This document shows positions 1 through 64,000 of a stretch of DNA of 64,000 nt, piece by piece. The translations under genes and the position numbers were made by a program. The stretch comes from Pedobacter sp. ASV12 (GTDB lineage: Bacteria; Bacteroidota; Bacteroidia; Sphingobacteriales; Sphingobacteriaceae), in contig NZ_JAELUC010000002.1 in assembly GCF_016429155.1 (NCBI RefSeq), positions 62,001 to 126,000 on the forward strand, read 5' to 3'. Position 1 is the stretch's first letter; each line of letters opens with the position of its first letter. A model generated the notes under the pieces. The model worked only from the letters and a program-made list of their open reading frames with translations. It was not told the DNA's origin and made no database searches.

Positions 1-1
1 A

Positions 2-517
2 CAGCTCAACTTTTTTGGCGAAGCATCGTTTGCCGAGAGGATCATCGAAGGAAAAATCAACCTGTATCAGCAGATTGTTTACCAAGATATACCCTACGAT
101 GGGGTTGATTATCGATTTAGTGGCTATAGACGCGAGCCGGTAAGCAGGCGTATGTTCTACAACAAAGGCTTTGCTGATTTGAAAAGGGTTAATTACGCCA
201 ACCTCAGCACCGATATGGCCGACAATCCGCAGAGTTTGGATCTGCTCAAAAGCTACAGGAAAAGCATGACTACAGGCACGGTGATGTACGTGGCCGCCGG
301 CGCGGCCATTCTTGCGGGCGTGGTTACTTTGGTTTCTGGCGATCCCTTTAAGCAAAACGGCAGCACCTACAGGGGCATGCCAACCTATAAAGACCGCAAC
401 TATACCCCAAGCTTTGTCTTGCTGGGGCTTGGTACGGGTTTAAGCGTGGGAGGCTTTCTGATCCAACGGTCGGGTGCTAGAAACATGGAAAGAGCTATCG
501 ACAATTATAACCGGTAG
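2..517 (+). CDS. Unknown membrane protein, C-terminal part (5' end outside window)
   Basis: The reading frame is open from base 2 with no start needed inside the window, so this is the last 171 residues of a longer gene rather than a small gene starting at the ATG at 152. The visible N-terminal part is polar and aromatic-rich. The C-terminal part holds two hydrophobic stretches, around MYVAAGAAILAGVVTLVSG and FVLLGLGTGLSVGGFLIQ, separated by a Gly/Tyr-rich loop, and ends with a short basic tail. The pair of Gly-rich helices resembles the C-terminal membrane hairpin of many uncharacterised Bacteroidota proteins. I do not recognise the family and assign no function. It converges on fmt. Confidence 0.7.
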   Translation, partial: QLNFFGEASFAERIIEGKINLYQQIVYQDIPYDGVDYRFSGYRREPVSRRMFYNKGFADLKRVNYANLSTDMADNPQSLDLLKSYRKSMTTGTVMYVAAGAAILAGVVTLVSGDPFKQNGSTYRGMPTYKDRNYTPSFVLLGLGTGLSVGGFLIQRSGARNMERAIDNYNR

Positions 518-562
518 TTTTTGGATCACAGGCAGTGTCGTTTCGGCCTGCCTGTTTTAAAT

Positions 563-1471
563 TTACAGGCGCATGCCTCGTAAAAATTCTTCGATCAGCA
601 TGCGCTTTTTACCCTCGTATTGTATATCGGTTACCTTTAAAAAACCGTCTTTGGCGGCAAATTTCAAGAAGGTTTTGCCATCTGTTAAAAAAGCGCCAGC
701 AGAAATTCCGGGCTCTTTTTCTTCCAAAACGGCACCGAATATTTTCAAAGCCTTATCATTAAAAGTGGTAAAGGCGGTAGGGTAAGGGCTTAAGCCTCTA
801 ATGTGGTTGTAAACCGTTTGGCTAGGTTGGTTCCAATCGATCTTGCAAAACTCCTTGAAAATTTTTGGTGCCATTTTAAGTTCGTCGCTTGCTGGCTGCG
901 GTACCTCGTTATAATCGTTGGCTTCGATGGCTTTTACGGTCCTCACCAATAAATGGGCACCCAAATCCATCAGCTTGTCGTGCAATGAACCTGCGCTTTC
1001 GTCGTCGGTAATGGCCACAGAATCAGAAAAGATGATGTCGCCGGTGTCAATTTCATGTTTTAAGAAAAAGGTAGTTACGCCACTTTCCTTTTCGCCATTA
1101 ATAATAACATGGTTAATTGGGGCTGCGCCACGGTATTGGGGCAACAGAGAGGCGTGCAGGTTAATAGTACCCTTGGGTGGCATGTTCCAAACCACTTCGG
1201 GCAACATCCTGAAGGCAACCACCACTTGCAGATCGGCTTTAAAGGCCTTCAGGTCTTCGATAAATGCAGGGTCTTTGAGTTTCAGGGGTTGCAAAACAGG
1301 AATACCTTTTGCTACCGCATATTTTTTTACAGCACTTTCACTTAGTTTTTGTCCGCGCCCGGCAGGTTTGTCTGCGGCGGTTACTACGGCAACAACATCG
1401 AACTCGGCCTGCAACAGGGCATCTAAAGAAGCAACGGCAAAATCGGGCGTACCCATAAAAACTATTTTCAT
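563..1471 (-). CDS. fmt: Methionyl-tRNA formyltransferase
   Basis: Formylates the amino group of Met-tRNA(fMet) with 10-formyl-THF, making the initiator tRNA. The 302-residue protein begins MKIVFMGTPDFA, the usual start of the family, so the ATG at 1471 is preferred over the upstream extension to 1567, which would run into the divergent topoisomerase gene. The formyl-transfer motif HASLLPQYRGAAPIN is present; catalytic Asn104, His106 and Asp142 (in HEIDTGD) line up with the known Asn-His-Asp triad. The C-terminal OB-like tRNA-binding domain follows from about residue 205. Length is normal. It is divergent from the topoisomerase gene, with about 85 bp between the two starts. Confidence 0.96.
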   Translation of the reverse strand: MKIVFMGTPDFAVASLDALLQAEFDVVAVVTAADKPAGRGQKLSESAVKKYAVAKGIPVLQPLKLKDPAFIEDLKAFKADLQVVVAFRMLPEVVWNMPPKGTINLHASLLPQYRGAAPINHVIINGEKESGVTTFFLKHEIDTGDIIFSDSVAITDDESAGSLHDKLMDLGAHLLVRTVKAIEANDYNEVPQPASDELKMAPKIFKEFCKIDWNQPSQTVYNHIRGLSPYPTAFTTFNDKALKIFGAVLEEKEPGISAGAFLTDGKTFLKFAAKDGFLKVTDIQYEGKKRMLIEEFLRGMRL

Positions 1472-1557
1472 CAGAATGTTGTTTATTCTCAGCAACCGAA
1501 AATCGGGGCTGTTCCATACAAAAATAACTAAAATTCGTTCAAATTTATCTTGTTTCC

Positions 1558-2601
1558 ATGGTTTCAACCGAAGAAGTACTCAGTTCAAGCAGTTTGGTTT
1601 ATGTTAACCCGGCTATGCCTGGGTTTTGCAGGAAGGGAAAGCCAGGTCATTTTTACTATGAAGATACCCAAGGCAAACGGCTACAAAACGAGGCCGATTT
1701 GGCAAGAATCCAAAAACTGGTATTGCCACCAGCGTGGACCAACGTTTGGATTTCGCCCAAAAAGAATGGCTATTTACAGGCTGTGGGTTTGGATGCGGCC
1801 GGACGCAAGCAATACCGCTATCATCCCGACTGGACCAGCAGAAAATCAGATCATAAGTACTTCAGGCTGCTTGAATTTGGCAAGTCTTTGCCCAAGGCCC
1901 GTAAGCAGGTGTCCAAAGACTTGAGCAGAAAAGACTTCGACCAAAGAAAGGTATTGGCCATCTGTATTCGTGTCATCGAAAAAACACTGATCAGGATCGG
2001 TAACGAAAGCTACAAAAAGAACTATGGCAGCTACGGCTTGAGTACGCTGCGCGATAAACATTTTAAGCAGCAAGGCAATCAATCGTTTTTGACTTTTGTA
2101 GGCAAGAAAGGGGTAAGTCAGGAGGTGGCATTAAGCGATAAAAACCTGGCCAAACTGGTTAAAAAATGCAAGGATATTCCCGGGCAGGAGCTATTCCAGT
2201 TTTATACCCAGGGCAAAACACATCAAGCCGTAGATTCGGGAATGATCAACAATTACATCCGCGAAATTACCGGTAGCGATTTTACGGCAAAGGATTTCAG
2301 GACCTGGGGCGGTACCTTGGAGGCCTTGAGGCAATTGGCCCATTTAACGAAGCGTTACCCGGAAATGTCGAAACAAAAGATCATCGTAGAGATGCTCGAC
2401 TGTGTATCGGGCAAGCTGGGCAACACCCGTGCCGTGTGTAAAAGTGCTTATGTTTATCCGCAATTGCTGGTGGCTTTCGAGGAAGATCGGCTGCAACCTT
2501 ACCTGAAGCAAATTAGTCAGCCTGATGCCCAAGAGGCCAAAGCCATACAAAACGACGAAAAGGTACTCCTGCGCTTTTTGAAAAAGGCAAGTATTGTTTA
2601 A
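1558..2601 (+). CDS. Type IB DNA topoisomerase
   Basis: Relaxes supercoiled DNA by a 3'-phosphotyrosine intermediate without ATP. The 347-residue protein has the bacterial/poxvirus-type layout: an N-terminal beta domain (about residues 14-90, including LVLPPAWTNVWI and QYRYHPDW) and a C-terminal catalytic domain. Visible active-site candidates are Arg165 in GLSTLRDKHF, Arg248 in KDFRTWGGT, and the nucleophile Tyr298 in CKSAYVYP. Type IB enzymes are scattered in bacteria and widespread in soil Bacteroidota; this is usually an accessory enzyme beside the essential type IA and type II enzymes. The start ATG lies inside the discarded fmt extension, which supports the shorter fmt. Confidence 0.92.
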   Translation: MVSTEEVLSSSSLVYVNPAMPGFCRKGKPGHFYYEDTQGKRLQNEADLARIQKLVLPPAWTNVWISPKKNGYLQAVGLDAAGRKQYRYHPDWTSRKSDHKYFRLLEFGKSLPKARKQVSKDLSRKDFDQRKVLAICIRVIEKTLIRIGNESYKKNYGSYGLSTLRDKHFKQQGNQSFLTFVGKKGVSQEVALSDKNLAKLVKKCKDIPGQELFQFYTQGKTHQAVDSGMINNYIREITGSDFTAKDFRTWGGTLEALRQLAHLTKRYPEMSKQKIIVEMLDCVSGKLGNTRAVCKSAYVYPQLLVAFEEDRLQPYLKQISQPDAQEAKAIQNDEKVLLRFLKKASIV

Positions 2602-2609
2602 AAATCTGG

Positions 2610-3530
2610 TTATTTGCGACTTAAGTCTGTAAAAGCCTTTTCGAAAGTCGGCAAATCAAGGCCCAATAGCTTGCCTTGCCTAACCACATAACCTGTTAAC
2701 GATTCGAGTTCGGTTTGTTTGTTGGCCATAAAATCGCGGTGCATGGAAGAGGTGGCCTGATCAGGCAGGGCTTCGTAGTGCGCCATCGACTTGTCCATAA
2801 TGTCTGGATCAACAGCAATGCCCTTGGCCTTGGCTAAGGTTGTTACTTCGGTAATCAGCTTGGCCAAAGTTTCGCGATTTGCTTGCAATAATTCCCCCAC
2901 GGGCTGGTCAAAATAGGAAGTAGCCGTAGCCAGCGATGAAAGAAAGATGAATTTCTGCCAGATGATTTTCGAAATTGTTGAGGTGAGCGTGGCTTCAATA
3001 CCAGCCGCTTTCAGGAAATGTTGAAGCTGGTTAAGCCGTTCGTCGGTAACCTGGTCTATACCGAAAAAGAGTTTTTGCTGATGGCCAATGTTCTCTACCA
3101 CACCGGGTTCTTTTATGGCCGAAACGATATACACGCAACCCGAAGGCACGGTGGTTTGGGGCAATAAGCTCCTGATTTTTTCGGCGCCTTCAATGCCGTT
3201 GAGCAGAGGCAATATTGTGGTTTGTGGGCCAATGCAGGGTTTTAGCTGGGCAATGATCGTGTCTAGATCGTAGTTTTTTGTACAAATGATGATGTAGTCG
3301 GCCAGGCCGATTTCGTTGGCATTGTCGGTAGCCAGGTAAGGCCGGGCAATAAAAGATACTTCGCCTTTGATTACCGTTAAGCCGCGTTCCCTAATTTGTT
3401 CGAGATGCTCGCCACGGGCAATAAAAGATACCTGAACAGCGCTGTTGGCGTATTTTTTGGCCAGTAGACCTCCAAAATAACCACCAACCCCACCAATGCC
3501 TGCAACAACTATTTTGGTTTGATCGGTCAC
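2610..3530 (-). CDS. panE: 2-dehydropantoate 2-reductase (ketopantoate reductase family)
   Basis: Predicted NADPH-dependent reduction of ketopantoate to pantoate in pantothenate/CoA synthesis. The 306-residue protein starts with a Rossmann motif, VVAGIGGVGGYFGG, and has the ApbA C-terminal helical domain with a candidate catalytic Lys in KIIWQKFIFLSS. The start is a GTG; an in-frame TAA lies five codons upstream and no ATG is available, so this start is well constrained. It converges with the topoisomerase gene, 8 bp apart. Paralogues of this family act on other 2-keto acids, so the exact substrate is an inference. Confidence 0.85.
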   Translation of the reverse strand: MTDQTKIVVAGIGGVGGYFGGLLAKKYANSAVQVSFIARGEHLEQIRERGLTVIKGEVSFIARPYLATDNANEIGLADYIIICTKNYDLDTIIAQLKPCIGPQTTILPLLNGIEGAEKIRSLLPQTTVPSGCVYIVSAIKEPGVVENIGHQQKLFFGIDQVTDERLNQLQHFLKAAGIEATLTSTISKIIWQKFIFLSSLATATSYFDQPVGELLQANRETLAKLITEVTTLAKAKGIAVDPDIMDKSMAHYEALPDQATSSMHRDFMANKQTELESLTGYVVRQGKLLGLDLPTFEKAFTDLSRK

Positions 3531-3617
3531 TTTAACAAGGGTTTAGTACGGTTGATAACTTGCTTTTTGAGCGCTTTTTTAACGGGATAAACAGGTGCTG
3601 AAAGTTGCTTGCCTGTT

Positions 3618-4841
3618 TTATGGATAGAGCAAGTATTTTTTGCGCATTTGCTTGTACTTGCTTAGTCCTGGTTCCCAGCTTGCACGGATTTCCTTTTCAG
3701 ATTTTCCGGCAATAATTTGCTGCCTGAAGGTATCTACGCCAACCAAGCGCTCAATAGTGCCCATTTCCTTGCTCAGCTTGCTGTTAAAGAAATCTTCTTT
3801 TTTGGGCGAGGCTTTGTAGAGTTCGATCAACCAGCTAATGTTTAACATTTTTGTCTTCCTAAAGTTTGAAGTATCGTAATTTCTCAGGTCAAGTCCGTAG
3901 CAAACCTGGTCTTGAAACAAGGGCGTTTCGGCCATGCCTTTGATACTGGTTGGTGTATAGGAGAATGCATAAATGCCCTTGTAATAAGGTGCGCCAACTA
4001 CGGTAAAAGGAAATTGTGTGCCGCGGCCGTGGTTAAGGTAGGTGCCCTCGAACAAACAAGTGCTGGGGTATAATAAAATGGCTTGCGCCGTATTGAGGTT
4101 GGGCGAAGGTTTTACCGGCAACTCATAAGGCATATCGTGATTGTAATTGGCATTTTTAACGATTTGCAGCTTGCATTTGAGCTTATCTTTGAGCCAGCCT
4201 TCGCCATTCAGCATCTGTGCATATTCTGCAACCGTCAGGCCGTGTACAATAGGAATGGGTTGTAGGCCGATTCCGGATTTGAAACGCGGATCTAAAATCG
4301 GGCCGTCTACATAAAAGCCGTTCGGGTTGGGGCGATCCAAAATCATCAGTTCTCTGTTGTTTTGGGCGCAGGCTTCCATTACATGCTGCAAGGTGTTGAT
4401 ATAGGTATAAAAACGTACGCCAACGTCCTGAATGTCAAAAACCATAATGTCTATATCTGCCAGTTCTTCTTTGGTAGGCGTGCTGTGCTTGCCATACAGC
4501 GAAACCACTTTGATACCCGTTCTGGTATCAACGCCATCGTCAACATGAACGCCTGCACTGGCATTGCCCCTAAAACCGTGCTCCGGGCCGAAGATTTTTA
4601 CAATGTTAACGCCACGTTTCAATAAGCTGTCTACCGAGGTCTGCTTGCCAATTATAGAAGTAGGATTAACCACCATACCTACACGTTTGCCTTTTAAGAG
4701 AGGCACATATTTTTCGGTTTGGTCGGCTCCGGTTTTCAGTCCCGGTTTTTCGATAGCTTTTTTTGCCTGGCGTTCCTGTGCACAGGCACCTAAGGTTAAA
4801 AGGGCAAATACGAAAGTAAAAACAGCGGCAAATTTCTTCAT
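3618..4841 (-). CDS. DUF1343 lipoprotein, NamZ-like exo-beta-N-acetylmuramidase
   Basis: The family (DUF1343, GH171) includes NamZ, which releases terminal MurNAc from peptidoglycan fragments. The protein is 407 residues. It starts with a lipoprotein signal ending in LTLGAC, so it is probably anchored in a membrane facing the periplasm. Family landmarks are visible: KRVGMVVNPTSI, FGPEHGFRG, DIQDVGVRFYTYI, DRPNP and GTYLNHGRGTQFPF. The ATG at 4841 is chosen over a GTG one codon upstream. The likely role is wall recycling or use of MurNAc, but no other muropeptide genes are next to it. It is divergent from the permease gene that follows. Confidence 0.87.
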   Translation of the reverse strand: MKKFAAVFTFVFALLTLGACAQERQAKKAIEKPGLKTGADQTEKYVPLLKGKRVGMVVNPTSIIGKQTSVDSLLKRGVNIVKIFGPEHGFRGNASAGVHVDDGVDTRTGIKVVSLYGKHSTPTKEELADIDIMVFDIQDVGVRFYTYINTLQHVMEACAQNNRELMILDRPNPNGFYVDGPILDPRFKSGIGLQPIPIVHGLTVAEYAQMLNGEGWLKDKLKCKLQIVKNANYNHDMPYELPVKPSPNLNTAQAILLYPSTCLFEGTYLNHGRGTQFPFTVVGAPYYKGIYAFSYTPTSIKGMAETPLFQDQVCYGLDLRNYDTSNFRKTKMLNISWLIELYKASPKKEDFFNSKLSKEMGTIERLVGVDTFRQQIIAGKSEKEIRASWEPGLSKYKQMRKKYLLYP

Positions 4842-4921
4842 CACATCAGGTTTTTTAAAGATTTATGTGCGAGTTCAAAATTGAATCAGCACTTTTGCTA
4901 AGTTACAACTTATTACAAAAC

Positions 4922-6136
4922 TTGAATATAGAATATTTCATTGCGAGGCGGATGGCCATCAAATCTGAGCGGACTTTTTCGAAGCTCATTGTGCGCATAG
5001 CGATTGCTGGCGTTATGCTTAGCCTCGCCGTCATGATTCTTTCGGTAGCCATTATCAAAGGGTTCAAAACCGAAATCCAGGATAAGGTACGGGGTTTTAT
5101 CGGCGATGTTCAGATTTACCGCTTTGATTTGAACGGTTCTTTCGAGAAATCGCCTTTTGTGCCCAACGATACTACCCTCAGGTATCTCAAAAGCAACCAT
5201 GCCTTGGCTTCCTTCTATCCTTTTGCCACCAAACCAGCTATCATTTCGGCCAATGGCGAGGTAGAGGGCATCAATTTTAAAGGCGTAGATGCGAGTTACG
5301 ATTGGCAGTTTCTGAAAAAGCACTTGGTGAGTGGGAGCGTCATCAACTTTGCCGATAGTGGCGCTAACCAGATCATGATATCGAGCTATACGGCCAATCG
5401 GCTGAAGCTTAAAACTGGCGATAGTTTTCTGATGCATTTTGTACAGAATCCGCCCAAAAAAAGAAAGTTCAAGATTGTAGGTATTTTCAATGTAGGCATC
5501 GAAAATATCGACAAGAATTTTGCCGTTGGTGGCATCAATATCATCCGGAGCATAAACAATTGGGCTCCTAACCAGATGGGAGGGATTGAAGTAAAAGTGA
5601 AAGACTTTTCTCAACTTAAGGCCACTGCGGATGATGTTTATGCCAATTTGGAGCTCAAGTTGCGATCGCGTTCGGTAAAAGAAAGTACTCCTGAAATCTT
5701 CAATTGGCTTTCGTTGTTGGATGTAAATACCAAGGTACTGTTGGTTTTGATGATGATTGTGGGCGTAATTAACATGGTAACGGCTTTGCTGATCATGATT
5801 TTAGAACGTACCACCATGATTGGCTTGCTTAAGTCGTTGGGCATGGCTAATGTTGGCATTATGAAGATCTTCCTGTATAATGCCATCTACCTGGTAGGCA
5901 TTGGCCTGATACTGGGCAATATTTTAGGACTTGGTCTTGCATTTTTGCAACAGTATACGGAAGTGTTTAAATTGAACCAAACCAATTACTATCTCTCCTA
6001 CGTGCCTATTGAAGTACACTTTATTGATGTGGTACTGCTTAACCTGGCCACCATTGTGGTATGTTTTCTGGTCTTGCTGGTTCCATCATTGCTGGTCAGC
6101 AGAATCAGTCCATTAAAAGCCATCAGATTTAAGTAG
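4922..6136 (+). CDS. FtsX/LolC-type ABC transporter permease
   Basis: Inner-membrane subunit with the MacB/FtsX fold. One N-terminal membrane helix (IAIAGVMLSLAVMILSVAII) is followed by a large periplasmic domain (about residues 50-250) and three C-terminal helices. This matches the lipoprotein-releasing LolC/E group. Homologues usually begin MNIEYFIARR, so I prefer the TTG at 4922 (404 residues); an ATG at 4865 would add 19 residues. No ATP-binding subunit is adjacent, so its partner must be encoded elsewhere. The exact substrate cannot be read from the sequence. Confidence 0.87.
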   Translation: MNIEYFIARRMAIKSERTFSKLIVRIAIAGVMLSLAVMILSVAIIKGFKTEIQDKVRGFIGDVQIYRFDLNGSFEKSPFVPNDTTLRYLKSNHALASFYPFATKPAIISANGEVEGINFKGVDASYDWQFLKKHLVSGSVINFADSGANQIMISSYTANRLKLKTGDSFLMHFVQNPPKKRKFKIVGIFNVGIENIDKNFAVGGINIIRSINNWAPNQMGGIEVKVKDFSQLKATADDVYANLELKLRSRSVKESTPEIFNWLSLLDVNTKVLLVLMMIVGVINMVTALLIMILERTTMIGLLKSLGMANVGIMKIFLYNAIYLVGIGLILGNILGLGLAFLQQYTEVFKLNQTNYYLSYVPIEVHFIDVVLLNLATIVVCFLVLLVPSLLVSRISPLKAIRFK

Positions 6137-6140
6137 GCTT

Positions 6141-6163
6141 TCGTTGGTGTTCTTCACCAACGA
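6141..6163. terminator. Hairpin between convergent genes
   Basis: A nearly perfect inverted repeat with a 9-bp stem (TCGTTGGTG / CACCAACGA) lies just after the permease stop and before the stop of the convergent YdeI-like gene. There is no clear T-run on either side, so it is at best a weak terminator or an mRNA 3' stabiliser. Confidence 0.4.
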
Positions 6164-6174
6164 TTAATAGAATA

Positions 6175-6672
6175 CTAATCTCTTTTATCCATTTTCTGGT
6201 TCATGGCTAGCCGATCTATGGCCTGTACCATTCTTTCCACTTTGGCGTCCTCGTTTTTGGCGCCATCAATCCAGCTGATCAAAGCTTGTTGCTCTTCCTT
6301 GCTGCACTTTTGGTAGGTTTTAAGGGCCAGAGGTTCATCTGCCAGGCATAAAAGAAATTCTTCCTCGGTGCTTAACGAGTGCTCTGCCCGTGCAACCGTG
6401 TTGCTGTACAAAACCAAATCTACCCAAGCGCCTGCTTCCTTGCCAATGTGTTTCCTGATTTCGGCTTTCACCGGTAAAAACAGGTTGCCGTTTTTCATGG
6501 GCATTAGGTTTACATTGTCGAGTTGATAGCTGTCTATCCATCCGCTGATTTTAACCATGCCGAAATAGCCTCTTTTTTCTTTCGGTATTTCCGAAATCAC
6601 GATAAACGTCCAGCCCCCTTTGCCAGGCATTTTGTTTAGAAGGTATTTTTGGTTGATGATTTCGTGTTGCAT
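6175..6672 (-). CDS. DUF1905/YdeI-like domain protein
   Basis: A 165-residue soluble protein. Residues about 15-85 match the DUF1905 beta-barrel pattern (GWTFIVISEI, GWIDSYQL, FLPVKAEIRKHIGKEAG), followed by the helical YdeI/OmdA-type tail (ALKTYQKCSKEEQQALISWI). Biochemical function is unknown for the family. The start ATG at 6672 (MQHEIINQKYLL) fits family length better than an in-frame ATG at 6783 that would add 37 residues with no family resemblance. A second YdeI-like protein is encoded at 59323-59727. Confidence 0.82.
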   Translation of the reverse strand: MQHEIINQKYLLNKMPGKGGWTFIVISEIPKEKRGYFGMVKISGWIDSYQLDNVNLMPMKNGNLFLPVKAEIRKHIGKEAGAWVDLVLYSNTVARAEHSLSTEEEFLLCLADEPLALKTYQKCSKEEQQALISWIDGAKNEDAKVERMVQAIDRLAMNQKMDKRD

Positions 6673-6830
6673 ATGGAAAAGGTTTAGCCGAAGGCTGAAC
6701 GAAGTTCCGAAAAAATGCCTCGAGATGAAAATGTTTTTTGCTTTGGAACTCAGGTCGCCACTTAGCCTATCAGTTGCTGCCATTAACGTTTTCTTAACCT
6801 TCGCCTTACCTTTAACCTATATGGGGTCCC

Positions 6831-6838
6831 TAGCTTTG
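6831..6838 (+). promoter_or_regulatory. Candidate -7 element for the phosphodiesterase gene
   Basis: TAGCTTTG matches the Bacteroidota -7 consensus TAnnTTTG and ends 22 bases before the ATG at 6861. No convincing TTTG box is present at the right distance upstream. Confidence 0.35.
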
Positions 6839-6860
6839 GGCAATTCTATTTTCCGTAATC

Positions 6861-8207
6861 ATGAAGAAAACCCTATTTTCCCTCTTGTTGTTCTGTGGTT
6901 TGTCAACGATGCTTCAAGCACAAGAAAGCCACGTTATTGTCATCAGCGTCGATGGCCTGAGGCCAGAATTTTATATGGATCCGAGCTGGGCCATGGTCAA
7001 TTTACGCCAGGCCATGCAAACGGGATCTTATGCCCAAGGCGTTCGTGGTGTTTTTCCAACGGTTACCTATCCTTCGCATACTACGATTTTAACAGGCGTA
7101 AAACCATCAAAACATGGCATCTATTACAATACGCCTGTAGAGCCTTTGGGCATTAGCGGCAAATGGTACTGGGACTACTCGAGCATTAAAGTGCCTACCA
7201 TTTGGAGTGCGGCTAAACAGGCTGGTTTAACTACGGCTTGCGTAGGTTGGCCGGTAACACTTGGTGCGCCTATTACCTATAACCTGCCCGAGTACTGGTA
7301 TTTGCCCAAAAACAAAGGTGGGCAGAACGACGAAATCAAGGCCTTGGCCGATGTGGCCAATCCCAAAGGTTTGTTTGAAGAAGTACAGGAACTTGCCACG
7401 GGCAAACTAGGCCAAGGTGGTGCCGATTTGGACTATTATTCGAGCGACGAAAACAAATCGCGCATGGCTTCTTACCTGATCCAAAAATACAAACCTTCGT
7501 TTTTGGCCATTCATATTGCGCAGGTTGATCATTTTGAGCATGAGGAAGGCCGGGAAGGCCCAAAGGTTAGGTCGGCGGTAGCCGGTGCCGACAGGGCCAT
7601 CAAAACCATTATCGATGCGGCAGAAAAAGCCGGCATTAAAAAGAATACCACCATTATTGTAACTGGCGACCATGGCTTTGTTGACGTACACACCCAGGTT
7701 ACGCCCAATGTGTTGCTGGCTAAGGCCGGGTTGTACGATCCTGCCCAAAAAGACAGCTGGAAAGCCTATTTTCATGCCAGTGGCGGCTCGGCGTTTCTGC
7801 ACCTAAAAGATCCCAAAGACAAGGCTACCCTGGATAAGGTTAAATCGATGCTGAACGGCTTAACGGCTGGCCAGCAACGCTTGTTTAAAGTGGTAGATAG
7901 GGTTGCGCTCGACAAGGTAGGTGCCGATCCGAATGCAGCCCTGGCCTTAACTGCCGAACAAGGTGTTTCTTTTGGCCCATCGGCCGAAGGCGAGCTGGTT
8001 AAGCCTGGAAAGGGAGGCACACATGGTTACTTTCCCGATTTTAAGGAAATACAAACCGGCTTTGTCATTTTTGGCAAGGGCATTAAACCAGGCGTAGTGA
8101 TCCCGCAAATGGGCGAAGAAGACATTGCACCCATCATTGCCAAGCTTTTGGCCTTCGATTTCCCGTCGGCCGATGGTATTTTGTACCAGGGATTGTTTAC
8201 GAAATAA
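6861..8207 (+). CDS. Secreted nucleotide pyrophosphatase/phosphodiesterase (alkaline phosphatase superfamily)
   Basis: A 448-residue protein with a signal peptide (MKKTLFSLLLFCGLSTMLQA). It belongs to the ENPP branch of the alkaline phosphatase superfamily, which hydrolyses phosphodiesters or pyrophosphates using two metal ions. Metal ligand Asp31 lies in VISVDGLRPEF, the nucleophile is probably Thr69 in FPTVTYPSHTT, and later metal ligands are in VTGDHGFVDVH and GTHGYFPD. It probably acts in the periplasm. The substrate is not predictable from sequence. The gene overlaps the convergent truA by 11 bp at the 3' ends. Confidence 0.88.
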   Translation: MKKTLFSLLLFCGLSTMLQAQESHVIVISVDGLRPEFYMDPSWAMVNLRQAMQTGSYAQGVRGVFPTVTYPSHTTILTGVKPSKHGIYYNTPVEPLGISGKWYWDYSSIKVPTIWSAAKQAGLTTACVGWPVTLGAPITYNLPEYWYLPKNKGGQNDEIKALADVANPKGLFEEVQELATGKLGQGGADLDYYSSDENKSRMASYLIQKYKPSFLAIHIAQVDHFEHEEGREGPKVRSAVAGADRAIKTIIDAAEKAGIKKNTTIIVTGDHGFVDVHTQVTPNVLLAKAGLYDPAQKDSWKAYFHASGGSAFLHLKDPKDKATLDKVKSMLNGLTAGQQRLFKVVDRVALDKVGADPNAALALTAEQGVSFGPSAEGELVKPGKGGTHGYFPDFKEIQTGFVIFGKGIKPGVVIPQMGEEDIAPIIAKLLAFDFPSADGILYQGLFTK

Positions 8208-9000
8208 TTTCTACCCAATCCTTGCTTTGCAGGCCTGCAAACTCCGATCGCAAAGGCAGGTCGAGGTAGGGGTAAGTTACTTTAGAAAGGTATAATCCGG
8301 TTGGATGGGCAGGTTCTAGTAAGGCTGGTGGCGTTTTGTTGATCAGGTAGCTTTCAAATTCGGCTACGCTCAATTCGTTCCGGCCAATTTTAAGCAGCTT
8401 GCCCATAATGATCCTGATCATCTTGCTCAAAAAACGGTTAGACGAAATATGGAAACGGATGTGATCGCCATTGGCCGAGCTGAATAGTTTGGCATCGCGT
8501 ACGTAGCAGAGTGTGTGTTCGTTTTTGTCGGGCGAAGTGCAAAGCGCTCTATAATCCTTATACAGAGGTAAAAGGCTGGCCGCTTTTTTCATTTCGGTCA
8601 AATTCAGGTCTTTATGCCGGTAAAAAGTGCTTTGCTGACTTAAAAATGGGTCTTTGTAGGTATGCAGGTAATAGTCGTACTGGCGCTGCACGGCATCAAA
8701 ACGGGCATGGCGCTTTTCTTCAACCTGAATGATGTCGAAGATGGCAATGTTGTGTGGCAATAGGGTATTGAGCCTGAACAGGAGGTCGTAATCCCACGCC
8801 TGTGGCAGGTCTACATGGAAAAAAAACTGGCTGGCATGTACCTGCGAATCAGTGCGGCCACAGCCCACAATGGTGAGGGGCGTTTTAAAAATCTGGCTGA
8901 GCTTGACCTCGATTACTTCTTGGATGCTATTCGCTTTGGGGTGTTTTTGCCAGCCATTGTAGTAATGGCCGTTGTAGCCGATGTGGAAGAAGTATCTCAT
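8197..9000 (-). CDS. truA: tRNA pseudouridine(38-40) synthase
   Basis: Makes pseudouridine at positions 38-40 of the tRNA anticodon arm. The 267-residue protein begins MRYFFHIGYNGHYYNGWQ, the normal TruA opening, and has the catalytic Asp51 in GCGRTDSQVHA. The second conserved segment is SNRFLSKMIRIIMGKLL. The ATG at 9000 is chosen over a TTG three codons upstream. The last 11 bp overlap the convergent phosphodiesterase gene. Confidence 0.94.
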   Translation of the reverse strand: MRYFFHIGYNGHYYNGWQKHPKANSIQEVIEVKLSQIFKTPLTIVGCGRTDSQVHASQFFFHVDLPQAWDYDLLFRLNTLLPHNIAIFDIIQVEEKRHARFDAVQRQYDYYLHTYKDPFLSQQSTFYRHKDLNLTEMKKAASLLPLYKDYRALCTSPDKNEHTLCYVRDAKLFSSANGDHIRFHISSNRFLSKMIRIIMGKLLKIGRNELSVAEFESYLINKTPPALLEPAHPTGLYLSKVTYPYLDLPLRSEFAGLQSKDWVEIIS

Positions 9001-9045
9001 GCCCTGCAAAGATACATGGATTTTTAGTTTTCGAAAGACGAGTAA

Positions 9046-9094
9046 TAGCCCTAATCCAAGAGATTCTTGGTAAAAATCTGTTAAGCTAGGGCTA
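9046..9094. other. Nested inverted repeat between truA and the DinB gene
   Basis: An outer 8-bp arm pair (TAGCCCTA / TAGGGCTA) encloses a separate 6-bp hairpin (CCAAGA-GAT-TCTTGG). It lies downstream of the DinB gene and upstream of truA, both on the minus strand. No T-run follows the structure, so it is not a typical intrinsic terminator. It could be an mRNA processing or attenuating structure. Confidence 0.45.
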
Positions 9095-9110
9095 AAACAC
9101 CATATCGGCT

Positions 9111-9587
9111 TTATGCTACCCGTTTTACCAATTTCTTTAAAGCCAGGCTGCAGCCATAATGCAGGCCATCGTGCGATACGATAAACGTTACGGCATCCTT
9201 AACGTTTTGTAGGCTCAGGCCCGGATAGGTAGAAATGGTGTAAGGCGAATAATTGTCGAATTTGTTGGTTTTGAGATCGGCTTCCAACTGGTCGATAGTA
9301 CTGAGCAGGTAAGCCTTCATTTGGCTTATTTCTTCATCGCTGAAAGGCCTTTCGGGCTTAGAGCCGTTTTTGTAAAGGTCGATCAAGTGTTCTTCGATGA
9401 CGAAAGGATTGCCCGATAGTCGATAGCACAAAATCTGCTGACTTACCACCAAATGGCCAACCTGCCAGGCCAGGTTATTGTTAAAACCCTGCGGGATGTG
9501 GTTCAGCTCTGCCGTAGAAAGATCGGCAATGATACTCAGTAATTTGTTGCGCGAGGCGCGGATAACTTCTAAAATTTTTTCCATCAT
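9111..9587 (-). CDS. DinB family protein
   Basis: A 158-residue four-helix DinB/YfiT-like protein. Candidate metal-ligand histidines are in NLAWQVGHLVVSQQ and in FIVSHDGLHYG near the C-terminus. Members include bacillithiol or glutathione S-transferase-like enzymes, but most are uncharacterised. The gene starts directly after the stop of the SRPBCC gene upstream, so the two are almost certainly cotranscribed with the ThuA gene. Confidence 0.83.
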   Translation of the reverse strand: MMEKILEVIRASRNKLLSIIADLSTAELNHIPQGFNNNLAWQVGHLVVSQQILCYRLSGNPFVIEEHLIDLYKNGSKPERPFSDEEISQMKAYLLSTIDQLEADLKTNKFDNYSPYTISTYPGLSLQNVKDAVTFIVSHDGLHYGCSLALKKLVKRVA

Positions 9588-10079
9588 TTAATTGTTAAGC
9601 ATAGGTTTAAAGCGATTGTCTTTGTTTCTTAAGTCCAAGCCGCCCTCGTATACCGATTTGAGGTTGACCAAATAAAACGACCAGCCTCCATGGCAGCCTA
9701 AACGGATATATTTTTTGCTGTTGTCGTCGGTAGGGATGTTCTTTTGGGTAAGGGTTACTACAGTATATCCGTTTTCTTGGGCTAAGGTAATGCCTACAAG
9801 GCAGTTTCCGGCAAAGGTAAATTCAAAAAAAGTTTGGCCGTCGGCCTGTGTTACCTGGCCCTTCTCCACATCGTTGTAAAGGAACCAGCGCCAAACGTAG
9901 CTATGGCCAACTGTGGCCAATTGTGTCGCATCGATAGGTTGGTTATCGCTAGCCAAATAGTCGGCTTCGCTCAAAAACCATTTTTCTATTTCTTTAGTGG
10001 CCCAGGCCTTGTAAATGGTTTGCATATCGGCTTTGATAGCTATTCGGAGCGTAAAGGAAGTCCAGTCAAAATTTTCCAT
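9588..10079 (-). CDS. SRPBCC/AHSA1-like protein
   Basis: A 163-residue START-like protein of the activator-of-Hsp90-ATPase-homologue type. It shows the usual opening (LRIAIKADMQTIYKAWAT), a KWFLSEA segment, and a C-terminal helix region (GWSFYLVNLKSVYEGG). The family binds hydrophobic ligands in a deep cavity; its function here is unknown. It sits 3 bp after the ThuA gene and directly before the DinB gene, forming a three-gene unit on the minus strand. Confidence 0.83.
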   Translation of the reverse strand: MENFDWTSFTLRIAIKADMQTIYKAWATKEIEKWFLSEADYLASDNQPIDATQLATVGHSYVWRWFLYNDVEKGQVTQADGQTFFEFTFAGNCLVGITLAQENGYTVVTLTQKNIPTDDNSKKYIRLGCHGGWSFYLVNLKSVYEGGLDLRNKDNRFKPMLNN

Positions 10080-10082
10080 GGC

Positions 10083-10946
10083 TTATTTTTTAGGCTTTGT
10101 TTTTTTGCCGTTTCCAAGCCACAGCAACCCATCGATAATCATTTGGTTTTGAATGTCATTGTCGAAAGTGTAGGATAGGGTTTTAACATCTTTGCCGTAT
10201 TGGTGTTCATAATCCATATCGTTGTGGCCCATGTTTACGTAAATCATCCTGTAGTTTTTGTTGCTCCATACGACCGGATAGTAGCCCGTGTGCCAAATTT
10301 CGTATGCTTTAGGACCGGTGCCCAAAGGGAAGCTGGTCGAATCGATGCTGAGCAAAATATCGATGTTTGGGTTTTTGCGCAGGTCTTTTTCCCATCTGTA
10401 CCACTCGTTGGGTTGCGATTTAAAGGTTTCGGGCAGGTTTTTGGTTGCTGGATGTTTGCGGTTAACCCTCAAGATGGCCGAAGTTGGCCGCCAGGTGTTG
10501 CTGCCGTATTGGCCAGTACCTAAAAACTCGTTGTGGTACCAGTTCCAGTTTTGTTCGTAGGCAGAAGGGGTAAGGGCAAAGGCCGAAAAGTGAAAGCCCA
10601 TCCAGGCGCCTCCGGTTTTCATGTAGTTTTCGAAAGCAAGGCGTTGTTCGGGCTTTTCAGGTCGGGTGTCTAAAAAGAGCACCACTTGGTATTTGGCCAA
10701 AAATGCCGCATTTAAATTGTTCCAGTTGGCAGTAGAGTCGTAACTGAAACCGTATTTTGCGGCCATTTTAGGAAACCACTGATTGGCTTCGTGCACATAG
10801 CTTACATGGGCCATATCGTTTTTGCCGGTGTAAAAGGCAATGACGTTGAATTTTGATTTTTTTTGCGCGTAGATACTGTTTGCAGATAGGACACAGCAAA
10901 TGATGAGGGCAAGGGCTAATAGTTTGTTTCTAAAGGATCGTCGCAT
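10083..10946 (-). CDS. Secreted ThuA-like protein
   Basis: A 287-residue protein with a signal peptide (MRRSFRNKLLALALIICC...IYAQ), followed by a class I glutamine-amidotransferase-like ThuA domain. Landmarks are VIAFYTGKNDMAHVSYV near the start, GGAWMGFHFSAFA in the middle and VWSNKNYRMIYVNMGHND near the end. ThuA domains occur in sugar-metabolism loci, but the reaction is not established. The reading frame is open to 11051, but that extension would cover the terminator of the upstream S9 peptidase gene, so the start is set at 10946; an ATG at 10970 is also possible. Confidence 0.82.
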   Translation of the reverse strand: MRRSFRNKLLALALIICCVLSANSIYAQKKSKFNVIAFYTGKNDMAHVSYVHEANQWFPKMAAKYGFSYDSTANWNNLNAAFLAKYQVVLFLDTRPEKPEQRLAFENYMKTGGAWMGFHFSAFALTPSAYEQNWNWYHNEFLGTGQYGSNTWRPTSAILRVNRKHPATKNLPETFKSQPNEWYRWEKDLRKNPNIDILLSIDSTSFPLGTGPKAYEIWHTGYYPVVWSNKNYRMIYVNMGHNDMDYEHQYGKDVKTLSYTFDNDIQNQMIIDGLLWLGNGKKTKPKK

Positions 10947-11011
10947 ACGTGAATTGGGGTTAGGGTTCATTAAATAAAGATACTGTTTTGGCACATCAAG
11001 AAAGAGCACAA

Positions 11012-11046
11012 ATAAAAAAGCTTGCCAACTTAGCGATGGCAAGCTT
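11012..11046 (-). terminator. Intrinsic terminator after the S9 peptidase gene
   Basis: Perfect 10-bp stem AAGCTTGCCA / TGGCAAGCTT with a 9-base loop, followed on the minus strand by a T-rich run (TTTTTTATTTG). It lies 19 bp past the peptidase stop codon. Confidence 0.85.
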
Positions 11047-11064
11047 ATCATGCGGTAATTTTTA

Positions 11065-13473
11065 TTATTTGGCGTTTTTAACGTAAGTGTTGAGCCAAGT
11101 GTTCATTTCCCAAAGCATGTGCAGGATGTTTTCCTTGCCACGGTAACCGTGCGCCTCGTAAGGCAGGAACACGAAACGCGTAGTGCCACCAAAGCCTTTA
11201 ATGGCATTGAACAAGCGCTCGCTGTTGATCGGGAAAGTACCTTGGTTGTCGTCCATTTCGCCGTGGATCAATAAAATTGGGGTCTTGATTTTGTTGGCAT
11301 AGCTGAATGGGCTCATTTCATAGTACAGCTGAGGCGCTTCCCAATAGGTACGGTCTTCGTTTTGGAAGCCAAAAGGCGTAAGCGTTCTGTTGTAGGCACC
11401 GCTGCGCGCAATACCTGCTTTGAACAAATTGGTATGCGCCAACAGGTTGGCAGTCATGAAGGCGCCGTAGCTGTGGCCACCTACGGCCATGCGGTTTCTG
11501 TCGCCAACACCCATTTCGCTTAATTTGTTGATGGCGGCTTCGGCATTCAGTTTCAGTTGCTCTACAAAAGTATCGTTGGGTTTTTTGCCGTCTTTGGCCA
11601 CAATCGGCATTTCGGCATTGTCTAAAATGGCGTAGCCTTGGGTAACGAAGAATAAGGGACCACCAGAGCTGATGGTGGTAAACCGGTCTTGAGAGCCGCG
11701 TACCTGAGCCGCATCAGCAGCCGAATTGAACTCACGTGGGTAGGCCCAGATCAATACCGGCAATGGTCCGTCTTTATCTTTGTTATAGCCTTTTGGCAGG
11801 TACAAATCGCCTGTTAAATCAATGCCATCGGCACGTTTGTAGGAAATTTTTTGCTTGGTAACGCCATCCAATTGGGTATAAGGATTGGTGAAATTGGTGA
11901 TCTGCCTGTCGGCAACACGCAAAATCAGGTTTTTGATGAAATAGTTTGGCACGTCTTTCTGGCTTTCTTTGCGGGTAAGCAATACCAGCTTTTGAGGATC
12001 TAAAACATCGGTCACCATTTCGAAAGAGCCCGGTTGGCAACGCCAAAGGATTTCCGATTTTTTGGTAGCCAGGTCAAATTTAACCAAGAAAGGCAAATCT
12101 CCCTTTTCTGAAGCACCAGTAGGATTGTTGAGCAACAATTTGGTGCCGTTATCGGTGGTAAGGATTACCTGGCGACCGTATTTGTTCTTTTCGGTAACCG
12201 GCATACCCGGGTTGTTGTAGGCATCGGTAGTGTTCAGTTCGTACAAGGTTTCTAAAGCTCCGGTACTCGGATTAAAACGGCTTAGTTTCGACGTTTGTTT
12301 GATCCTCGAATTTTCCCTAACCAAAGCCAACGAGGCATTGCCCCAGCTGATACCACCATAACGCATTTTGGTTTTCAAAAGCTCTTTTGGAGTACCGTTA
12401 AAAGGTGCCGAGAGCGATAAAACCTGATCGTGGTATTCAACATTCTTTTTAATCAAGCCACTGTCTAATGGAACGGCCCATACGATGGTAGCAGGCTCGT
12501 CGTCGCGCCAATCGAAACCTCTAGGCACATTTTGAACGTTGTCATAGCCTGATGGACGTACTTCGGTAGAAGGCAAATCGGCCAGTTGCTTAACCACTTT
12601 TCCAGTTCTGTCGGTAATGTTTACTACCGAAGGGAAGCCACCCGCCGAAACCAGGTAAGAGAATGGTTTTTTAATGGTTCTTACCATCATGTAGTTTTTG
12701 TCGGGCGAGAGCGAAATGCCACTGTAAATGGCTGGTTTGCCAATCGGTGTTTCTACGCCACCTTTGTTTTGTACCAGTTGCGAGGTCGCAAAAAATTCGA
12801 ATAACTGCTCGTCGAACGGCGATTTGATCAGATCCTGCAACGTAGCACTAGGGGCAGCCTTGCCCAGGTTTTCCTGGATGGTTGGTCCTTTTGGTGTTAA
12901 CGGACGCTTTGGCGCCAAGCTGGCCGCTTTGGTAGCTACGCGGTAAAGTAGCGTATTGTCGTCAACCCAAGTAGCGCCACCACCCATAATGGCATTTAGA
13001 GGCTGCTTGTTAATTTTGGTGGCCTTGGCCGTTGCTACATCGATTACATAGAGGTCAACCCTGTTCTGGGTAGTCTGTGTAAAGGCAATTTTGGTTTCGC
13101 TTGGGCTCCAGCTTACGTTGCCGGCATACAAAGGCGTAGGCAAGCCAATAACCGTTGCCGTTTTACCTGTTTTAATGTTTTTAAGGGTAAAATTATTGAT
13201 GAACGTTTGTCGGCTGGCCGAATAGTTGTTCGGGTTGATGCGCATGCCGGCAATGCGGTATTCGGGCATGGCGAGCTCCTCAACAGAAGGGTAGGAATTG
13301 CGCTCGCTGAACAGCATCCATTCGGCCTTGCTGTCTATGCTTACGCCTGGTGTTGGCTTAGCCAACAACAGATCGGCAATTGCCTTTGGAGGCATTTGGT
13401 AGCTCACGGCATCCTGCGCATAAGCACTTCCGCCAAGGGCAATCAAGAATAAATTGAGTAGTAGTTTTTTCAT
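11065..13473 (-). CDS. Secreted S9 family serine peptidase (prolyl-oligopeptidase fold)
   Basis: An 802-residue exported peptidase with signal peptide MKKLLLNLFLIALGGSAYAQ. The N-terminal half is a beta-propeller domain with WD-like repeats (for example SWSPSETKIAFTQTTQN). The C-terminal alpha/beta-hydrolase domain carries the nucleophile Ser668 in GGHSYGAF, an Asp in HGEMDDNQG and a His in PYEAHGYRG. The layout is closest to glutamyl endopeptidase/dipeptidyl-peptidase-like S9 enzymes. The start at 13473 is set by the signal peptide; the frame is open 15 codons further upstream. Confidence 0.9.
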   Translation of the reverse strand: MKKLLLNLFLIALGGSAYAQDAVSYQMPPKAIADLLLAKPTPGVSIDSKAEWMLFSERNSYPSVEELAMPEYRIAGMRINPNNYSASRQTFINNFTLKNIKTGKTATVIGLPTPLYAGNVSWSPSETKIAFTQTTQNRVDLYVIDVATAKATKINKQPLNAIMGGGATWVDDNTLLYRVATKAASLAPKRPLTPKGPTIQENLGKAAPSATLQDLIKSPFDEQLFEFFATSQLVQNKGGVETPIGKPAIYSGISLSPDKNYMMVRTIKKPFSYLVSAGGFPSVVNITDRTGKVVKQLADLPSTEVRPSGYDNVQNVPRGFDWRDDEPATIVWAVPLDSGLIKKNVEYHDQVLSLSAPFNGTPKELLKTKMRYGGISWGNASLALVRENSRIKQTSKLSRFNPSTGALETLYELNTTDAYNNPGMPVTEKNKYGRQVILTTDNGTKLLLNNPTGASEKGDLPFLVKFDLATKKSEILWRCQPGSFEMVTDVLDPQKLVLLTRKESQKDVPNYFIKNLILRVADRQITNFTNPYTQLDGVTKQKISYKRADGIDLTGDLYLPKGYNKDKDGPLPVLIWAYPREFNSAADAAQVRGSQDRFTTISSGGPLFFVTQGYAILDNAEMPIVAKDGKKPNDTFVEQLKLNAEAAINKLSEMGVGDRNRMAVGGHSYGAFMTANLLAHTNLFKAGIARSGAYNRTLTPFGFQNEDRTYWEAPQLYYEMSPFSYANKIKTPILLIHGEMDDNQGTFPINSERLFNAIKGFGGTTRFVFLPYEAHGYRGKENILHMLWEMNTWLNTYVKNAK

Positions 13474-13582
13474 CAGCTTTAAGTTGTTTTTAATGATGAT
13501 GAAGCAATCATGCGCCATTGTGCACGCTGTTTCATTTGAATAAGGATAAGTTTTCGGTTAGGGCTTGCCTAAAATAGGCTCT

Positions 13583-13613
13583 TAAACTTACACATTGTTT
13601 AAATGATTAGCAA
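13583..13613 (-). promoter_or_regulatory. Candidate promoter of the S9 peptidase gene
   Basis: Minus strand: TTG at 13613-13611, 20-bp spacer, then TAAGTTTA at 13590-13583, one mismatch from TAnnTTTG. It lies about 110 bp before the ATG. The rest of the gap between 13474 and 13787 shows only the terminator listed next. Confidence 0.4.
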
Positions 13614-13684
13614 TTTGTATCAAAAATTTGATGAAATCGGCCTAAGGTTAAATACGGTGCCAAACAGCTTTGATGGGCTGTAGC

Positions 13685-13720
13685 AAAAAAGCTGGCATGT
13701 TTTTGCTTTAACATGCCAGC
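13685..13720 (-). terminator. Intrinsic terminator of the sigma-factor operon
   Basis: Stem GCTGGCATGTT / AACATGCCAGC with an 8-base loop, followed on the minus strand by six Ts. It is about 70 bp after the last gene of the five-gene operon at 13787-16985. Confidence 0.85.
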
Positions 13721-13786
13721 CTCTTGGGAAGGAATCCAGTAAGCGTCTTGACTTCGGTTGGTAAAACGACTGCTTTTTTTTATGCC

Positions 13787-14239
13787 TTAGATCTTGGTTA
13801 GTGCAAGCAGGGCAATAGCTGGTGTGTGTGGCGTGTTTACCTGTGGAAAAGGACTGATGTTTTTGAGCTGGATGATGTAATTGGTGCCGTTTAGCGTAAT
13901 TGGCGCCAAGTCTTTTTGGTCTTTGGGCACAGCGCCTCCAATGTAAAGGCTAAGGTTTTTTTCGGAGCCTATGCTCAGGTCTTTGATTTTAAGCGTAACC
14001 ATTCCGTAGCCTGCCGAGATGCAATCGGCATATAAGGGGCATCGGCTGTCTTGTACCGCGGTTAAAGCAACCGTTGTTATCACCTTGTCGCCTTGCTTAA
14101 ACTCGTAGGTTTGGGCTTGGCTTACCGTAAACTGTGCGGAAAGGTCTGCCGTTTTGTCTTTTTTGCAGGCGATGGCCATAATGAGCAAGAAAAGTGCAAA
14201 TAAGCTTCCTGGCAATGGATTTTGTTTCAATGTTTTCAT
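13787..14239 (-). CDS. Small lipoprotein with a D-[ST]-RCP-x4-C motif (paralogue 2)
   Basis: A 150-residue lipoprotein; the signal ends at LLIMAIACKKDK. After it comes a beta-rich domain with VQDSRCPLYADC, KIKDLSIGSEKNLSLYIGG and NGTNYIIQLKNISPF. It is clearly paralogous to the adjacent upstream gene. The motif with two nearby cysteines is common in uncharacterised Bacteroidota lipoproteins, and a disulfide is plausible. The function is unknown. The frame is open far upstream, but that extension reads the neighbour gene in the wrong frame. It is the last gene of the sigma-factor operon. Confidence 0.85.
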   Translation of the reverse strand: MKTLKQNPLPGSLFALFLLIMAIACKKDKTADLSAQFTVSQAQTYEFKQGDKVITTVALTAVQDSRCPLYADCISAGYGMVTLKIKDLSIGSEKNLSLYIGGAVPKDQKDLAPITLNGTNYIIQLKNISPFPQVNTPHTPAIALLALTKI

Positions 14240-14250
14240 GGAGTTAGGGT

Positions 14251-14697
14251 TTAAAGCTTGCTTAACATGAGGTAGGCCGTTTTTTCGCCGGTATCGGTAC
14301 CGCGATAAGGAGTGATGTCTCTGAGCTGGATAATGTAGCTGGTACCATTGATATTGATTTTGGCGAGGTCTTTTTGGGCCTTCGGCAGGTTGTAGCCAAT
14401 GTAAAGGGTAAGGTTCTTTTCTTGTGCAATGCCCATATCCTTGATAGAAACGGTTGCCTTGGCCAATCCGGCAAGTGCACAAAAAGCATTGGGCGGGCAA
14501 CGGGTATCTTCGATGGCCGTTACAACAAGTTCGACAGCCGTTTGGCCTTTGGGGTTCAGTTCGATGGGCCTGTTTTGGACAAGGGTATAATTGCCCGAAA
14601 GATCGACAGCTTTGTCTTTTTTGCACCCTACCAGTGCAATGGCGATCGCAAAGACCAGTAAATTGGCTTTAAAGCTTGTTTTTTGCAAAGATTTCAT
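14251..14697 (-). CDS. Small lipoprotein with a D-[ST]-RCP-x4-C motif (paralogue 1)
   Basis: A 148-residue lipoprotein; the signal ends at AIALVGCKKDK. The mature part carries IEDTRCPPNAFC, SIKDMGIAQEKNLTLYIGY and NGTSYIIQLRDITPY, matching the downstream gene over nearly its full length. The two genes are 11 bp apart and probably arose by tandem duplication. It is 9 bp downstream of the beta-barrel gene. The function is unknown; a surface or periplasmic role under control of the ECF sigma factor is an inference. Confidence 0.85.
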   Translation of the reverse strand: MKSLQKTSFKANLLVFAIAIALVGCKKDKAVDLSGNYTLVQNRPIELNPKGQTAVELVVTAIEDTRCPPNAFCALAGLAKATVSIKDMGIAQEKNLTLYIGYNLPKAQKDLAKININGTSYIIQLRDITPYRGTDTGEKTAYLMLSKL

Positions 14698-14706
14698 GAT
14701 TTTGGT

Positions 14707-16038
14707 TTATTTTTTCTGGCCAGTAAAATTGAATCTCAGGTTAATGCCCGCAGTATTGATCTTGAGGTTTTTTTCGCCCATGCTGCCAATGGTTGGCTTA
14801 AAATAAGGTTCGAAAATAATCGTGTTTCTGCCTATGCTTTGGCTAAGGCCTACCGCAATAATCGCGCTATTGGCAAAATCGAAGCCCTTAAATTTGCTCT
14901 CTTCGGTTTGTTTTTCAATGGGAACACTTTTAACAAAGGCAGCCGAATTTTGAACGGTATAGTCATAAGTGTAGCGCTGAAGTAAGTAGGAGTTGGAATT
15001 GATGCCCGTGGCCAGGTAAAAATTCTTCTTTTTGCCCGGATAGAATTTAACGGTAATGGGAATGTCTATGCTTAGCAGTTGGGCATTTACCTTGATGTCG
15101 CTGATGCGGCTTTCGCGGCTCATTACATTGTAGGCCATGGCTTGGTTAGACACATCGCTGGCTAAATTTTGCGGAACGGTGCGGTTGTTATCGTAAGAAA
15201 GCCTGTTCTGGCTGAGTCCGGCACCCACGCTTACCAATAGGCTTTGGCTTACCTTGATGTTGGCATTGACCCCGAAACCTGCATTTACTTTGGCCGTATT
15301 GTTGGCATAATAGTTTACAAAGGTGCCGGTATATACATCGAAAGAATTGCTGAGTTCTTGCTGTTTATCTTCTTTTTTGTTGTTGCCACTGGCCATCAAA
15401 ATCTGGCTTTGCGCTTTCAAAAATTCTTCGGTGGTTTTTTTCTGGGGCGCATTGTCTTTAATCGGCTTGGCTGGCTGATCGGGCACGGCCGCCACAACTA
15501 GCGGGTTAGCAGCCGGATTTGGGGCTGGCTGATTGGCAATAACCTGCTGCGGAGGCACTATATTTTTCGAGATGCTATCTTTTTGCACCAGAGCCACATT
15601 GACCGGCACAACGCTGCTTGGATTGTCTTTTGGGTTTTTAGCAATTTGATGAGCAAACCTTAAATCTTGATTTGGCGAAGTTCCTTTTTGCCGACTTGGC
15701 TTTTGGTTGGCTACAATTGCGGTGCTTTCGGTTTGTACAGGCGAATTTGGGGTTAAAGTATCATCGGCTTTGTAAGCGGGTTGCTCTTTTTTGGGTGTTT
15801 TTGTCAGGTAATCGGTATGCTCTATTTTTGGGCTATTTTTTTGCGTAAACAAGAAGAGGCCGGCCACTACTAAAATAGAGGCCGCAATGCCCGAAAGCCA
15901 CCAGATAGGCAATTTTTTGCTTGGCGCTTCAGGATATTTTTTGCGCAGTTCGGCCCAGCCGTTTTCACTTAGGCCATCATCCACATCTTCAAACAGGGCT
16001 TTAATATGCCTTGTTAGTTCTTCATCTTGCTGCTTCAT
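14707..16038 (-). CDS. Anti-sigma-like N-terminus fused to an outer-membrane beta-barrel-like domain
   Basis: A 443-residue protein. The first 45 residues are cytosolic and charged. They are followed by one membrane helix (IWWLSGIAASILVVAGLFLF), a long Pro/Lys/Gln-rich spacer (about residues 70-220), and a C-terminal region of alternating strands (about 235-440, such as FGVNANIKVSQSLLVSVGAG) ending in INLRFNFTGQKK. The start overlaps the sigma-factor stop by 4 bp, the classic place for an anti-sigma factor. How an inner-membrane helix and a barrel-like domain sit in one chain is unclear; the spacer could cross the periplasm. This architecture recurs next to ECF sigma genes in Bacteroidota, but its role is not established as far as I know. 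Confidence 0.8.
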   Translation of the reverse strand: MKQQDEELTRHIKALFEDVDDGLSENGWAELRKKYPEAPSKKLPIWWLSGIAASILVVAGLFLFTQKNSPKIEHTDYLTKTPKKEQPAYKADDTLTPNSPVQTESTAIVANQKPSRQKGTSPNQDLRFAHQIAKNPKDNPSSVVPVNVALVQKDSISKNIVPPQQVIANQPAPNPAANPLVVAAVPDQPAKPIKDNAPQKKTTEEFLKAQSQILMASGNNKKEDKQQELSNSFDVYTGTFVNYYANNTAKVNAGFGVNANIKVSQSLLVSVGAGLSQNRLSYDNNRTVPQNLASDVSNQAMAYNVMSRESRISDIKVNAQLLSIDIPITVKFYPGKKKNFYLATGINSNSYLLQRYTYDYTVQNSAAFVKSVPIEKQTEESKFKGFDFANSAIIAVGLSQSIGRNTIIFEPYFKPTIGSMGEKNLKINTAGINLRFNFTGQKK

Positions 16039-16589
16039 CGTGTATAAATTGAATAATTGCTCAATAAACTCTTCAGGGCCTGTTTTGCCCTGGTTAGGTA
16101 AGTTCTCGACGAACTTTCGGGGATATTCAGCATCTCCCCAATTTCTTTGTGGCTATAGCCGTCTATTTCGTATAAGTTAAAAACCAAATGCTGTGTTTCG
16201 TTCAGGTTCTTCATCAACTTCAGGATATCTTTGGCCGAAAGCTGATCGATTGCCGAATGGTAGGTAGTTTGTACTTCGGTATCTACCATTTCTATCGCCT
16301 GATTGAAACGCATGTTCCTTCTTTTATGGTCGAGCGAGGTGTTGACTAATATTTTCCTAAACCAGGCCTTGAAATCGGCATCCTCCCTAAACGTATGCAA
16401 CGATTTGAAAACCTTGATAAAAGAATCGTTAACCACTTCCAAGGCGTCTTCCTGATTGATCAGGTACCTCGAAGCCACTCCCAATGCGTAGCCATAAAAC
16501 TGTTTGTACAGCAATTCCTGAAACTGCAGATTTCCATCTTTACAGTTTCTCAATAAGTCGTTAAGAGGAGTCGCCTGTGGCTTGGCCAT
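16035..16589 (-). CDS. ECF-type RNA polymerase sigma factor
   Basis: A 184-residue sigma-70 family protein. Region 2 is visible as GVASRYLINQEDALEVVNDSF with FKAWFRKILVNTSLDHKRR, and region 4 as VFNLYEIDGYSHKEIGEMLN followed by the helix ESSSRTYLTRAKQALK. It starts immediately after the stop of the upstream lipoprotein gene and overlaps the following gene by 4 bp (ATGA). The following protein is the likely partner or antagonist. Confidence 0.93.
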   Translation of the reverse strand: MAKPQATPLNDLLRNCKDGNLQFQELLYKQFYGYALGVASRYLINQEDALEVVNDSFIKVFKSLHTFREDADFKAWFRKILVNTSLDHKRRNMRFNQAIEMVDTEVQTTYHSAIDQLSAKDILKLMKNLNETQHLVFNLYEIDGYSHKEIGEMLNIPESSSRTYLTRAKQALKSLLSNYSIYTR

Positions 16590-16985
16590 TTATTGTCTGA
16601 TGCGCTTTAAACGATATTGGTAATAATTGTAAACTTGACTGGGATGATAAGGTATCATCTTGTCCAAAATTAAGCTATCTCCCTTGGTTTCGTATTGGTA
16701 ATCGTTGTTTAATATCAGCCCCCAGTCAAAATCAGCCGTCCAAATGTTCTCATCGGTAAATCGAACCATCTTATCTACCAGCACAAATTTGCCGCTGCCC
16801 CTGCCTTTTAGGCTTTGGTAACGGTTGCCCTTAAATACTATTCTAGCTTCGCTGCTCGTCATTTTACCATCAACAATGGTTCTAAAAGTGCCCACATATG
16901 TGCCATTAAATGCGCTTTGGCCTGGATCCTTTTTACATGCCGAAAAAGACAGAGCCAGTACAGATAAGTATAAGATCCTTCTCAT
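16590..16985 (-). CDS. Small lipoprotein, lipocalin-like pattern
   Basis: A 131-residue lipoprotein; the signal ends at LALSFSACKKD. The mature part, FNGTYVGTFRTIVDGK...SEARIVFKGNRYQSLKG...DSLILDKMIPYH, shows the alternating strands of small calycin-like lipoproteins. I do not recognise a characterised family. It is the first gene of the sigma-factor operon; its stop directly abuts the sigma-factor ATG. Confidence 0.75.
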   Translation of the reverse strand: MRRILYLSVLALSFSACKKDPGQSAFNGTYVGTFRTIVDGKMTSSEARIVFKGNRYQSLKGRGSGKFVLVDKMVRFTDENIWTADFDWGLILNNDYQYETKGDSLILDKMIPYHPSQVYNYYQYRLKRIRQ

Positions 16986-17098
16986 GTTTAGTTTGTTTTA
17001 TAATAGCCATACGCTGATTTGAGGCCAAACGCTACAGGCTTTTCTAAAAAAGAACAGATAGATGCACTGTAATTGGCCAGCCTACCCTTTATATTTCG

Positions 17099-17106
17099 TA
17101 AATTTG
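17099..17106 (+). promoter_or_regulatory. -7 promoter element before the DEAD-box-like gene
   Basis: TAAATTTG is a perfect TAnnTTTG box ending 18 bases before the GTG at 17125. It lies downstream of the ATG at 17062, which argues that translation starts at the GTG. A TTG at 17073-17075 is a possible but widely spaced -33 box. Confidence 0.5.
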
Positions 17107-17124
17107 CCTTTCAATATAATAACG

Positions 17125-18426
17125 GTGTCTTTAGAACAACTCAAATTAAGCAAGCCCCTCAACTCGGTAATGACCGAACTGGGCTATTTAAATGCTAAGG
17201 AAATACAGGCTAAAAGCATGTCGCGCATTATTGGCGGACAAGATATCATAGCCATAGGGCCAGAGGGTGCGGGCAAAACCACTACCTATGTGCTGGCTAC
17301 TTTAATGCGCATCAAATATGGGTTCGAAGAAGCACCAAGGGCCTTGATTTTGGTGCCTACCAAAGAAAAAGTGGAAGAAACAATTGCCCAATTTGAACGG
17401 CTGAATAGAAACCAAACCATCCGTATTGTGGGCATCCATGCCGATAACAGCATGGAAAATCAGGTGAACGAGCTGACCGATGGCTGCGATATCGTAGTGG
17501 CTGTTCCGTCGAGGGCAAGGGCAGTTTACCTGAAATTGGGGCTCAACACCAATAAAATTCAGCTGATGGTTATCGACGATGCGGCCGAAATGGTGAAACA
17601 GGGTATGCAGCTGCCGATTAACGAATTGGCCAACAGCATTCAAAAATGCCAGCACCTGGTGTTTACCGAGGTAATGCACGAAAAGCTGGAGAAAATGATC
17701 AGTGCTTTTATGCGTTTTCCAACGCTGATAGAGGTAGAAGACCTGGGCGAAAACAAAGTGGAAACCCAGCCGCAACTATTGTATCAGGTACCCAACTTTA
17801 GAACAAAACTCAACCTGCTTAACCTTTTGCTTAAAGACAGCGAAGTGTTTGATAAGGTGGTCGTTTTTGTCAATACCCGATTAACCGCGCAAACCCTGGC
17901 CAAAGACCTTTTTGACGGCAAGGCCAGCGATGTTTTTGTGTATAAGCCCCTGTTTTTTGACGAGGCCGGTTTTGATGATGTCGAAGTTTTTAAGGCAACG
18001 CCAAATGCCCGTGTGCTGATTGTAGCCAATGAAATGCTAAGCGATTTCGATTTGAAAGGTATTCCGTTTATATTCCATTTTGAGTTGCCTGCACAAAGGG
18101 AAACCTATCTGCATCGCATAATCAGGCAACAGGATTCGGAGGAGCTGATGGCTATTACTTTTGCCACCGATTTGGAATTGCCCGAAGTACGTAAGATAGA
18201 ACAGGCTATCGGTCAGAAATTGGAAATAGCCGAATTGCCAGACGACCTGCTGATTGAAGAAACCCCCAGGGAAAATACTTCAAAAAAGCAACTGAGCAAG
18301 GAAGAAGCCGAGGAGGAAGCTTTTCGCAGGGCCGCCTTTCACGAAAAGAAGAAAAGCAATGCCAAGACCAGCAATTTTGGTGCCGGCGAAAAAGCCGTAA
18401 TGAGCAAGAAGAAAAAGCACAGCTAA
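17125..18426 (+). CDS. Divergent DEAD-box helicase-like protein
   Basis: A 433-residue protein with two RecA-like domains and a Lys-rich tail. The Q motif region (GYLNAKEIQAKSM) and Walker A (GPEGAGKT, residues 45-52) are kept. Other motifs are altered: motif II reads DDAA (151-154) instead of DEAD, motif III is FTEV instead of SAT, Ia is PTKEK rather than PTREL, and motif VI around residue 330 reads HRIIRQQD rather than HRIGRTGR. RNA-dependent ATPase activity is therefore doubtful. The GTG start fits homologues beginning SLEQLKLSKPL and the promoter position. Confidence 0.85.
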   Translation: MSLEQLKLSKPLNSVMTELGYLNAKEIQAKSMSRIIGGQDIIAIGPEGAGKTTTYVLATLMRIKYGFEEAPRALILVPTKEKVEETIAQFERLNRNQTIRIVGIHADNSMENQVNELTDGCDIVVAVPSRARAVYLKLGLNTNKIQLMVIDDAAEMVKQGMQLPINELANSIQKCQHLVFTEVMHEKLEKMISAFMRFPTLIEVEDLGENKVETQPQLLYQVPNFRTKLNLLNLLLKDSEVFDKVVVFVNTRLTAQTLAKDLFDGKASDVFVYKPLFFDEAGFDDVEVFKATPNARVLIVANEMLSDFDLKGIPFIFHFELPAQRETYLHRIIRQQDSEELMAITFATDLELPEVRKIEQAIGQKLEIAELPDDLLIEETPRENTSKKQLSKEEAEEEAFRRAAFHEKKKSNAKTSNFGAGEKAVMSKKKKHS

Positions 18427-18551
18427 GCGCAAATCTTTAAAACTCTGGAAACCTGGCTGAGCAGGTACTCAAATCGATCGCTGTGCACTACCGGCAAGCT
18501 TAAATTGCAAAAAAAAGCATAAGCCGCATTGCCTCAACTGCAATTGATTTT

Positions 18552-19253
18552 TTAATCGACAATTTGCGTTGTCTTTTTAGCCATTTTATCTAAATATTTG
18601 CTTGGAAAAATAGCATGGTTATTCTTCACCATTTTTTCCATCAGCTCCTTAACATGAGCCTGTACCTGGGTTGGCAAACTGTAAAAAGTTAGGTCTACTT
18701 GTGTTTTTCTTTCACCATCTAATACCCCGTTCTGATGTCTGATGGCTGTTTTTTGGCCTTTGTAATAGATCAGAATCTTCAAGCGGCCGTCGTCGTAGCC
18801 GTTATTGCCAAAAGTACCGTACACAATAATCGGTTCAATCAAGCCGTCGCCATCCAAATCGGTAAACTCGCAGTACTTGGTCCAGAACCATATCGAACTT
18901 TCAACTGTTGCGCCCTTGGCGTCTGGTAGTTTAAAATCGTTGATTTCCCATTTTTTGGTTGCCACGCCTTTATCTGCCTTAAAATTAAAGGCTTTAATGG
19001 AGTTGTTGATGGTATCTTTCGCTTTGATTTTGTCCGAACTTTCTGAAAGTGCTACGTAATAAGTGCCACTTTTGTCGCTATAGGTGTAAGCCCTAAAAAT
19101 AGGGAAGTTAATGAGGTTTTTCTTTTTGAAGACGGCTGTGAAAAAATCGTCGGTTTCGGTTTTGTTCAGGGTATGGCTGTGGGTACTGTCGCTTTGCGCA
19201 CTGGCTTGTAGCACAAAAAGTGTCATGCAAAGGAGAGCGTACAATTTTTTCAT
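18552..19253 (-). CDS. Exported protein of unknown function
   Basis: A 233-residue protein with signal peptide MKKLYALLCMTLFVLQASAQ. In the middle is a Ca-binding-like loop of the EF/FG-GAP type, FTDLDGDGLIEPIIVYGTFG, followed by a strand-rich region. The C-terminus is Lys-rich. This resembles uncharacterised Bacteroidota proteins with an M949_RS01915-like name, but I cannot confirm that. It follows mazG by 23 bp on the same strand and is probably cotranscribed. Confidence 0.75.
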   Translation of the reverse strand: MKKLYALLCMTLFVLQASAQSDSTHSHTLNKTETDDFFTAVFKKKNLINFPIFRAYTYSDKSGTYYVALSESSDKIKAKDTINNSIKAFNFKADKGVATKKWEINDFKLPDAKGATVESSIWFWTKYCEFTDLDGDGLIEPIIVYGTFGNNGYDDGRLKILIYYKGQKTAIRHQNGVLDGERKTQVDLTFYSLPTQVQAHVKELMEKMVKNNHAIFPSKYLDKMAKKTTQIVD

Positions 19254-19276
19254 GTGGATAGGTTAAGCGGGTAAAT

Positions 19277-20083
19277 TTAAAGTTTTTTGGCTTCGTTCCA
19301 GTAAACATCCATTTCGGCCAAAGTCATGTCTTGCAGGGCTTTGCCGTTTTCCTTGGCCTTTCCTTCTAAAAACTGGAAGCGTTTAATGAATTTTTTGTTG
19401 GTTTTCTCGAGGGCGTTTTCAGGATTGATGTTGATGAAACGGGCATAATTGACTAAAGAAAAGAGGAGGTCGCCAAACTCGCCTTCTGCCTTTTCGGTAT
19501 CGATGGTTTCGTTTTCGGCAATGTTAAACTCGTCTTTGAATTCTTGCAGCTCTTCTTCAACCTTGGCCCAAACCTGTTCTTTTTCTTCCCAGTCGAAACC
19601 CACGCCACGTGCTTTTTCCTGTATGCGACTGGCTTTAACCAAGGCCGGCAATGAAGCGGGTACGCCTCCTAAAACAGATTTGTTGCCTTCTTTAAGCTTG
19701 AGCTGCTCCCAGTTGCGTTTTACATCTTCTTCGCTGTTCACTTCCACGTCGCCATAAATATGCGGATGCCTGCTGATGAGCTTATCGCATACGCCGTTTA
19801 GCACATCGGTAATGTTAAACTGATCGGTTTCGCTGGCAATGCGCGCATAAAAAACAAGGTGCATCATCAAATCGCCCAGTTCCTTTTTAACCTCCTGCAT
19901 ATCGCCATCCAAAATCGAATCAGACAGCTCGTAGGTCTCCTCAATGGTAAGGTGCCTCAGGGTTTCCATGGTTTGTTTTTTGTCCCACGGGCATTGGGTG
20001 CGCAAGGTATCGAGCACGGTAAGCAATCTTAAAAAGGCGGCATCTGGACTTTGGCTAGCTGGTGGCGGAATATTGGCGGGCAT
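19277..20083 (-). CDS. mazG: Nucleoside triphosphate pyrophosphohydrolase MazG
   Basis: Hydrolyses NTPs to NMP and pyrophosphate; a house-cleaning enzyme. The 268-residue protein has both MazG domains. In the first, CPWDKKQTMETLRHLTIEE and EVKKELGDLMMH carry the EExxE...ExxD metal-binding pattern. The second has EEELQEFKDE and GEFGDLLFSLVNYAR. The length is normal. It sits 1 bp after the small membrane protein gene. Confidence 0.93.
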   Translation of the reverse strand: MPANIPPPASQSPDAAFLRLLTVLDTLRTQCPWDKKQTMETLRHLTIEETYELSDSILDGDMQEVKKELGDLMMHLVFYARIASETDQFNITDVLNGVCDKLISRHPHIYGDVEVNSEEDVKRNWEQLKLKEGNKSVLGGVPASLPALVKASRIQEKARGVGFDWEEKEQVWAKVEEELQEFKDEFNIAENETIDTEKAEGEFGDLLFSLVNYARFININPENALEKTNKKFIKRFQFLEGKAKENGKALQDMTLAEMDVYWNEAKKL

Positions 20084-20084
20084 A

Positions 20085-20387
20085 TTAATGGATAATGTTG
20101 AAAGTAATCATAATCGTAGTGAGCAAAAGTACGATAAGTCCGAACAAAAACATGATATCGGCTAAACGTTCCATTTTCTTGGTGCGTAGTGGGGTGCCCT
20201 GCATACTCAAAAAAGAAAGCAGGCAACTGGCCATAAACGAAATAACGGCCAATGCGGCGCCTTCGTCTATATAGGTGGATTGGCTGAGCTTTGAAATCTT
20301 GACCGAAGTGAGCACGATAAAACAAAAACCCAGCAAGTTGGCCGATGTATTGAGGATGTGTGGCGATTTGCTCCCGTTTTCTTGCAT
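20085..20387 (-). CDS. Small three-helix membrane protein
   Basis: A 100-residue protein with three predicted membrane helices: ILNTSANLLGFCFIVLTSV, EGAALAVISFMASCLLSFLS and IMFLFGLIVLLLTTIMITF. It starts at the ATG at 20387, 1 bp after the stop of the AI-2E-type permease; a TTG at 20405 would overlap that gene. No characterised family is recognised. Its tight packing between the permease and mazG suggests cotranscription. Confidence 0.75.
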   Translation of the reverse strand: MQENGSKSPHILNTSANLLGFCFIVLTSVKISKLSQSTYIDEGAALAVISFMASCLLSFLSMQGTPLRTKKMERLADIMFLFGLIVLLLTTIMITFNIIH

Positions 20388-20388
20388 G

Positions 20389-21504
20389 TTATTCGGCTTC
20401 TTCAAGTTTTATCTTTTTTGTTATCCTGTATACCTTCCGTTTCCGTGGCGTTGATTTCTGTTCTTCGCCGAGCAAAAGCCCCCAAGGGGTGAGACCATCA
20501 ACCCTTTCGAAAATGATTTTAAGCATGGCCAAATAGGGGATACATAAAAACATACCCGAAATACCCCAAATCATTTCGCCCACTACAATGCCGATAAAGG
20601 CAAAAAGGGCATTTATTTTTACTTTCGAACCTACTACCAAAGGCATCAGCAGGTTGCCGTCGATGGTGTGTACACCCACAAAAGCTAGGATTACAAACAG
20701 GGCTTTGGCTGCGCCGGCGGTGGCGAAAGTGATGAGTGCACTGATGAGCAGCGCCGTAGAAATGCCCAGGTAAGGAATGATATTGAAAATACCGGCAATG
20801 AGGCCCAGCAAAATCGCATATTTTACGCCCAGCAAAGAAAGGGTAACAATCATCAGCGTGGATACGATCAGCATCTGTATAAACAGGCCGGTAATGTATT
20901 TTTTGATGATCTGTTGTATTTCCCTTACAATTTCGGTCACCTTAGTTTTATGTTTTTCGGCAAAAACGGTAGTCAGGAAGGTAAACAGCAGGCGCCTGTA
21001 ATTGAGCACGAAAAACGTAAATAGCAAGGTGAAAGCCAAGAACAGCAGGCTCGAAGAAATGGTAAGCAGGGTAGAGCCCACCAGGGTTGCACCTGTAGCC
21101 AAGGCCTTTTCGGCGCTGTTGCTCAGGTAAGCCTCCTGATTGTAAGTATTAACATGGAAAGTTCTCGAAATCCAATGCTGTATGTCGTGAAAAGCCGTTG
21201 TAAGCTGTTTAACCAGCAAAGGCCAGTCGCTCCAGAGTTCGCTTAATTGTGTGCCAAAAAAATACATGATGCCGTAAATGACGGCAATCATTACAATAAC
21301 GGATGCAATGGAAGCCAAGCTGCGCTTAAACCTGAGCTTGCGTTCTAAAAAGTTGGCTAAAGGCAACAGCAAAAAAGCCATGAGCAATGAAAAAAGCAAA
21401 GGCGATAGCAGGCTTTTTCCCAAAATGGCCAAATAGCCAATCATGATAATTGAGAGGAGTGCCAGCGCTAGCCGGGCGACAAAAGGTAAGGAAACTTCCT
21501 TCAT
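20389..21504 (-). CDS. AI-2E family transporter (YdiK/PerM-like permease)
   Basis: A 371-residue membrane protein with about eight helices. Family signatures are the early Pro/Leu-rich helix (LLSPLLFSLLMAFLLLPLANF), the long central soluble stretch, LIAGIFNIIPYLG, and the late VHTIDGNLLMPLVVGSKVK. The family includes AI-2 exporters and Na+/H+ antiporter-like proteins, so the substrate is open. The C-terminus is Lys/Arg-rich. The ATG at 21504 is chosen; the upstream extension to 21636 has no family resemblance. Confidence 0.88.
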   Translation of the reverse strand: MKEVSLPFVARLALALLSIIMIGYLAILGKSLLSPLLFSLLMAFLLLPLANFLERKLRFKRSLASIASVIVMIAVIYGIMYFFGTQLSELWSDWPLLVKQLTTAFHDIQHWISRTFHVNTYNQEAYLSNSAEKALATGATLVGSTLLTISSSLLFLAFTLLFTFFVLNYRRLLFTFLTTVFAEKHKTKVTEIVREIQQIIKKYITGLFIQMLIVSTLMIVTLSLLGVKYAILLGLIAGIFNIIPYLGISTALLISALITFATAGAAKALFVILAFVGVHTIDGNLLMPLVVGSKVKINALFAFIGIVVGEMIWGISGMFLCIPYLAMLKIIFERVDGLTPWGLLLGEEQKSTPRKRKVYRITKKIKLEEAE

Positions 21505-21641
21505 AGCTGGTAAATTTGAAATAAATATAGGTGAAAATTCGGTAGACTGGAAAGAGTTGTTGGTTTGGTGAATCTTTTTTGCTACTTCAAAACAGCTAAG
21601 TGCGAAGAATGGTTTTGGCAAACCAAAAATTGCCAATGAAG

Positions 21642-22310
21642 TTATTCTTTAGTCGCCCTGATCATTTCTCTTTTGCCGGGCGCGCCCGGAAGTTTTTCGA
21701 TGCGCATGCCACAGGCTTTGAGGGCCCTTTTTAGGTTTCCGGTGATGGCATAACTCACAAAAGTACCTCCCAGTTTGAGAAAACTGCATGCGTGTGCAAT
21801 CAGTTCGTTGGTCCACATTTCGGGTTGATGCCTTACCGAAAAAGCATCGTAATACAAAAGATCAAATTGTTGATTGGTGCCAAAATCGGCAAGGGTGGTA
21901 TGGGCAATGCGTAAGTTGCAAAAGGCAGAAAGTTGTGTTTTGCTTTGTAGTGCCTGTTCGTAATTGATTATAAATTCTTGCCAGCTTGTTGCCGGAACAT
22001 AGTCGCTGTAACCGGTTTGGTTAATAGTGGCTAAAGGCAGTGGAAATGCTTCGATGCCGGTGTAATCGAGCCCCTGCTGCTGCTCTTCGCAGTGAGCCTT
22101 GCTCAGGATGAAATTCAATCCGGTGCCAAAACCAACCTCAAGCACGCTGATGGCCTGACATGGATTTAAGCCAAGGACAAACTTTAATCCAGCCTCGATA
22201 AAAACATGCCTGCTTTCTTGCAGGGCGCCATGTGCAGAGTGGTAGTGCTCGCCAATGGTTTCGTTAAACAAGGTGTTGGAGCCATCGGCGGTTTGGGTTA
22301 AGATATTCAT
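21642..22310 (-). CDS. mnmD: tRNA 5-methylaminomethyl-2-thiouridine(34) methyltransferase domain protein
   Basis: A 222-residue SAM-dependent methyltransferase of the DUF752/MnmD group, the stand-alone version of the MnmC N-terminal domain that completes mnm5s2U34 in tRNA. Signatures are TADGSNTLFNE near the start, VLEVGFGTGLNFILS (SAM site), LLYYDAFSVRHQPEMW (catalytic region) and PGKREMIRA at the end. It is divergent from the MmcQ/YjbR gene. Confidence 0.9.
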   Translation of the reverse strand: MNILTQTADGSNTLFNETIGEHYHSAHGALQESRHVFIEAGLKFVLGLNPCQAISVLEVGFGTGLNFILSKAHCEEQQQGLDYTGIEAFPLPLATINQTGYSDYVPATSWQEFIINYEQALQSKTQLSAFCNLRIAHTTLADFGTNQQFDLLYYDAFSVRHQPEMWTNELIAHACSFLKLGGTFVSYAITGNLKRALKACGMRIEKLPGAPGKREMIRATKE

Positions 22311-22355
22311 GTTGCAAAGTTGCTAAAAAACAGTCGCTATCAATTATCTTTAGGT

Positions 22356-22694
22356 ATGAATATAGAAAGTTTTAGAACGTTTTGCCTCAGTTTGCCTGGA
22401 ACAACCGAAGGCATGAAATGGGAACACCTTTGTTTCATGATCGAAGAAAAGATGTTTGTGATTGTTGCCTTGGAAGAGGGAAACAGCTTTTCTACCAAAT
22501 GCGAACCGGAAGAGTTTGATAGGCTGGTGGCAAGGAACGGCATCCATCAGGCTTCGCACATGGCCAAGAGGCAATGGGTACAGATTGATCGTTTGGATAT
22601 CCTGACTGAACAAGAATTGAAGAACAGGGTGATGACCTCGAGAGCGCTAGTGCTGGCTAAGTTGCCTAAAAAGATTCAGGAGAAGTATAAATAA
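22356..22694 (+). CDS. MmcQ/YjbR family protein
   Basis: A 112-residue small DNA-binding-fold protein of the YjbR family: MNIESFRTFCLSLPGTTEG opens it, WEHLCFMIEEKMFVIVAL follows, and HMAKRQWVQIDR is near the C-terminus. The function is unknown, although the fold resembles a CyaY-like or wing fold. The ATG at 22356 is favoured over an upstream TTG. It is divergent from mnmD with 45 bp between starts. Confidence 0.85.
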   Translation: MNIESFRTFCLSLPGTTEGMKWEHLCFMIEEKMFVIVALEEGNSFSTKCEPEEFDRLVARNGIHQASHMAKRQWVQIDRLDILTEQELKNRVMTSRALVLAKLPKKIQEKYK

Positions 22695-22882
22695 TTTTTT
22701 GGTTGCAGCTTAACAGGTTTGGTTTTAGGCTAACTGGCCAAGAATACAGTCCTTTGAGTTGTGGTTGTGGGTATAGCTAAGGTTAGCCACAGCTTGACAG
22801 ATTTTTTATAGGCGATACCGCTAAGGCTGATTTGAAATGAACACAAGTTGCTATTGCTGCTCTATATCTGTAGTTGTTCTAT

Positions 22883-22911
22883 AAAAAAAAGCCTCTCATC
22901 GTTTGAGAGGC
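22883..22911 (-). terminator. Intrinsic terminator of the M13 peptidase gene
   Basis: 9-bp-plus stem GCCTCTCA...TGAGAGGC followed on the minus strand by eight Ts. It is 18 bp beyond the peptidase stop; on the plus strand it also has a T-rich flank and could serve the MmcQ gene. The rest of the 22695-22930 gap holds nothing else I can support. Confidence 0.85.
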
Positions 22912-22929
22912 TTTTCTTTGTTTAATGTT

Positions 22930-24966
22930 TTACCAGAGTCTTATTCTGTCTTCTGGTTTTTTATAGAGTTTGTCTCCAGGCTTTACGTCAAAAGCTTCGT
23001 ACCAGGCATCCATGTTTACAGGGGCACCAATGGTTCTGTATGGGCCCGGCGAGTGCGGATCGGTTTTGATCAATTGGGCAGCGGCTTCTGGCAAAATGTT
23101 GCCTCTCCAAACCTGGGCCCACGACAAAAAGAAACGCTGATCGGGGGTAAAACCATCGATTTTTTCATTGCTTTGGCCTTGTTTGGTCATTTTGAAGGCG
23201 GTATAAGCCGCGTTAAGGCCACCTAAATCACCAATGTTTTCGCCCATGGTCAATTTACCCAATACATGGATGGTGTCAACTACCGTGTAGGCACTGAACT
23301 GATCGCCTAAAGCCTTGGTTTTGGCATTGAATTTTGCACGGTCTTCATCGGTCCACCAGTTTTTAAGGTTGCCTGATCCATCGTACTGGCTTCCGGTATC
23401 GTCAAAACCGTGGCTCATTTCATGGCCGATTACCGCACCAATACCACCATAGTTCACCGCATCGTCAGCATTTGGATCGAAAAACGGGAACTGCAAAATT
23501 CCGGCAGGAAATACGATTTCGTTCATGGTTGGACTGTAAGAAGCATTTACCGTTGGAGGCGTCATGCCAAAACGGGTACGGTCAACAGGCTTGCCCAAAC
23601 GGTTTACCATTTCATTGTAACCCCATGCTCCGGCATTGCGCAGGTTTTGGAAATAAGTGCCCCTGTTAATTACCAAGCCATCGTAGGTTTGCCATTTGGT
23701 GGTGTAACCCACTTTAGGCGTAAAGGCATGCAGTTTTTCTAAGGCCTTTTTCTTGGTGGCATCGCTCATCCAATCCAAGTTGTTGATCCTGATTTCGAAG
23801 GCCTTGCGCAGGTTAACAATCATTTGGTCCATACGCACTTTGGCATCTGGCTTGAAATATTTGGCTACGTACAATTGGCCCAACAATTCGCCAATTGTGC
23901 CATCGGTTAAGGCCGACATGCGTTGCCAGCGTGGGGTTTGTACTTTTTGTCCGGTTTGTGCCTGGGTAAAGGCAAAGCTTGCTTTTACAAAAGGCGAGCT
24001 CAGGTTGTTGGCAGCTCCTTTTAATACGTTCCACTCCAAATAGGTTTTCCAGTCGGCCAACGGAACCGAAGTTAGCATGCCATTCAGGTTTTTGAAGAAA
24101 GAAGGTGAGTTAACCAATACTGTATCCTGTCCATTTACCTTAAATTTAGGCATCAAGGTTGTCCAGTTGATATTTGGCGTAATTTTGTTGAATTCGGCAA
24201 CCGTTAACTTGTTGTAGGTTTTGTATTGGTCGCGCATTTCGATGCGGCTCATCTGGATTTCGGCCAATGCTTTTTCCAGTCTGAAAACCGTTTCTGCCTT
24301 TTGGGTCGCTACGGCTTCGGTATTGCCAACCAAACTAAACAGCTTAACCATGTAGGTATGGTAGGCTGCCCTGATTTTTTGGCTTTGTGGGTCGTCTTTT
24401 AAATAATAGTCGCGATCGCTTAAGGTAGTACCGCCCTGCGAAATGTTAACCAGGTATTTGGTTACGTTTTTTCGGTCTTGGCCAACCCCAAAACCAAATA
24501 GGCCACCACCAACGCCCGAAGTGCGCATATAGGCGATTTGGTCTAAAAGCCCCTGTACATCTTTTACTTGTTTGATTTTTTCAAGATCGGCTTTGATTGG
24601 GGTATAGCCCAGTTTTTCGATGGTCACGCTGTCCATGGCGGCGGCATAGAAATCGCCAACGCGTTTGGTTACTGAACCTGCAGGTGCATTTTTGTCGGCA
24701 GCAGCGGCTTCTACCAAGCTTCTCACCGCTTGGGCATTAAATTCGCGGAGTTCGTTAAAAGATCCCCAACGCGTTTCTTTGGCCGGAACAGGGTTGTTTT
24801 TGATCCAGGTTCCGCTGGCATACTGATAAAAATCATCGCCCGGCTTCACACTCAGATCCATATTTGCCGGGTCGATGTATTTTTTTGGTGCGTTCTGCGC
24901 CGAAGCCACAAAACTACCCGCCAGAATACCTGCCACCGCAAAATAACTTTTCAATTGAATTTTCAT
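22930..24966 (-). CDS. M13 family zinc metallopeptidase (neprilysin/PepO-like)
   Basis: A 678-residue exported peptidase with signal peptide MKIQLKSYFAVAGILAGSFVASA. The M13 catalytic motif is VIGHEMSHGFDDTG (HExxH), with the third ligand in ENIGDLGGLNAAY and the substrate-binding NASYSPTMNEIVFPAG. The C-terminal end, DRIRLW, is the usual W-type M13 ending. It probably degrades peptides in the periplasm. It is a single-gene unit on the minus strand. Confidence 0.93.
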   Translation of the reverse strand: MKIQLKSYFAVAGILAGSFVASAQNAPKKYIDPANMDLSVKPGDDFYQYASGTWIKNNPVPAKETRWGSFNELREFNAQAVRSLVEAAAADKNAPAGSVTKRVGDFYAAAMDSVTIEKLGYTPIKADLEKIKQVKDVQGLLDQIAYMRTSGVGGGLFGFGVGQDRKNVTKYLVNISQGGTTLSDRDYYLKDDPQSQKIRAAYHTYMVKLFSLVGNTEAVATQKAETVFRLEKALAEIQMSRIEMRDQYKTYNKLTVAEFNKITPNINWTTLMPKFKVNGQDTVLVNSPSFFKNLNGMLTSVPLADWKTYLEWNVLKGAANNLSSPFVKASFAFTQAQTGQKVQTPRWQRMSALTDGTIGELLGQLYVAKYFKPDAKVRMDQMIVNLRKAFEIRINNLDWMSDATKKKALEKLHAFTPKVGYTTKWQTYDGLVINRGTYFQNLRNAGAWGYNEMVNRLGKPVDRTRFGMTPPTVNASYSPTMNEIVFPAGILQFPFFDPNADDAVNYGGIGAVIGHEMSHGFDDTGSQYDGSGNLKNWWTDEDRAKFNAKTKALGDQFSAYTVVDTIHVLGKLTMGENIGDLGGLNAAYTAFKMTKQGQSNEKIDGFTPDQRFFLSWAQVWRGNILPEAAAQLIKTDPHSPGPYRTIGAPVNMDAWYEAFDVKPGDKLYKKPEDRIRLW

Positions 24967-25249
24967 ACTTTATGGGATATAATTAAAGATGAAAATTAAG
25001 AATTACCCAATAAACTAAGGCATGATAATAGAAATATTACTTGTTGAACCAGTAATAGATTTTGCTTAAGCCAATTTTGCGGAAAATGTCAATATTAAAT
25101 AGGGTTAATCTGAACGATTTCATTGTTTTAGCTTTATATACTTATTTAACATATTTTAACATCTTTTATTGTACGGCGCTAAAAATCAGCGATGAAAAAG
25201 CCCCATTTTAGTGATTTAATATGTAATTTTGAATAATTCTAAATTAGAA
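24967..25249. other. AT-rich intergenic region between divergent genes
   Basis: About 280 bp that separates the M13 peptidase and the metal ATPase genes. It must hold both promoters. The only box I can name is TAATTTTG at 25224-25231, a match to TAnnTTTG, ending 18 bases before the ATPase ATG. No metal-regulator operator could be recognised. Confidence 0.4.
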
Positions 25250-27220
25250 ATGGAAAAACACGAACATCCTCCACATACAGACGGCTGTTGCAGCCACGAA
25301 CACAAGCACAGCCACGAACACAAGCACAGCCACGACGACGGGCACGACCATGACCATGGCGATGCTTCATCCATCAAAACCTATTTGCCGGCTATCTTAA
25401 GTCTGATGCTGCTGTTGAGCGCTATTGCCTTCGATCATTTTAAATTGGGCTTTTTTACGGGTTACTTACGTACAGGCTGGTATTTGCTGGCTTATGCCAT
25501 GGTAGCCTTTTCAGTAATCAAGGAAGCTGTATTGACCATCGTCAAGGGCGATATTTTTACCGAATTTTTATTGATGTCGCTGGCAACCATTGGCGCGCTG
25601 GCGCTGGGCGAATATCCCGAAGCTGTAGCCGTGATGTTGTTTTATGCCATCGGCGAACTGTTTCAGGGCGCTGCGGTCGACAAGGCCAAGCGAAATATCA
25701 AAGCCCTGCTCGATGTGAGACCCGATGTAGCTAACGTAGAGCGCAACGGTAAATTCGAAACCGTGAAGCCCGATACTGTAGCCATAGGCGAAACCATACA
25801 GCTCAAAGTGGGCGAAAAAGCTCCCCTGGATGGAGAATTGTTGAGCGAAAACGCCAGCTTTAACACGGCTGCCCTAACGGGAGAAAGTACACCAAGAACC
25901 ATTCGCCAGGGCGAAGCGGTGTTGGCGGGTATGCTCAATCTCGATCAGGTGGTTACGTTAAAAGTGACCAAGAAGTTTGCCGATAGTGCCTTATCGCGTA
26001 TTTTGGAGATGGTGCAGAATGCAACTTCGCGAAAAGCCAAAACAGAGTTGTTCATCCGCAAGTTTGCCCGCGTGTATACGCCAATTGTTTTCTTTTTGGC
26101 AGTAGCACTGGTGGCTTTGCCTTATTTTTTTGTGGCCAATTACGATTTTCAGACCTGGTTGTACCGTGCACTGGTGTTTTTGGTCATTTCATGCCCTTGT
26201 GCCCTGGTTATTTCTATACCTTTGGGCTATTTTGGCGGTATTGGTGCGGCTTCTGCGAACGGAATCCTATTTAAAGGCTCTAATTTTCTCGATGTCATCA
26301 CCCAGCTTAATGTAGTGGTGATGGATAAAACCGGTACCTTAACCCAAGGTGTGTTCAAGGTGAAAGAAGTCAAGGCCGAAATTGACGAAGCCAGGTTCAT
26401 GAGCTTGTTGGCCTCATTAGAATCGCAGTCTACCCATCCCATTGCCAAAGCCATTGTAAGCCATTATGGCGATAAGCAGTTGCTAGCTGTAACCGAAGTG
26501 AAAGAAATTGCAGGTCATGGTTTAACGGCGCTTATCGACCAGCAACAAATAAGTGCGGGCAATGCCAAGCTGCTTAAAAAATTAGGTGTCGATTATCCTG
26601 ATTTGATCAACGAACAAGTTGAAACCATTGTGCTGTTGGCTGTGGATGGCAAATATGCCGGTTATGCTATCATCGCCGATGAGGTAAAAGCCGATGCCAA
26701 GCAGGCGGTTGATGAACTGCACGCCAACGGTATCAAGCAGGTGGTGATGCTAAGTGGCGACAAAACGGCCATTACGCAGAAGCTGGCTAAAGAATTGGGT
26801 ATCGACCTGGCCTATGGCGATTTGTTGCCCGAAGATAAGGTAAGCAGGTTGGAAGAAATCAAGAAAGATCCGGCAAACCAGGTAGCCTTTGTAGGCGATG
26901 GCATCAACGATGCACCGGTGCTGGCGCTTAGCGATGTAGGCATGGCCATGGGGGCCATGGGTAGCGATGCGGCTATCGAAACGGCTGATGTAGTGATTCA
27001 AAACGACCAGCCGAGCCGGATTGTTACAGCTATTAAAATTGGCAAAGCCACCAAGCGCGTGGTTTATCAGAACATTGGCCTGGCCTTTGTGGTAAAAGCT
27101 GTGGTGCTTATTTTGGGTGCTGGTGGTCTTGCCACTATGTGGGAGGCTGTTTTTGCCGATGTTGGCGTCGCATTTCTGGCGATTTTAAATGCGGTGAGAA
27201 TTCAAAGGATGAAATTTTGA
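25250..27220 (+). CDS. Heavy-metal P1B-type ATPase (Zn/Cd/Pb type)
   Basis: A 656-residue ATP-driven exporter in the inner membrane. The N-terminus is a His-rich cytosolic tail with a tandem duplication (SHEHKHSHEHKHSH) and CCSH, instead of a ferredoxin-like HMA domain. Then come membrane helices, the actuator TGES, the SCPCALVIS metal-site helix, DKTGTLTQG (phosphorylated Asp), the STHPIAKAI HP motif and GDGINDAPVL. The CPC plus His-rich tail fits Zn/Cd export. The ATG at 25250 is used; a TTG at 25229 would add seven residues and overlaps the -7 box. Confidence 0.9.
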   Translation: MEKHEHPPHTDGCCSHEHKHSHEHKHSHDDGHDHDHGDASSIKTYLPAILSLMLLLSAIAFDHFKLGFFTGYLRTGWYLLAYAMVAFSVIKEAVLTIVKGDIFTEFLLMSLATIGALALGEYPEAVAVMLFYAIGELFQGAAVDKAKRNIKALLDVRPDVANVERNGKFETVKPDTVAIGETIQLKVGEKAPLDGELLSENASFNTAALTGESTPRTIRQGEAVLAGMLNLDQVVTLKVTKKFADSALSRILEMVQNATSRKAKTELFIRKFARVYTPIVFFLAVALVALPYFFVANYDFQTWLYRALVFLVISCPCALVISIPLGYFGGIGAASANGILFKGSNFLDVITQLNVVVMDKTGTLTQGVFKVKEVKAEIDEARFMSLLASLESQSTHPIAKAIVSHYGDKQLLAVTEVKEIAGHGLTALIDQQQISAGNAKLLKKLGVDYPDLINEQVETIVLLAVDGKYAGYAIIADEVKADAKQAVDELHANGIKQVVMLSGDKTAITQKLAKELGIDLAYGDLLPEDKVSRLEEIKKDPANQVAFVGDGINDAPVLALSDVGMAMGAMGSDAAIETADVVIQNDQPSRIVTAIKIGKATKRVVYQNIGLAFVVKAVVLILGAGGLATMWEAVFADVGVAFLAILNAVRIQRMKF

Positions 27221-27246
27221 ATTTGCTATTAATTTTAGTAAATTTG
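27216..27246 (+). promoter_or_regulatory. Promoter before the Uma2 gene
   Basis: TTTG at 27216-27219, 19-bp spacer, TAAATTTG at 27239-27246: a perfect match to the Bacteroidota consensus. The -33 box overlaps the stop of the ATPase gene. The predicted transcription start (about 27250-27252) coincides with the GTG at 27251, implying a leaderless mRNA if both calls are right. Confidence 0.55.
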
Positions 27247-27250
27247 ATCT

Positions 27251-27880
27251 GTGAAGGAGCATGTTAAATATAAAATCCCTGACGATTACGAAAAGGTGTG
27301 GCAGTTCAATGATATTGACCTGTCGCTAACCTATAGCTATGCCCATTACCTCAACTGGCTTTTTGATGATCGCGTAGAATTGATTAAAGGCAAGGTCTTC
27401 AAGATGAGCCCTGCGCCATCACGTTTGCATCAGGAAATTTCGAGAAACCTGTTTCTTCCAATCGCCAATTTTTTAAAAAATCAGCCTTGCAAAGCTTATA
27501 CAGCTCCTTTCGATGTGCGTTTTCCCAAAGAAAGTACAGCCAACGAAGCTATTTATACCGTGTTGCAACCCGATATTTGCGTCGTTTGTGATAAATCTAA
27601 GCTCGATGATAAAGGTTGCCTCGGCGCGCCAGATCTCGTTATCGAAATCCTTTCGCCGGGCAATAACAAAAAGGAATTGTTGTACAAATACCAAATCTAT
27701 CAAGAGTTTGGCGTAAAAGAATATTGGGTGGTAAGCCAAAGCGATCAAACCGTTTTAATTTACAGCTTAATCAATGGTCATTACCAGCCTTCAAAAATCT
27801 ACACGCTAGGCGAGGTTGTGACCTCGAGCGTTTTGCCGGGCTTTGGCCTCAGCCTCGACGAAGTATTTAGTGATTTGTAG
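27251..27880 (+). CDS. Uma2 family (DUF820) PD-(D/E)XK nuclease-fold protein
   Basis: A 209-residue protein with the Uma2 pattern: DRVELIKGKVFKMSPAP near the start, LQPDICVVCD, PDLVIEILSPGN (catalytic acidic residues) and the Lys-containing KYQIYQEFGVKEYWVV. The fold is that of restriction-type nucleases, but the cellular role is unknown; the family is expanded in cyanobacteria and Bacteroidota. It starts with GTG and overlaps the convergent VOC gene by 14 bp. Confidence 0.86.
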   Translation: MKEHVKYKIPDDYEKVWQFNDIDLSLTYSYAHYLNWLFDDRVELIKGKVFKMSPAPSRLHQEISRNLFLPIANFLKNQPCKAYTAPFDVRFPKESTANEAIYTVLQPDICVVCDKSKLDDKGCLGAPDLVIEILSPGNNKKELLYKYQIYQEFGVKEYWVVSQSDQTVLIYSLINGHYQPSKIYTLGEVVTSSVLPGFGLSLDEVFSDL

Positions 27881-28235
27881 GCAAATCCTGTCCGAATTGC
27901 AAGAGGTAGCCGTTGTTGTCGTAAATGGCAAATTCGCGCATGCCATAATCAAAATCTTCTAGCGGATAACAAACATTAGCCTGGTCTTTAAGCTGTTCCC
28001 AAATTTCATCAACGTTAGGGGTGTTGAAATAAAAAGAACCCGTAAAAACGGCTTTTTCAAAACCGATATGTTCGTTAGGCAGGCTTACAAAGATTTGTAC
28101 TTCGTCTTTTTGCAGGCAGGCCCAAAAAGTAGGCTGGTCGGTTAGGCAGGTAAAGCCGAGCAGCTGGGTGTAAAATTCAATAGTTGCATCAAACTGGTTA
28201 GTATAGAGGCAAGGGGTTAGTCGATCGAGTTGCAT
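27867..28235 (-). CDS. VOC superfamily protein (glyoxalase/bleomycin-resistance fold)
   Basis: A 122-residue single VOC domain: LTPCLYTNQFDATIEFYTQLL opens and REFAIYDNNGYLLQFGQ closes. Metal ligand candidates are not clearly conserved at the N-terminal strand. The substrate is unknown. It is one of several unrelated VOC genes in the window (also 38461, 59822, 60335). Confidence 0.83.
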   Translation of the reverse strand: MQLDRLTPCLYTNQFDATIEFYTQLLGFTCLTDQPTFWACLQKDEVQIFVSLPNEHIGFEKAVFTGSFYFNTPNVDEIWEQLKDQANVCYPLEDFDYGMREFAIYDNNGYLLQFGQDLPTNH

Positions 28236-28395
28236 GTTGAGCTTTTAGTTGAACTAAGCTACGAAATTATGTTCAAGGTTGTAAAGTTTAGGCTCTGCTA
28301 GCCGGTGTTCTTTGCGATAACCTTATACGATCTGTCAATTAGGTTCGCCATTAAAAACTGCCGACCGGAAAATGCCAATTGTGCACGCTTTCTGC

Positions 28396-28426
28396 TTTAA
28401 AAATTCCTGCCAAAATCGTATTTTTG
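28396..28426 (+). promoter_or_regulatory. Candidate valS promoter
   Basis: TTTA at 28396-28399, 19-bp spacer, TATTTTTG at 28419-28426, ending 23 bases before the valS ATG. The -7 box is perfect; the -33 box has one mismatch. No T-box-like leader is seen. Confidence 0.5.
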
Positions 28427-28449
28427 TAGTTTAATCGACACAAATATAC

Positions 28450-31125
28450 ATGAGCATTTCCACAAAATACGACCCTACGGCCGCAGAAGACAAATGGTAC
28501 AGCTATTGGCTAGACAAAAAGTTTTTTCATTCAACACCCGATGAACGTGAACCTTATACCATCGTCATTCCGCCACCAAATGTAACCGGCGTATTGCACA
28601 TGGGCCATATGCTCAACAACACCATTCAGGATGTGCTGATCCGTAAGGCGCGTATGCAGGGCAAAAATGCTTGCTGGGTACCTGGAACCGACCATGCTTC
28701 TATTGCAACCGAAGCAAAGGTGGTAGCCATGCTCAAAGAAAGAGGCATCAGCAAAAAAGACCTGAGCCGTGAAGAGTTTTTGAAGTACGCCTGGGAATGG
28801 AAAGAAAAATACGGTGGTATTATTCTAGACCAGCTCAAAAAACTGGGCGCCAGTTGCGATTGGGACAGAACCCGTTTCACCATGGAAGATGACCTGTCTG
28901 ATGCGGTAATCGATAGCTTTATCCATTTGTACAAAAAAGGCAATATCTACCGTGGCGTGCGCATGGTAAACTGGGATCCTACAGGCAAAACTGCCGTTTC
29001 TGACGAAGAAGTGATCCGCAAAGAAGTAAACCAAAAGTTGTACTACATCAAATATGAGGTGAAAAACGAAGGCGAGCCTTCAGCTTTTCTGACCATTGCA
29101 ACCACCAGGCCAGAGACCATCATGGCCGATAGTGCAATTTGTATCAATCCTAACGACGAGCGCTATACGCATTTGCATGGCAAAAAGGTTTTTGTGCCTT
29201 TGATCAATCGCGAAATTCCGATTATACAAGACGAATATGTAACCATGGAATTTGGAACAGGTTGCTTAAAAGTTACGCCTGCACACGATTTGAACGATTA
29301 TGAACTGGGGGTAAAACACAAGCTTCCGGTTATCGATATCCTGAACGACGATGGTACTTTGAACGATAAGGCCGAAATCCTGATTGGCGAAGACCGTTTC
29401 GTGGCTCGTAAAAAGATTGCCAAAATGCTCGAAGAAAGCGGGCACTTGGAAAAAGTAGAAGATTATAAATCGCAGGTAGGTTTTTCTGAACGTACCGATG
29501 CGGTTATCGAGCCAAAACTATCGCTGCAATGGTTCAGTAAAATGGACCAGTTGGCCAAACCGGCATTGGAGGATGTGTTGAACGGCGAAGTAAAGCTGAT
29601 CCCGGAAAAGTTCATCAATACCTATCGCCACTGGATGGAAAACGTGAAAGATTGGTGTATTAGTCGCCAATTGTGGTGGGGACAACGCATTCCAGCCTGG
29701 TATTTTCAGCACGAGGAGCCGGTTGTAGCCAAAACAAAGGCAGAAGCCATCGAAGAACTGATCAACCGTGTGCCAGAGCGTCGCGAGTGGTCTGAAGAAT
29801 CGAAGTCAGGCTTTAGAAAACAGGCCGAAGAATTTATCAGGCAGGACGAAGACGTGGTTGACACCTGGTTTTCGTCGTGGTTGTGGCCGATTACCGTTTT
29901 TGGTGGTTTTAAAGATTCCCAGAACAAAGATTTCAACTATTACTACCCAACCAACGATTTGGTAACTGCTCCGGAGATTTTGTTCTTCTGGGTGGCCCGT
30001 ATGATTATGGCTGGACGTGAATTTACAGGCAAAAAACCATTTACCAATGTTTATTTAACTGGTATTGTTCGCGATAAATTGGGCAGAAAAATGTCTAAAT
30101 CGCTAGGCAACTCGCCTGATCCGATTGGACTGATCGAAAAATACGGTGCCGATGGCGTAAGGGTGGGCATGCTGATGTCTTCGCCGGCTGGCAACGATTT
30201 GATGTTCGACGAAGCTTATTGCGAGCAAGGCCGTAACTTTGCCAACAAAATCTGGAATGCCTTCCGCTTGGTAAAAGGATGGGAGGTTGACGAAACTTTG
30301 GCCAATCCAAACCAAAAGGCCATCGCCTGGTTCGAAAGCCGTTTTAGCGAAGCTTTGGCCGAAATCGAATCTAACTTTAAACAATACCGCTTATCCGAAG
30401 CCTTAATGGCGACCTATAAATTGGTATGGGACGATTTCTGCGCCTGGTACCTGGAAATGATCAAGCCCCAGTACCAACATCCGGTTGATGCCGAGACCAA
30501 GAAAATCACCGTCCAGTATTTCGAGCAGATTTTAAGGTTATTGCATCCTTTTATGCCATTTTTAACCGAAGAACTGTACCACGACGAGCTGTTTGGCGAG
30601 CGTGCCGAAATGGATTGCTGCATTGTGGCTGAATATCCGGTAATTGGGCAGGCAAACGAGGCTTTGCTTAAAGAGGCCGAATTGGTTAAAGGATTGGTTT
30701 CGGAAATCAGAAACGTAAGGAATAAACGCCAGATTTCGCCAAAAGAGGCTTTGCCTTTGGCAATCAAGGTAAATTCTGGACTCGATTATAAACAATGGGA
30801 AAACATTGTTTTCAAATTGGCCAATATTGAGCAGATCGAGTTGGTTAACGACAAGGTTGCGGGTGCGGCCAGCTTTATGGTGGGCAACGACGAATTCTTC
30901 ATCAGTTTAGGAGGCAACGTTGATGCCGAGGCAGAAAAAGAGCGCTTAAGCAAAGAATTGGAATACCTGCAGGGCTTCCTGAAATCGGTTGATGCCAAGT
31001 TGGGCAACGAGCGTTTTGTACAAAATGCAAAACCCGAAATCATTGCCAACGAACGCAATAAAAAAGCCGATGCTGAATCTAAAATTGCAATCATTACCGA
31101 AAGCCTGGCGGCTTTGGAGGCTTAG
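28450..31125 (+). CDS. valS: Valyl-tRNA synthetase
   Basis: Charges tRNA-Val. The 891-residue class I synthetase has the HIGH-type motif as HMGHML in NVTGVLHMGHML, the editing domain around TTRPETIMADSA and GTGCLKVTPAHDLNDYELG, and the KMSKS loop in GRKMSKSLGNSPDP. An anticodon-binding helical domain follows, then a C-terminal coiled coil (AEKERLSKELEYLQGFLKSV). It appears to be full length. The next gene starts 1 bp after the stop. Confidence 0.97.
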   Translation: MSISTKYDPTAAEDKWYSYWLDKKFFHSTPDEREPYTIVIPPPNVTGVLHMGHMLNNTIQDVLIRKARMQGKNACWVPGTDHASIATEAKVVAMLKERGISKKDLSREEFLKYAWEWKEKYGGIILDQLKKLGASCDWDRTRFTMEDDLSDAVIDSFIHLYKKGNIYRGVRMVNWDPTGKTAVSDEEVIRKEVNQKLYYIKYEVKNEGEPSAFLTIATTRPETIMADSAICINPNDERYTHLHGKKVFVPLINREIPIIQDEYVTMEFGTGCLKVTPAHDLNDYELGVKHKLPVIDILNDDGTLNDKAEILIGEDRFVARKKIAKMLEESGHLEKVEDYKSQVGFSERTDAVIEPKLSLQWFSKMDQLAKPALEDVLNGEVKLIPEKFINTYRHWMENVKDWCISRQLWWGQRIPAWYFQHEEPVVAKTKAEAIEELINRVPERREWSEESKSGFRKQAEEFIRQDEDVVDTWFSSWLWPITVFGGFKDSQNKDFNYYYPTNDLVTAPEILFFWVARMIMAGREFTGKKPFTNVYLTGIVRDKLGRKMSKSLGNSPDPIGLIEKYGADGVRVGMLMSSPAGNDLMFDEAYCEQGRNFANKIWNAFRLVKGWEVDETLANPNQKAIAWFESRFSEALAEIESNFKQYRLSEALMATYKLVWDDFCAWYLEMIKPQYQHPVDAETKKITVQYFEQILRLLHPFMPFLTEELYHDELFGERAEMDCCIVAEYPVIGQANEALLKEAELVKGLVSEIRNVRNKRQISPKEALPLAIKVNSGLDYKQWENIVFKLANIEQIELVNDKVAGAASFMVGNDEFFISLGGNVDAEAEKERLSKELEYLQGFLKSVDAKLGNERFVQNAKPEIIANERNKKADAESKIAIITESLAALEA

Positions 31126-31126
31126 T

Positions 31127-31855
31127 ATGAAAAAAATAAAATTGGGTCTTGCCGGCTTGGCCTTGTGCTTTATGGCCTGCCAAAGCAACCAGAAACAACA
31201 GGAAACAGCTGATACGATGGTTCTGGATACAACCATTACGCAAGAGGTAGAAGTGCCACCTCCACCGGTTGCTGGGAGCGATACGGGTTTAAAACCAAAT
31301 CCAAATACCATTTTGGTAAGTTGCGATGGGGTAGGGAAGATTACTTTTGACGATACCTACGAATCTATTGAACGCAAGGCTGGCAAAGCGAATGTAGGAC
31401 TTGATTCTGTAATAGTTAATGGTGTGTTTCAGCAGACTTTTGCGACCAAAGTTTGGAAAGGTACGGCAGGAGAGCTTACCATCAATTGGCAGGAGAATAA
31501 ACCTCCCTATCAAACCATTCAGAATATCATTATTGATAAACCCGGCGCTACTTATGTGTTGCAGAATGGCATTAAATTAGGCAGTCCGCTATCACTGTTT
31601 AATAAGCTGAATGGCAAACCGGTAATGCTCATTGGCTTTGCGGGTAAAAATGCAGGTACCTTAATGAGTTTTGACGGGGGCAACCTGATGGCGCAGATAC
31701 CTTGCGTGAGGGGAGTTTTTGCTTTGCCTCTGATGAAGTCGCACCCTAAAGAGGTAGATGCGGTACTGACGCCAAACCTGGTTCAATCAGACCACACAGC
31801 TTTTAAGATTTACGATCCTACATTGGTAAAGATAATTGTCAACTCAAAAAGATAA
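31127..31855 (+). CDS. Lipoprotein of unknown function (DUF1131-like pattern)
   Basis: A 242-residue lipoprotein with signal MKKIKLGLAGLALCFMACQ. After a Thr/Pro-rich linker, the folded part includes CDGVGKITFDDTYESIERKAG and GIKLGSPLSLFNKLNGKPV. The segment that tracks how settings of a gauge-like domain change resembles DUF1131 lipoproteins, but I hold this loosely. The ATG is 1 bp after the valS stop, so the two are probably cotranscribed. The 46-codon upstream extension overlaps valS in another frame and is rejected. Confidence 0.72.
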   Translation: MKKIKLGLAGLALCFMACQSNQKQQETADTMVLDTTITQEVEVPPPPVAGSDTGLKPNPNTILVSCDGVGKITFDDTYESIERKAGKANVGLDSVIVNGVFQQTFATKVWKGTAGELTINWQENKPPYQTIQNIIIDKPGATYVLQNGIKLGSPLSLFNKLNGKPVMLIGFAGKNAGTLMSFDGGNLMAQIPCVRGVFALPLMKSHPKEVDAVLTPNLVQSDHTAFKIYDPTLVKIIVNSKR

Positions 31856-31858
31856 AAG

Positions 31859-32398
31859 ATGAAGAAATTAGCGGTCATGCTTTCAGTAGCCCTTTTGGTG
31901 GCCTGTTCCAATAAAAAAGCAACAGAAAATACAAGTAGTTCAACCATCTTTATCGAGCAGAAAGTAAACGAGTTTATTGCCGAAAACCCTGATTGGACCA
32001 AAGACCAGGCAACCCAGGATGCCACTACCGATAAGTTTAAGCATTGGGCCATAAACCTGAGCAACGAGCCTGACTTTCTGAAAGACATGCCTTTAAAGCT
32101 CAAAAGCCTAACCGATACGTTGGTAAGCGGACAAACTTTTAAGCTGGCCACTTTTGTGGGCTATAACGATAATGCAAGGCCCAAAGGTTCGCTGTTAAAT
32201 TACATCCAGCTTCAAATAAACGGTATTATGCCCGATGATATTGTGAAAACCGTAACACTCGACAAAAACTATACGCTTACCGGCAACTTGTATAAGCAAG
32301 GCAAAAGAGCCGATGTGAAGTTTGTGAAGGTGGCCGATTTTAAAGGTTATGACATAGGCAAATACACCTTTTCTATTACGGCGGTAAAACCGATGTAG
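31859..32398 (+). CDS. Small lipoprotein of unknown function
   Basis: A 179-residue lipoprotein: the signal ends at ALLVACSNKK. It has an acidic helical middle (NEFIAENPDWTKDQATQDATT) and a strand-rich C-terminal half (FKLATFVGYNDNARPKG). No family recognised. It is 3 bp after the preceding lipoprotein gene and probably in the same transcript. The 32399-32638 gap beyond it shows no gene or clear site. Confidence 0.72.
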   Translation: MKKLAVMLSVALLVACSNKKATENTSSSTIFIEQKVNEFIAENPDWTKDQATQDATTDKFKHWAINLSNEPDFLKDMPLKLKSLTDTLVSGQTFKLATFVGYNDNARPKGSLLNYIQLQINGIMPDDIVKTVTLDKNYTLTGNLYKQGKRADVKFVKVADFKGYDIGKYTFSITAVKPM

Positions 32399-32638
32399 TT
32401 TTACAATAAGTTTTAGTCACAGATGAACAGATTGGTTTTGGGGATTTAGGCCTATTAATTTCGTTCATCAATGACTTTTACCCTATAGCTTAGGGGGGCT
32501 TTAGGCTTTTGTTTCTATTGTAATTAAAATATTATTGCTCAGGCTATTAATTCTGATTGAAAAACCTTATTATTGGTTAGGTTAAAACGTTTAAGCTGCC
32601 TAACATCAACTTTTCACTCATTCAATAACCGTTCTGAG

Positions 32639-33994
32639 ATGGATAACACTAGAAGAACATTTATCAAGCAATCCGTATTGCTTGCAGCCGCTACTTATGC
32701 AGGTACGCTCAGTACAAGCGCAAAAAGCTATAACCGCATTATAGGTGCCAACGATCGAGTTCGTGTAGGTGCAGTCGGTTTTTCGGATCGATTTAGGGAA
32801 ACGCTTTTTCCCTGTTTTCAAAATCACTACAAGGAACTGAATTTTGACCTGGTTGGCCTTTCCGATCTGTGGGCCTACCGCAGGGATCAGGGTACTGCCT
32901 TTCTCAAGGAAAAAACGGGTAGCGATATCAAAAGCTGTCGCAACAACGACGAACTATACGCCATGAAAGACCTGGATGCGGTTATTATCAGTACGGCCGA
33001 TTTTCAGCATGCTTTGCATACCATAGAAGCGGTAAAAGCCGGTTGCGATGCCTATGTAGAAAAACCCTTTGCCGAAACCATGGATGATGCCAAAGCTGCC
33101 TTAAAGGCCGTGAAATCCAGCAATAAAATTGTACAGATCGGTTCGCAACGCCGCAGTGGCGAGAATTATAAAAATGCAGCTGAATATATCCAACAGGGTA
33201 AGTTTGGGCCCATTACAGCGGTGGATTTGGTGTGGAACGTAAACCAACCCGGGCGTTGGCGCAGACCTGCCTTGGTAGCCAAACTCAAACAGGAAGACAT
33301 CGATTGGAAGCGTTTTCTGCTCAACCGTCCGGCCGATACCTGGGACCCTCGCAAATATTTGGAATACCGCTTGTTCTGGCCTTACTCTTCGGGCATGCCC
33401 GGGCAGTGGATGTCGCACCAAATTGATACGGTGCACTGGTTTACGCAGTTGCATCATCCGCGCAGCGTAGTGGCCAATGGTGGTATCTACACTTGGAAGG
33501 ATGGCCGCAAAAATTGGGATACCATGGTGGCGGTATTCGATTATGGCAAACCCAATACCAGTGATGGCTTTCAGGTTACCTTTACCTCGAGGATGCAGAA
33601 CAGCGTAGGCGATGTAGGCGAAGTGTATTATTCGAACGGCGGAGAGCTCAACCTCATCACCAATAAAGTTTCGCCAAAAGGAGGCTTGGGCGAGAAAGAA
33701 GCGGCCGCTATGGGCATGAAAGCCAATTTGTTGGGCAATTTCGACCTTTCCAAAGCCGAGATCAAGACGGCTACCGGTGCCAGCATGGGTGGCGATCCCC
33801 TAACTTCGGGCCACATGCGCAACTGGATGGAGTGCGTACGCAGTCGAAAAACGCCAAATGCTCCGGTTGAGGCAGGTTACTATCATTCTATAGCCAATAT
33901 CATGACCAATGCGGCGGTACATACCGGTGCAAAAGCCACTTTCGATGAGCAAAAACAGGAAGTAATGGCCAACGGCAAGACTTTCAAATATTAA
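32639..33994 (+). CDS. Gfo/Idh/MocA family oxidoreductase, probably exported
   Basis: A 451-residue NAD(P)-dependent dehydrogenase-like protein. The N-terminus, TRRTFIKQSVLLAAATYAG, looks like a Tat signal. The nucleotide-binding region reads RVGAVGFSDRF, which lacks the full GxGxxG. The EKP motif is present (YVEKPFAETMDDAK). C-terminal substrate domain: PGQWMSHQIDTVHWF. It stands 35 bp before a double DUF1080 gene and is probably part of a glycoside-oxidation pathway. The ATG at 32639 is used. Confidence 0.88.
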   Translation: MDNTRRTFIKQSVLLAAATYAGTLSTSAKSYNRIIGANDRVRVGAVGFSDRFRETLFPCFQNHYKELNFDLVGLSDLWAYRRDQGTAFLKEKTGSDIKSCRNNDELYAMKDLDAVIISTADFQHALHTIEAVKAGCDAYVEKPFAETMDDAKAALKAVKSSNKIVQIGSQRRSGENYKNAAEYIQQGKFGPITAVDLVWNVNQPGRWRRPALVAKLKQEDIDWKRFLLNRPADTWDPRKYLEYRLFWPYSSGMPGQWMSHQIDTVHWFTQLHHPRSVVANGGIYTWKDGRKNWDTMVAVFDYGKPNTSDGFQVTFTSRMQNSVGDVGEVYYSNGGELNLITNKVSPKGGLGEKEAAAMGMKANLLGNFDLSKAEIKTATGASMGGDPLTSGHMRNWMECVRSRKTPNAPVEAGYYHSIANIMTNAAVHTGAKATFDEQKQEVMANGKTFKY

Positions 33995-34029
33995 ACCCAT
34001 ATCTACCTATCATTTATAACCCCAATATA

Positions 34030-35394
34030 ATGAAGCTGAACACGATTACCTTAGCACTTTCCCTGCTTGGCCTAACCACGGCTGTACAAGCGCAAAAAAC
34101 TACCTCTTTGTTTGATGGCAAAACCCTAAATGGCTGGAAGCCCATTGTGGGTTCTGCACCTTATGCCATAGAGAACGGCATGATTGTAGGTACCATGGCC
34201 AAAGGTTCGCCCAACTCTTTTTTGGTGACCGAAAAAGAATACGGCAATTTTATTTTAGAGCTGGATGTAAAACTGGAAGGCACCGAAACCAATTCGGGTA
34301 TCCAAACGCGTAGCCATTTTAATCCTGCCGGCAACCAAGGCAAAGGCATGGTGTACGGAAGGCAGGTTGAAATAGATCCATCGGCCAGATCGTGGACTGG
34401 CGGTATCTACGACGAGGCCCGAAGGCAGTGGCTTTATCCGCTAGAACTTAATCCGAAAGCCAAATCGGCTTACAAGGTAGAAGAATTTAACCATTATAAA
34501 ATCGAATGTATCGGTAACGAAACCAAAACCTGGGTAAACGGCATTCCGGTTGCCTATGTTATCGATACCGTTGATCAAACTGGTTTTATTGGCCTGCAGG
34601 TGCATGGCATTGGCAATAACCTCAAATTGGATGGCAAAAAGGTTTATTTTAAAAACATCCGCATCCAAACCGAAAATCTCAAGCCACAGGCTTTTCCAAA
34701 GGGAATTTATACCGTTAATTTTATGCCTAATAACCTTTCTGCCTACGAAAAAGCCAATGGTTATAAATTGCTGTTTGATGGCAAAACCAATGCAGGCTGG
34801 GTTGGGGCCTATAAAACCGCATTCCCGGCAAAGGGCTGGAGCATTGCCAATGGCGAGCTGACAGTGCTGCCGTCGGATGGGGCAGAATCAACCAATGGAG
34901 GCGATATCGTGACCAAGGAAGAGTTTTCGGCCTTCGATCTTTCTTTCGATTTCAAACTGTCTGAAGGCGCCAACAGTGGCGTAAAATACTTCGTCACCCT
35001 GTCTGAAAAAAATACCGGATCGGCCATCGGTCTCGAGTATCAGGTACTGGATGACGAGAGGCATCCCGATGCCAAATTGGGCAGGGATGGCAACAGGACA
35101 TTGGCTTCGCTGTACGATTTGATGACCGCTAAAAAGGAAGCCCGTTTCCTGCATCCTATTGGTGCCTGGAACAGCGGCAGGGTAGTGGTTTATCCGAACA
35201 ACAAAGTAGAACATTACCTCAACGGCGTAAAAGTATTGGAATATACCAGGGGGTCTGAAGAATTCAGGAAGCTGGTTGCTTTGAGCAAATATAAGGTTTG
35301 GAAAGATTTTGGCGAGGCGCCTAAAGGGCACCTTTTGTTACAGGATCATGGAAACCGGGTGAGTTTTAGAAGCATCAAAATCAAGACTTTGTAA
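34030..35394 (+). CDS. Exported protein with two DUF1080 (3-keto-disaccharide hydrolase) domains
   Basis: A 454-residue protein with signal MKLNTITLALSLLGLTTAVQAQ. Two LamG-like DUF1080 domains are present in tandem: SLFDGKTLNGW opens the first and LLFDGKTNAGW the second (about residues 245-450). The family includes enzymes that cleave 3-keto-glycosides after C3 oxidation. It is flanked by two Gfo/Idh/MocA genes; the next gene's ATG overlaps its TAA by one base (TAATG), a sign of translational coupling. Confidence 0.9.
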   Translation: MKLNTITLALSLLGLTTAVQAQKTTSLFDGKTLNGWKPIVGSAPYAIENGMIVGTMAKGSPNSFLVTEKEYGNFILELDVKLEGTETNSGIQTRSHFNPAGNQGKGMVYGRQVEIDPSARSWTGGIYDEARRQWLYPLELNPKAKSAYKVEEFNHYKIECIGNETKTWVNGIPVAYVIDTVDQTGFIGLQVHGIGNNLKLDGKKVYFKNIRIQTENLKPQAFPKGIYTVNFMPNNLSAYEKANGYKLLFDGKTNAGWVGAYKTAFPAKGWSIANGELTVLPSDGAESTNGGDIVTKEEFSAFDLSFDFKLSEGANSGVKYFVTLSEKNTGSAIGLEYQVLDDERHPDAKLGRDGNRTLASLYDLMTAKKEARFLHPIGAWNSGRVVVYPNNKVEHYLNGVKVLEYTRGSEEFRKLVALSKYKVWKDFGEAPKGHLLLQDHGNRVSFRSIKIKTL

Positions 35395-36581
35395 TGCGAC
35401 GTCGTACTTTTATTCAAAAATCGGCCCTGATGGGGTCTGGTTTGTTGCTGTCAGACCGTTTGATGGCCAACCTGTATGCCGAACCCATTTCTATGGCCAT
35501 GATTGGCTGTGGCGATCGGGGCAAAGGGGTGCTTTCCGTTGTCAGATCTATGCCTGAGCTGTTTAAAGTAGCTGCTTATTGCGATGTGCTCGATTTTAGA
35601 TTGGCCGAAACCAAGCCTTATGTGCCGGCATCGGCCGAAGCAGTAAAAGACTACCAGAAAATTCTCGACAATAAAAATATCAAGGCCGTATTTATTGCGG
35701 TACCCTTAAACCAGCATTTTAAAATTGCCAAAGATGCCGTGCTGGCAGGCAAGCACGTTTATGTAGAGAAAACCATGACCTACAATGCCAGTCAGGCGCT
35801 CGAATTGAGGAAGCTGGTGAAGCAATACCCTAAACAGGTATTTCAGGTGGGTTACCAATACCGCTATTCGCCTTTGTATTTTAAGGTAAAGGAAATGATC
35901 CAGAGTGGCTATATCGGCAAGGTTTCGCAGATAGACTGCCGGTGGGACAGAAACGGCAACTGGCGCAGGGCAGTACCCGATCCGGGTTTAGAACGGCAGA
36001 TCAATTGGCGCATGTACAAGGAATACTCTGGTGGCCTGCCTGCCGAGCTGTTGTCGCACCAAATCGATTTTATCAATTGGGCATTCGAAACGCAACCCAA
36101 CGAAATTTTGGGAACCGGCGGGATTGACGTCTTTAAGGATGGCCGCGAAACCTACGACAATGTGCAGGCCGTTTTAAGGTACAAGGAGGCGGGTATGATC
36201 GGCAATTTTGGAGCCACCTGTGGCAATGCGCATGATGGTTACCTGTTCAAGATCAAAGGCACCAAAGGCACGGTTTCCCTGCTCACCAATACGGGGGTAT
36301 TTTATCCTGAAAAGGCTTTGGCCAAAGAACTGGGTATTGTTGATGGCGTAACCAGTGCCACCAAAATAGCACCCCATGCCGACGGGGGCATCCCGATTTT
36401 AGACAAGCCTACCATAGACGGTACTAACTATGCCTTGAAAGCTTTTTACGAATCGATAACAGCAGGGAGTATGCCCGTTTCGAACATCGATACAGGCACC
36501 AAGGCTTCTATTTGTGTGGCCATGTGCAACGAAGCCATTTATTCGGGGCAAAGCCAGTTTTGGAAAAAGGAATACGATTAG
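35394..36581 (+). CDS. Gfo/Idh/MocA family oxidoreductase with N-terminal signal-like sequence
   Basis: A 395-residue dehydrogenase. The N-terminus MRRRTFIQKSALMGSGLLLS resembles a Tat signal. The nucleotide-binding motif is MAMIGCGDRGKGV. In place of the usual EKP it has EKT (YVEKTMTYNASQA). Substrate-domain landmarks are GLPAELLSHQIDFINWAF and GTNYALKAFYESI. It is translationally coupled to the DUF1080 gene upstream. Together with the gene at 32639 it may catalyse C3 oxidation or reduction of sugars. Confidence 0.88.
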   Translation: MRRRTFIQKSALMGSGLLLSDRLMANLYAEPISMAMIGCGDRGKGVLSVVRSMPELFKVAAYCDVLDFRLAETKPYVPASAEAVKDYQKILDNKNIKAVFIAVPLNQHFKIAKDAVLAGKHVYVEKTMTYNASQALELRKLVKQYPKQVFQVGYQYRYSPLYFKVKEMIQSGYIGKVSQIDCRWDRNGNWRRAVPDPGLERQINWRMYKEYSGGLPAELLSHQIDFINWAFETQPNEILGTGGIDVFKDGRETYDNVQAVLRYKEAGMIGNFGATCGNAHDGYLFKIKGTKGTVSLLTNTGVFYPEKALAKELGIVDGVTSATKIAPHADGGIPILDKPTIDGTNYALKAFYESITAGSMPVSNIDTGTKASICVAMCNEAIYSGQSQFWKKEYD

Positions 36582-36590
36582 GAAGCTAAA

Positions 36591-37052
36591 TTAAAGCGCC
36601 TGATAGTGGGGAAGCTCGGCCACAAACAAAAAACGGCCGTTGCTATGGTCTATTTGGGCATGGTAATGCTGCAGGCCATTGGTTACCACCAGCCAAGGCG
36701 CTTTGTAAACCGAGTTATAGCGCGCAGCTTGGTCAAAAGTAGCTTGTGTAATCGCCACCGAAGGCGCTTTGCATTCGATAACCATCAATTTATCGCCGGC
36801 CGTATTGTAGACCAGAATATCGCTTCTTTTACGCGTTTGATTAAGGCTGAGGCCTCCTTCAATCTGTAGCAATGCGGTAGGGAAGCCTTTTTCCTTCACC
36901 AAAAAACGGATAAAATGCTGCCTTACCCATTCTTCGGGCGTTAAAACCAAATGCTTTTTGCGGATTTCGTCGAAAATGAAATAGGTATCCTCTTTTTGCG
37001 TAATCTTAAAGGGATGAGGGGGCAAATTAAGGGGCGTAGGGTTAAAGGGCAT
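36591..37052 (-). CDS. HsdR-N-type PD-(D/E)XK domain protein, orphan
   Basis: A 153-residue protein matching the type I restriction R-subunit N-terminal domain (HSDR_N_2 type): LTPEEWVRQHFIRFLVKEKG, RKRSDILVYNTAGDKLMVIECKAPS (Asp and ExK) and DQAARYNSVYKAPWLVVTNG. There are no helicase, specificity or methylase subunits nearby, so it is not a type I restriction system here. The family is common as a single gene in Bacteroidota; its role is unknown. It converges with the Gfo/Idh gene. Confidence 0.85.
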   Translation of the reverse strand: MPFNPTPLNLPPHPFKITQKEDTYFIFDEIRKKHLVLTPEEWVRQHFIRFLVKEKGFPTALLQIEGGLSLNQTRKRSDILVYNTAGDKLMVIECKAPSVAITQATFDQAARYNSVYKAPWLVVTNGLQHYHAQIDHSNGRFLFVAELPHYQAL

Positions 37053-37059
37053 TTAAAGC

Positions 37060-37230
37060 AGTTTTCGGTTTTCAGTTCCCGGTTCCGGTTCTCGGTTGGC
37101 AGTTTGCTATAGGCGGTTTTAGGCTAACGGTTTTCAATTCCCGCTTTTAGCATCTCAATACTCAATACTCAATACTCAAATCTCATATCTCACATCTCAT
37201 ATCTCACATCTCACCGACAAATATACTACC
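37060..37230. repeat. Degenerate short-word repeat tract between genes
   Basis: The interval before holA is built of repeated short words: GGTTTTC/GGTTCCGGTTCTC, then CTCAATACTCAATACTC and alternating ATCTCATATCTCACATCTC. No reading frame with coding features is present. Such word-repeat gaps recur at 38395-38460 and 48335-48406. Confidence 0.6.
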
Positions 37231-37262
37231 TCAAATCTAATTTAAATCGTAATTTTACGGCA

Positions 37263-38288
37263 ATGAGCGCGGTTGATATCCTAAAAGACTTAAAGGCAAG
37301 AAAATTCAAGCCACTATACTTATTGCAGGGCGAAGAACCTTATTATATTGACCAGGTGGTTGATTACATGGAGAAGCATGTGCTGAGCGATGGCGAAAAA
37401 GGTTTTAACCAAACGGTGCTCTATGGCAAAGACACCGACATGGCCACTATTCTAAATGCGGCCAAACGCTATCCGATGATGTCCGAATACCAGCTTATCA
37501 TTGTGAAAGAAGCCCAAGACCTGAAATGGGCCAAAGAAACCGAAGGCAGCAGCAAAGAGGCCGAAGTAGCGCTCAACTATTTTGAGAAGCCCTTGCCGAG
37601 CACTATTTTGGTGCTTGCCTACAAATATGCCAATTTCGACAAGCGCAAAAAGATATACAAGGCCATTGCCAACAACGGCGTGGTTTTTCAGTCTGACCCA
37701 GTGCGCGATTACAAACTAATGCCCTGGATCGAAGACCATATCAAGGAAAAAGGCTATAAAATTGCTCCTCAGGCGGCCGCGCTGATGGCCGAATACCTGG
37801 GCACCGATTTGTCTAAAATTGCCAACGAAGTAGAAAAGCTCTGTTTGAACATCAGCAAAGATGCCACGATACAAACAGACGATATCCAGCGTAATATTGG
37901 TATCAGCAAGGAATACAACGTATTCGAACTGCAAAAGGCATTGGCCACGCGCAATGTGCTCAAATGCAATCAGATTGTGAATTATTTTGCCGACAATCCC
38001 AAAGCCAACCCTATGGTGATGGTGATGGCCAATTTGAGTGCTTATTTTACCAAAATTCTCAAATACCACTACCTGCCCAATAAAAACGATGCCGCTAAGG
38101 AACTGGGTGTAAATCCATATTTTGTGAAAGATTACGAAACCGCCGCCCGGACGTTCAGCATTGGCAAAACCTTCGACATCATCAGCATACTTCGCAGCTA
38201 CGATCTAAAAAGCAAGGGTTTAGACAGCACCGGAAATACGACCGATGGTGAGCTGTTAAAGGAAATGTTGTTTAAGATAATCCATTAG
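37263..38288 (+). CDS. holA: DNA polymerase III delta subunit
   Basis: Clamp-loader subunit that opens the beta sliding clamp. The 341-residue protein has the HolA opening, DILKDLKARKFKPLYLLQGEEPYYID, as the start region; MSEYQLIIVKEAQDL (AAA+ domain) and the C-terminal helical clamp-loader collar domain (ELQKALATRNVLKC, MANLSAYFTKILKYH) follow. The length is normal. The 38289-38460 gap has no further gene. Confidence 0.93.
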   Translation: MSAVDILKDLKARKFKPLYLLQGEEPYYIDQVVDYMEKHVLSDGEKGFNQTVLYGKDTDMATILNAAKRYPMMSEYQLIIVKEAQDLKWAKETEGSSKEAEVALNYFEKPLPSTILVLAYKYANFDKRKKIYKAIANNGVVFQSDPVRDYKLMPWIEDHIKEKGYKIAPQAAALMAEYLGTDLSKIANEVEKLCLNISKDATIQTDDIQRNIGISKEYNVFELQKALATRNVLKCNQIVNYFADNPKANPMVMVMANLSAYFTKILKYHYLPNKNDAAKELGVNPYFVKDYETAARTFSIGKTFDIISILRSYDLKSKGLDSTGNTTDGELLKEMLFKIIH

Positions 38289-38394
38289 TTGGTTGGTATG
38301 TTAGTTTGTTGGGTGGTTAGTTGTTGACAAATGTTTAATCGTTAACTTAGAACTGCCAATTCAAAACTGCTAACTGTCAACTAAGAACCGGTAA

Positions 38395-38460
38395 TTGTTT
38401 CAATCATTCACTCATTCATTCACTCATTCATTCACTCAATCATTCATTCAATCATTCCCC
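38395..38460. repeat. Tetranucleotide-like repeat tract directly before a start codon
   Basis: About 60 bp of ATTC/ACTC units with a 12-bp period run straight into the ATG at 38461. The tract is open in the gene's frame and would read FTHSFTHSFTQ, but the protein fits the VOC family only from residue 1 of the 38461 start. Confidence 0.65.
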
Positions 38461-38820
38461 ATGCTCAAAGGACTTCGCACCATTGTTTATCATGTTACTG
38501 ATCTAGCCAAGGCCAAAGAATGGTACCAACAGGTTTTTGGCATCATGCCTTATTTTGACGAGCCTTTCTACGTAGGCTATAACGTCGGCGGTTTCGAACT
38601 CGGCCTCGATCCTGATCCCTCAAGCTACCAAAATGGCAACCAATCAATAACCTATTGGGGCGTTGACGATATCAAAGCAGCCTTCGAAAAGATGGAGATT
38701 TTGGGTGTTAAGGTACACGAAGCCCCTAAAAACGTGGGCGGCCCAATTTGGGTAGGCAGTATTTACGATCCTTTTGACAACGTAATAGGCCTGATAGAAA
38801 ATCCGGAGTTTCAGGCTTAA
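38461..38820 (+). CDS. VOC superfamily protein
   Basis: A 119-residue VOC domain: LRTIVYHVTDLAKAKEWYQQV opens, YYVGYNVGGFELGLD-like strands follow, and PIWVGSIYDPFDNVIGLIEN closes. His in IVYH and Glu in FELGL are candidate metal ligands. The substrate is unknown. The start is set at the ATG just after the repeat tract. Confidence 0.86.
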   Translation: MLKGLRTIVYHVTDLAKAKEWYQQVFGIMPYFDEPFYVGYNVGGFELGLDPDPSSYQNGNQSITYWGVDDIKAAFEKMEILGVKVHEAPKNVGGPIWVGSIYDPFDNVIGLIENPEFQA

Positions 38821-39009
38821 GTCTGTAGGCTGTCGTGTTTTGTAGGTTAACAAGCCGGCCAATCCTTCATTAACCACCCTCAGCACCAAATACCAACTGG
38901 TGATTTTCGCCTAAATATTTCTAGGCATTGTAACTACAAAGTTATTGATATGGCGATATAATTGGCTCTTTGGTCGTTTATATTTACTTGTCAATTAACT
39001 TATTATTAC

Positions 39010-41586
39010 ATGAAAAGAAATTTACTAACCATTTTACTGGCAGTGGGCGCCATTGCGGCAACCCAGGCACAAGTAAGGCCACAAGGCGGTGGTGCAACAG
39101 ATAGTACCCGCAGGGCTCCGGGTGCGGCCCTGGGCTCGGGTGTGAGGGCACAGCCTAAACCTTATAACCAGGTGATTACCGATAAGGCACTTACCCGAAA
39201 GGGAATGATTACTACCCATAAAATTGAAGACAAATACTATTTTGAAATTGCCGATACCACTTTAGGCAGAGACATTTTGGTGGTAAGCCGCATCTCAAAA
39301 TCGGGTACCGAAGTCCGTGCAGCGCAAGGGTATGCCGGCGATGTCATCGGCAGTACGGTAATCCGTTTCGACAAAGGACCCAACAACCGCATTTTTATGC
39401 GAAAAATCAGCTTCAAAACGTATAGTCCCGATAGCACGACGTCGATGTACCAGAACCTGAAAAATTCAAGCATCCAGCCTATTGCGGCTTCTTTTAACGT
39501 AGCAGCGTATTCGCCCGACAAAAACGGCAGCGTTATCGATGTAACCGATTACATCAACAGCGACAACGATATTTTTTATTTCAGTTCGCCAATATCCAAA
39601 ACCCGCTTCAGGTTGGGTAGCCAATTGGCCGATCGCAGCTATATTCAAAACATCCGCAGTTTTCCGATGAACGTAGAGATCAGCACAGTTAAAACCTACA
39701 GCTTATCAGCAGCAACCACTGGCGGTTTTGGCGGTGGTGCGCCAGCAGGCGGAGGCGGTGCAGGTGGTTCAACCGGTTCGGCAACCATAGAGCTCAATAC
39801 TTCGATGGTGATTTTGCCTAAAGTGCCTATGAAAGCCCGCTATGCCGATCCACGTGTAGGCTATTTTACGGTTGGTTATACCGATTTCGACCTCAACCCG
39901 CAAGGGGTGAAGGAAATCGAGCTCATCAAACGTTGGAGATTGGAACCAAAACCTCAGGATTTGGCCAAATACAAACGTGGCGAGTTGGTGGAGCCGGCTA
40001 AACAGATTGTGTATTACATCGATCCGGCTACGCCAAAAAAATGGGTTCCTTACCTGATTGCCGGTATAAACGATTGGCAAAAAGCCTTTGAGAAAGCCGG
40101 TTTCAAAAATGCCATCGTAGGCAAAATGGCACCAACCAAAGCACAGGATTCGACCTGGAGCATAGACGATGCACGTCATTCGGCTATTGTGTACAAGCCT
40201 TCAGAAATTGCCAATGCCAGCGGACCGAGCATTTCCGATCCTCGCAGCGGCGAAATCATGGAAAGCCATATCAACTGGTATCACAACGTGATGAAACTGG
40301 TGCACGATTGGTATATGATCCAAACGGCTGCGGTTGATCCAAGGGCGCGCAAAGTTACTTTCAGTGACGAATTGATGGGCGATTTGATCCGTTTCGTTTC
40401 TTCGCACGAAGTAGGCCATACTTTGGGCTTGCTGCACAACTATGGTTCAAGCTCAACCGTGCCGGTAGAAAACCTGCGCAACAAAAAATGGGTAGAAGAA
40501 AATGGCCACACGCCGTCTATTATGGATTATGCCCGTTTCAACTATGTCGCGCAGCCAGAAGACAACATTACTTCGAAAGGTTTATATCCACGCATTGGCG
40601 ATTATGATAAATGGGCCATTGAGTGGGGTTATAAATACCTGGATGGCAAAGGTGCCGGCGATGAAACTGCCGCCTTGAATAAAATGGTGATCGAATCGGC
40701 CAAAAACAGACGCCTATGGTTTGGCACCGAGTCTAACCCAGACGATCCGCATTCACAAAATGAAGATTTGGGCGACAATGCCATGAAAGCCAGCGATTAC
40801 GGTATCAAAAACCTCAAGGTAATTTTGCCTCAATTGCCAGCTTGGACTAAAGAGCCTAACGAAGGTTACGAGAATTTAGCGAATATGTATGGCCAGTTAA
40901 CTACGCAGTTTGGCCGCTATATGGGCCACGTTGCCAAGAATGTAGGCGGTGTTTACGAAAATCCGAAAACCGTTGAGCAGGCCGGTTCCATTTACGAGCG
41001 CGTGCCGGCGGCCACGCAAAAAGAGGCCATGGACTTCTTGAACAGGCAATTGTTCATAACGCCAAAATGGATGTTGAACCAGTCGATTTTGGATAACATT
41101 GATCAAAATCCATTGGAAGTAGTTTCCAGGTTACAGGGTTCTACCCTGAGCCGTTTGTTGAGCAACAATACCTTGAGCAAATTGGTGGCTGCCGAAGCTA
41201 CAGATGGTGCCACGGCTTACAAAATTACCGATCTGTTTGGCGATTTGAACGGTTCGATCTTCACTGAGCTGAAATCAAATGCAACGATCGATGTATATCG
41301 TCGTAACCTGCAAAAGGCCTATGTAGATAAGCTGATTGCCATTGTGAAACCAGCTGCGCCAGCACCAACAGCGGTTAATGCCGTTTTAACCGGCAGGGGC
41401 GGTAACATTCCTACGGGTTTGTCGGCGTCGCAAAGCGATGTGGTATCGGTGGTTAAAGGCCAGTTGCGTGATTTGGATAAAACCATCAAATCGGCGGCAG
41501 GCTCGCAAGGCGATACCTTAAGCAAATACCATCTGCAAGACCTGGCCGACCGCATCGAGGCGGCTTTAGACAGCAAAAAAGACTAA
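39010..41586 (+). CDS. Exported zinc-dependent metalloprotease (DUF5117/DUF4953 type)
   Basis: An 858-residue protein with signal MKRNLLTILLAVGAIAATQAQ. The extended zinc motif HEVGHTLGLLHN (HExxHxxGxxH, gluzincin/metzincin style) lies in the C-terminal half. The N-terminal half is DUF5117/5118-like. A Gly-rich insert (FGGGAPAGGGGAGG) at about nt 39720-39780 separates two strands. The ATG at 39010 is chosen because the signal peptide starts there; an upstream extension of 16 codons is rejected. A perfect terminator follows. Confidence 0.9.
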   Translation: MKRNLLTILLAVGAIAATQAQVRPQGGGATDSTRRAPGAALGSGVRAQPKPYNQVITDKALTRKGMITTHKIEDKYYFEIADTTLGRDILVVSRISKSGTEVRAAQGYAGDVIGSTVIRFDKGPNNRIFMRKISFKTYSPDSTTSMYQNLKNSSIQPIAASFNVAAYSPDKNGSVIDVTDYINSDNDIFYFSSPISKTRFRLGSQLADRSYIQNIRSFPMNVEISTVKTYSLSAATTGGFGGGAPAGGGGAGGSTGSATIELNTSMVILPKVPMKARYADPRVGYFTVGYTDFDLNPQGVKEIELIKRWRLEPKPQDLAKYKRGELVEPAKQIVYYIDPATPKKWVPYLIAGINDWQKAFEKAGFKNAIVGKMAPTKAQDSTWSIDDARHSAIVYKPSEIANASGPSISDPRSGEIMESHINWYHNVMKLVHDWYMIQTAAVDPRARKVTFSDELMGDLIRFVSSHEVGHTLGLLHNYGSSSTVPVENLRNKKWVEENGHTPSIMDYARFNYVAQPEDNITSKGLYPRIGDYDKWAIEWGYKYLDGKGAGDETAALNKMVIESAKNRRLWFGTESNPDDPHSQNEDLGDNAMKASDYGIKNLKVILPQLPAWTKEPNEGYENLANMYGQLTTQFGRYMGHVAKNVGGVYENPKTVEQAGSIYERVPAATQKEAMDFLNRQLFITPKWMLNQSILDNIDQNPLEVVSRLQGSTLSRLLSNNTLSKLVAAEATDGATAYKITDLFGDLNGSIFTELKSNATIDVYRRNLQKAYVDKLIAIVKPAAPAPTAVNAVLTGRGGNIPTGLSASQSDVVSVVKGQLRDLDKTIKSAAGSQGDTLSKYHLQDLADRIEAALDSKKD

Positions 41587-41610
41587 GCACTTTTATTAGA
41601 AAAACAGAAA

Positions 41611-41638
41611 AGCCCCGAAATTTTCGGGGCTTTTTGTT
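41611..41638. terminator. Bidirectional intrinsic terminator
   Basis: Stem AGCCCCGAAA / TTTTCGGGGCT with TTTTTGTTTT on the plus side and a T-rich run on the minus side. It separates the convergent metalloprotease and AHSA1 genes. Confidence 0.9.
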
Positions 41639-42133
41639 TTATTTCGACATCAAATAGTCGTCCAGATTTTCCATTCCTGCGGTAAAGCCTTCTTTAAAGC
41701 TCATACCGATAATGGTGTTCATGTCTTCCTCCTTGTCGAAGGTGATTTCGATGTAAACCTGGGTTTCGTTGCCTTCGGCCTTGAAGTTCTTGTCCCAGTG
41801 CATGATTGGAAATTCAAGGTTAGGTGTACCGTTTTCGTCGCAAAAGCCTGCCGAACTGTTGATGTGGCTTTCTGGGTTTACGATATGGTAATCTACCTTG
41901 CACCAATGGCGCTCGCCTTCGGGGCCCACCATGCAATAGAGCCAGTGGCCACCGCTCTTGCAATCCATGGTTTTGGTTTCAGCCTTAAAAGGTTTAGGCG
42001 CCCACCATTGGTCCAGGATTTCACTGTCTGTCCAGGCTCTCCATACGGTAGAGAGGTCGGCACCGAACGACCTCGTTACGGTTATTTTCTTGTTTTGTGG
42101 TTCTTTCGAAAAGATAGCTTCTCTCTTTGTCAT
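41639..42133 (-). CDS. AHSA1/SRPBCC-like protein, ArsR-linked (locus A)
   Basis: A 164-residue START-like protein: [20 protein letters not shown] opens, [15 protein letters not shown] follows, and [18 protein letters not shown] ends. Its start overlaps the ArsR stop by 4 bp (ATGA), so the two are cotranscribed and translationally coupled. ArsR-AHSA1 pairs are frequent in bacteria; the ligand is unknown. Confidence 0.88.
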
Positions 42134-42450
42134 GATTTTTTAGGTTCTAAATTTTCCAATAAGTTGTCCAATTGTTCGAAACGAGTTTCCCAAAGTTTGC
42201 GGAACTGCTCCATCCACAGGTCAACCTCTTTCATTTGCTTCGGGTTGAAGTGATAATAGATTTCGCGGCCATTTTGCTTTTGTTTAATAAGCTGGCACTC
42301 GTTTAATATTTTGATGTGCTTGGATATGGCCTGACGGGTACTGTCGAAATTTTCGGCAATGGCATTGGGCGTCATGGCTTGTAGGGCGAGCAATCCGATA
42401 ATGGCGCGGCGGGTAGGGTCGGCAATGGCCTGGAATACGTCTCTTCTCAT
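42130..42450 (-). CDS. ArsR-family transcriptional repressor (locus A)
   Basis: A 106-residue winged-helix protein: [19 protein letters not shown] opens, followed by the recognition helix region [18 protein letters not shown] and the wing [11 protein letters not shown]. No cysteine-based ArsR metal site is evident. It is probably an autorepressor, as two palindromes overlap its promoter. The ATG at 42450 matches homologues; an extension to 42510 would cover the operators. Confidence 0.92.
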
Positions 42451-42461
42451 AAAAATAATAA

Positions 42462-42511
42462 TTTGCAACCGTTCAGTTGCAAATATAAGCGAAACCAATC
42501 GGTTGCGCAAA
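42462..42511 (-). promoter_or_regulatory. Autoregulated promoter of the ArsR/AHSA1 operon, locus A
   Basis: Minus strand: TTTG at 42511-42508, 20-bp spacer, TATATTTG at 42487-42480. Proximal operator: TTTGCAAC-N6-GTTGCAAA at 42462-42483, a perfect 8-bp inverted repeat overlapping the -7 box. Distal operator: GCGAAAC-N6-GTTGCGC at 42489-42508, one mismatch, filling the spacer. Operator centres are 26 bp apart. Confidence 0.7.
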
Positions 42512-42564
42512 TGTTTTTTGAAAAAATGTAAATAGCTTTAGCTATCGTGATAGTGAGGAGACTT

Positions 42565-43086
42565 TTAAGACTTTGAGTATTGCCCAAATTCTTCAAGCCA
42601 TTGCTTAAAATAACGGGTAATTTCTTCGTGAATATTTTCCTTATTTATTCCATCGACATACCACTGAACATCACTATATTGAAGATCGCTCATTGCCCAA
42701 TAAAGGAGGAAGAACTGCTGTAATCTTTTATCATGATTAAGATCTTCATATAAGTCATTTAAAATATCTAATACTTTTTTATACTTTATTTTGCCTTTTA
42801 GCGCTTCAAGTATGAGGTAAGAAGAATACCCATAAGCGATTTGATGCTTATCGTTATAATCTAAAGCTAATTCTTGTAAAACCTTATCCGTTAACGTTCT
42901 CATCTCAAACTGATTAAAGGGGGCGCTTTCGCCTGCAAGAATGATTAAGTGCTCTGTATCAAATCCCGACATCAGCATTTCAATAGCCCATTGAACCCAC
43001 TCTTCATTGATAGAATGGTTAAGGCTTTTATAGGTAAGAATTGCATAAGTTGATTTTGGAAAATTTGAAGGGAGAGGTATTGACAT
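42565..43086 (-). CDS. Unknown 173-residue protein, AT-rich
   Basis: A cytosolic, helix-rich protein opening MSIPLPSNFPKSTYAILTY, with GYSSYLILEALKGKIKYKKV in the middle and a Trp/Tyr-rich C-terminus. No family recognised. Base composition is visibly more AT-rich than its neighbours, which may indicate acquisition by transfer. The ATG at 43086 is preferred; a TTG at 43104 is the alternative. Confidence 0.7.
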   Translation of the reverse strand: MSIPLPSNFPKSTYAILTYKSLNHSINEEWVQWAIEMLMSGFDTEHLIILAGESAPFNQFEMRTLTDKVLQELALDYNDKHQIAYGYSSYLILEALKGKIKYKKVLDILNDLYEDLNHDKRLQQFFLLYWAMSDLQYSDVQWYVDGINKENIHEEITRYFKQWLEEFGQYSKS

Positions 43087-43167
43087 AAAGCATTTCTTAA
43101 TCAACTAATATAATAAATATCTCTATGAGTTATTTGGGTTTTCTTCTTCACTTGCTTCTGTAATTAG

Positions 43168-45582
43168 TTACTGCAAATCGTCATTTTTAATGCCCCTTTT
43201 GTTCTTCTTGATTTCGCTTTGCAATTTGCCAAAACGATAGTTTAGGCTTAATCCAAAATTCCGATAATAGTTGCGGGTATGGCTAAGCTGGCTAAATCCT
43301 GGACCACTTAATTCATCGTTTATATCCCTGAATTTGGAAAAAGGGTTGCTTACAGAAATGCCAATGTTCAATTTGCTCTGCAACAGATCCTTGCTTAAGC
43401 TGAAAGAATTGCCTACATAACCATTGGTACTGCTTTGTGCACCAGAAACCCCGCCAGAGTCCATGGTAAAATCGGCCCCTGCACGCCAGCCTTGGTTAAA
43501 ACGATACCCGCTCGAAATATTAGCGTAGGCCATAGCGCCACTACCGTTTAGCAAGGCCTGATCTATGGTTGCAGAAAAATCAACATAGCGCAGGTCGGCG
43601 TTTAGGCTAATGTTCCATTGCTTGGTTAACGGATAGTTGAGATAGATATTAATCTTATAAATGCCACCCGTAAAGTTGTTTTCGTAAGTAGTTAAGGTAA
43701 GGTTGCGGCTGGCATCGAAGATAGAAATCTGACCAATTACGTTATTAAAGAAGATATGGCCAAGGGCAATATTAAAGGTCCATTTTTTAGAGCGTAGGTA
43801 GCTTAACTGTAGCAGGTCGCTGGTGGTTGGTCGTAGGCTAGGGTTGCCCATTCTTTCGAAATCTGGATTGGAGCGGTCGATAAAAGGATTCAATTGATAA
43901 ATAGAAGGGCGTTGGATGCGCTTACTGTAGCTGAAGCTCAGGCTGCTAAATTCGCTTAATTTTCTGCTGATGGCGGCATTTGGCATGGCATTCCAATAAT
44001 TTTGTACCACCTGTTGGCTTCCTGTATTGAAATTGGCATCGATAATGGTTTTTTCTAACCTAATTCCAGCTCTGAATTGCCATTTTCCCACATTATAACC
44101 GTAAGAATTATAAAAGGCATAAACTTTTTGTCCATTTGCAAAGCTATCTGATTTCGAAGGGTCTAAAACGAAACTCGTGCCGTTGTAACCTAAATAATTG
44201 AAATCGCTGCTGTTATTTCTGAAAATACCTTTCAAACCGGTTTCCATTAGTAATTTTCCAAATGGCTGTACATAATCTACCTGTACGGTTTGTTCTGTTA
44301 AGCCTTCGTTATTGCTTTGCCTAAAAGCGGGCATATTGTAGTTAATAAGCTGCTCGAAATCTTGATCGGTGTTCAAATGGCCTTCGTTGCGCAGGTAACG
44401 ATAAGAAAAAGTGAGGAGCTGATTCTTGTTTTTGGCAAAGCCCAACTGATAATTTAAGCTTGCATCGATACCATTGCCATTGCGTTGGTTCTGATTGATC
44501 AGGCCGTATTGCTGAATGAGGTTGTTGCTGGCGAAAAATTGGCTCAATTGATTTCCGGAGCCATTAAGCCGATTGCCATTCCAATTAAACTGCCCTGAAA
44601 GCAAATGAAGACTATCCAATTCGTAGCTCAACTCAATGCCCGAATAGGCCGTGTTGTTTGTCGATTTGCGGTTGCTCTCCTGTACTAGGTAACTTTTTGT
44701 GCTTTGTCTGTTAGTTGTTGCAAAGGTATTAGGCTGATTGAACCTGCTGGCGCCTGCTAGCGCAGTAAGCCCAAGCTTGCCATATTTTAAGCTGAATGTG
44801 CCTCCCGTTCCAGGGCCACCAATGGGTGCTTTTCCGTTCAGGTTTAACGAACCTTGGTAGCCATCAAAAGCCTGTTTAACAGTAATAATATTGATAATAC
44901 CGGCCAAGCCCTCACCATCGTATTTGGCAGATGGATTAGTCATCACTTCGATGCTTTTAATGGTAGAAGCAGGGATGCTTCGCAAAATATCCTTCGGATT
45001 TCTTTCTACCAGTCCCGAAGGTTTGCCATTGATAAACACGCGATAGCTCGAACTGCCTTTTAACTGGATGTTTTCATCGGCATCAACCGTAATGAAAGGT
45101 ATTTTGCGCATCATTTCTAATACACTGCTTACCTTGCTTTGCGGATCGGCCTGTAAATCGTAGCTGATTTTGTCGGCATCTTGCTTAACCAAAGGTTTCT
45201 GCCCAGTGATATTCACAGTACGCAAATTTTTGGCTTCTCCGATCATGTATATGGTATTAAGCTCATGTAAAGGCGATTGCTCGCTTAAGCTTACGCTCAT
45301 CTTTTTGCTTTTATAGCCCATGCCCTGAATGCGGAGGTTGTAATTGCCTGCCTTTAATTCGCTAAAGCTAAAAGAGCCATCAGCCTTGCTTAAGCTGGTT
45401 TGCAAAAGACTATCGGCAGCATTGAGTAATCCAATAGTTAGAAATTCTAAGGGTGCTTTGCTGGCAGAATCAATTAACACACCACGAATGCGCATTGCTT
45501 TGTTCTGGGCAAAAGATGAATTGGAGAAGGCAAATAGCGAAATAAATAAGACGATGACGAATTTGATAGCTGGCGTTTTCAT
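43168..45582 (-). CDS. TonB-dependent-receptor-like outer-membrane beta-barrel protein
   Basis: An 804-residue protein with signal MKTPAIKFVIVLFISLFAF. A carboxypeptidase-regulatory-like beta-sandwich (GVLIDSASKAPLEFLTIGL...) is followed by a plug-like region (RVFINGKPSGLVERNPKDIL, TNPSAKYDGEGLAGIINI) and a long barrel ending LGLSLNYRFGK. This is the outer-membrane beta-barrel family found next to LytS/LytTR systems; the cargo is unknown. The ATG at 45582 is chosen because the signal peptide begins there. It is divergent from the histidine kinase. Confidence 0.88.
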   Translation of the reverse strand: MKTPAIKFVIVLFISLFAFSNSSFAQNKAMRIRGVLIDSASKAPLEFLTIGLLNAADSLLQTSLSKADGSFSFSELKAGNYNLRIQGMGYKSKKMSVSLSEQSPLHELNTIYMIGEAKNLRTVNITGQKPLVKQDADKISYDLQADPQSKVSSVLEMMRKIPFITVDADENIQLKGSSSYRVFINGKPSGLVERNPKDILRSIPASTIKSIEVMTNPSAKYDGEGLAGIINIITVKQAFDGYQGSLNLNGKAPIGGPGTGGTFSLKYGKLGLTALAGASRFNQPNTFATTNRQSTKSYLVQESNRKSTNNTAYSGIELSYELDSLHLLSGQFNWNGNRLNGSGNQLSQFFASNNLIQQYGLINQNQRNGNGIDASLNYQLGFAKNKNQLLTFSYRYLRNEGHLNTDQDFEQLINYNMPAFRQSNNEGLTEQTVQVDYVQPFGKLLMETGLKGIFRNNSSDFNYLGYNGTSFVLDPSKSDSFANGQKVYAFYNSYGYNVGKWQFRAGIRLEKTIIDANFNTGSQQVVQNYWNAMPNAAISRKLSEFSSLSFSYSKRIQRPSIYQLNPFIDRSNPDFERMGNPSLRPTTSDLLQLSYLRSKKWTFNIALGHIFFNNVIGQISIFDASRNLTLTTYENNFTGGIYKINIYLNYPLTKQWNISLNADLRYVDFSATIDQALLNGSGAMAYANISSGYRFNQGWRAGADFTMDSGGVSGAQSSTNGYVGNSFSLSKDLLQSKLNIGISVSNPFSKFRDINDELSGPGFSQLSHTRNYYRNFGLSLNYRFGKLQSEIKKNKRGIKNDDLQ

Positions 45583-45796
45583 GTTGCTTTTGTTGATCTG
45601 AAACAAAAATTCAATTTGATGCTTAGCCGTAGAAAAATAAATGACGAACTGAGGGTTTGAACTGATGGAATGCGATTTATCCCTGTCGAGATTTTTCATC
45701 AGCCAAAAACTGAGTTTCATCAGCAATTTGAGCATTTCGGACAGCAATTATTTAAGGAACAAAAAAAATTGTCCACCTTTAACTGATCGAAGCCAT

Positions 45797-46843
45797 ATGG
45801 ATACAAGCAATACCCAACAGAAAAAAGGCAAAACACCGCGAAAGTGGGGCAACCGCTTGTTGTTCTACTTTACCGTTATGGCTGTGGTGCCCGTGTATTG
45901 GGCTTCGCTTTTCTATATCAAGTTGGTATCGGGCAATAATGCCGAAGAGCTTGGTTTTGCAGTAACTGTTGCTTTCTTCTTGTTTTTGTATTTGGGTTGG
46001 TACCTGGCCGATTCTTGGCAATTGAAGAGCGAACGTTTGCTTAAAAAGGCAATTACAGCCTTAGGTTTGGTCGTAGTGGCTTGTTTTGTAGGGCTTTTTA
46101 TTCATGCCGATATCCAGTTGCCACACCTGCCAGCCGTTAACCTGCTGTTGTTTTGGGCACTTTTTATTTTGCTGAGTTCGGCCTTGGGCGCCTGGCTTAA
46201 ATTCCTGGTTAAACGCTTCAATTTGCGCATAGATCAAGCCAATGCCTTGGCTACGCAGAGCAAGAGCGAACTGCAGTTGTTGCAATCGCAATTGAGTCCC
46301 CATTTCTTGTTCAATACGCTCAATAACATGTATGGGCTTTCTATTAGCGATCATGAGAAAATCCCGGACTTGTTGTTAAAACTGTCAGAATTGTTGCGTT
46401 ATTCGGTTTACGAAGCCAAAGAACTGTTGGTTCCGTTAAAGAGCGAGCTGGCCTATATTCACAATTATATCGATTTCGAAAAGATCAGGATTGGCAATCG
46501 CTTGTCGTTGACCTGTAATTTAGAGCAGGTGGGCACAGAGCACATCAAGATAGCCCCCATGTTGTTGATCGTATTCATTGAAAATGCTTTTAAGCACTCC
46601 AAAAATACAGCGCAGAAATCAATAGTGATCGATATAACGCTGAAAACCTGGGAAGACTGGATTTTGTTTTCCATCAGAAACAGTTTTGATGAGCACGAAG
46701 AAAAAACGAAGAACCTGAGTAGCGGCTTGGGACTAAGCAATACATACCAAAGGCTAAAGGTGCTTTACCCCAACCAATACGAATTGAAAATCAGCAAAGA
46801 CGAAGGCATGTACAACGTAAGCCTCCAATTAAAAATGAAATAG
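45797..46843 (+). CDS. LytS-type sensor histidine kinase
   Basis: A 348-residue membrane sensor with four membrane helices in the N-terminal half, then the His_kinase domain: SELQLLQSQLSPHFLFNTLN contains the phospho-acceptor His169. An HATPase-like segment follows (LLIVFIENAFKHS, SSGLGLSNTYQRLK). The ATG at 45797 is chosen; the frame is open 44 codons upstream. The stop directly abuts the response-regulator ATG. Confidence 0.91.
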   Translation: MDTSNTQQKKGKTPRKWGNRLLFYFTVMAVVPVYWASLFYIKLVSGNNAEELGFAVTVAFFLFLYLGWYLADSWQLKSERLLKKAITALGLVVVACFVGLFIHADIQLPHLPAVNLLLFWALFILLSSALGAWLKFLVKRFNLRIDQANALATQSKSELQLLQSQLSPHFLFNTLNNMYGLSISDHEKIPDLLLKLSELLRYSVYEAKELLVPLKSELAYIHNYIDFEKIRIGNRLSLTCNLEQVGTEHIKIAPMLLIVFIENAFKHSKNTAQKSIVIDITLKTWEDWILFSIRNSFDEHEEKTKNLSSGLGLSNTYQRLKVLYPNQYELKISKDEGMYNVSLQLKMK

Positions 46844-47554
46844 ATGAACACCATCAAATGTTTGATTGTTGACGATGAACCTATTGCCAGGCAGATTATT
46901 GAAGGCTATGCCAAGCAATACCCTCTGCTCGAGGTAGTGGCTTCGTGCGAGGACGCCATGGAGGCGCGCATCCAATTGCAAAAACAGCCTATCGATTTGA
47001 TCTTTCTCGACATCAATATGCCGGTAATTGATGGCATTGGTTTTTTGAAAACGCTAAAAAAAGCGCCACAGGTGATCTTTACCACGGCCTACAAGGAATA
47101 TGCGGTTGATGCCTTCGAACTTTCGGCCAGCGATTACCTGCTTAAACCCTTTTCTTTCGAACGTTTTTTAATGGCGGTGGATAAAGTAGCCGAAAAGCTG
47201 GCGCCAGCTACAACACCCACGCCTGTAGTCGAAACAATTCCTGTCGACGACTTTATGTTCATTAAAAGCGATAACAAAATTTTTAAGGTAGCTTTTGATG
47301 ATATCCTTTACCTCGAGGCTTTTGGCAACTATACCAAGGTATTTTTGAGCGATAAGCAACTGATGCCAACAGCCACACTCACCAGCTTGGAAGAAGTCTT
47401 GCCTAAAAACCGTTTCATCCGGGTGCACCGCTCTTTCATCATTAACAAAAATCACATCAGCCATATTGAAGGCAATCGGGTTTTTATCCGCAATCAGGAA
47501 GTGCCCATTTCGGCTAATTTTAGAGAAGGCTTTTTAAGGGTTTGTGGGTTGTAA
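46844..47554 (+). CDS. LytTR-family response regulator
   Basis: A 236-residue regulator: the receiver has the acidic pair in LIVDDEP and the phospho-acceptor Asp56 in LIFLDINMPVIDG, plus TTAYKEYA and LLKPFSFERF. The C-terminal LytTR DNA-binding domain includes ILYLEAFGNYTKVFL and FIRVHRSFIINKNHI. It follows the kinase gene without a gap. A likely target is the divergent barrel gene. Confidence 0.93.
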   Translation: MNTIKCLIVDDEPIARQIIEGYAKQYPLLEVVASCEDAMEARIQLQKQPIDLIFLDINMPVIDGIGFLKTLKKAPQVIFTTAYKEYAVDAFELSASDYLLKPFSFERFLMAVDKVAEKLAPATTPTPVVETIPVDDFMFIKSDNKIFKVAFDDILYLEAFGNYTKVFLSDKQLMPTATLTSLEEVLPKNRFIRVHRSFIINKNHISHIEGNRVFIRNQEVPISANFREGFLRVCGL

Positions 47555-47653
47555 ATTCACGATAAATTTTAACAAGTTTTCTTGCCAGATTGAAAATTAT
47601 CCTTTTCCTAAATCCGTTCCATTTTAGTAATTTCGGGGCTTAAATACCGAAAC

Positions 47654-48058
47654 ATGAACCATTGGCTAGTCAAATCAGAACCTTTTAAATACAGTTGGGA
47701 AAAATTTAACCAAGACGGACGCACCTTTTGGGATGGCGTGCGCAATTTTCAGGCCCGCAACAACCTCAGGGCCATGAAAGAAGGCGATTTGGTGCTTTTT
47801 TACCACAGCAACGAAGGCAAAAATGTAGTTGGTATTGCCAAGGTGGTCAAAGAAGCCTATCAAGATCCAACCACCAGCGATCCGAATTGGGTAGTGGTTG
47901 ATTTGGCGCCTGTACAAAGCCTGGCCAAACCAGTGAGCCTCGAGCAGATCAAAGCCGAAGAAAGCCTGAAAGACATTTCCTTGGTCCGTCAGGGCCGTTT
48001 GTCGGTGATGCCCCTAAAAGCAACAGAGTTCGATAAGATTCTGGAAATGGGAAGTTAA
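47654..48058 (+). CDS. EVE domain protein
   Basis: A 134-residue single EVE domain: MNHWLVKSEPFKYSWEKF, FWDGVRNFQARNNLRAMKEGD and FYHSNEGKNVVGIAKVV are signature segments; the fold is PUA-like and binds modified bases. Some EVE proteins are linked to modified-DNA restriction systems, but this single-domain form resembles the widespread thymocyte nuclear protein 1-like type. No restriction genes are adjacent. Confidence 0.92.
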   Translation: MNHWLVKSEPFKYSWEKFNQDGRTFWDGVRNFQARNNLRAMKEGDLVLFYHSNEGKNVVGIAKVVKEAYQDPTTSDPNWVVVDLAPVQSLAKPVSLEQIKAEESLKDISLVRQGRLSVMPLKATEFDKILEMGS

Positions 48059-48122
48059 GGTGAGTTTACGGTTGTAAGTTGTGGGTTGTCAAAAATAAAG
48101 ATAAAAGAGCAAAGATAAATAT

Positions 48123-48316
48123 TGTCATCCTGAGCCTGTCGAAGGACAGAAGGGGAATGTCTTATTGTGAGTTAGCTAAAGGATAAAGGAGCAAGGATTA
48201 ATTAGCTAATAAGCTAATAATGCGTCACCCTGAATTTATTTTACTTCGTAGCTTTCCGCTCCGCTACAGGTCAGGGTCTCTCTAGTTAAAATACTGAAAC
48301 AAGTTCAGCATGACGA
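48123..48316. repeat. Bacteroidota-type dispersed repeat (TGTCATCCTGAGCCTGTCG element)
   Basis: A left element reads TGTCATCCTGAGCCTGTCG and GAAGGAC, starting at 48123. A second, imperfect inverted pair spans 48223-48315: CGTCACCCTGAATTTA on the left and TGAAACAAGTTCAGCATGACG-type on the right (arms given here in two pieces). The arms resemble the left element. Similar sequences are frequent intergenic repeats in Bacteroidota, from memory; only this copy is in the window. Confidence 0.65.
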
Positions 48317-48334
48317 TACTTATTACCTAAAACT

Positions 48335-48406
48335 TATTCCTTACTACTTAAAACTTAAAACTTTCCACTTTTAACTTTCAACCTTCGACTTTCCACTTTT
48401 AACCTT
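48335..48406. repeat. Tandem word repeat running into the antiporter stop codon
   Basis: CTTTCCACTTTTAACTTT at 48361-48378 recurs as CTTTCCACTTTTAACCTT at 48389-48406, a 28-bp period, preceded by ACTTAAAACTTAAAACTT. The antiporter's stop codon (48399-48401) falls inside the second unit. Confidence 0.6.
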
Positions 48407-49583
48407 CAGCCCCCAACTTCCTCTTGCTCGCCAATAAACCAATGCTCATGATCAAACTGGTGCCCAATACCACTACAAACAAGAAAGAAGTGCCAATTTC
48501 GGGCAGTTGCATGCTGGGAGGCAGATTATAGTACAACAAGATGCTGATCAGGCCACGTGGCGTAACAAAGCCTTCGGGCATTACATTCTCCCGCCTGAAG
48601 AGCAAGAGGTACACAAACCTGATGACGTAAATGCTCAGCAAAATCAGAAAGCCATTAACCAGTACATTTTGGTTGTTCAGGTCGTAAATGTTAATGGTAA
48701 AGCCGAAAATCACAAAGAAGAAGGTGCGTATAATAAAGGCACTCTCGGCCGAAAGCTGGTGTAGCTGAGACAGATCTTTGGCCAGGTTTTCGTACAAAAA
48801 CACCGTTCTGAACCAGGCATGCCTAATGGTATCGGCGTTGTTTAAAAAGAGGCCAAAAGCCAAGATCAGCACCAGCGACGAAAGGTGGTGCGATTGCCCA
48901 ATGGCATAAACCAAGATGAGGATGGAAATGATCAGGAAGAACTTGATGTGATGGGAAATCTTGCCCATCAGGTAAAGTAAAAATATACAGGCAATGACCG
49001 AAAATACAATGACTATAGCCATGTCAAGGCCCAGCGCGGCAAAAGAACTGGCCGAAACATGCGGATTTGAAATGGCAAAATTGAAAATGATAATGCCCAA
49101 AATATCTGAGAAAGAGCTCTCGTAAACGATAAATTCCTTGCTCTTTTTGCCCAATCCGGCAACAGAGGGGATGGCAATGGCCGAGCTGATGACGCTAAAA
49201 GGCACTGCATTAACGAGACAGAGGTAAAGCTCCCTGCCCGTTACCTGATAAATGATAAAGGTAATGCAGGCAATGGTGGCCAAAAGAATAAAGAAGGCCG
49301 AAAAAAAGGCGCCTTTGATAATTTTGTTTTTCTGCTGGTCGTACTTAAGGTCAAGAGAACCCTCAAAAACAATCAATATCAATCCCACGGTACCCAAAGT
49401 AGGCAGGATGCGCAAAAAATTGAAGGTTTGCAGGTGCAGGTTGTCTACCAGCAGGCGTAGGCCAATGCCCAGCAACAGGAGCAATAAAACCGAAGGCAAC
49501 TTGGTTTTGCTGGCCACCAAATCAAACAGATAGGAAAAGATTACCAATCCGCTTAAAATAATCAAAGTAGTGTAGGTCGTCAT
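48399..49583 (-). CDS. Cation:proton antiporter (CPA family)
   Basis: A 394-residue membrane protein with about 11-12 hydrophobic helices, consistent with Na+/H+ exchange. It begins MTTYTTLIILSGLVIFSYLF; family-like segments include GTVGLILIVFEGSLDL and FSDILGIIIFNFAI, and the C-terminal TPRGLISILLYYNLP. It lacks a TrkA domain. No metal or pH-sensing neighbour is seen. The sequence ends within a short word repeat. Confidence 0.88.
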   Translation of the reverse strand: MTTYTTLIILSGLVIFSYLFDLVASKTKLPSVLLLLLLGIGLRLLVDNLHLQTFNFLRILPTLGTVGLILIVFEGSLDLKYDQQKNKIIKGAFFSAFFILLATIACITFIIYQVTGRELYLCLVNAVPFSVISSAIAIPSVAGLGKKSKEFIVYESSFSDILGIIIFNFAISNPHVSASSFAALGLDMAIVIVFSVIACIFLLYLMGKISHHIKFFLIISILILVYAIGQSHHLSSLVLILAFGLFLNNADTIRHAWFRTVFLYENLAKDLSQLHQLSAESAFIIRTFFFVIFGFTINIYDLNNQNVLVNGFLILLSIYVIRFVYLLLFRRENVMPEGFVTPRGLISILLYYNLPPSMQLPEIGTSFLFVVVLGTSLIMSIGLLASKRKLGAEG

Positions 49584-49620
49584 GCCGTTTTCGTTGTTAA
49601 GCCGACCAAATGGTCAGGAT

Positions 49621-50142
49621 TTATTCCTTAAAAAATAGGGCCTTGAGTTCGCTAGCGTCGTTGGGTTCCATTTTGCCACCCAAGATTAAACGCAATTGCC
49701 TACGGCGCAAGGCCCCGTTAAACAACTCGATTTCTTCATTGGTTTCTGGCTTCAACTCGGGCACAGGGATGGTTCTGCCACTTTGATCAACCGCTACGAA
49801 AGTATAATAAGCTTCGTTCGACTTCGCTCTGCTGCCAGAAGGGATGTTTTCTGCCCAAACGTCTAAACGTACTTCAACCGAAGTGTTAAACGAACGGGTA
49901 ACCTTGGCTTCGATGGTAATGACATCGCCCAGTTTAATGGCCTGTTTAAAGGAAACATTGTCAACCGAGGCCGTAACTACAATCCTGTTGCAGTGCTTTT
50001 GTGCCGAAATAGCCGCTGCGATATCCATCCAATGCAACAAACGTCCCCCCATTAAGTTGTTCAGGGTGTTGGTGTCGTTGGGCAATACCAGCTCGTTCAT
50101 GATCGTGAACGAATCTTTAGGGCTTTTAGCTTTTATACTCAT
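49621..50142 (-). CDS. Acyl-CoA thioesterase (hotdog fold)
   Basis: A 173-residue YciA/acyl-CoA-hydrolase-like protein: MNELVLPNDTNTLNNLMGG and RLLHWMDIAAAISAQKHC carry the family's N and D catalytic region, and VDNVSFKQAIKLGDVITIEA follows. It cleaves acyl-CoA thioesters. The ATG at 50142 is chosen; an in-frame extension to 50244 has no family match. It follows the antiporter gene on the opposite side (upstream on the minus strand). Confidence 0.88.
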   Translation of the reverse strand: MSIKAKSPKDSFTIMNELVLPNDTNTLNNLMGGRLLHWMDIAAAISAQKHCNRIVVTASVDNVSFKQAIKLGDVITIEAKVTRSFNTSVEVRLDVWAENIPSGSRAKSNEAYYTFVAVDQSGRTIPVPELKPETNEEIELFNGALRRRQLRLILGGKMEPNDASELKALFFKE

Positions 50143-50322
50143 AATGGCTGCAAAAGTAGATAAAAAAGATGGGTTTTGTTGTACTTTTTGGCAAAAGCCA
50201 TCCGTATGGTCACGGTAAAGAATGGCAAAATGCTTGTTTGCCAAGGCTTAAATTGCTAAAATAGCAGTTCGTTTAAAACATAAATTGCACTTTCCTGTTA
50301 CCCTTATTTAGCCTTTAAAAAT

Positions 50323-51804
50323 ATGCAGAACCCAACGCTTATCCAGTATTTCCACTGGTACTACAATGAAGCCGATAATTTGTGGACAAAAGTAAAAAAA
50401 GAGGCTGAAAACTTGGCCGCAATGGGCATTACCGGGCTTTGGCTCCCGCCGGCCTATAAAGGCACAAATGGTACCTTTTCTATCGGCTACGATACCTACG
50501 ATCTGTTCGATTTGGGCGAGTTTGACCAAAAGAACAGCATCGCCACCAAATACGGAACCAAGGAAGAATACCAACAAGCCATTGAGGCTTTGCACCAGCA
50601 GGGCCTGCAGGCCATTGCCGATACCATCTTTAACCATAAAGCCGGTGGTGACGAGCTTGAGAAGGTGAGCGTAAGACGGGTAAACGAAGAAAACAGAAAC
50701 GAATTTACATCTGACGTGTTCGAAATCGAGGCTTGGACCCGGTTTACCTTTCCGGGGCGCAAAGGCCAATATTCTGAATTTGTTTGGGACCATCAATGCT
50801 TTAGTGGCGTAGATTGGGCAGAAGACCTGAAGGAGTCGGGGATTTTTATGATCGAAAATGGCTATGGCGAAGGCTGGGAGAAAGTGCCCTCCAACGAACT
50901 GGGCAATTATGATTACCTGATGTTCGACGATATTGATTTTAGAAACCCTGCTGTACGCGAAGAGCTTAAATATTGGGGCAAATGGTATTATGAAAACACC
51001 AAGGTAGATGGTTTCCGGCTGGATGCCGTTAAACACATTTCGCCCGAATTTCTGATCGAGTGGATGGACGAAATGGAGCAAGAATGTGGTCGGAACTTCT
51101 ACTTTGTAGCCGAGAACTGGGATATCCAAAATGTTGGCGACCTCGATCAGTACCTCGAAATTACCGGTGGCCGTACACAGCTGTTCGATTCGTTGCTGCA
51201 CCACAACCTTTACCTGGCTTCTATCGAAGGTCAGGATTACGATATGAGCCGTATTTTTGATAATACCTTGGTGGGCAGCAGGCCCGAACTGGCCGTTACT
51301 TTTGTGGATAACCACGATTCGCAACCCATGCAGGCACTGGAATCCTTTGTCGACTATTGGTTCCGGCCGTTGGCTTATGCGCTCATTTTGCTGCGCATAC
51401 AAGGTACGCCATGTGTGTTCTTTACCGATATTTATGGTGCCAGCTACGAAGACAAGGCGCAACAGGTTGATTTGGCTACGGTTGCCGAACTGCCTGTTTT
51501 ACTAAAAATCAGGCGCGATTTGGCCTATGGCGAACAACAGGATTACCTTAACCATGCCAATTGCATCGGCTGGACCCGAACCGGCGATGCCGAACACGAA
51601 AACTCTGGCTTGGCCGTGCTCATGTGCAACGGCGACGAAGGCTTTAAGGAAATGCAACTAGGCAAGGCTTTTGCAGGTCGGGTTTTTGTAGATGCCTTGG
51701 GCAAAAGACAGGAGGAGATTACAATTGACGATGATGGAAATGCTACTTTTCTGTGCAATGCAGGCAGCGTAAGCGTTTGGGTGCCTAAAGAGGCCATGGC
51801 CTGA
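50323..51804 (+). CDS. Cytoplasmic alpha-amylase (GH13)
   Basis: A 493-residue GH13 hydrolase without a signal peptide: MQNPTLIQYFHWYYNEADNL opens the TIM barrel. Catalytic residues are Asp234 in GFRLDAVKH, Glu264 in FVAENW and Asp332 in FVDNHDSQ. The domain B region has IADTIFNHKAGGDE, and the C-terminal beta domain starts near residue 405. The length and lack of export fit intracellular GH13_5-type enzymes acting on maltodextrins or glycogen. Confidence 0.94.
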   Translation: MQNPTLIQYFHWYYNEADNLWTKVKKEAENLAAMGITGLWLPPAYKGTNGTFSIGYDTYDLFDLGEFDQKNSIATKYGTKEEYQQAIEALHQQGLQAIADTIFNHKAGGDELEKVSVRRVNEENRNEFTSDVFEIEAWTRFTFPGRKGQYSEFVWDHQCFSGVDWAEDLKESGIFMIENGYGEGWEKVPSNELGNYDYLMFDDIDFRNPAVREELKYWGKWYYENTKVDGFRLDAVKHISPEFLIEWMDEMEQECGRNFYFVAENWDIQNVGDLDQYLEITGGRTQLFDSLLHHNLYLASIEGQDYDMSRIFDNTLVGSRPELAVTFVDNHDSQPMQALESFVDYWFRPLAYALILLRIQGTPCVFFTDIYGASYEDKAQQVDLATVAELPVLLKIRRDLAYGEQQDYLNHANCIGWTRTGDAEHENSGLAVLMCNGDEGFKEMQLGKAFAGRVFVDALGKRQEEITIDDDGNATFLCNAGSVSVWVPKEAMA

Positions 51805-51808
51805 GCCA

Positions 51809-52456
51809 TCAGCAACAAATGGTATCTGCAGGTTTTGGAGCTTCGGTTTGGTCTTGCTTTTTTTGTTGGTTCTTGATTTCGATGGAATTGTTTTTTTCTT
51901 TAATTGCGAGCCATACAATGCCGGTACCAATCAAAGCGGTAATTACGACGATCCAGGTAAACGAGTTCAAGATCCTTTTGGTGAATTTATAGCCCCCTCC
52001 CGGTATATATGGACTTTTCTTGTGCGCTTTATTGTAAGCATCGATGTCGAATTCGAAAGGTGCTATGCCTAAAAAGGTGCGTTCGTTATGATATTCTTCG
52101 CGGTAGATTACATACTTGGAGTTGCTCTGGTCTATTTTCTTTCGGGTGGCCCTTGTAAAATGCAGGACGATACAAATAATCAAGAGGCTGATGATGCCTG
52201 AACAGATCAGGTAAGAGCTTGGGTTCACTTTGGTGCTGAGCGTAATAAAGCTTCCTATTAAGCCTCCAAAAATGATGATGGTGGTTTGTAAGATGGTTTT
52301 GAGTACGCCAATGGCATCTTGTGCATGTGCAATTTCGGCATCCTGATTGGCGCGCATAACATCAAATGCCTCACGCTTATGGGCAATGTGGATATCTATG
52401 GCCTTATCGTTTGAGACAGGTTGAAGGATGTCTGTAGATTCTTTCTTTGTGGGCAT
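51809..52456 (-). CDS. Unknown three-helix membrane protein
   Basis: A 215-residue protein: a charged N-terminal helix (HIAHKREAFDVMRANQDAEI), two membrane helices (ILQTTIIIFGGLIGSFITLS and YLICSGIISLLIICIVLHF), a cytosolic stretch, a third helix (FTWIVVITALIGTGIVWLAI) and a Lys/Gln-rich tail ending CC. The layout is reminiscent of membrane effector proteins such as SLATT-type, but I see no motif that confirms it. It converges with the amylase gene, 4 bp apart. Confidence 0.7.
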   Translation of the reverse strand: MPTKKESTDILQPVSNDKAIDIHIAHKREAFDVMRANQDAEIAHAQDAIGVLKTILQTTIIIFGGLIGSFITLSTKVNPSSYLICSGIISLLIICIVLHFTRATRKKIDQSNSKYVIYREEYHNERTFLGIAPFEFDIDAYNKAHKKSPYIPGGGYKFTKRILNSFTWIVVITALIGTGIVWLAIKEKNNSIEIKNQQKKQDQTEAPKPADTICC

Positions 52457-52525
52457 GGACTTTAAGCGCTGAAGATTGCACCTAAAATAACAGAATAGCC
52501 TTAGATTTGACAGTCTGCAAATGCT

Positions 52526-53788
52526 CTATTTTTTGACATTGGAGATATTGGCAAAGCCAATCAGTTCATCCCAACGGCCACCTGGCTTGCGATAATAAGC
52601 CAGTATCTGATAGGTATTGCCAGTTTCGAAAAAAGAGCCCTCAAAAACGGTATCATCAAATTTGCCATTGCCGTCAACCCAAACATATTTGAAGTCGTAA
52701 ACACCTTGCTTTACCTTGATGTTGCCATAAAAGCGCTTGCGGCTGATATCGTAATTGAGCCTGCTATCTTCGTTGAGGGCATAATTGTTAAACCGGCCCA
52801 CTACATAAGCACTGCCTTTGGCGCTTGGCGGGACTGCGCTTAGGGTAAAAAGCACATTGGCATAATCGCTATCGGTAATGTTATCACGACCGTCTTGGTT
52901 GCGTACAAAAAAATCGCCGTTTTCGTCAAATTGATTGCTGTATCGGGCAGTGCCGGTGGCCTGGTCTGCAAAAAGGATCACATTGATAGCAGTGTCTCGG
53001 TAAATATCCTGCACGTGCTCGGCTTTGTACCGGAAGCTCCTGATGTCAAATTTGCGGAACTCGTTGCCTGCCCAAAACTCGTTGGTGCCCAGTTCGTTGT
53101 AGGTGAGGGTTCCAGGTTTTACAAAGGCAGGTTTGGCATTTACCACGGCGGTTTGCGGAATGCCATTTTGCATCACCACAGCCTTTACCTGCAGATAAGG
53201 GTTTTGGATAGCCATTTGATGAAAAATGCTAAAGCTTACCCGCTGTTTGCTGTTGCGAAATTCTACCTGGCTGCTTGGCAACAGCTCGGCACCAATATTG
53301 GCTAAATTGTCTACAACGTAAAAGCGCTGGGTAATGATTACGTTTTCTGGCCTATTGCTCTCATAAACCTTAAGCAGGTAATTGCCGCTTATTTTAGGCT
53401 TGACTTGCTCGTTGGGCAACGAAATTTGGTAATGCGTAAATTTCTGCAGCGTATTAAAGGAATAGCGGTAACCAAAAATGATATCCTCCTTAAACGATTC
53501 TACGTAATCGAGCTGGTTGAGGTTAGATGGCTTCCAATCGTAGGTGCAATGTTCTATGCTATAGCTGTAGTTTTTGTTGCCGCCCCGCAGGTCGTCAAAG
53601 CCAAAAGTGAGTGTTTCGCCGGTACGCAGCGTAATAACCGGAAACGACTGTTCTTTTTTGCTGTTGTAGCATTCAACGGTTTTGATGAAAGGCTGATAGA
53701 TTTTATTGTCGTAAACCACGCTGGCATTTTGGGCAAAAGCGCATGTACATAAAACGGTGATAAAAGCTATCAAGCCTAATTTCTTCAT
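52526..53788 (-). CDS. T9SS Plug-like protein (DUF5103)
   Basis: A 420-residue exported protein with signal [20 protein letters not shown]. The DUF5103 pattern is visible: [19 protein letters not shown] and YTYDWK-like [15 protein letters not shown] late CBM-like segment includes [17 protein letters not shown]. The family includes the Plug protein that closes the SprA type IX secretion translocon. No other T9SS genes are in the window. A TTG one codon upstream is rejected in favour of the ATG. Confidence 0.87.
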
Positions 53789-53797
53789 CAAGTTATA

Positions 53798-55711
53798 TTA
53801 AGATTCGAGTTCCATGATTTCGGCGGCCAGTTCTTCCCAGGCTTTTTGGGCATGGTCTAAAAGAGCCTTTTCGGCCAGGTAATGCTTATTCGCTTCGTCC
53901 AGTTTATGCTGGTTGGAAAATATCTCTTCCTTGGCCAGTTCGGCTTCCGCTGCCTTTACGCTTATTTCGAAAGCCGCAATTTCCTCCTCGGTTCTGCGGA
54001 GCTTTTCGTTCAGCTTTTTCAGTTGCTGCTGGGCGTTGGCAGGAGCGGGTTCGGCCACTTTGGGTTTCTTTTCCTCGCCCGTTGGCTTAACCGGAATAGG
54101 TTTTGGCGCCGGAATAACGCGCTTGCTGTTCCACTCTTCGTATTCGGCGTAAGTGCCTGGATATTCCTTGATTTTTTCTTCTTCGATGAACCAGATTTTG
54201 TTGGCCACATGGTCTAAAAAATACCTATCGTGCGATACGGCAATGAAAGTGCCTTCGTACTGTTGCAGGGCCTGAATGAGGATGTTGACCGACTGGATGT
54301 CCAAGTGGTTGGTAGGCTCATCCAAAATTAGGAAATTCGAATCTGTGGTTAGCGACTTGGCCAAGGCTACCCTCGATTTTTCGCCTCCTGAGAGCACCCT
54401 GATTTTTTTGAATACATCATCGCCGGTGAACAGGAAGCAACCTAGGATTGAACGCAACTCGGTATCAGTATGTTTTGGTGCAAAAGCCTGCAGTTCTTCT
54501 AGGATGGTATTGTCCAGGTGCAACGATTCCAATTGGTGCTGCGCAAAAAAGGTCGTGGTTACATTATGGCCGGTTTCGCAAGAACCTTCAAATTTCTCGG
54601 TGCCGGCAATCATGCGCAACAAGGTCGATTTACCTTTGCCGTTGGCGCCGATGAGGGCAATTTTATCGCCTTTTTCGATGACGGCATCGGCATGTTCCAA
54701 AATATCGATGTTTGGATAGCTTTTAGAGGCATTTTCGATGCGTACCACGTGTCGGCCCGAGGGTTTGGTGAATTTAAAGCTGAAGTTTACCGTTGGGTTG
54801 TCGTCGTCAACATCTTCCACCCGCTCCATTTTGTCGAGGGCTTTCATCCTCGATTGAGCCATTTTGGCCTTGCTGGCCTTGGCCTTAAAGCGTTCGATCA
54901 AACGTTCTTCCTGTTTGATTTTGGCTTGCTGGTTTTTAAACTCGCCTCTTTGTATCTCGCTGCGCAACGCTTTTTCTTCCAGATAGAAAGAATAGTTGCC
55001 CGCATAAACAGTCAGCTTGCCTTTGCGCGATTCGACGGTTTTGTTGACGATTTTGTCCAAGAAATACCTGTCGTGCGAAACAATGACAATGGCGCCTTCA
55101 AAACCGCCCAAATAGTTTTCGAGCCACTTGATAGAAGGCAAGTCCATGTGGTTGGTCGGCTCATCCAGCAAGAGGATGTCGGGCGTTTGCAACAGGATTT
55201 TGGCCAGCATCACGCGCATGCGCCAACCTCCAGAAAAGGTATTCAAAGGGCGTTGCTGATCTGACGTGCTGAACCCCAAACCCGCTAAAATCTCATTGGC
55301 GCGGTATTCGATGTTATAGCCGTCGAGCGCTTCGAATTCTTGTTGCTTATCGCTCAGTTTATTTAAAACCTCCTCGCTGTAATCCGTTTCGATTTTTTTG
55401 AGGAGTTCTTCAATCTCGTCGTGCAGCTGGTTTTGGCGCTCAAAAGCTTCCATAGCCACGTGCAGAATGCTGTGATGCGAATCGTACGACAATAAGTCTT
55501 GGTTCAGATAGCCAATCTTGATGTCTTTCGCCATCGAAATGCTGCCCGAAGAAGGCGTATATTCGCCCACAATAAGTTTAAGCAAGGTAGATTTGCCGGT
55601 TCCGTTTGCACCAATCAATCCCACACGGTCGCCTGGCTTAATGTGCCAATCGGCTTCGTCATATAAGGCCCTAGAGCCAATTAAAAAAGTTAAATCGTTT
55701 ATAGAAATCAT
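53798..55711 (-). CDS. ABC-F family ATPase (Uup/YheS-like)
   Basis: A 637-residue cytosolic protein with two ABC cassettes and no membrane part. First cassette: GANGTGKST, signature TFSGGWRMRV, Walker B LLLDEPTNHMD. Second: GANGKGKST, LSGGEKSRV, LILDEPTNHLD. A coiled coil (KLNEKLRRTEEEIAAFE) ends it, as in Uup. ABC-F proteins act on the ribosome or DNA. A -7-like TATTTTTG on the minus strand (55726-55719) is 7 bases before the ATG. The ATG at 55711 is used, and a start six codons upstream is less likely. Confidence 0.93.
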   Translation of the reverse strand: MISINDLTFLIGSRALYDEADWHIKPGDRVGLIGANGTGKSTLLKLIVGEYTPSSGSISMAKDIKIGYLNQDLLSYDSHHSILHVAMEAFERQNQLHDEIEELLKKIETDYSEEVLNKLSDKQQEFEALDGYNIEYRANEILAGLGFSTSDQQRPLNTFSGGWRMRVMLAKILLQTPDILLLDEPTNHMDLPSIKWLENYLGGFEGAIVIVSHDRYFLDKIVNKTVESRKGKLTVYAGNYSFYLEEKALRSEIQRGEFKNQQAKIKQEERLIERFKAKASKAKMAQSRMKALDKMERVEDVDDDNPTVNFSFKFTKPSGRHVVRIENASKSYPNIDILEHADAVIEKGDKIALIGANGKGKSTLLRMIAGTEKFEGSCETGHNVTTTFFAQHQLESLHLDNTILEELQAFAPKHTDTELRSILGCFLFTGDDVFKKIRVLSGGEKSRVALAKSLTTDSNFLILDEPTNHLDIQSVNILIQALQQYEGTFIAVSHDRYFLDHVANKIWFIEEEKIKEYPGTYAEYEEWNSKRVIPAPKPIPVKPTGEEKKPKVAEPAPANAQQQLKKLNEKLRRTEEEIAAFEISVKAAEAELAKEEIFSNQHKLDEANKHYLAEKALLDHAQKAWEELAAEIMELES

Positions 55712-55865
55712 TTCGGCGCAAAAATACAAATTAAATTGGCTAATTCCTGATTGCTTTGGCGGTTAAAATTGCTTTGATAGTTAAATTGTTAGCGCAGCAA
55801 ACTCATCGCCAACCACAATTCGCTCTAGGTACTGTGCAATACGCATCACATCCTCATGCAAAAAT

Positions 55866-55919
55866 TTGGAATTTAAAAAAATGTTCCTACCTTTGTACTG
55901 TAATAAAAATAATTACAGA
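55866..55919 (+). promoter_or_regulatory. Promoter and operator of the Rrf2 gene
   Basis: TTTG at 55866-55869, 19-bp spacer, TACCTTTG at 55889-55896: a perfect consensus promoter. An inverted repeat CTGTAAT-N7-ATTACAG at 55899-55919 covers the predicted transcription start and ends right before the ATG, fitting autorepression. Confidence 0.75.
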
Positions 55920-56330
55920 ATGAACAACGGAAGATTCTCCATCGCACTGCATATCCTGGTTTTGCTGGACAAGGCCCAGGGCGAATTGGTATCGTCTGAA
56001 TGGTTGGCGGGAAGCATCAACATCAATCCGGCCATGGTACGCAAAGAACTGATCAGTTTGCGCCAGCACGGTTTTGTGCAAAGCAAGGAAGGCAAAAACG
56101 GGGGAACAACTTTGGCTAAAAAGGCAAGTGAAATTAGCTTAGGGGCCATTTACGAAAGCGTTAGGCAGCTGTCGCTGCTGGGGCACCAGAAAAATACGCC
56201 TAATCCGCAATGTCCGGTAGGCAAAAATATCAACGCCCATTTAGACGGCCTGTACAACGATACCGAACGCGTATTGATTGATCAGCTGAACAAGCAAAGC
56301 CTGGCCGATTTTAGTGCCAAGTTCGGCTGA
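55920..56330 (+). CDS. Rrf2-family transcriptional regulator (single-Cys, YwnA-like)
   Basis: A 136-residue winged-helix regulator: MNNGRFSIALHILVLLDKAQ opens and VRKELISLRQHGFVQSKEGK carries the recognition helix. Only one cysteine is visible (NPQCPVG), so an Fe-S cluster with three Cys ligands is unlikely; a redox-sensing thiol is possible. It stands 55 bp before an NAD(P)H-binding gene that carries the same operator half-sites. The ATG at 55920 follows the operator; an in-frame ATG at 55866-55880 would overlap it. Confidence 0.9.
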   Translation: MNNGRFSIALHILVLLDKAQGELVSSEWLAGSININPAMVRKELISLRQHGFVQSKEGKNGGTTLAKKASEISLGAIYESVRQLSLLGHQKNTPNPQCPVGKNINAHLDGLYNDTERVLIDQLNKQSLADFSAKFG

Positions 56331-56348
56331 TATTTTTTTAATTAAAAC

Positions 56349-56367
56349 TGTAACAAAATTATTTACA
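56349..56367 (+). promoter_or_regulatory. Candidate Rrf2 operator before the NAD(P)H-binding gene
   Basis: TGTAA-N9-TTACA at 56349-56367, matching the half-sites and spacing of the site at 55900-55918 before the Rrf2 gene. It lies 18 bases before the ATG at 56386. Confidence 0.6.
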
Positions 56368-56385
56368 ATATAAAAATCAAAAACA

Positions 56386-57033
56386 ATGAAAGTAGCAGTA
56401 ATCGGGGCCACGGGTTTTGTTGGCCAAAACTTAACAGCAGAATTGGCCAATCGTGGCCACCAGGTCATCGCCATTGCGCGTAATGTAGCTTCTGTGGCCC
56501 AAAATGAACACGTAACGGCAAAAACCGCCGATGTAAGCGATGTTGAATCTTTGGCCGGAGCCCTGAAGGGTGCCGATGTTGTGGTAAGCGCATTTAATGC
56601 AGGATGGACCAACCCAAATTTGTATGCCGATTTTATCAAGGGATCTGAGGCTATACAAGCCGCCGTAAAGCTGGCCGGTGTATCCCGTTTAATCGTTATT
56701 GGTGGCGCCGGAAGTTTGTTTATTGATGGGCACCAATTGGTAGATGGCCCTGATTTTCCGGCCGAATACAAAGCTGGCGCAACAGCTGCCAGGGATTATT
56801 TGAACGTCCTTAAAAACGAACAGGAAATCAATTGGACCTTTTTTAGTCCGGCCATAGAGATGCATCCGGGCATTGATACCGGCCGTACCGGCAATTATCG
56901 GTTGGGTTTAGAAAATCCAGTGTTTAATGCCGAGGGCAGAAGCATACTTTCTGTACAGGATTTAGCGGTTGTTATTGCCGATGAGGTAGCGAGCAACCAG
57001 CATGCCAGGCAAAGGTTTACCGCTGCTTATTAA
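56386..57033 (+). CDS. NAD(P)H-binding protein (NmrA/SDR-like)
   Basis: A 215-residue atypical short-chain dehydrogenase with the Rossmann start MKVAVIGATGFVGQNL and FFSPAIEMHPGIDTGRTG later. There is no Tyr-x3-Lys. Homologues often follow Rrf2-type regulators and respond to oxidative or electrophile stress. A bidirectional terminator follows. The pairing with the Rrf2 operator suggests control by the neighbour. Confidence 0.87.
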   Translation: MKVAVIGATGFVGQNLTAELANRGHQVIAIARNVASVAQNEHVTAKTADVSDVESLAGALKGADVVVSAFNAGWTNPNLYADFIKGSEAIQAAVKLAGVSRLIVIGGAGSLFIDGHQLVDGPDFPAEYKAGATAARDYLNVLKNEQEINWTFFSPAIEMHPGIDTGRTGNYRLGLENPVFNAEGRSILSVQDLAVVIADEVASNQHARQRFTAAY

Positions 57034-57040
57034 AAATAGA

Positions 57041-57075
57041 AAAGCCAGCTTCTTGAGGTACGAAGCTGGCTTTTT
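57041..57075. terminator. Bidirectional intrinsic terminator
   Basis: Stem GCCAGCTTC / GAAGCTGGC (9 bp, 9-base loop) with TTTTT after it on the plus side and TTTTCTATTTTT on the minus side. It lies between the NAD(P)H-binding gene and the leader-peptide gene. Confidence 0.9.
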
Positions 57076-57094
57076 AAAGTTTTTTTGGCTTTAA

Positions 57095-57328
57095 CTAAAA
57101 GTAGATGCACTGCGAATCGTCTTCAGAATAGCCATCCTTGCCTGCGCAATAGCTAGCCCAATTGCTGGGCGCGCAATCAGGTACGTTAATCGGGTCGCCA
57201 ATCAAGGCTACGTACCTGGTACGACAGTACATCACCGCCTGGTCGCCGCCAATGTGGCCAACGGTTTCGCCATCTCCACCCGTTACGTTTTTCATTTCAG
57301 CTTTGCTGAGCAAATTTGCTTTTTTCAT
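57095..57328 (-). CDS. Double-glycine leader peptide precursor with four cysteines (RiPP/bacteriocin-like)
   Basis: A 77-residue peptide. Residues 1-18, MKKANLLSKAEMKNVTGG, match the Bacteroidota GG-leader style (L-S-K-x-E-M-K-x-V-x-G-G), with cleavage expected after Gly18. The 59-residue core has Cys35, Cys52, Cys61 and Cys74, a second GG at 27-28, many Asp residues and ends CIYF. Such precursors are normally processed by a C39 peptidase/transporter and sometimes by modifying enzymes; none is nearby. The ATG at 57328 is used; the frame is open 20 codons upstream. Confidence 0.8.
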   Translation of the reverse strand: MKKANLLSKAEMKNVTGGDGETVGHIGGDQAVMYCRTRYVALIGDPINVPDCAPSNWASYCAGKDGYSEDDSQCIYF

Positions 57329-57543
57329 ATTGAGGATCTTTTGTTTAGGTGGTTGCAAGGGTATGCGCCATTGCTCGCTGTTGAACATAAACCAATTGTT
57401 CCTAAGTAAAATCTAACTTATCCAAATGTTCTTTCATTTCAAAGCAGCGGAAATGGTTGTAAAAAAATAGAGCATTTTGCCGATTTGCACAGATTTTTTT
57501 TTTCTTCAATAAAAGACAACAAAATCGTTCTTATCTTCGTTGC

Positions 57544-58572
57544 ATGTATCGGCTAGTCAAACCTGTATTTTTTAAGTTCGACCCAGAAAATGTCCACTAT
57601 TTTGTGGTAAAGCGTCTCAAATGGTTCCACGATTATTTTCCGTTGGGCAAAACCATTCTGCGCAGCAGTTTTGATATCCATCTAAAAGGGCTGGAACGCG
57701 AGGTTTTTGGCCTCAAATTCAAAAACCCGGTAGGTTTGGCTGCGGGTTTCGACAAAAATGGCGAATATGTAGAGGCCTTGAGCAATTTGGGCTTTGGTTT
57801 TATAGAGGTCGGAACCGTTACGCCATTGCCTCAGCCGGGCAACGACAAGCCCCGGATGTTCAGGCTGGAAGAAGACGAAGCCTTGATTAACCGCATGGGC
57901 TTCAACAACAAAGGAGTCGACGTCATGGCCGAACGTCTGCGTTTGCTCAAACAAAAAGAACCTCACATTATTGTAGGTGGCAATATTGGCAAAAACAAGA
58001 GTACGCCAAACGAAGAGGCCACCAGCGATTACATCAAATGCTTTGATCGTTTGTTTGATGTGGTTGATTATTTTGTGGTGAACGTAAGTTCGCCCAATAC
58101 GCCCGGATTAAGGGCCCTGCAAGAAAAGGAGCCGTTGAAAGAATTGCTCCATACCTTGCAGCAACGCAACCGCAAAAACGATATTTCGAGGCCAATCCTC
58201 CTTAAAATAGCTCCCGATTTAACCAACGAACAATTGGACGATATTGTGGAAATTGTGAAAGAAACGGGCATTGCAGGCGTAATTGCAACCAACACCACAA
58301 TTGACAGGAACGGCTTATATACCGAAGAAAAGCTGAAAAGCGAAACCGGTGGTTTGAGCGGCAAGCCTTTAGCCAAAAGGTCTACCGAGGTTATCCGTTA
58401 CCTTTCCGAAAAATCGAATAAGTCGTTCCCTATTATTGGGGTAGGAGGCATCCACTCGCCGGCCGACGCCCAGGAAAAAATAGAGGCAGGCGCTTCTTTG
58501 GTGCAGCTGTATACGGGCTTTATTTACGAAGGACCGGGGCTGATCAAGCGAATCTGCAAGGCTTTGGCTTAA
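57544..58572 (+). CDS. pyrD: Dihydroorotate dehydrogenase, class 2 (quinone-dependent)
   Basis: Oxidises dihydroorotate to orotate in pyrimidine synthesis. The 342-residue protein has the class 2 N-terminal membrane-associating helix region ([12 protein letters not shown]...[10 protein letters not shown]), then the barrel: [29 protein letters not shown] and the catalytic Ser segment [34 protein letters not shown] binds FMN phosphate. The 57329-57543 gap before it contains no other gene I can support. Confidence 0.96.
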
Positions 58573-58675
58573 TTGGCTGCGTTACTTAAACTTTTATTTC
58601 ACCAGTTAGCCCAAATCAGCCTGTTTCCCATCAACTGATTTTTTTGCTCAACTAGGCAATGGTAAGCTTAGGCGA

Positions 58676-59302
58676 CTATTTGTTGATTTTCTGGATCGCC
58701 TTTTCAACGCGCAGGCGCTTGCTGTCTTTTTCAATTTCAGGCAAACGTGCAGTTAGCGTACTGAGGAAAGTGCTTTTGTTTTGCTGGTTGATAATGGGCA
58801 AGGCGTTTTCGGCGTACATGGGCAACTGGTTGGTAGGGCATTTCATTAGCCTTTCGTTGAGCAGGGCAAAAGCGTCGTCGGCATAAGTAGGCACGGCGCA
58901 AAGCTTGATTAAAATGCCTACACAGTTATCGTTGGTAATGACCGAGCCTTTGTCGGCACAGGCAATGATTTTAGGCAGCGCCTGATAAACCGCTTTTAGA
59001 TTTTCATTGGCCACGGCATTTAAGGCGGTCATGGCACCCCATTGCAGGCGGTTGTTTTTATGGTCGAGCAGGGCCAGCAAAGCCTCGATATGCGGCGCAA
59101 CGAGTTTAGGACTGAGTTTGCCGATCTCGTCCAGGGTTTTGATGCAGTCGCTCTGGATATCCTTGTTTTTGTGGTGGAGGTTTTCTGCCAGTATCGCCAC
59201 GGCCTTTTCATCGCCATTGGCTACAAGCTGTTGGGCCAATTCCTGATTAGGAACTTCGTCTCTTCTGCCTAAAGAGGAGGCTAGTTGTTCGATGATTGAC
59301 AT
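58676..59302 (-). CDS. HEAT-repeat protein
   Basis: A 208-residue all-helical protein made of HEAT-like repeats: AVAILAENLHHKNKDIQSDC, LVAPHIEALLALLDHKNNRL and ALNAVANENLKAVYQAL. No catalytic motif. Similar small proteins are common in Bacteroidota; the partner is unknown. Confidence 0.83.
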   Translation of the reverse strand: MSIIEQLASSLGRRDEVPNQELAQQLVANGDEKAVAILAENLHHKNKDIQSDCIKTLDEIGKLSPKLVAPHIEALLALLDHKNNRLQWGAMTALNAVANENLKAVYQALPKIIACADKGSVITNDNCVGILIKLCAVPTYADDAFALLNERLMKCPTNQLPMYAENALPIINQQNKSTFLSTLTARLPEIEKDSKRLRVEKAIQKINK

Positions 59303-59322
59303 GTTTGGTTAAGCGGTTTGGT

Positions 59323-59727
59323 TTATTGGTTGTTTTTGGGTTTTGCTTCAGGCATCCATCGGCCATTCGCTTTGGCTATATCAATTGTTTTTTGCCCATG
59401 TTCGGTCATCAGGCCCTCGTTGGCAAGCCTAGCCACACGTTCGCGGTTAGCTTGGCTCCAGTTGCTTTTAGGTTTGCGGGGCGAAAACCTTTGGTAAAAG
59501 CTTTCTGCGTTTCTTTTGTTGGTTAAAGAGTCAATCCATCCAAAACACAAGGCTTCCTCAACCGATTCGACATAGCTTACGCTTGGCGTTTTGCTTTTTT
59601 TATGGTAGAGGATCAGGCATACTGCCACTGCCGACTGATTGTTTTGTGCCAGCCAATTGCGCCATTCCTGCCGGGTTTGGGCGTAAAAAGTAGCCACGCC
59701 TCTATTGGTTTCTGCTGTGTTTTCCAT
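59323..59727 (-). CDS. YdeI/OmpD-associated family protein
   Basis: A 134-residue protein: FYAQTRQEWRNWLAQNNQS opens and SYVESVEEALCFGWIDSL and FSPRKPKSNWSQANRERV are the family's core segments; LMTEHGQKTIDIAKANGRW closes. The function is unknown. It lies 20 bp after the HEAT-repeat gene on the same strand. Confidence 0.88.
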   Translation of the reverse strand: MENTAETNRGVATFYAQTRQEWRNWLAQNNQSAVAVCLILYHKKSKTPSVSYVESVEEALCFGWIDSLTNKRNAESFYQRFSPRKPKSNWSQANRERVARLANEGLMTEHGQKTIDIAKANGRWMPEAKPKNNQ

Positions 59728-59821
59728 TTGATTTTGATGAAATCGTCGAGCAAAAATAAAGGTGCTGCTGACAGCCTTATGGCAGACCTATTTTGTATTC
59801 GAGAAAAAGAATAGTGATTTG

Positions 59822-60259
59822 CTATTCCGGCTCATCTTCAAGCCCAATCATCCAGTTAATGCCGAACTTATCGGTTAGCATACCAAAATAGGCGCTCCAA
59901 AAGGTCTTGCTCATCGGCATGGTTGCCTGTCCGCCAGCAACTAGTGCATTGTACAAACGGTCGGCCTTGGCTTGGCTGTCGGTACTGATCGAGATGGAGA
60001 AGTTGTTGCCCTGGGTAAAATTTGGCGACCATACATCGTCGGTATCGCTGCCCAAAAGAAAGGTTTCTTTGCTGATGGGCAGGGAAACATGCATTACTTT
60101 TTCGCCTGCTTCGGCCGACATCGGTGGCATGCCTTCTTGAGGCGGCATATCCTTAAAAAAGCCGATAAATTGAAACTCGCCGCCAAAAACCGATTGGTAA
60201 AACTCGAAGGCGGCTTTGCAGTTTCCTTTAAAAGTGAGGTAGACGTTTACTGTTGTCAT
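59822..60259 (-). CDS. PhnB-like VOC protein
   Basis: A 145-residue PhnB-type VOC domain: NVYLTFKGNCKAAFEFYQSVF opens (read as two halves), with GEFQFIGFFKDMP and MHVSLPISKETFLLGSDTDD, and SKTFWSAYFGMLTDKFGINW near the end. The family includes demethylmenaquinone-methyltransferase-like and PhnB proteins; the substrate is unknown. Confidence 0.87.
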   Translation of the reverse strand: MTTVNVYLTFKGNCKAAFEFYQSVFGGEFQFIGFFKDMPPQEGMPPMSAEAGEKVMHVSLPISKETFLLGSDTDDVWSPNFTQGNNFSISISTDSQAKADRLYNALVAGGQATMPMSKTFWSAYFGMLTDKFGINWMIGLEDEPE

Positions 60260-60334
60260 TTTTTTTAGTTTGGTAGGTTAAGATAAGAAACTTTGGTTTC
60301 AAATGAATGAATTTCGCCTCTTGAAACAAAAGAC

Positions 60335-60715
60335 TTATACTTTGTGCTGTTTGAGCTGAAAAACATTGCCTTCGGGATCCTCGCCGTCGCAAAACAACCA
60401 ATCACTTTGTTCGAAATGCTTTACTTCGCGCATGGCCACATTTTGGTGGAGTAGCTGCTGCCTGAGTTCGTAGATATCTGTATCGGTTTCGAAAACAATT
60501 TTGGTGTTGTTGTCGAATTGGAAAGGAGGTGCGTTCTTGTCCAGATAGGCATCGCCAATTTGATGGAGCCCGATCTGGCAGGCGCCGGCTTTGAGCAATA
60601 GCCATGTTGACGGAAATTCTTCTAGTACTTCGAGCCCTAATACATCTACGTAAAAAGGCTTGAGCTTGGCTACATCCTGCGCAAAAATAATGATGGTGTT
60701 GAGGTTCAGTTTCAT
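60335..60715 (-). CDS. VOC superfamily protein
   Basis: A 126-residue VOC domain opening MKLNLNTIIIFAQDVAKL, with VLGLEVLEEFPSTWLLLKAG and SDWLFCDGEDPEGNVFQLKQ near the end. The start overlaps the upstream stop by 4 bp (ATGA), which supports the ATG at 60715 over that at 60736. Cotranscribed with the preceding STAS-like gene. Confidence 0.85.
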   Translation of the reverse strand: MKLNLNTIIIFAQDVAKLKPFYVDVLGLEVLEEFPSTWLLLKAGACQIGLHQIGDAYLDKNAPPFQFDNNTKIVFETDTDIYELRQQLLHQNVAMREVKHFEQSDWLFCDGEDPEGNVFQLKQHKV

Positions 60716-61104
60716 TGGGAGATTTTTTTGAGCCATGCCTTGGCTTGCTGTGCATTGGTAAAGCTTTTCATCGGTATGGGAGGTTTTTGAAGGCTGAACA
60801 AAATATTCATGATAAATTTAGAAAGCCCTGGTTGGGCCACCATGGCCATGGCCGAATAGATCTCGGGTAGCTTGGTGGCAGAAAACCTTCTGGTTTCGGC
60901 ATCCGGAACTGGCGAGCTTTTAAGGTAGATCAGCAAAGGAACAGGCGTATTGTTGGTCAGTTGCTTAACCAGGTCTACATTGGCTGCTATTAGCGGTACG
61001 GTTCGTTTAATGGACTTGGACATTGAAACCAAAATCCCATCTTCGAACCAGTAATCTGCAATTTCGCCTTTGGTTATGGCTTTGTTTGTTGGGTAATTTT
61101 CCAT
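60712..61104 (-). CDS. STAS/SpoIIAA-like domain protein (tentative)
   Basis: A 130-residue protein: an acidic start (YWFEDGILVSMSKSIKRTV), then the alternating strand/helix pattern LIAANVDLVKQLTNNTPVPLLI and a C-terminal MKSFTNAQQAKAWLKKI. This resembles the STAS/SEC14-like or DUF7793 group, but only weakly. It is translationally coupled to the next VOC gene. Confidence 0.7.
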   Translation of the reverse strand: MENYPTNKAITKGEIADYWFEDGILVSMSKSIKRTVPLIAANVDLVKQLTNNTPVPLLIYLKSSPVPDAETRRFSATKLPEIYSAMAMVAQPGLSKFIMNILFSLQKPPIPMKSFTNAQQAKAWLKKISQ

Positions 61105-61218
61105 TGTTATGAGGTGATGGCTTGTTGTTTGCCCTATTCAATAGCCTAAAGTTAAGCTTAATTTTTAAAGAGGGTGTCCCAATCTAGCAATCGGCACCCT
61201 TGAATTAGATGCTGTTTA

Positions 61219-61253
61219 AAACACAAAGCGCACCCATATCTTATCGGTGCGCT
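61219..61253 (-). terminator. Terminator hairpin after the SRPBCC genes
   Basis: Stem AGCGCACC / GGTGCGCT at 61227-61253, followed on the minus strand by TTTGTGTTTT. It lies 19 bp beyond the stop of the 61273 gene and ends the ArsR/AHSA1 operon B. Confidence 0.7.
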
Positions 61254-61272
61254 CTGGGCTTTGGGGCTGAGG

Positions 61273-61719
61273 TCATCTGTGCGGAAACTTATCGCCCACC
61301 AAGTTAAGCTGTATGCCGTGCTCGAGGTAGGCCTTGGCGCCGTCTAATACCGTGGTAAAGCCTCCAGTATTGTCCATGACAGCCTTAATCAGTTCATCGG
61401 TATCCAGGTTAAAGCCGTAGCTTTTGATTTCTACATAAGTGCTGTCGGCGCTTACTGCCGTAAACTCATAATCGACGTTGGTGGCCGGTTGGCCCCATTG
61501 CGTTGCTATTTTCTTATCGACAATGATTTCTTTTACCGAAACCTCGTTGCTTACGTTGTACATTTCCCATTCCCAGGTAACGGTTTTGCCTTCTTCCAGC
61601 TTGCCCGACGATTTGGTGAACCAGAACTTGGTGGTAATGGCGGGATCAATAAATGCCTCAAGAACCTCTCTTGCGGGTTTTCTGATTAGCATTTGCGCGA
61701 TGATAACTACTTTTTCCAT
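61273..61719 (-). CDS. SRPBCC/AHSA1-like protein, third gene of ArsR operon B
   Basis: A 148-residue START-like protein: MLIRKPAREVLEAFIDPAIT and KFWFTKSSGKLEEGKTVTWE open; DKKIATQWGQPATNVDYEF and TTVLDGAKAYLEHGIQLNL follow. It is 11 bp after the preceding SRPBCC gene. The tail is not closely related to its neighbour, so this is a second, diverged member. Confidence 0.87.
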   Translation of the reverse strand: MEKVVIIAQMLIRKPAREVLEAFIDPAITTKFWFTKSSGKLEEGKTVTWEWEMYNVSNEVSVKEIIVDKKIATQWGQPATNVDYEFTAVSADSTYVEIKSYGFNLDTDELIKAVMDNTGGFTTVLDGAKAYLEHGIQLNLVGDKFPHR

Positions 61720-61730
61720 GGCTGATCAAA

Positions 61731-62168
61731 TTAGTTTTGTTCAGGTTCAAGATAACCTTTTAGTGCAGTGTATAAGAAATAGGTCCAGCCTTCCACAAAA
61801 TTTTTGCTGGCAAAATCAGGTCCGTTTTCGGCTAGGGTTTCCAAACCGGCGTGCGTAATTCGCAACAAGGTTTTTTCGCCTTGCTCAAAAAGCTCCCAAC
61901 TGACTACAGAGTTGCCAGGATAATTATCGTAACGCCAGCTATAGGCTATTTTTTGGCCTTCTTCTACTTCGGTTACTTCGCACAGGTGCAGGTATTGCGG
62001 GCCTTCTTCTGGTCCGCCCATAAAATCGAACTTAAAGCCAACTTTGGGTTGGAAGTCTTTAAGCTGGAAATACCAGTTTCTCATTTCGTTTACATCGGTA
62101 ATAGCCTGCCATACTCTTGCAATTGGTGCGGCAAAGGTTCTTTCTACAATAACGGGTTTGTTGCTCAT
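61731..62168 (-). CDS. SRPBCC/AHSA1-like protein, second gene of ArsR operon B
   Basis: A 145-residue START-like protein: VIVERTFAAPIARVWQAIT opens, MRNWYFQLKDFQPKVGFKFD follows, and FVEGWTYFLYTALKGYL ends. It is 24 bp after the ArsR stop. It belongs to the same group as the locus A protein at 41639. Confidence 0.88.
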   Translation of the reverse strand: MSNKPVIVERTFAAPIARVWQAITDVNEMRNWYFQLKDFQPKVGFKFDFMGGPEEGPQYLHLCEVTEVEEGQKIAYSWRYDNYPGNSVVSWELFEQGEKTLLRITHAGLETLAENGPDFASKNFVEGWTYFLYTALKGYLEPEQN

Positions 62169-62192
62169 GGTTGGTTTTGTTTAGGGTAAATA

Positions 62193-62501
62193 CTAGGGTT
62201 TTTGATTGAGGTGTTTTTCCAAGTCGTCCAACTTGTTGTTCCAGAACGTTTGGTAGCGGGCTATCCAATTGGCTACTTCTTGCAGCTTTTCGAATTTCAT
62301 TTCGCAAAACCTTTCGCGGCCATCCTGCCTGATGTTAAGCAGGCCGCATTCGTTCAATATTTTGATGTGCTGCGAAATGGCTGGCCTGCTCACCTCGAAA
62401 TGATCGGCAATGGCGTTTAGGTTTAACGATTGAAAAGCAATTAGGTTTATAATTTCTCTTCTTGTGGGGTCGGCAATGGCCTGAAAAACATCTCTTCTCA
62501 T
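62193..62501 (-). CDS. ArsR-family transcriptional repressor (locus B)
   Basis: A 102-residue winged-helix protein with the same opening as locus A ([15 protein letters not shown]), recognition helix region [18 protein letters not shown] and wing RQDGRERFCEMKF. It starts the three-gene operon. Two palindromes in its promoter suggest autorepression. No metal-binding Cys pattern is clear. Confidence 0.92.
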   Translation of the reverse strand: MRRDVFQAIADPTRREIINLIAFQSLNLNAIADHFEVSRPAISQHIKILNECGLLNIRQDGRERFCEMKFEKLQEVANWIARYQTFWNNKLDDLEKHLNQKP

Positions 62502-62506
62502 AATTA

Positions 62507-62554
62507 TGTAAGTGTTTGCTTACAAATATATGTGTAAGTATTTGCTTACGCAAA
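62507..62554 (-). promoter_or_regulatory. Autoregulated promoter of the ArsR operon, locus B
   Basis: Minus strand: TTTG at 62554-62551, 20-bp spacer, TATATTTG at 62530-62523. Proximal operator TGTAAG-N6-CTTACA at 62507-62524 overlaps the -7 box; distal operator GTAAG-N6-CTTAC at 62534-62549 lies in the spacer. Centres are 26 bp apart. Confidence 0.72.
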
Positions 62555-62592
62555 TTTATTTTAAGATAAGATGAAAGGCGGAAGGGGATTTG

Positions 62593-62628
62593 CAAAAAAA
62601 AAGCATCCTAGAGTGATCTAGAATGCTT
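62593..62628 (-). terminator. Intrinsic terminator of the tRNA-Cys/small-protein unit
   Basis: 12-bp stem AAGCATTCTAGA / TCTAGGATGCTT with one G-T pair, followed on the minus strand by a run of Ts. It is 26 bp after the stop of the 58-residue gene. Confidence 0.88.
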
Positions 62629-62653
62629 CAAATCTTTTTAAAAAGAAAACTGA

Positions 62654-62830
62654 CTAAGCTTTAGCTTCTAATTGAGCCAAGATAGCGTTGTTTTTAGCCA
62701 ATTGGTCTTTTGTAGATTGCTTAGAACGGCTTCCTAACTCTAAGTTAGTCGCTAACTTTAGGTTTTTCACCTCTAAACGAGAAACAGTTTTATTGTATCT
62801 GTCTTTTCTTTTTAATCTTGTTACTGCCAT
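62654..62830 (-). CDS. Small basic protein of 58 residues (possible ribosome-associated protein)
   Basis: A 58-residue Lys/Arg-rich protein: MAVTRLKRKDRYNKTVSRLE opens and LAKNNAILAQLEAKA ends. It is 38 bp after the tRNA-Cys on the same strand, with its own strong terminator. Size and charge fit a ribosomal or RNA-binding protein. A Bacteroidota-specific large-subunit protein called bL38 has been described; whether this gene encodes it is not something I can confirm. Confidence 0.82.
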   Translation of the reverse strand: MAVTRLKRKDRYNKTVSRLEVKNLKLATNLELGSRSKQSTKDQLAKNNAILAQLEAKA

Positions 62831-62868
62831 GGTAATGCGCTTTATTTCTTTTAATTATTTTAATCTTG

Positions 62869-62939
62869 AGGTCGAGAGCGGATTCGAACCGCTGTACAAG
62901 GTTTTGCAGACCTCTGCCTAGCCACTCGGCCACTCGACC
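62869..62939 (-). tRNA. tRNA-Cys (GCA)
   Basis: A 71-nt cloverleaf: perfect 7-bp acceptor stem GGTCGAG / CTCGACC, anticodon loop CTGCAAA with anticodon GCA, 5-bp T stem AGCGG / CCGCT around TTCGAAT and U as discriminator base, as expected for tRNA-Cys. CCA is not encoded. Confidence 0.96.
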
Positions 62940-62957
62940 CTTAAAAATTCAAGGTTG

Positions 62958-62988
62958 CAAAGTTAATAATTAAAAATTAGGGTTCAAA
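62958..62988 (-). promoter_or_regulatory. tRNA-Cys promoter
   Basis: Minus strand: TTTG at 62988-62985, 19-bp spacer, TAACTTTG at 62965-62958. A perfect consensus match; the -7 box ends 18 bases before the mature tRNA 5' end. Confidence 0.7.
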
Positions 62989-63049
62989 GCAAATTGAATT
63001 TAATTTTTTATTCTGTTGGTTAAAATCCAAAAGAAAGTTTGGCAGCTGT

Positions 63050-63790
63050 TTAGCCACGTTTGATTTCGGAGCAAAAAATAGCGGCGCTTACCGCTACATT
63101 TAGCGATTCTGCCTCGCCAATGCGCGGAATGGTAACCGGGATGGTTATTTTTTCCAACAATGCCTGGCTAATGCCATGCCCTTCGTTGCCCAATAAAATC
63201 AGCCCTTCGCTGCCCCAGCTGGTTTGGTAAATATTTTGTCCATCAAGCAGGGCGCCAAAAACCGGTAGCTTGGCGCTTGCCAAAAAAGGATCGAGCGGGG
63301 TATAGATTACGTTGACCCTGCACAGCGAGCCCATGGTCGACTGTACGGTTTTGGGGTTGTAGGCCTCAACGGTATTTTCAGAGCAGATCACGTTTTTGAT
63401 GCCGAACCAATCGGCGGTGCGAATAATGGTGCCGAAGTTTCCGGGATCCTGGATGTCGTCTAAAACCAGCGAAAACTGGCCTTTTAAAGAGGCCATATCA
63501 ACTTCCTGTTTGGCGGGCATATCAACCAGTGCCAAAACGCCCTGCGGATTTTGCAAGGTACTAATCTTCTCCAGTTCAGCGTTGTTTACCTCAAATAACT
63601 TTATATTTGCGAGATTTTTGGGCAATTGGGAAAAGTAGGCGGGCGTATAATAAATGCTGTGGATTTGGTAGCTTGAGTTTATGAATTCTGTGATAGATTT
63701 TATACCTTCAATCATAAAAATTCCGCTTTCTTTGCGGTACTTCTTCTGATGTAGCGATTTTATAAAACTGATTTGAGATTTTGAAAGCAT
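63050..63790 (-). CDS. TrmH/SpoU-family RNA methyltransferase
   Basis: A 246-residue SPOUT 2'-O-methyltransferase. The N-terminal substrate-binding domain begins MLSKSQISFIKSLHQKKYRK; the catalytic domain has LDDIQDPGNFGTIIRTADWF, LILLGNEGHGIS and IPRIGEAESLNVAVSAAIF, the three SPOUT motifs. It could act on 23S rRNA or tRNA; the target is not predictable. Its 5' end overlaps the start of the divergent TamL-like gene by 10 bp. Confidence 0.9.
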   Translation of the reverse strand: MLSKSQISFIKSLHQKKYRKESGIFMIEGIKSITEFINSSYQIHSIYYTPAYFSQLPKNLANIKLFEVNNAELEKISTLQNPQGVLALVDMPAKQEVDMASLKGQFSLVLDDIQDPGNFGTIIRTADWFGIKNVICSENTVEAYNPKTVQSTMGSLCRVNVIYTPLDPFLASAKLPVFGALLDGQNIYQTSWGSEGLILLGNEGHGISQALLEKITIPVTIPRIGEAESLNVAVSAAIFCSEIKRG

Positions 63791-64000
63791 ACAAATACAA
63801 CTCTAGACAACAGGTACAAATTACTGCAATATTACTATTTATTTTGGTGTTTGTGGCAGGATGCTCTTCAACAAAGTACATCGAAGACTATCAGTCGATC
63901 GTTAAAAAAGTTGAAATAGATAGTGTGGGCAAGGCTTTCGAAGAGCAGGCGTATAACTATGTGCAAAAAGACATCAGGCCTGCGGGCGGCTTGGGCATCA
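63781..64000 (+). CDS. TamL-like outer-membrane assembly lipoprotein, N-terminal part (3' end outside window)
   Basis: The frame starts with TTG at 63781 and stays open to the window edge, giving 73 residues. A basic region is followed by the lipoprotein signal ILLFILVFVAGCSSTKY and then YQSIVKKVEIDSVGKAFEE, resembling the first POTRA repeat of Bacteroidota TamL/BamA-like proteins. No ATG is available: an in-frame TGA lies four codons upstream. Its start overlaps the divergent methyltransferase start. Confidence 0.7.
   Translation, partial: MKAYKYNSRQQVQITAILLFILVFVAGCSSTKYIEDYQSIVKKVEIDSVGKAFEEQAYNYVQKDIRPAGGLGI

Follow-up and report, generated by a model that had tools for sequence, protein, structure and literature searches.

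A double-glycine leader peptide gene beside pyrD in Pedobacter, its dispersed relatives and a candidate 5' RNA element

The peptide gene and its site

We analysed a 64,000-nucleotide stretch of the Pedobacter sp. ASV12 genome (the window), in which a short gene on the minus strand encodes a cysteine-containing peptide behind a double-glycine leader. The features of the locus are as follows.

57041..57075, no strand assigned: inverted repeat and then a T-run, lying where the peptide gene and an NmrA-like gene converge at their 3' ends; seen by eye only
57095..57328, minus strand: precursor peptide gene, 77 aa, ATG at 57328, TAG at 57097-57095; homologues known
57275..57328, minus strand: double-glycine leader MKKANLLSKAEMKNVTGG, 18 residues; leader profile E 5.2e-11
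57098..57274, minus strand: acidic core, 59 residues, with Cys at 35, 52, 61 and 74
57321..57435, minus strand: possible decayed copy of a 5' RNA element; the best match of model R2 in 56900-57700 with no filters, and weak

The 77-residue gene with an 18-residue GG leader and a four-cysteine core that a first-pass annotation had proposed is thus present, on a strand that the annotation did not give. An in-frame ATG at 57388 upstream would yield an alternative 97-residue product, and 57328 is the likely start because the paralogue and the homologues in Pedobacter sp. Hv1 described below begin with MKK. Cleavage is predicted after the GG of the leader. In its own genome the leader stands above chance, both with a leader profile whose members include this leader (the E value listed above) and with NF047798, an independent NCBI model (E 0.035). 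NF047798 (leader_Chryseo, 'bacteriocin-like protein') was also the best NCBIfam match of the leader, with residues 7-18 on profile positions 7-18, yet the protein scored below the curated cut-off (E 0.0053; 16.9 against 23.5 bits).

The core has a net charge of -6. A structural model built from only four sequences gave pLDDT block means of 76-90 over residues 31-77 and values below 50 for the leader, and predicts that the core is a folded mini-domain. The peptide had no match in Pfam or in phage and plasmid records, a PDB sequence search returned nothing convincing (best E 0.66), and the model gave no fold match at E≤0.001 or Z≥2 with Foldseek and VIA-align.

The peptide gene is divergent from pyrD (dihydroorotate dehydrogenase) and convergent with a gene for an NmrA-like NAD(P)H-binding protein (PF13460), itself preceded by an Rrf2 regulator gene; the site had been described as lying between a stress gene and pyrD, of which only pyrD stands. 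The inverted repeat between the convergent 3' ends is a probable two-way terminator. We recognised no immunity candidate or partner gene between the NmrA-like gene and pyrD, and neither a TlpA-like thioredoxin protein nor a LytTR regulator beside the peptide gene. The NmrA-like gene lies ahead of pyrD in 14 of 20 relatives, which were chosen by handle, with a gap of 90-184 nt in 12 of them and of 317 and 431 nt in the other two. No GG peptide was found in this gap in any of the 14, which makes acquisition of the gene in the window lineage the best reading. The two longer gaps (L151 and L155) have in common a sequence around AAACCTTGGCGAMGCGGTTATGGCAAG that may be a dispersed repeat of intergenic regions.

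Related cores, machinery on contig C77 and dispersed precursors

The assembly (4.48 Mb, 403 contigs, 93.8% complete) contains a paralogue with the same core on contig C110 (55% identical). In one scan of a genome contig collection, from which genomes very near the window's were possibly left out, homologous cores occurred at a single further locus, where Pedobacter sp. Hv1 has two such genes in tandem. When the four genes are aligned, the four cysteines and both leader glycines are invariant and the cores vary, so the outcomes that the first-pass annotation had named as refuting were not seen; the Hv1 cores each carry two cysteines beyond the shared four. Between the window gene and its paralogue 15 of 18 leader residues and 26 of 59 core residues are identical, and the nucleotide differences in the core number 31, 26 and 33 at codon positions 1, 2 and 3. 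This near-equal distribution fits fast diversification and is also compatible with relaxed constraint. It would likewise suit a non-expressed leftover, namely a single insertion beside pyrD that is now drifting with a worn 5' element, as would the lack of a peptide at this site in the 14 relatives with the same neighbourhood. Against such drift, the frame, the leader and all four cysteines are intact although the core departs from that of the paralogue at 33 of 59 residues; the 5' region, which also bears on this reading, is considered below.

Only two C39 domains (PF03412) exceeded the cut-off in the assembly, both on contig C77, where the gene order is a precursor, a C39-like/VKOR/thioredoxin fusion (528 residues), two precursors, a C39-ABC transporter (728 residues) and an HlyD-like frame (160 residues). 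Precursor leaders on C77, such as MKRKNLLSKAEMKNVLGG, are near-identical to that of the window gene, and the cores behind them differ from its core. The HlyD-like frame ends about 57 nt before the contig end and covers about one third of a 439-residue Hv1 protein, which passes PF13437 and to which it is 72% identical; alone, it falls under the Pfam and NCBIfam cut-offs. Either the contig edge accounts for its shortness or the gene is truly truncated; a search at the end of contig C321 did not recover the remainder. Judged by gene order only, C77 may adjoin C321, in which case one of the seven distant precursors counted below would not be distant. Other machinery could be missing from the assembly, given its completeness and its number of contigs.

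When eight fusions were aligned with three transporters, using the DCGPTC motif that we take to mark the catalytic cysteine of C39 peptidases, this cysteine was replaced by asparagine and the histidine position was also replaced in all eight, and the VKOR and thioredoxin cysteines were invariant in all eight. The C39-like domain of the fusion may be a leader-binding module. In G001 the best leader match adjoins the fusion gene, and in G009 it lies between the fusion and C39-ABC genes.

The association was examined in 145 genomes of the genus, with thresholds of E<1e-5 for the leader and E≤1e-10 for the fusion. The leader profile gave 79 matches in 30 genomes, and the fusion was matched in 68, a few of these matches being partial or distant. 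The fusion was present in 28 of the 30 leader genomes and in 40 of the remaining 115 (Fisher p 2.9e-9, uncorrected for phylogeny). Of the 79 leader matches, 48 lay within 15 kb of a fusion gene. Two leader genomes gave no fusion match: G065 carries a C39 domain and G158 (84% complete) carries none; some of the 40 genomes with a fusion and no such leader use another leader type. C39 domains as such cannot discriminate, because they occur in 127 of the 145 genomes.

The remaining 31 leader matches are farther than 15 kb from any fusion gene or sit on a different contig; 12 of these distant precursors are in Hv1 and 7 in the window genome, indicating that the window gene is one of a dispersed set. 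Its isolated position had been called unusual; it does stand apart from the machinery, but it is not unique in this. To judge by flanking proteins, the precursors on C266 and C364 of the window genome occupy the same sites as those at C9:221519 and C4:611265 of Hv1, with cores that look alike by eye, and C110, Hv1 C8 and G158 C65 have a common site with different cores. The site running from feoB/SprT to pyruvate dehydrogenase holds a whole cluster in G100 and only two precursors in Hv1, where the machine is on C4. TlpA-like (AhpC-TSA/Redoxin) genes directly follow cluster precursors at L139:5383-6558, L139:7002-8360, L145:7709-8869 and L147:6658-8001, and their products are candidate partners or immunity proteins.

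Cysteine parity was counted in cores collected from all fetched loci by a leader pattern, excluding cores shorter than 20 or longer than 110 residues. Among 120 distinct cores, 113 had an even, nonzero number of cysteines, 6 an odd number and 1 none; after thinning to <50% identity the corresponding numbers were 91, 5 and 1 of 97. Cysteine made up 10% of core residues, compared with 2.4% overall in 1520 control ORFs taken as mechanical frames from the same loci, where 495 frames with at least two cysteines divided into 336 even and 159 odd. The median core charge was -4, and only 1 of the 120 cores was positive. This parity fits fully disulfide-bonded secreted peptides. The near-identical leaders beside the C39-ABC transporter and fusion on C77, the co-occurrence across the genus and the even cysteine counts together support the first-pass proposal that the gene product is disulfide-rich and is secreted after processing by machinery from another part of the genome, including a C39 transporter.

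The same annotation had offered, as a second possibility, a modified product of the TIGR04149 kind. On such a reading the leader would direct a radical-SAM enzyme of the SPASM type, which would turn the cysteines into thioether or other cross-links. TIGR04149 does appear among the weak matches of this leader and of several relatives' leaders, but its score of 14.0 bits falls short of the curated cut-off (25), and no SPASM match was found at E≤0.01 in the 93.8% complete genome by a search that was positive in 8 of 14 control genomes. The genome instead encodes the VKOR/thioredoxin fusion, and cysteine parity points to disulfides. With the cut-off failed and no SPASM protein found, we regard a radical-SAM product as very improbable.

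A candidate RNA element upstream of the peptide genes

A pattern of about 97 nt recurs upstream of GG-leader peptide genes and comprises three hairpins (P1, P2 and P3) and a pseudoknot. In a sequence-only MAFFT alignment of 27 copies, which were chosen by eye for clarity, 82% of structure cells were paired, compared with 35-42% in slid controls; P3, partly misaligned there, was 59% paired. Changes on both sides were seen in 21 of 24 pairs in these copies, and none of 500 shuffles reached any of the measures. From a 43-copy alignment, RNAalifold predicted P2 and part of P3, and each of the 11 pairs showed a compensating change in one or more sequences. The pseudoknot read CGC/GCG in 41 of 47 rows of an alignment that was fitted to the model and so leans towards the structure; five of the six deviating rows still pair, two of them through changes on both sides.

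Model R2 gave at least 95 matches at E≤0.01 in at least 48 of the 145 genomes. These counts are a lower bound because only 28 candidates were scored per genome, and matches to the 47 training copies are expected because those copies come from the same genomes. In 83 of the 95 matches the start codon of a short ORF of the GG-leader type followed 16-31 nt downstream, under a permissive automatic rule that accepted leaders ending in GG, GA or GS. Among these 83 are genes with leaders of type GEVLTRAQLRKVMGG, as in G140 and G149, from genomes that the leader profile (LLSKAEM) had left unmatched. The other 12 matches comprise those in G030, G159:C26 and G144, one before a C39-ABC gene in G100, four before other ORFs and four without an ORF. 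Those in G030, where the leader ends in AG, and in G159:C26, where a peptide match lies 64 nt on, look like precursor genes that the rule missed, and in G144 a truncated leader follows. The G100 copy lies upstream of the C39-ABC gene itself (L143:4729-4825; G100:C1:1299728-1299823), suggesting co-regulation of machine and cargo.

Two further observations concern the range of the element. Three matches in L205 (G079:C2:197883 and 200645) and L219 (G078:C1:1477984) are followed by closely similar sequence that is not a peptide gene. In L055, L056, L111, L134, L039 and L040 the 5' sequence is a variant with low or no R2 score, mostly with a TTTTTACGTGGTAAAAA-type hairpin and CGT/ACG in place of CGC/GCG, and looks like a subtype.

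At 14 loci of scattered precursors searched with the R2 filters off, L137 had a clear copy, L132 and L056 had weaker ones (24.1 and 22.4 bits) and L055 and L134 marginal upstream copies (16.5 and 11.1 bits); for L033, L039, L040, L129, L130, L131, L133, L135 and L136 the matches listed included none ahead of the only peptide gene or the first of several. A clear copy was thus missing from most of the scattered genes tested, as it was from the C110 paralogue. In Rfam, six loci matched no family at E≤1, and six further loci gave sub-threshold matches only, none near the gathering score. One candidate, a Pistol ribozyme in L169 (20.7 bits, E 6), lay at 1422-1485, ahead of the element, and was taken as a chance match.

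The -7 box of Bacteroidota has the motif TAnnTTTG. It was found at the expected place upstream of the element in none of 47 copies, and plain TTTG occurred upstream of 20 of 47, a control stretch having it in 8 of 47. Given its orientation and spacing, the element is more likely to be a cis-acting RNA than a DNA recombination site. Among the matches listed in a search of the titles and abstract openings of the open-licence literature, we found no description of the element, of a C39-like/VKOR/thioredoxin fusion for such peptides or of a dispersed layout served in trans, and a folded RNA before many GG-leader peptide genes is apparently undescribed so far. As described by Weinberg et al. (2010, PMC2864571), the Downstream-peptide RNA motif (RF01704) is a structured 5' UTR element before short ORFs without a known family; it resembles the Pedobacter element in being structured and 5' of short ORFs and differs in being cyanobacterial.

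The window's own copy is weak. With the filters off, R2 scored it at 15.0 bits (E 0.0028) in 56900-57700, with P1 at 57431-57425/57389-57383, P2 at 57374-57368/57361-57355, and no P3 or pseudoknot. In the whole window the same match ties for first at E 0.22, and model R1 with default filters did not report it; by itself it is therefore not significant. It is at best a decayed P1-P2 remnant whose value lies in its expected location. The absence of the P3 hairpin and pseudoknot would agree with a drifting leftover, but several other intact precursors also lack a clear element, and together with the intact frame, leader and cysteines this leads us to consider a leftover decidedly unlikely.

Taken together, these findings raise the possibility, at somewhat less than even odds, of an undescribed class of cis-acting RNA (about 97 nt, three hairpins and a pseudoknot, ending 16-31 nt before the start codon) that would control disulfide-rich secreted peptides in Pedobacter. 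These peptides would have in common a leader code and a machine for export and oxidation, the fusion recognising the leaders, and the window gene would be a dispersed member with a worn RNA copy.

Known systems, proposed pathway and significance

Class II microcins of the microcin V type are GG-leader peptides of Gram-negative bacteria that are exported by C39-ABC and HlyD proteins and in some cases contain disulfides. The system described here is like them in its small GG-leader peptide and in the C39-ABC transporter and HlyD-like partner encoded in the genome. It differs in having one machine for dispersed precursors, a VKOR/thioredoxin fusion and no recognised immunity gene, and we claim no sequence similarity.

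The bacteroidetocins (class IIf) provide a comparison within the same phylum. According to Coyne et al. (2019, PMC6671954), their leaders have 15-16 residues and end in GG, cleavage at this site was seen by LC-MS/MS, their mobility is redox-dependent and their cores are basic (+2 and +6). The precursor gene lies beside genes for a C39-ABC transporter, a thiol oxidoreductase and a five-TM protein. Bacteroidetocins kill Bacteroidales, with BamA as the reported target. The likeness to the window peptide extends to a double-glycine leader, four cysteines (bacteroidetocins A and B), a C39-peptidase ABC transporter and a thiol oxidoreductase. By comparison, the window leader is longer (18 residues), its core is acidic (-6), its oxidase is the C39-like/VKOR/thioredoxin fusion, and its precursor lies away from the machinery, counterparts of two genes of the bacteroidetocin region being on C77. 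We class the system as a variant of the bacteriocin-type peptides that have GG leaders and are exported by C39 transporters.

We read the window gene, with a probability of about 0.75, as encoding the precursor of a microcin-like peptide that is secreted, carries disulfide bonds and is predicted to be processed in trans. In the proposed pathway, the leader would be recognised by the C39-ABC transporter of C77 and cut after GG, and the core would be exported through the ABC and HlyD-like proteins, with a TolC-type protein providing the exit through the outer membrane. The four cysteines would be oxidised by the fusion protein of C77, its VKOR and thioredoxin domains making the disulfides, whereas its N-terminal C39-like domain, in which the catalytic Cys and His are absent, may do no more than hold the leader. 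A single machine would thus serve scattered precursors in trans, the window gene included.

The disulfide topology of the peptide and its role in competition or signalling are presumptive. The likeliest role is that of a putative microcin-like competition peptide, on which we place about even odds, and signalling ranks next. As a signalling peptide, the product would be a pheromone and not a toxin, and its sensor would be a two-component system of the LytTR type, like those near some clusters. LytTR response regulators do adjoin precursor clusters in Hv1 (L128) and G065 (L139), and the acidic cores contrast with the basic ones of the bacteroidetocins. LytTR regulators are, however, common in Bacteroidota, none was recognised beside the window gene, and the use of one leader for many divergent cores would be odd for a pheromone with a single receptor. 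Signalling is accordingly judged unlikely, if less so than a drifting leftover.

If the secreted, trans-processed peptide reading is true, precursors need not adjoin their machinery, and mining based on gene clusters misses many of them; the leader and the 5' RNA element could then locate precursors regardless of their cores. The set comprises about 100 divergent disulfide mini-protein cores behind related leaders and offers a natural test of leader recognition versus cargo. The RNA element itself is a candidate for binding a ligand or a protein, and ties a structured 5' sequence to secreted peptides of competition or signalling in Bacteroidota.
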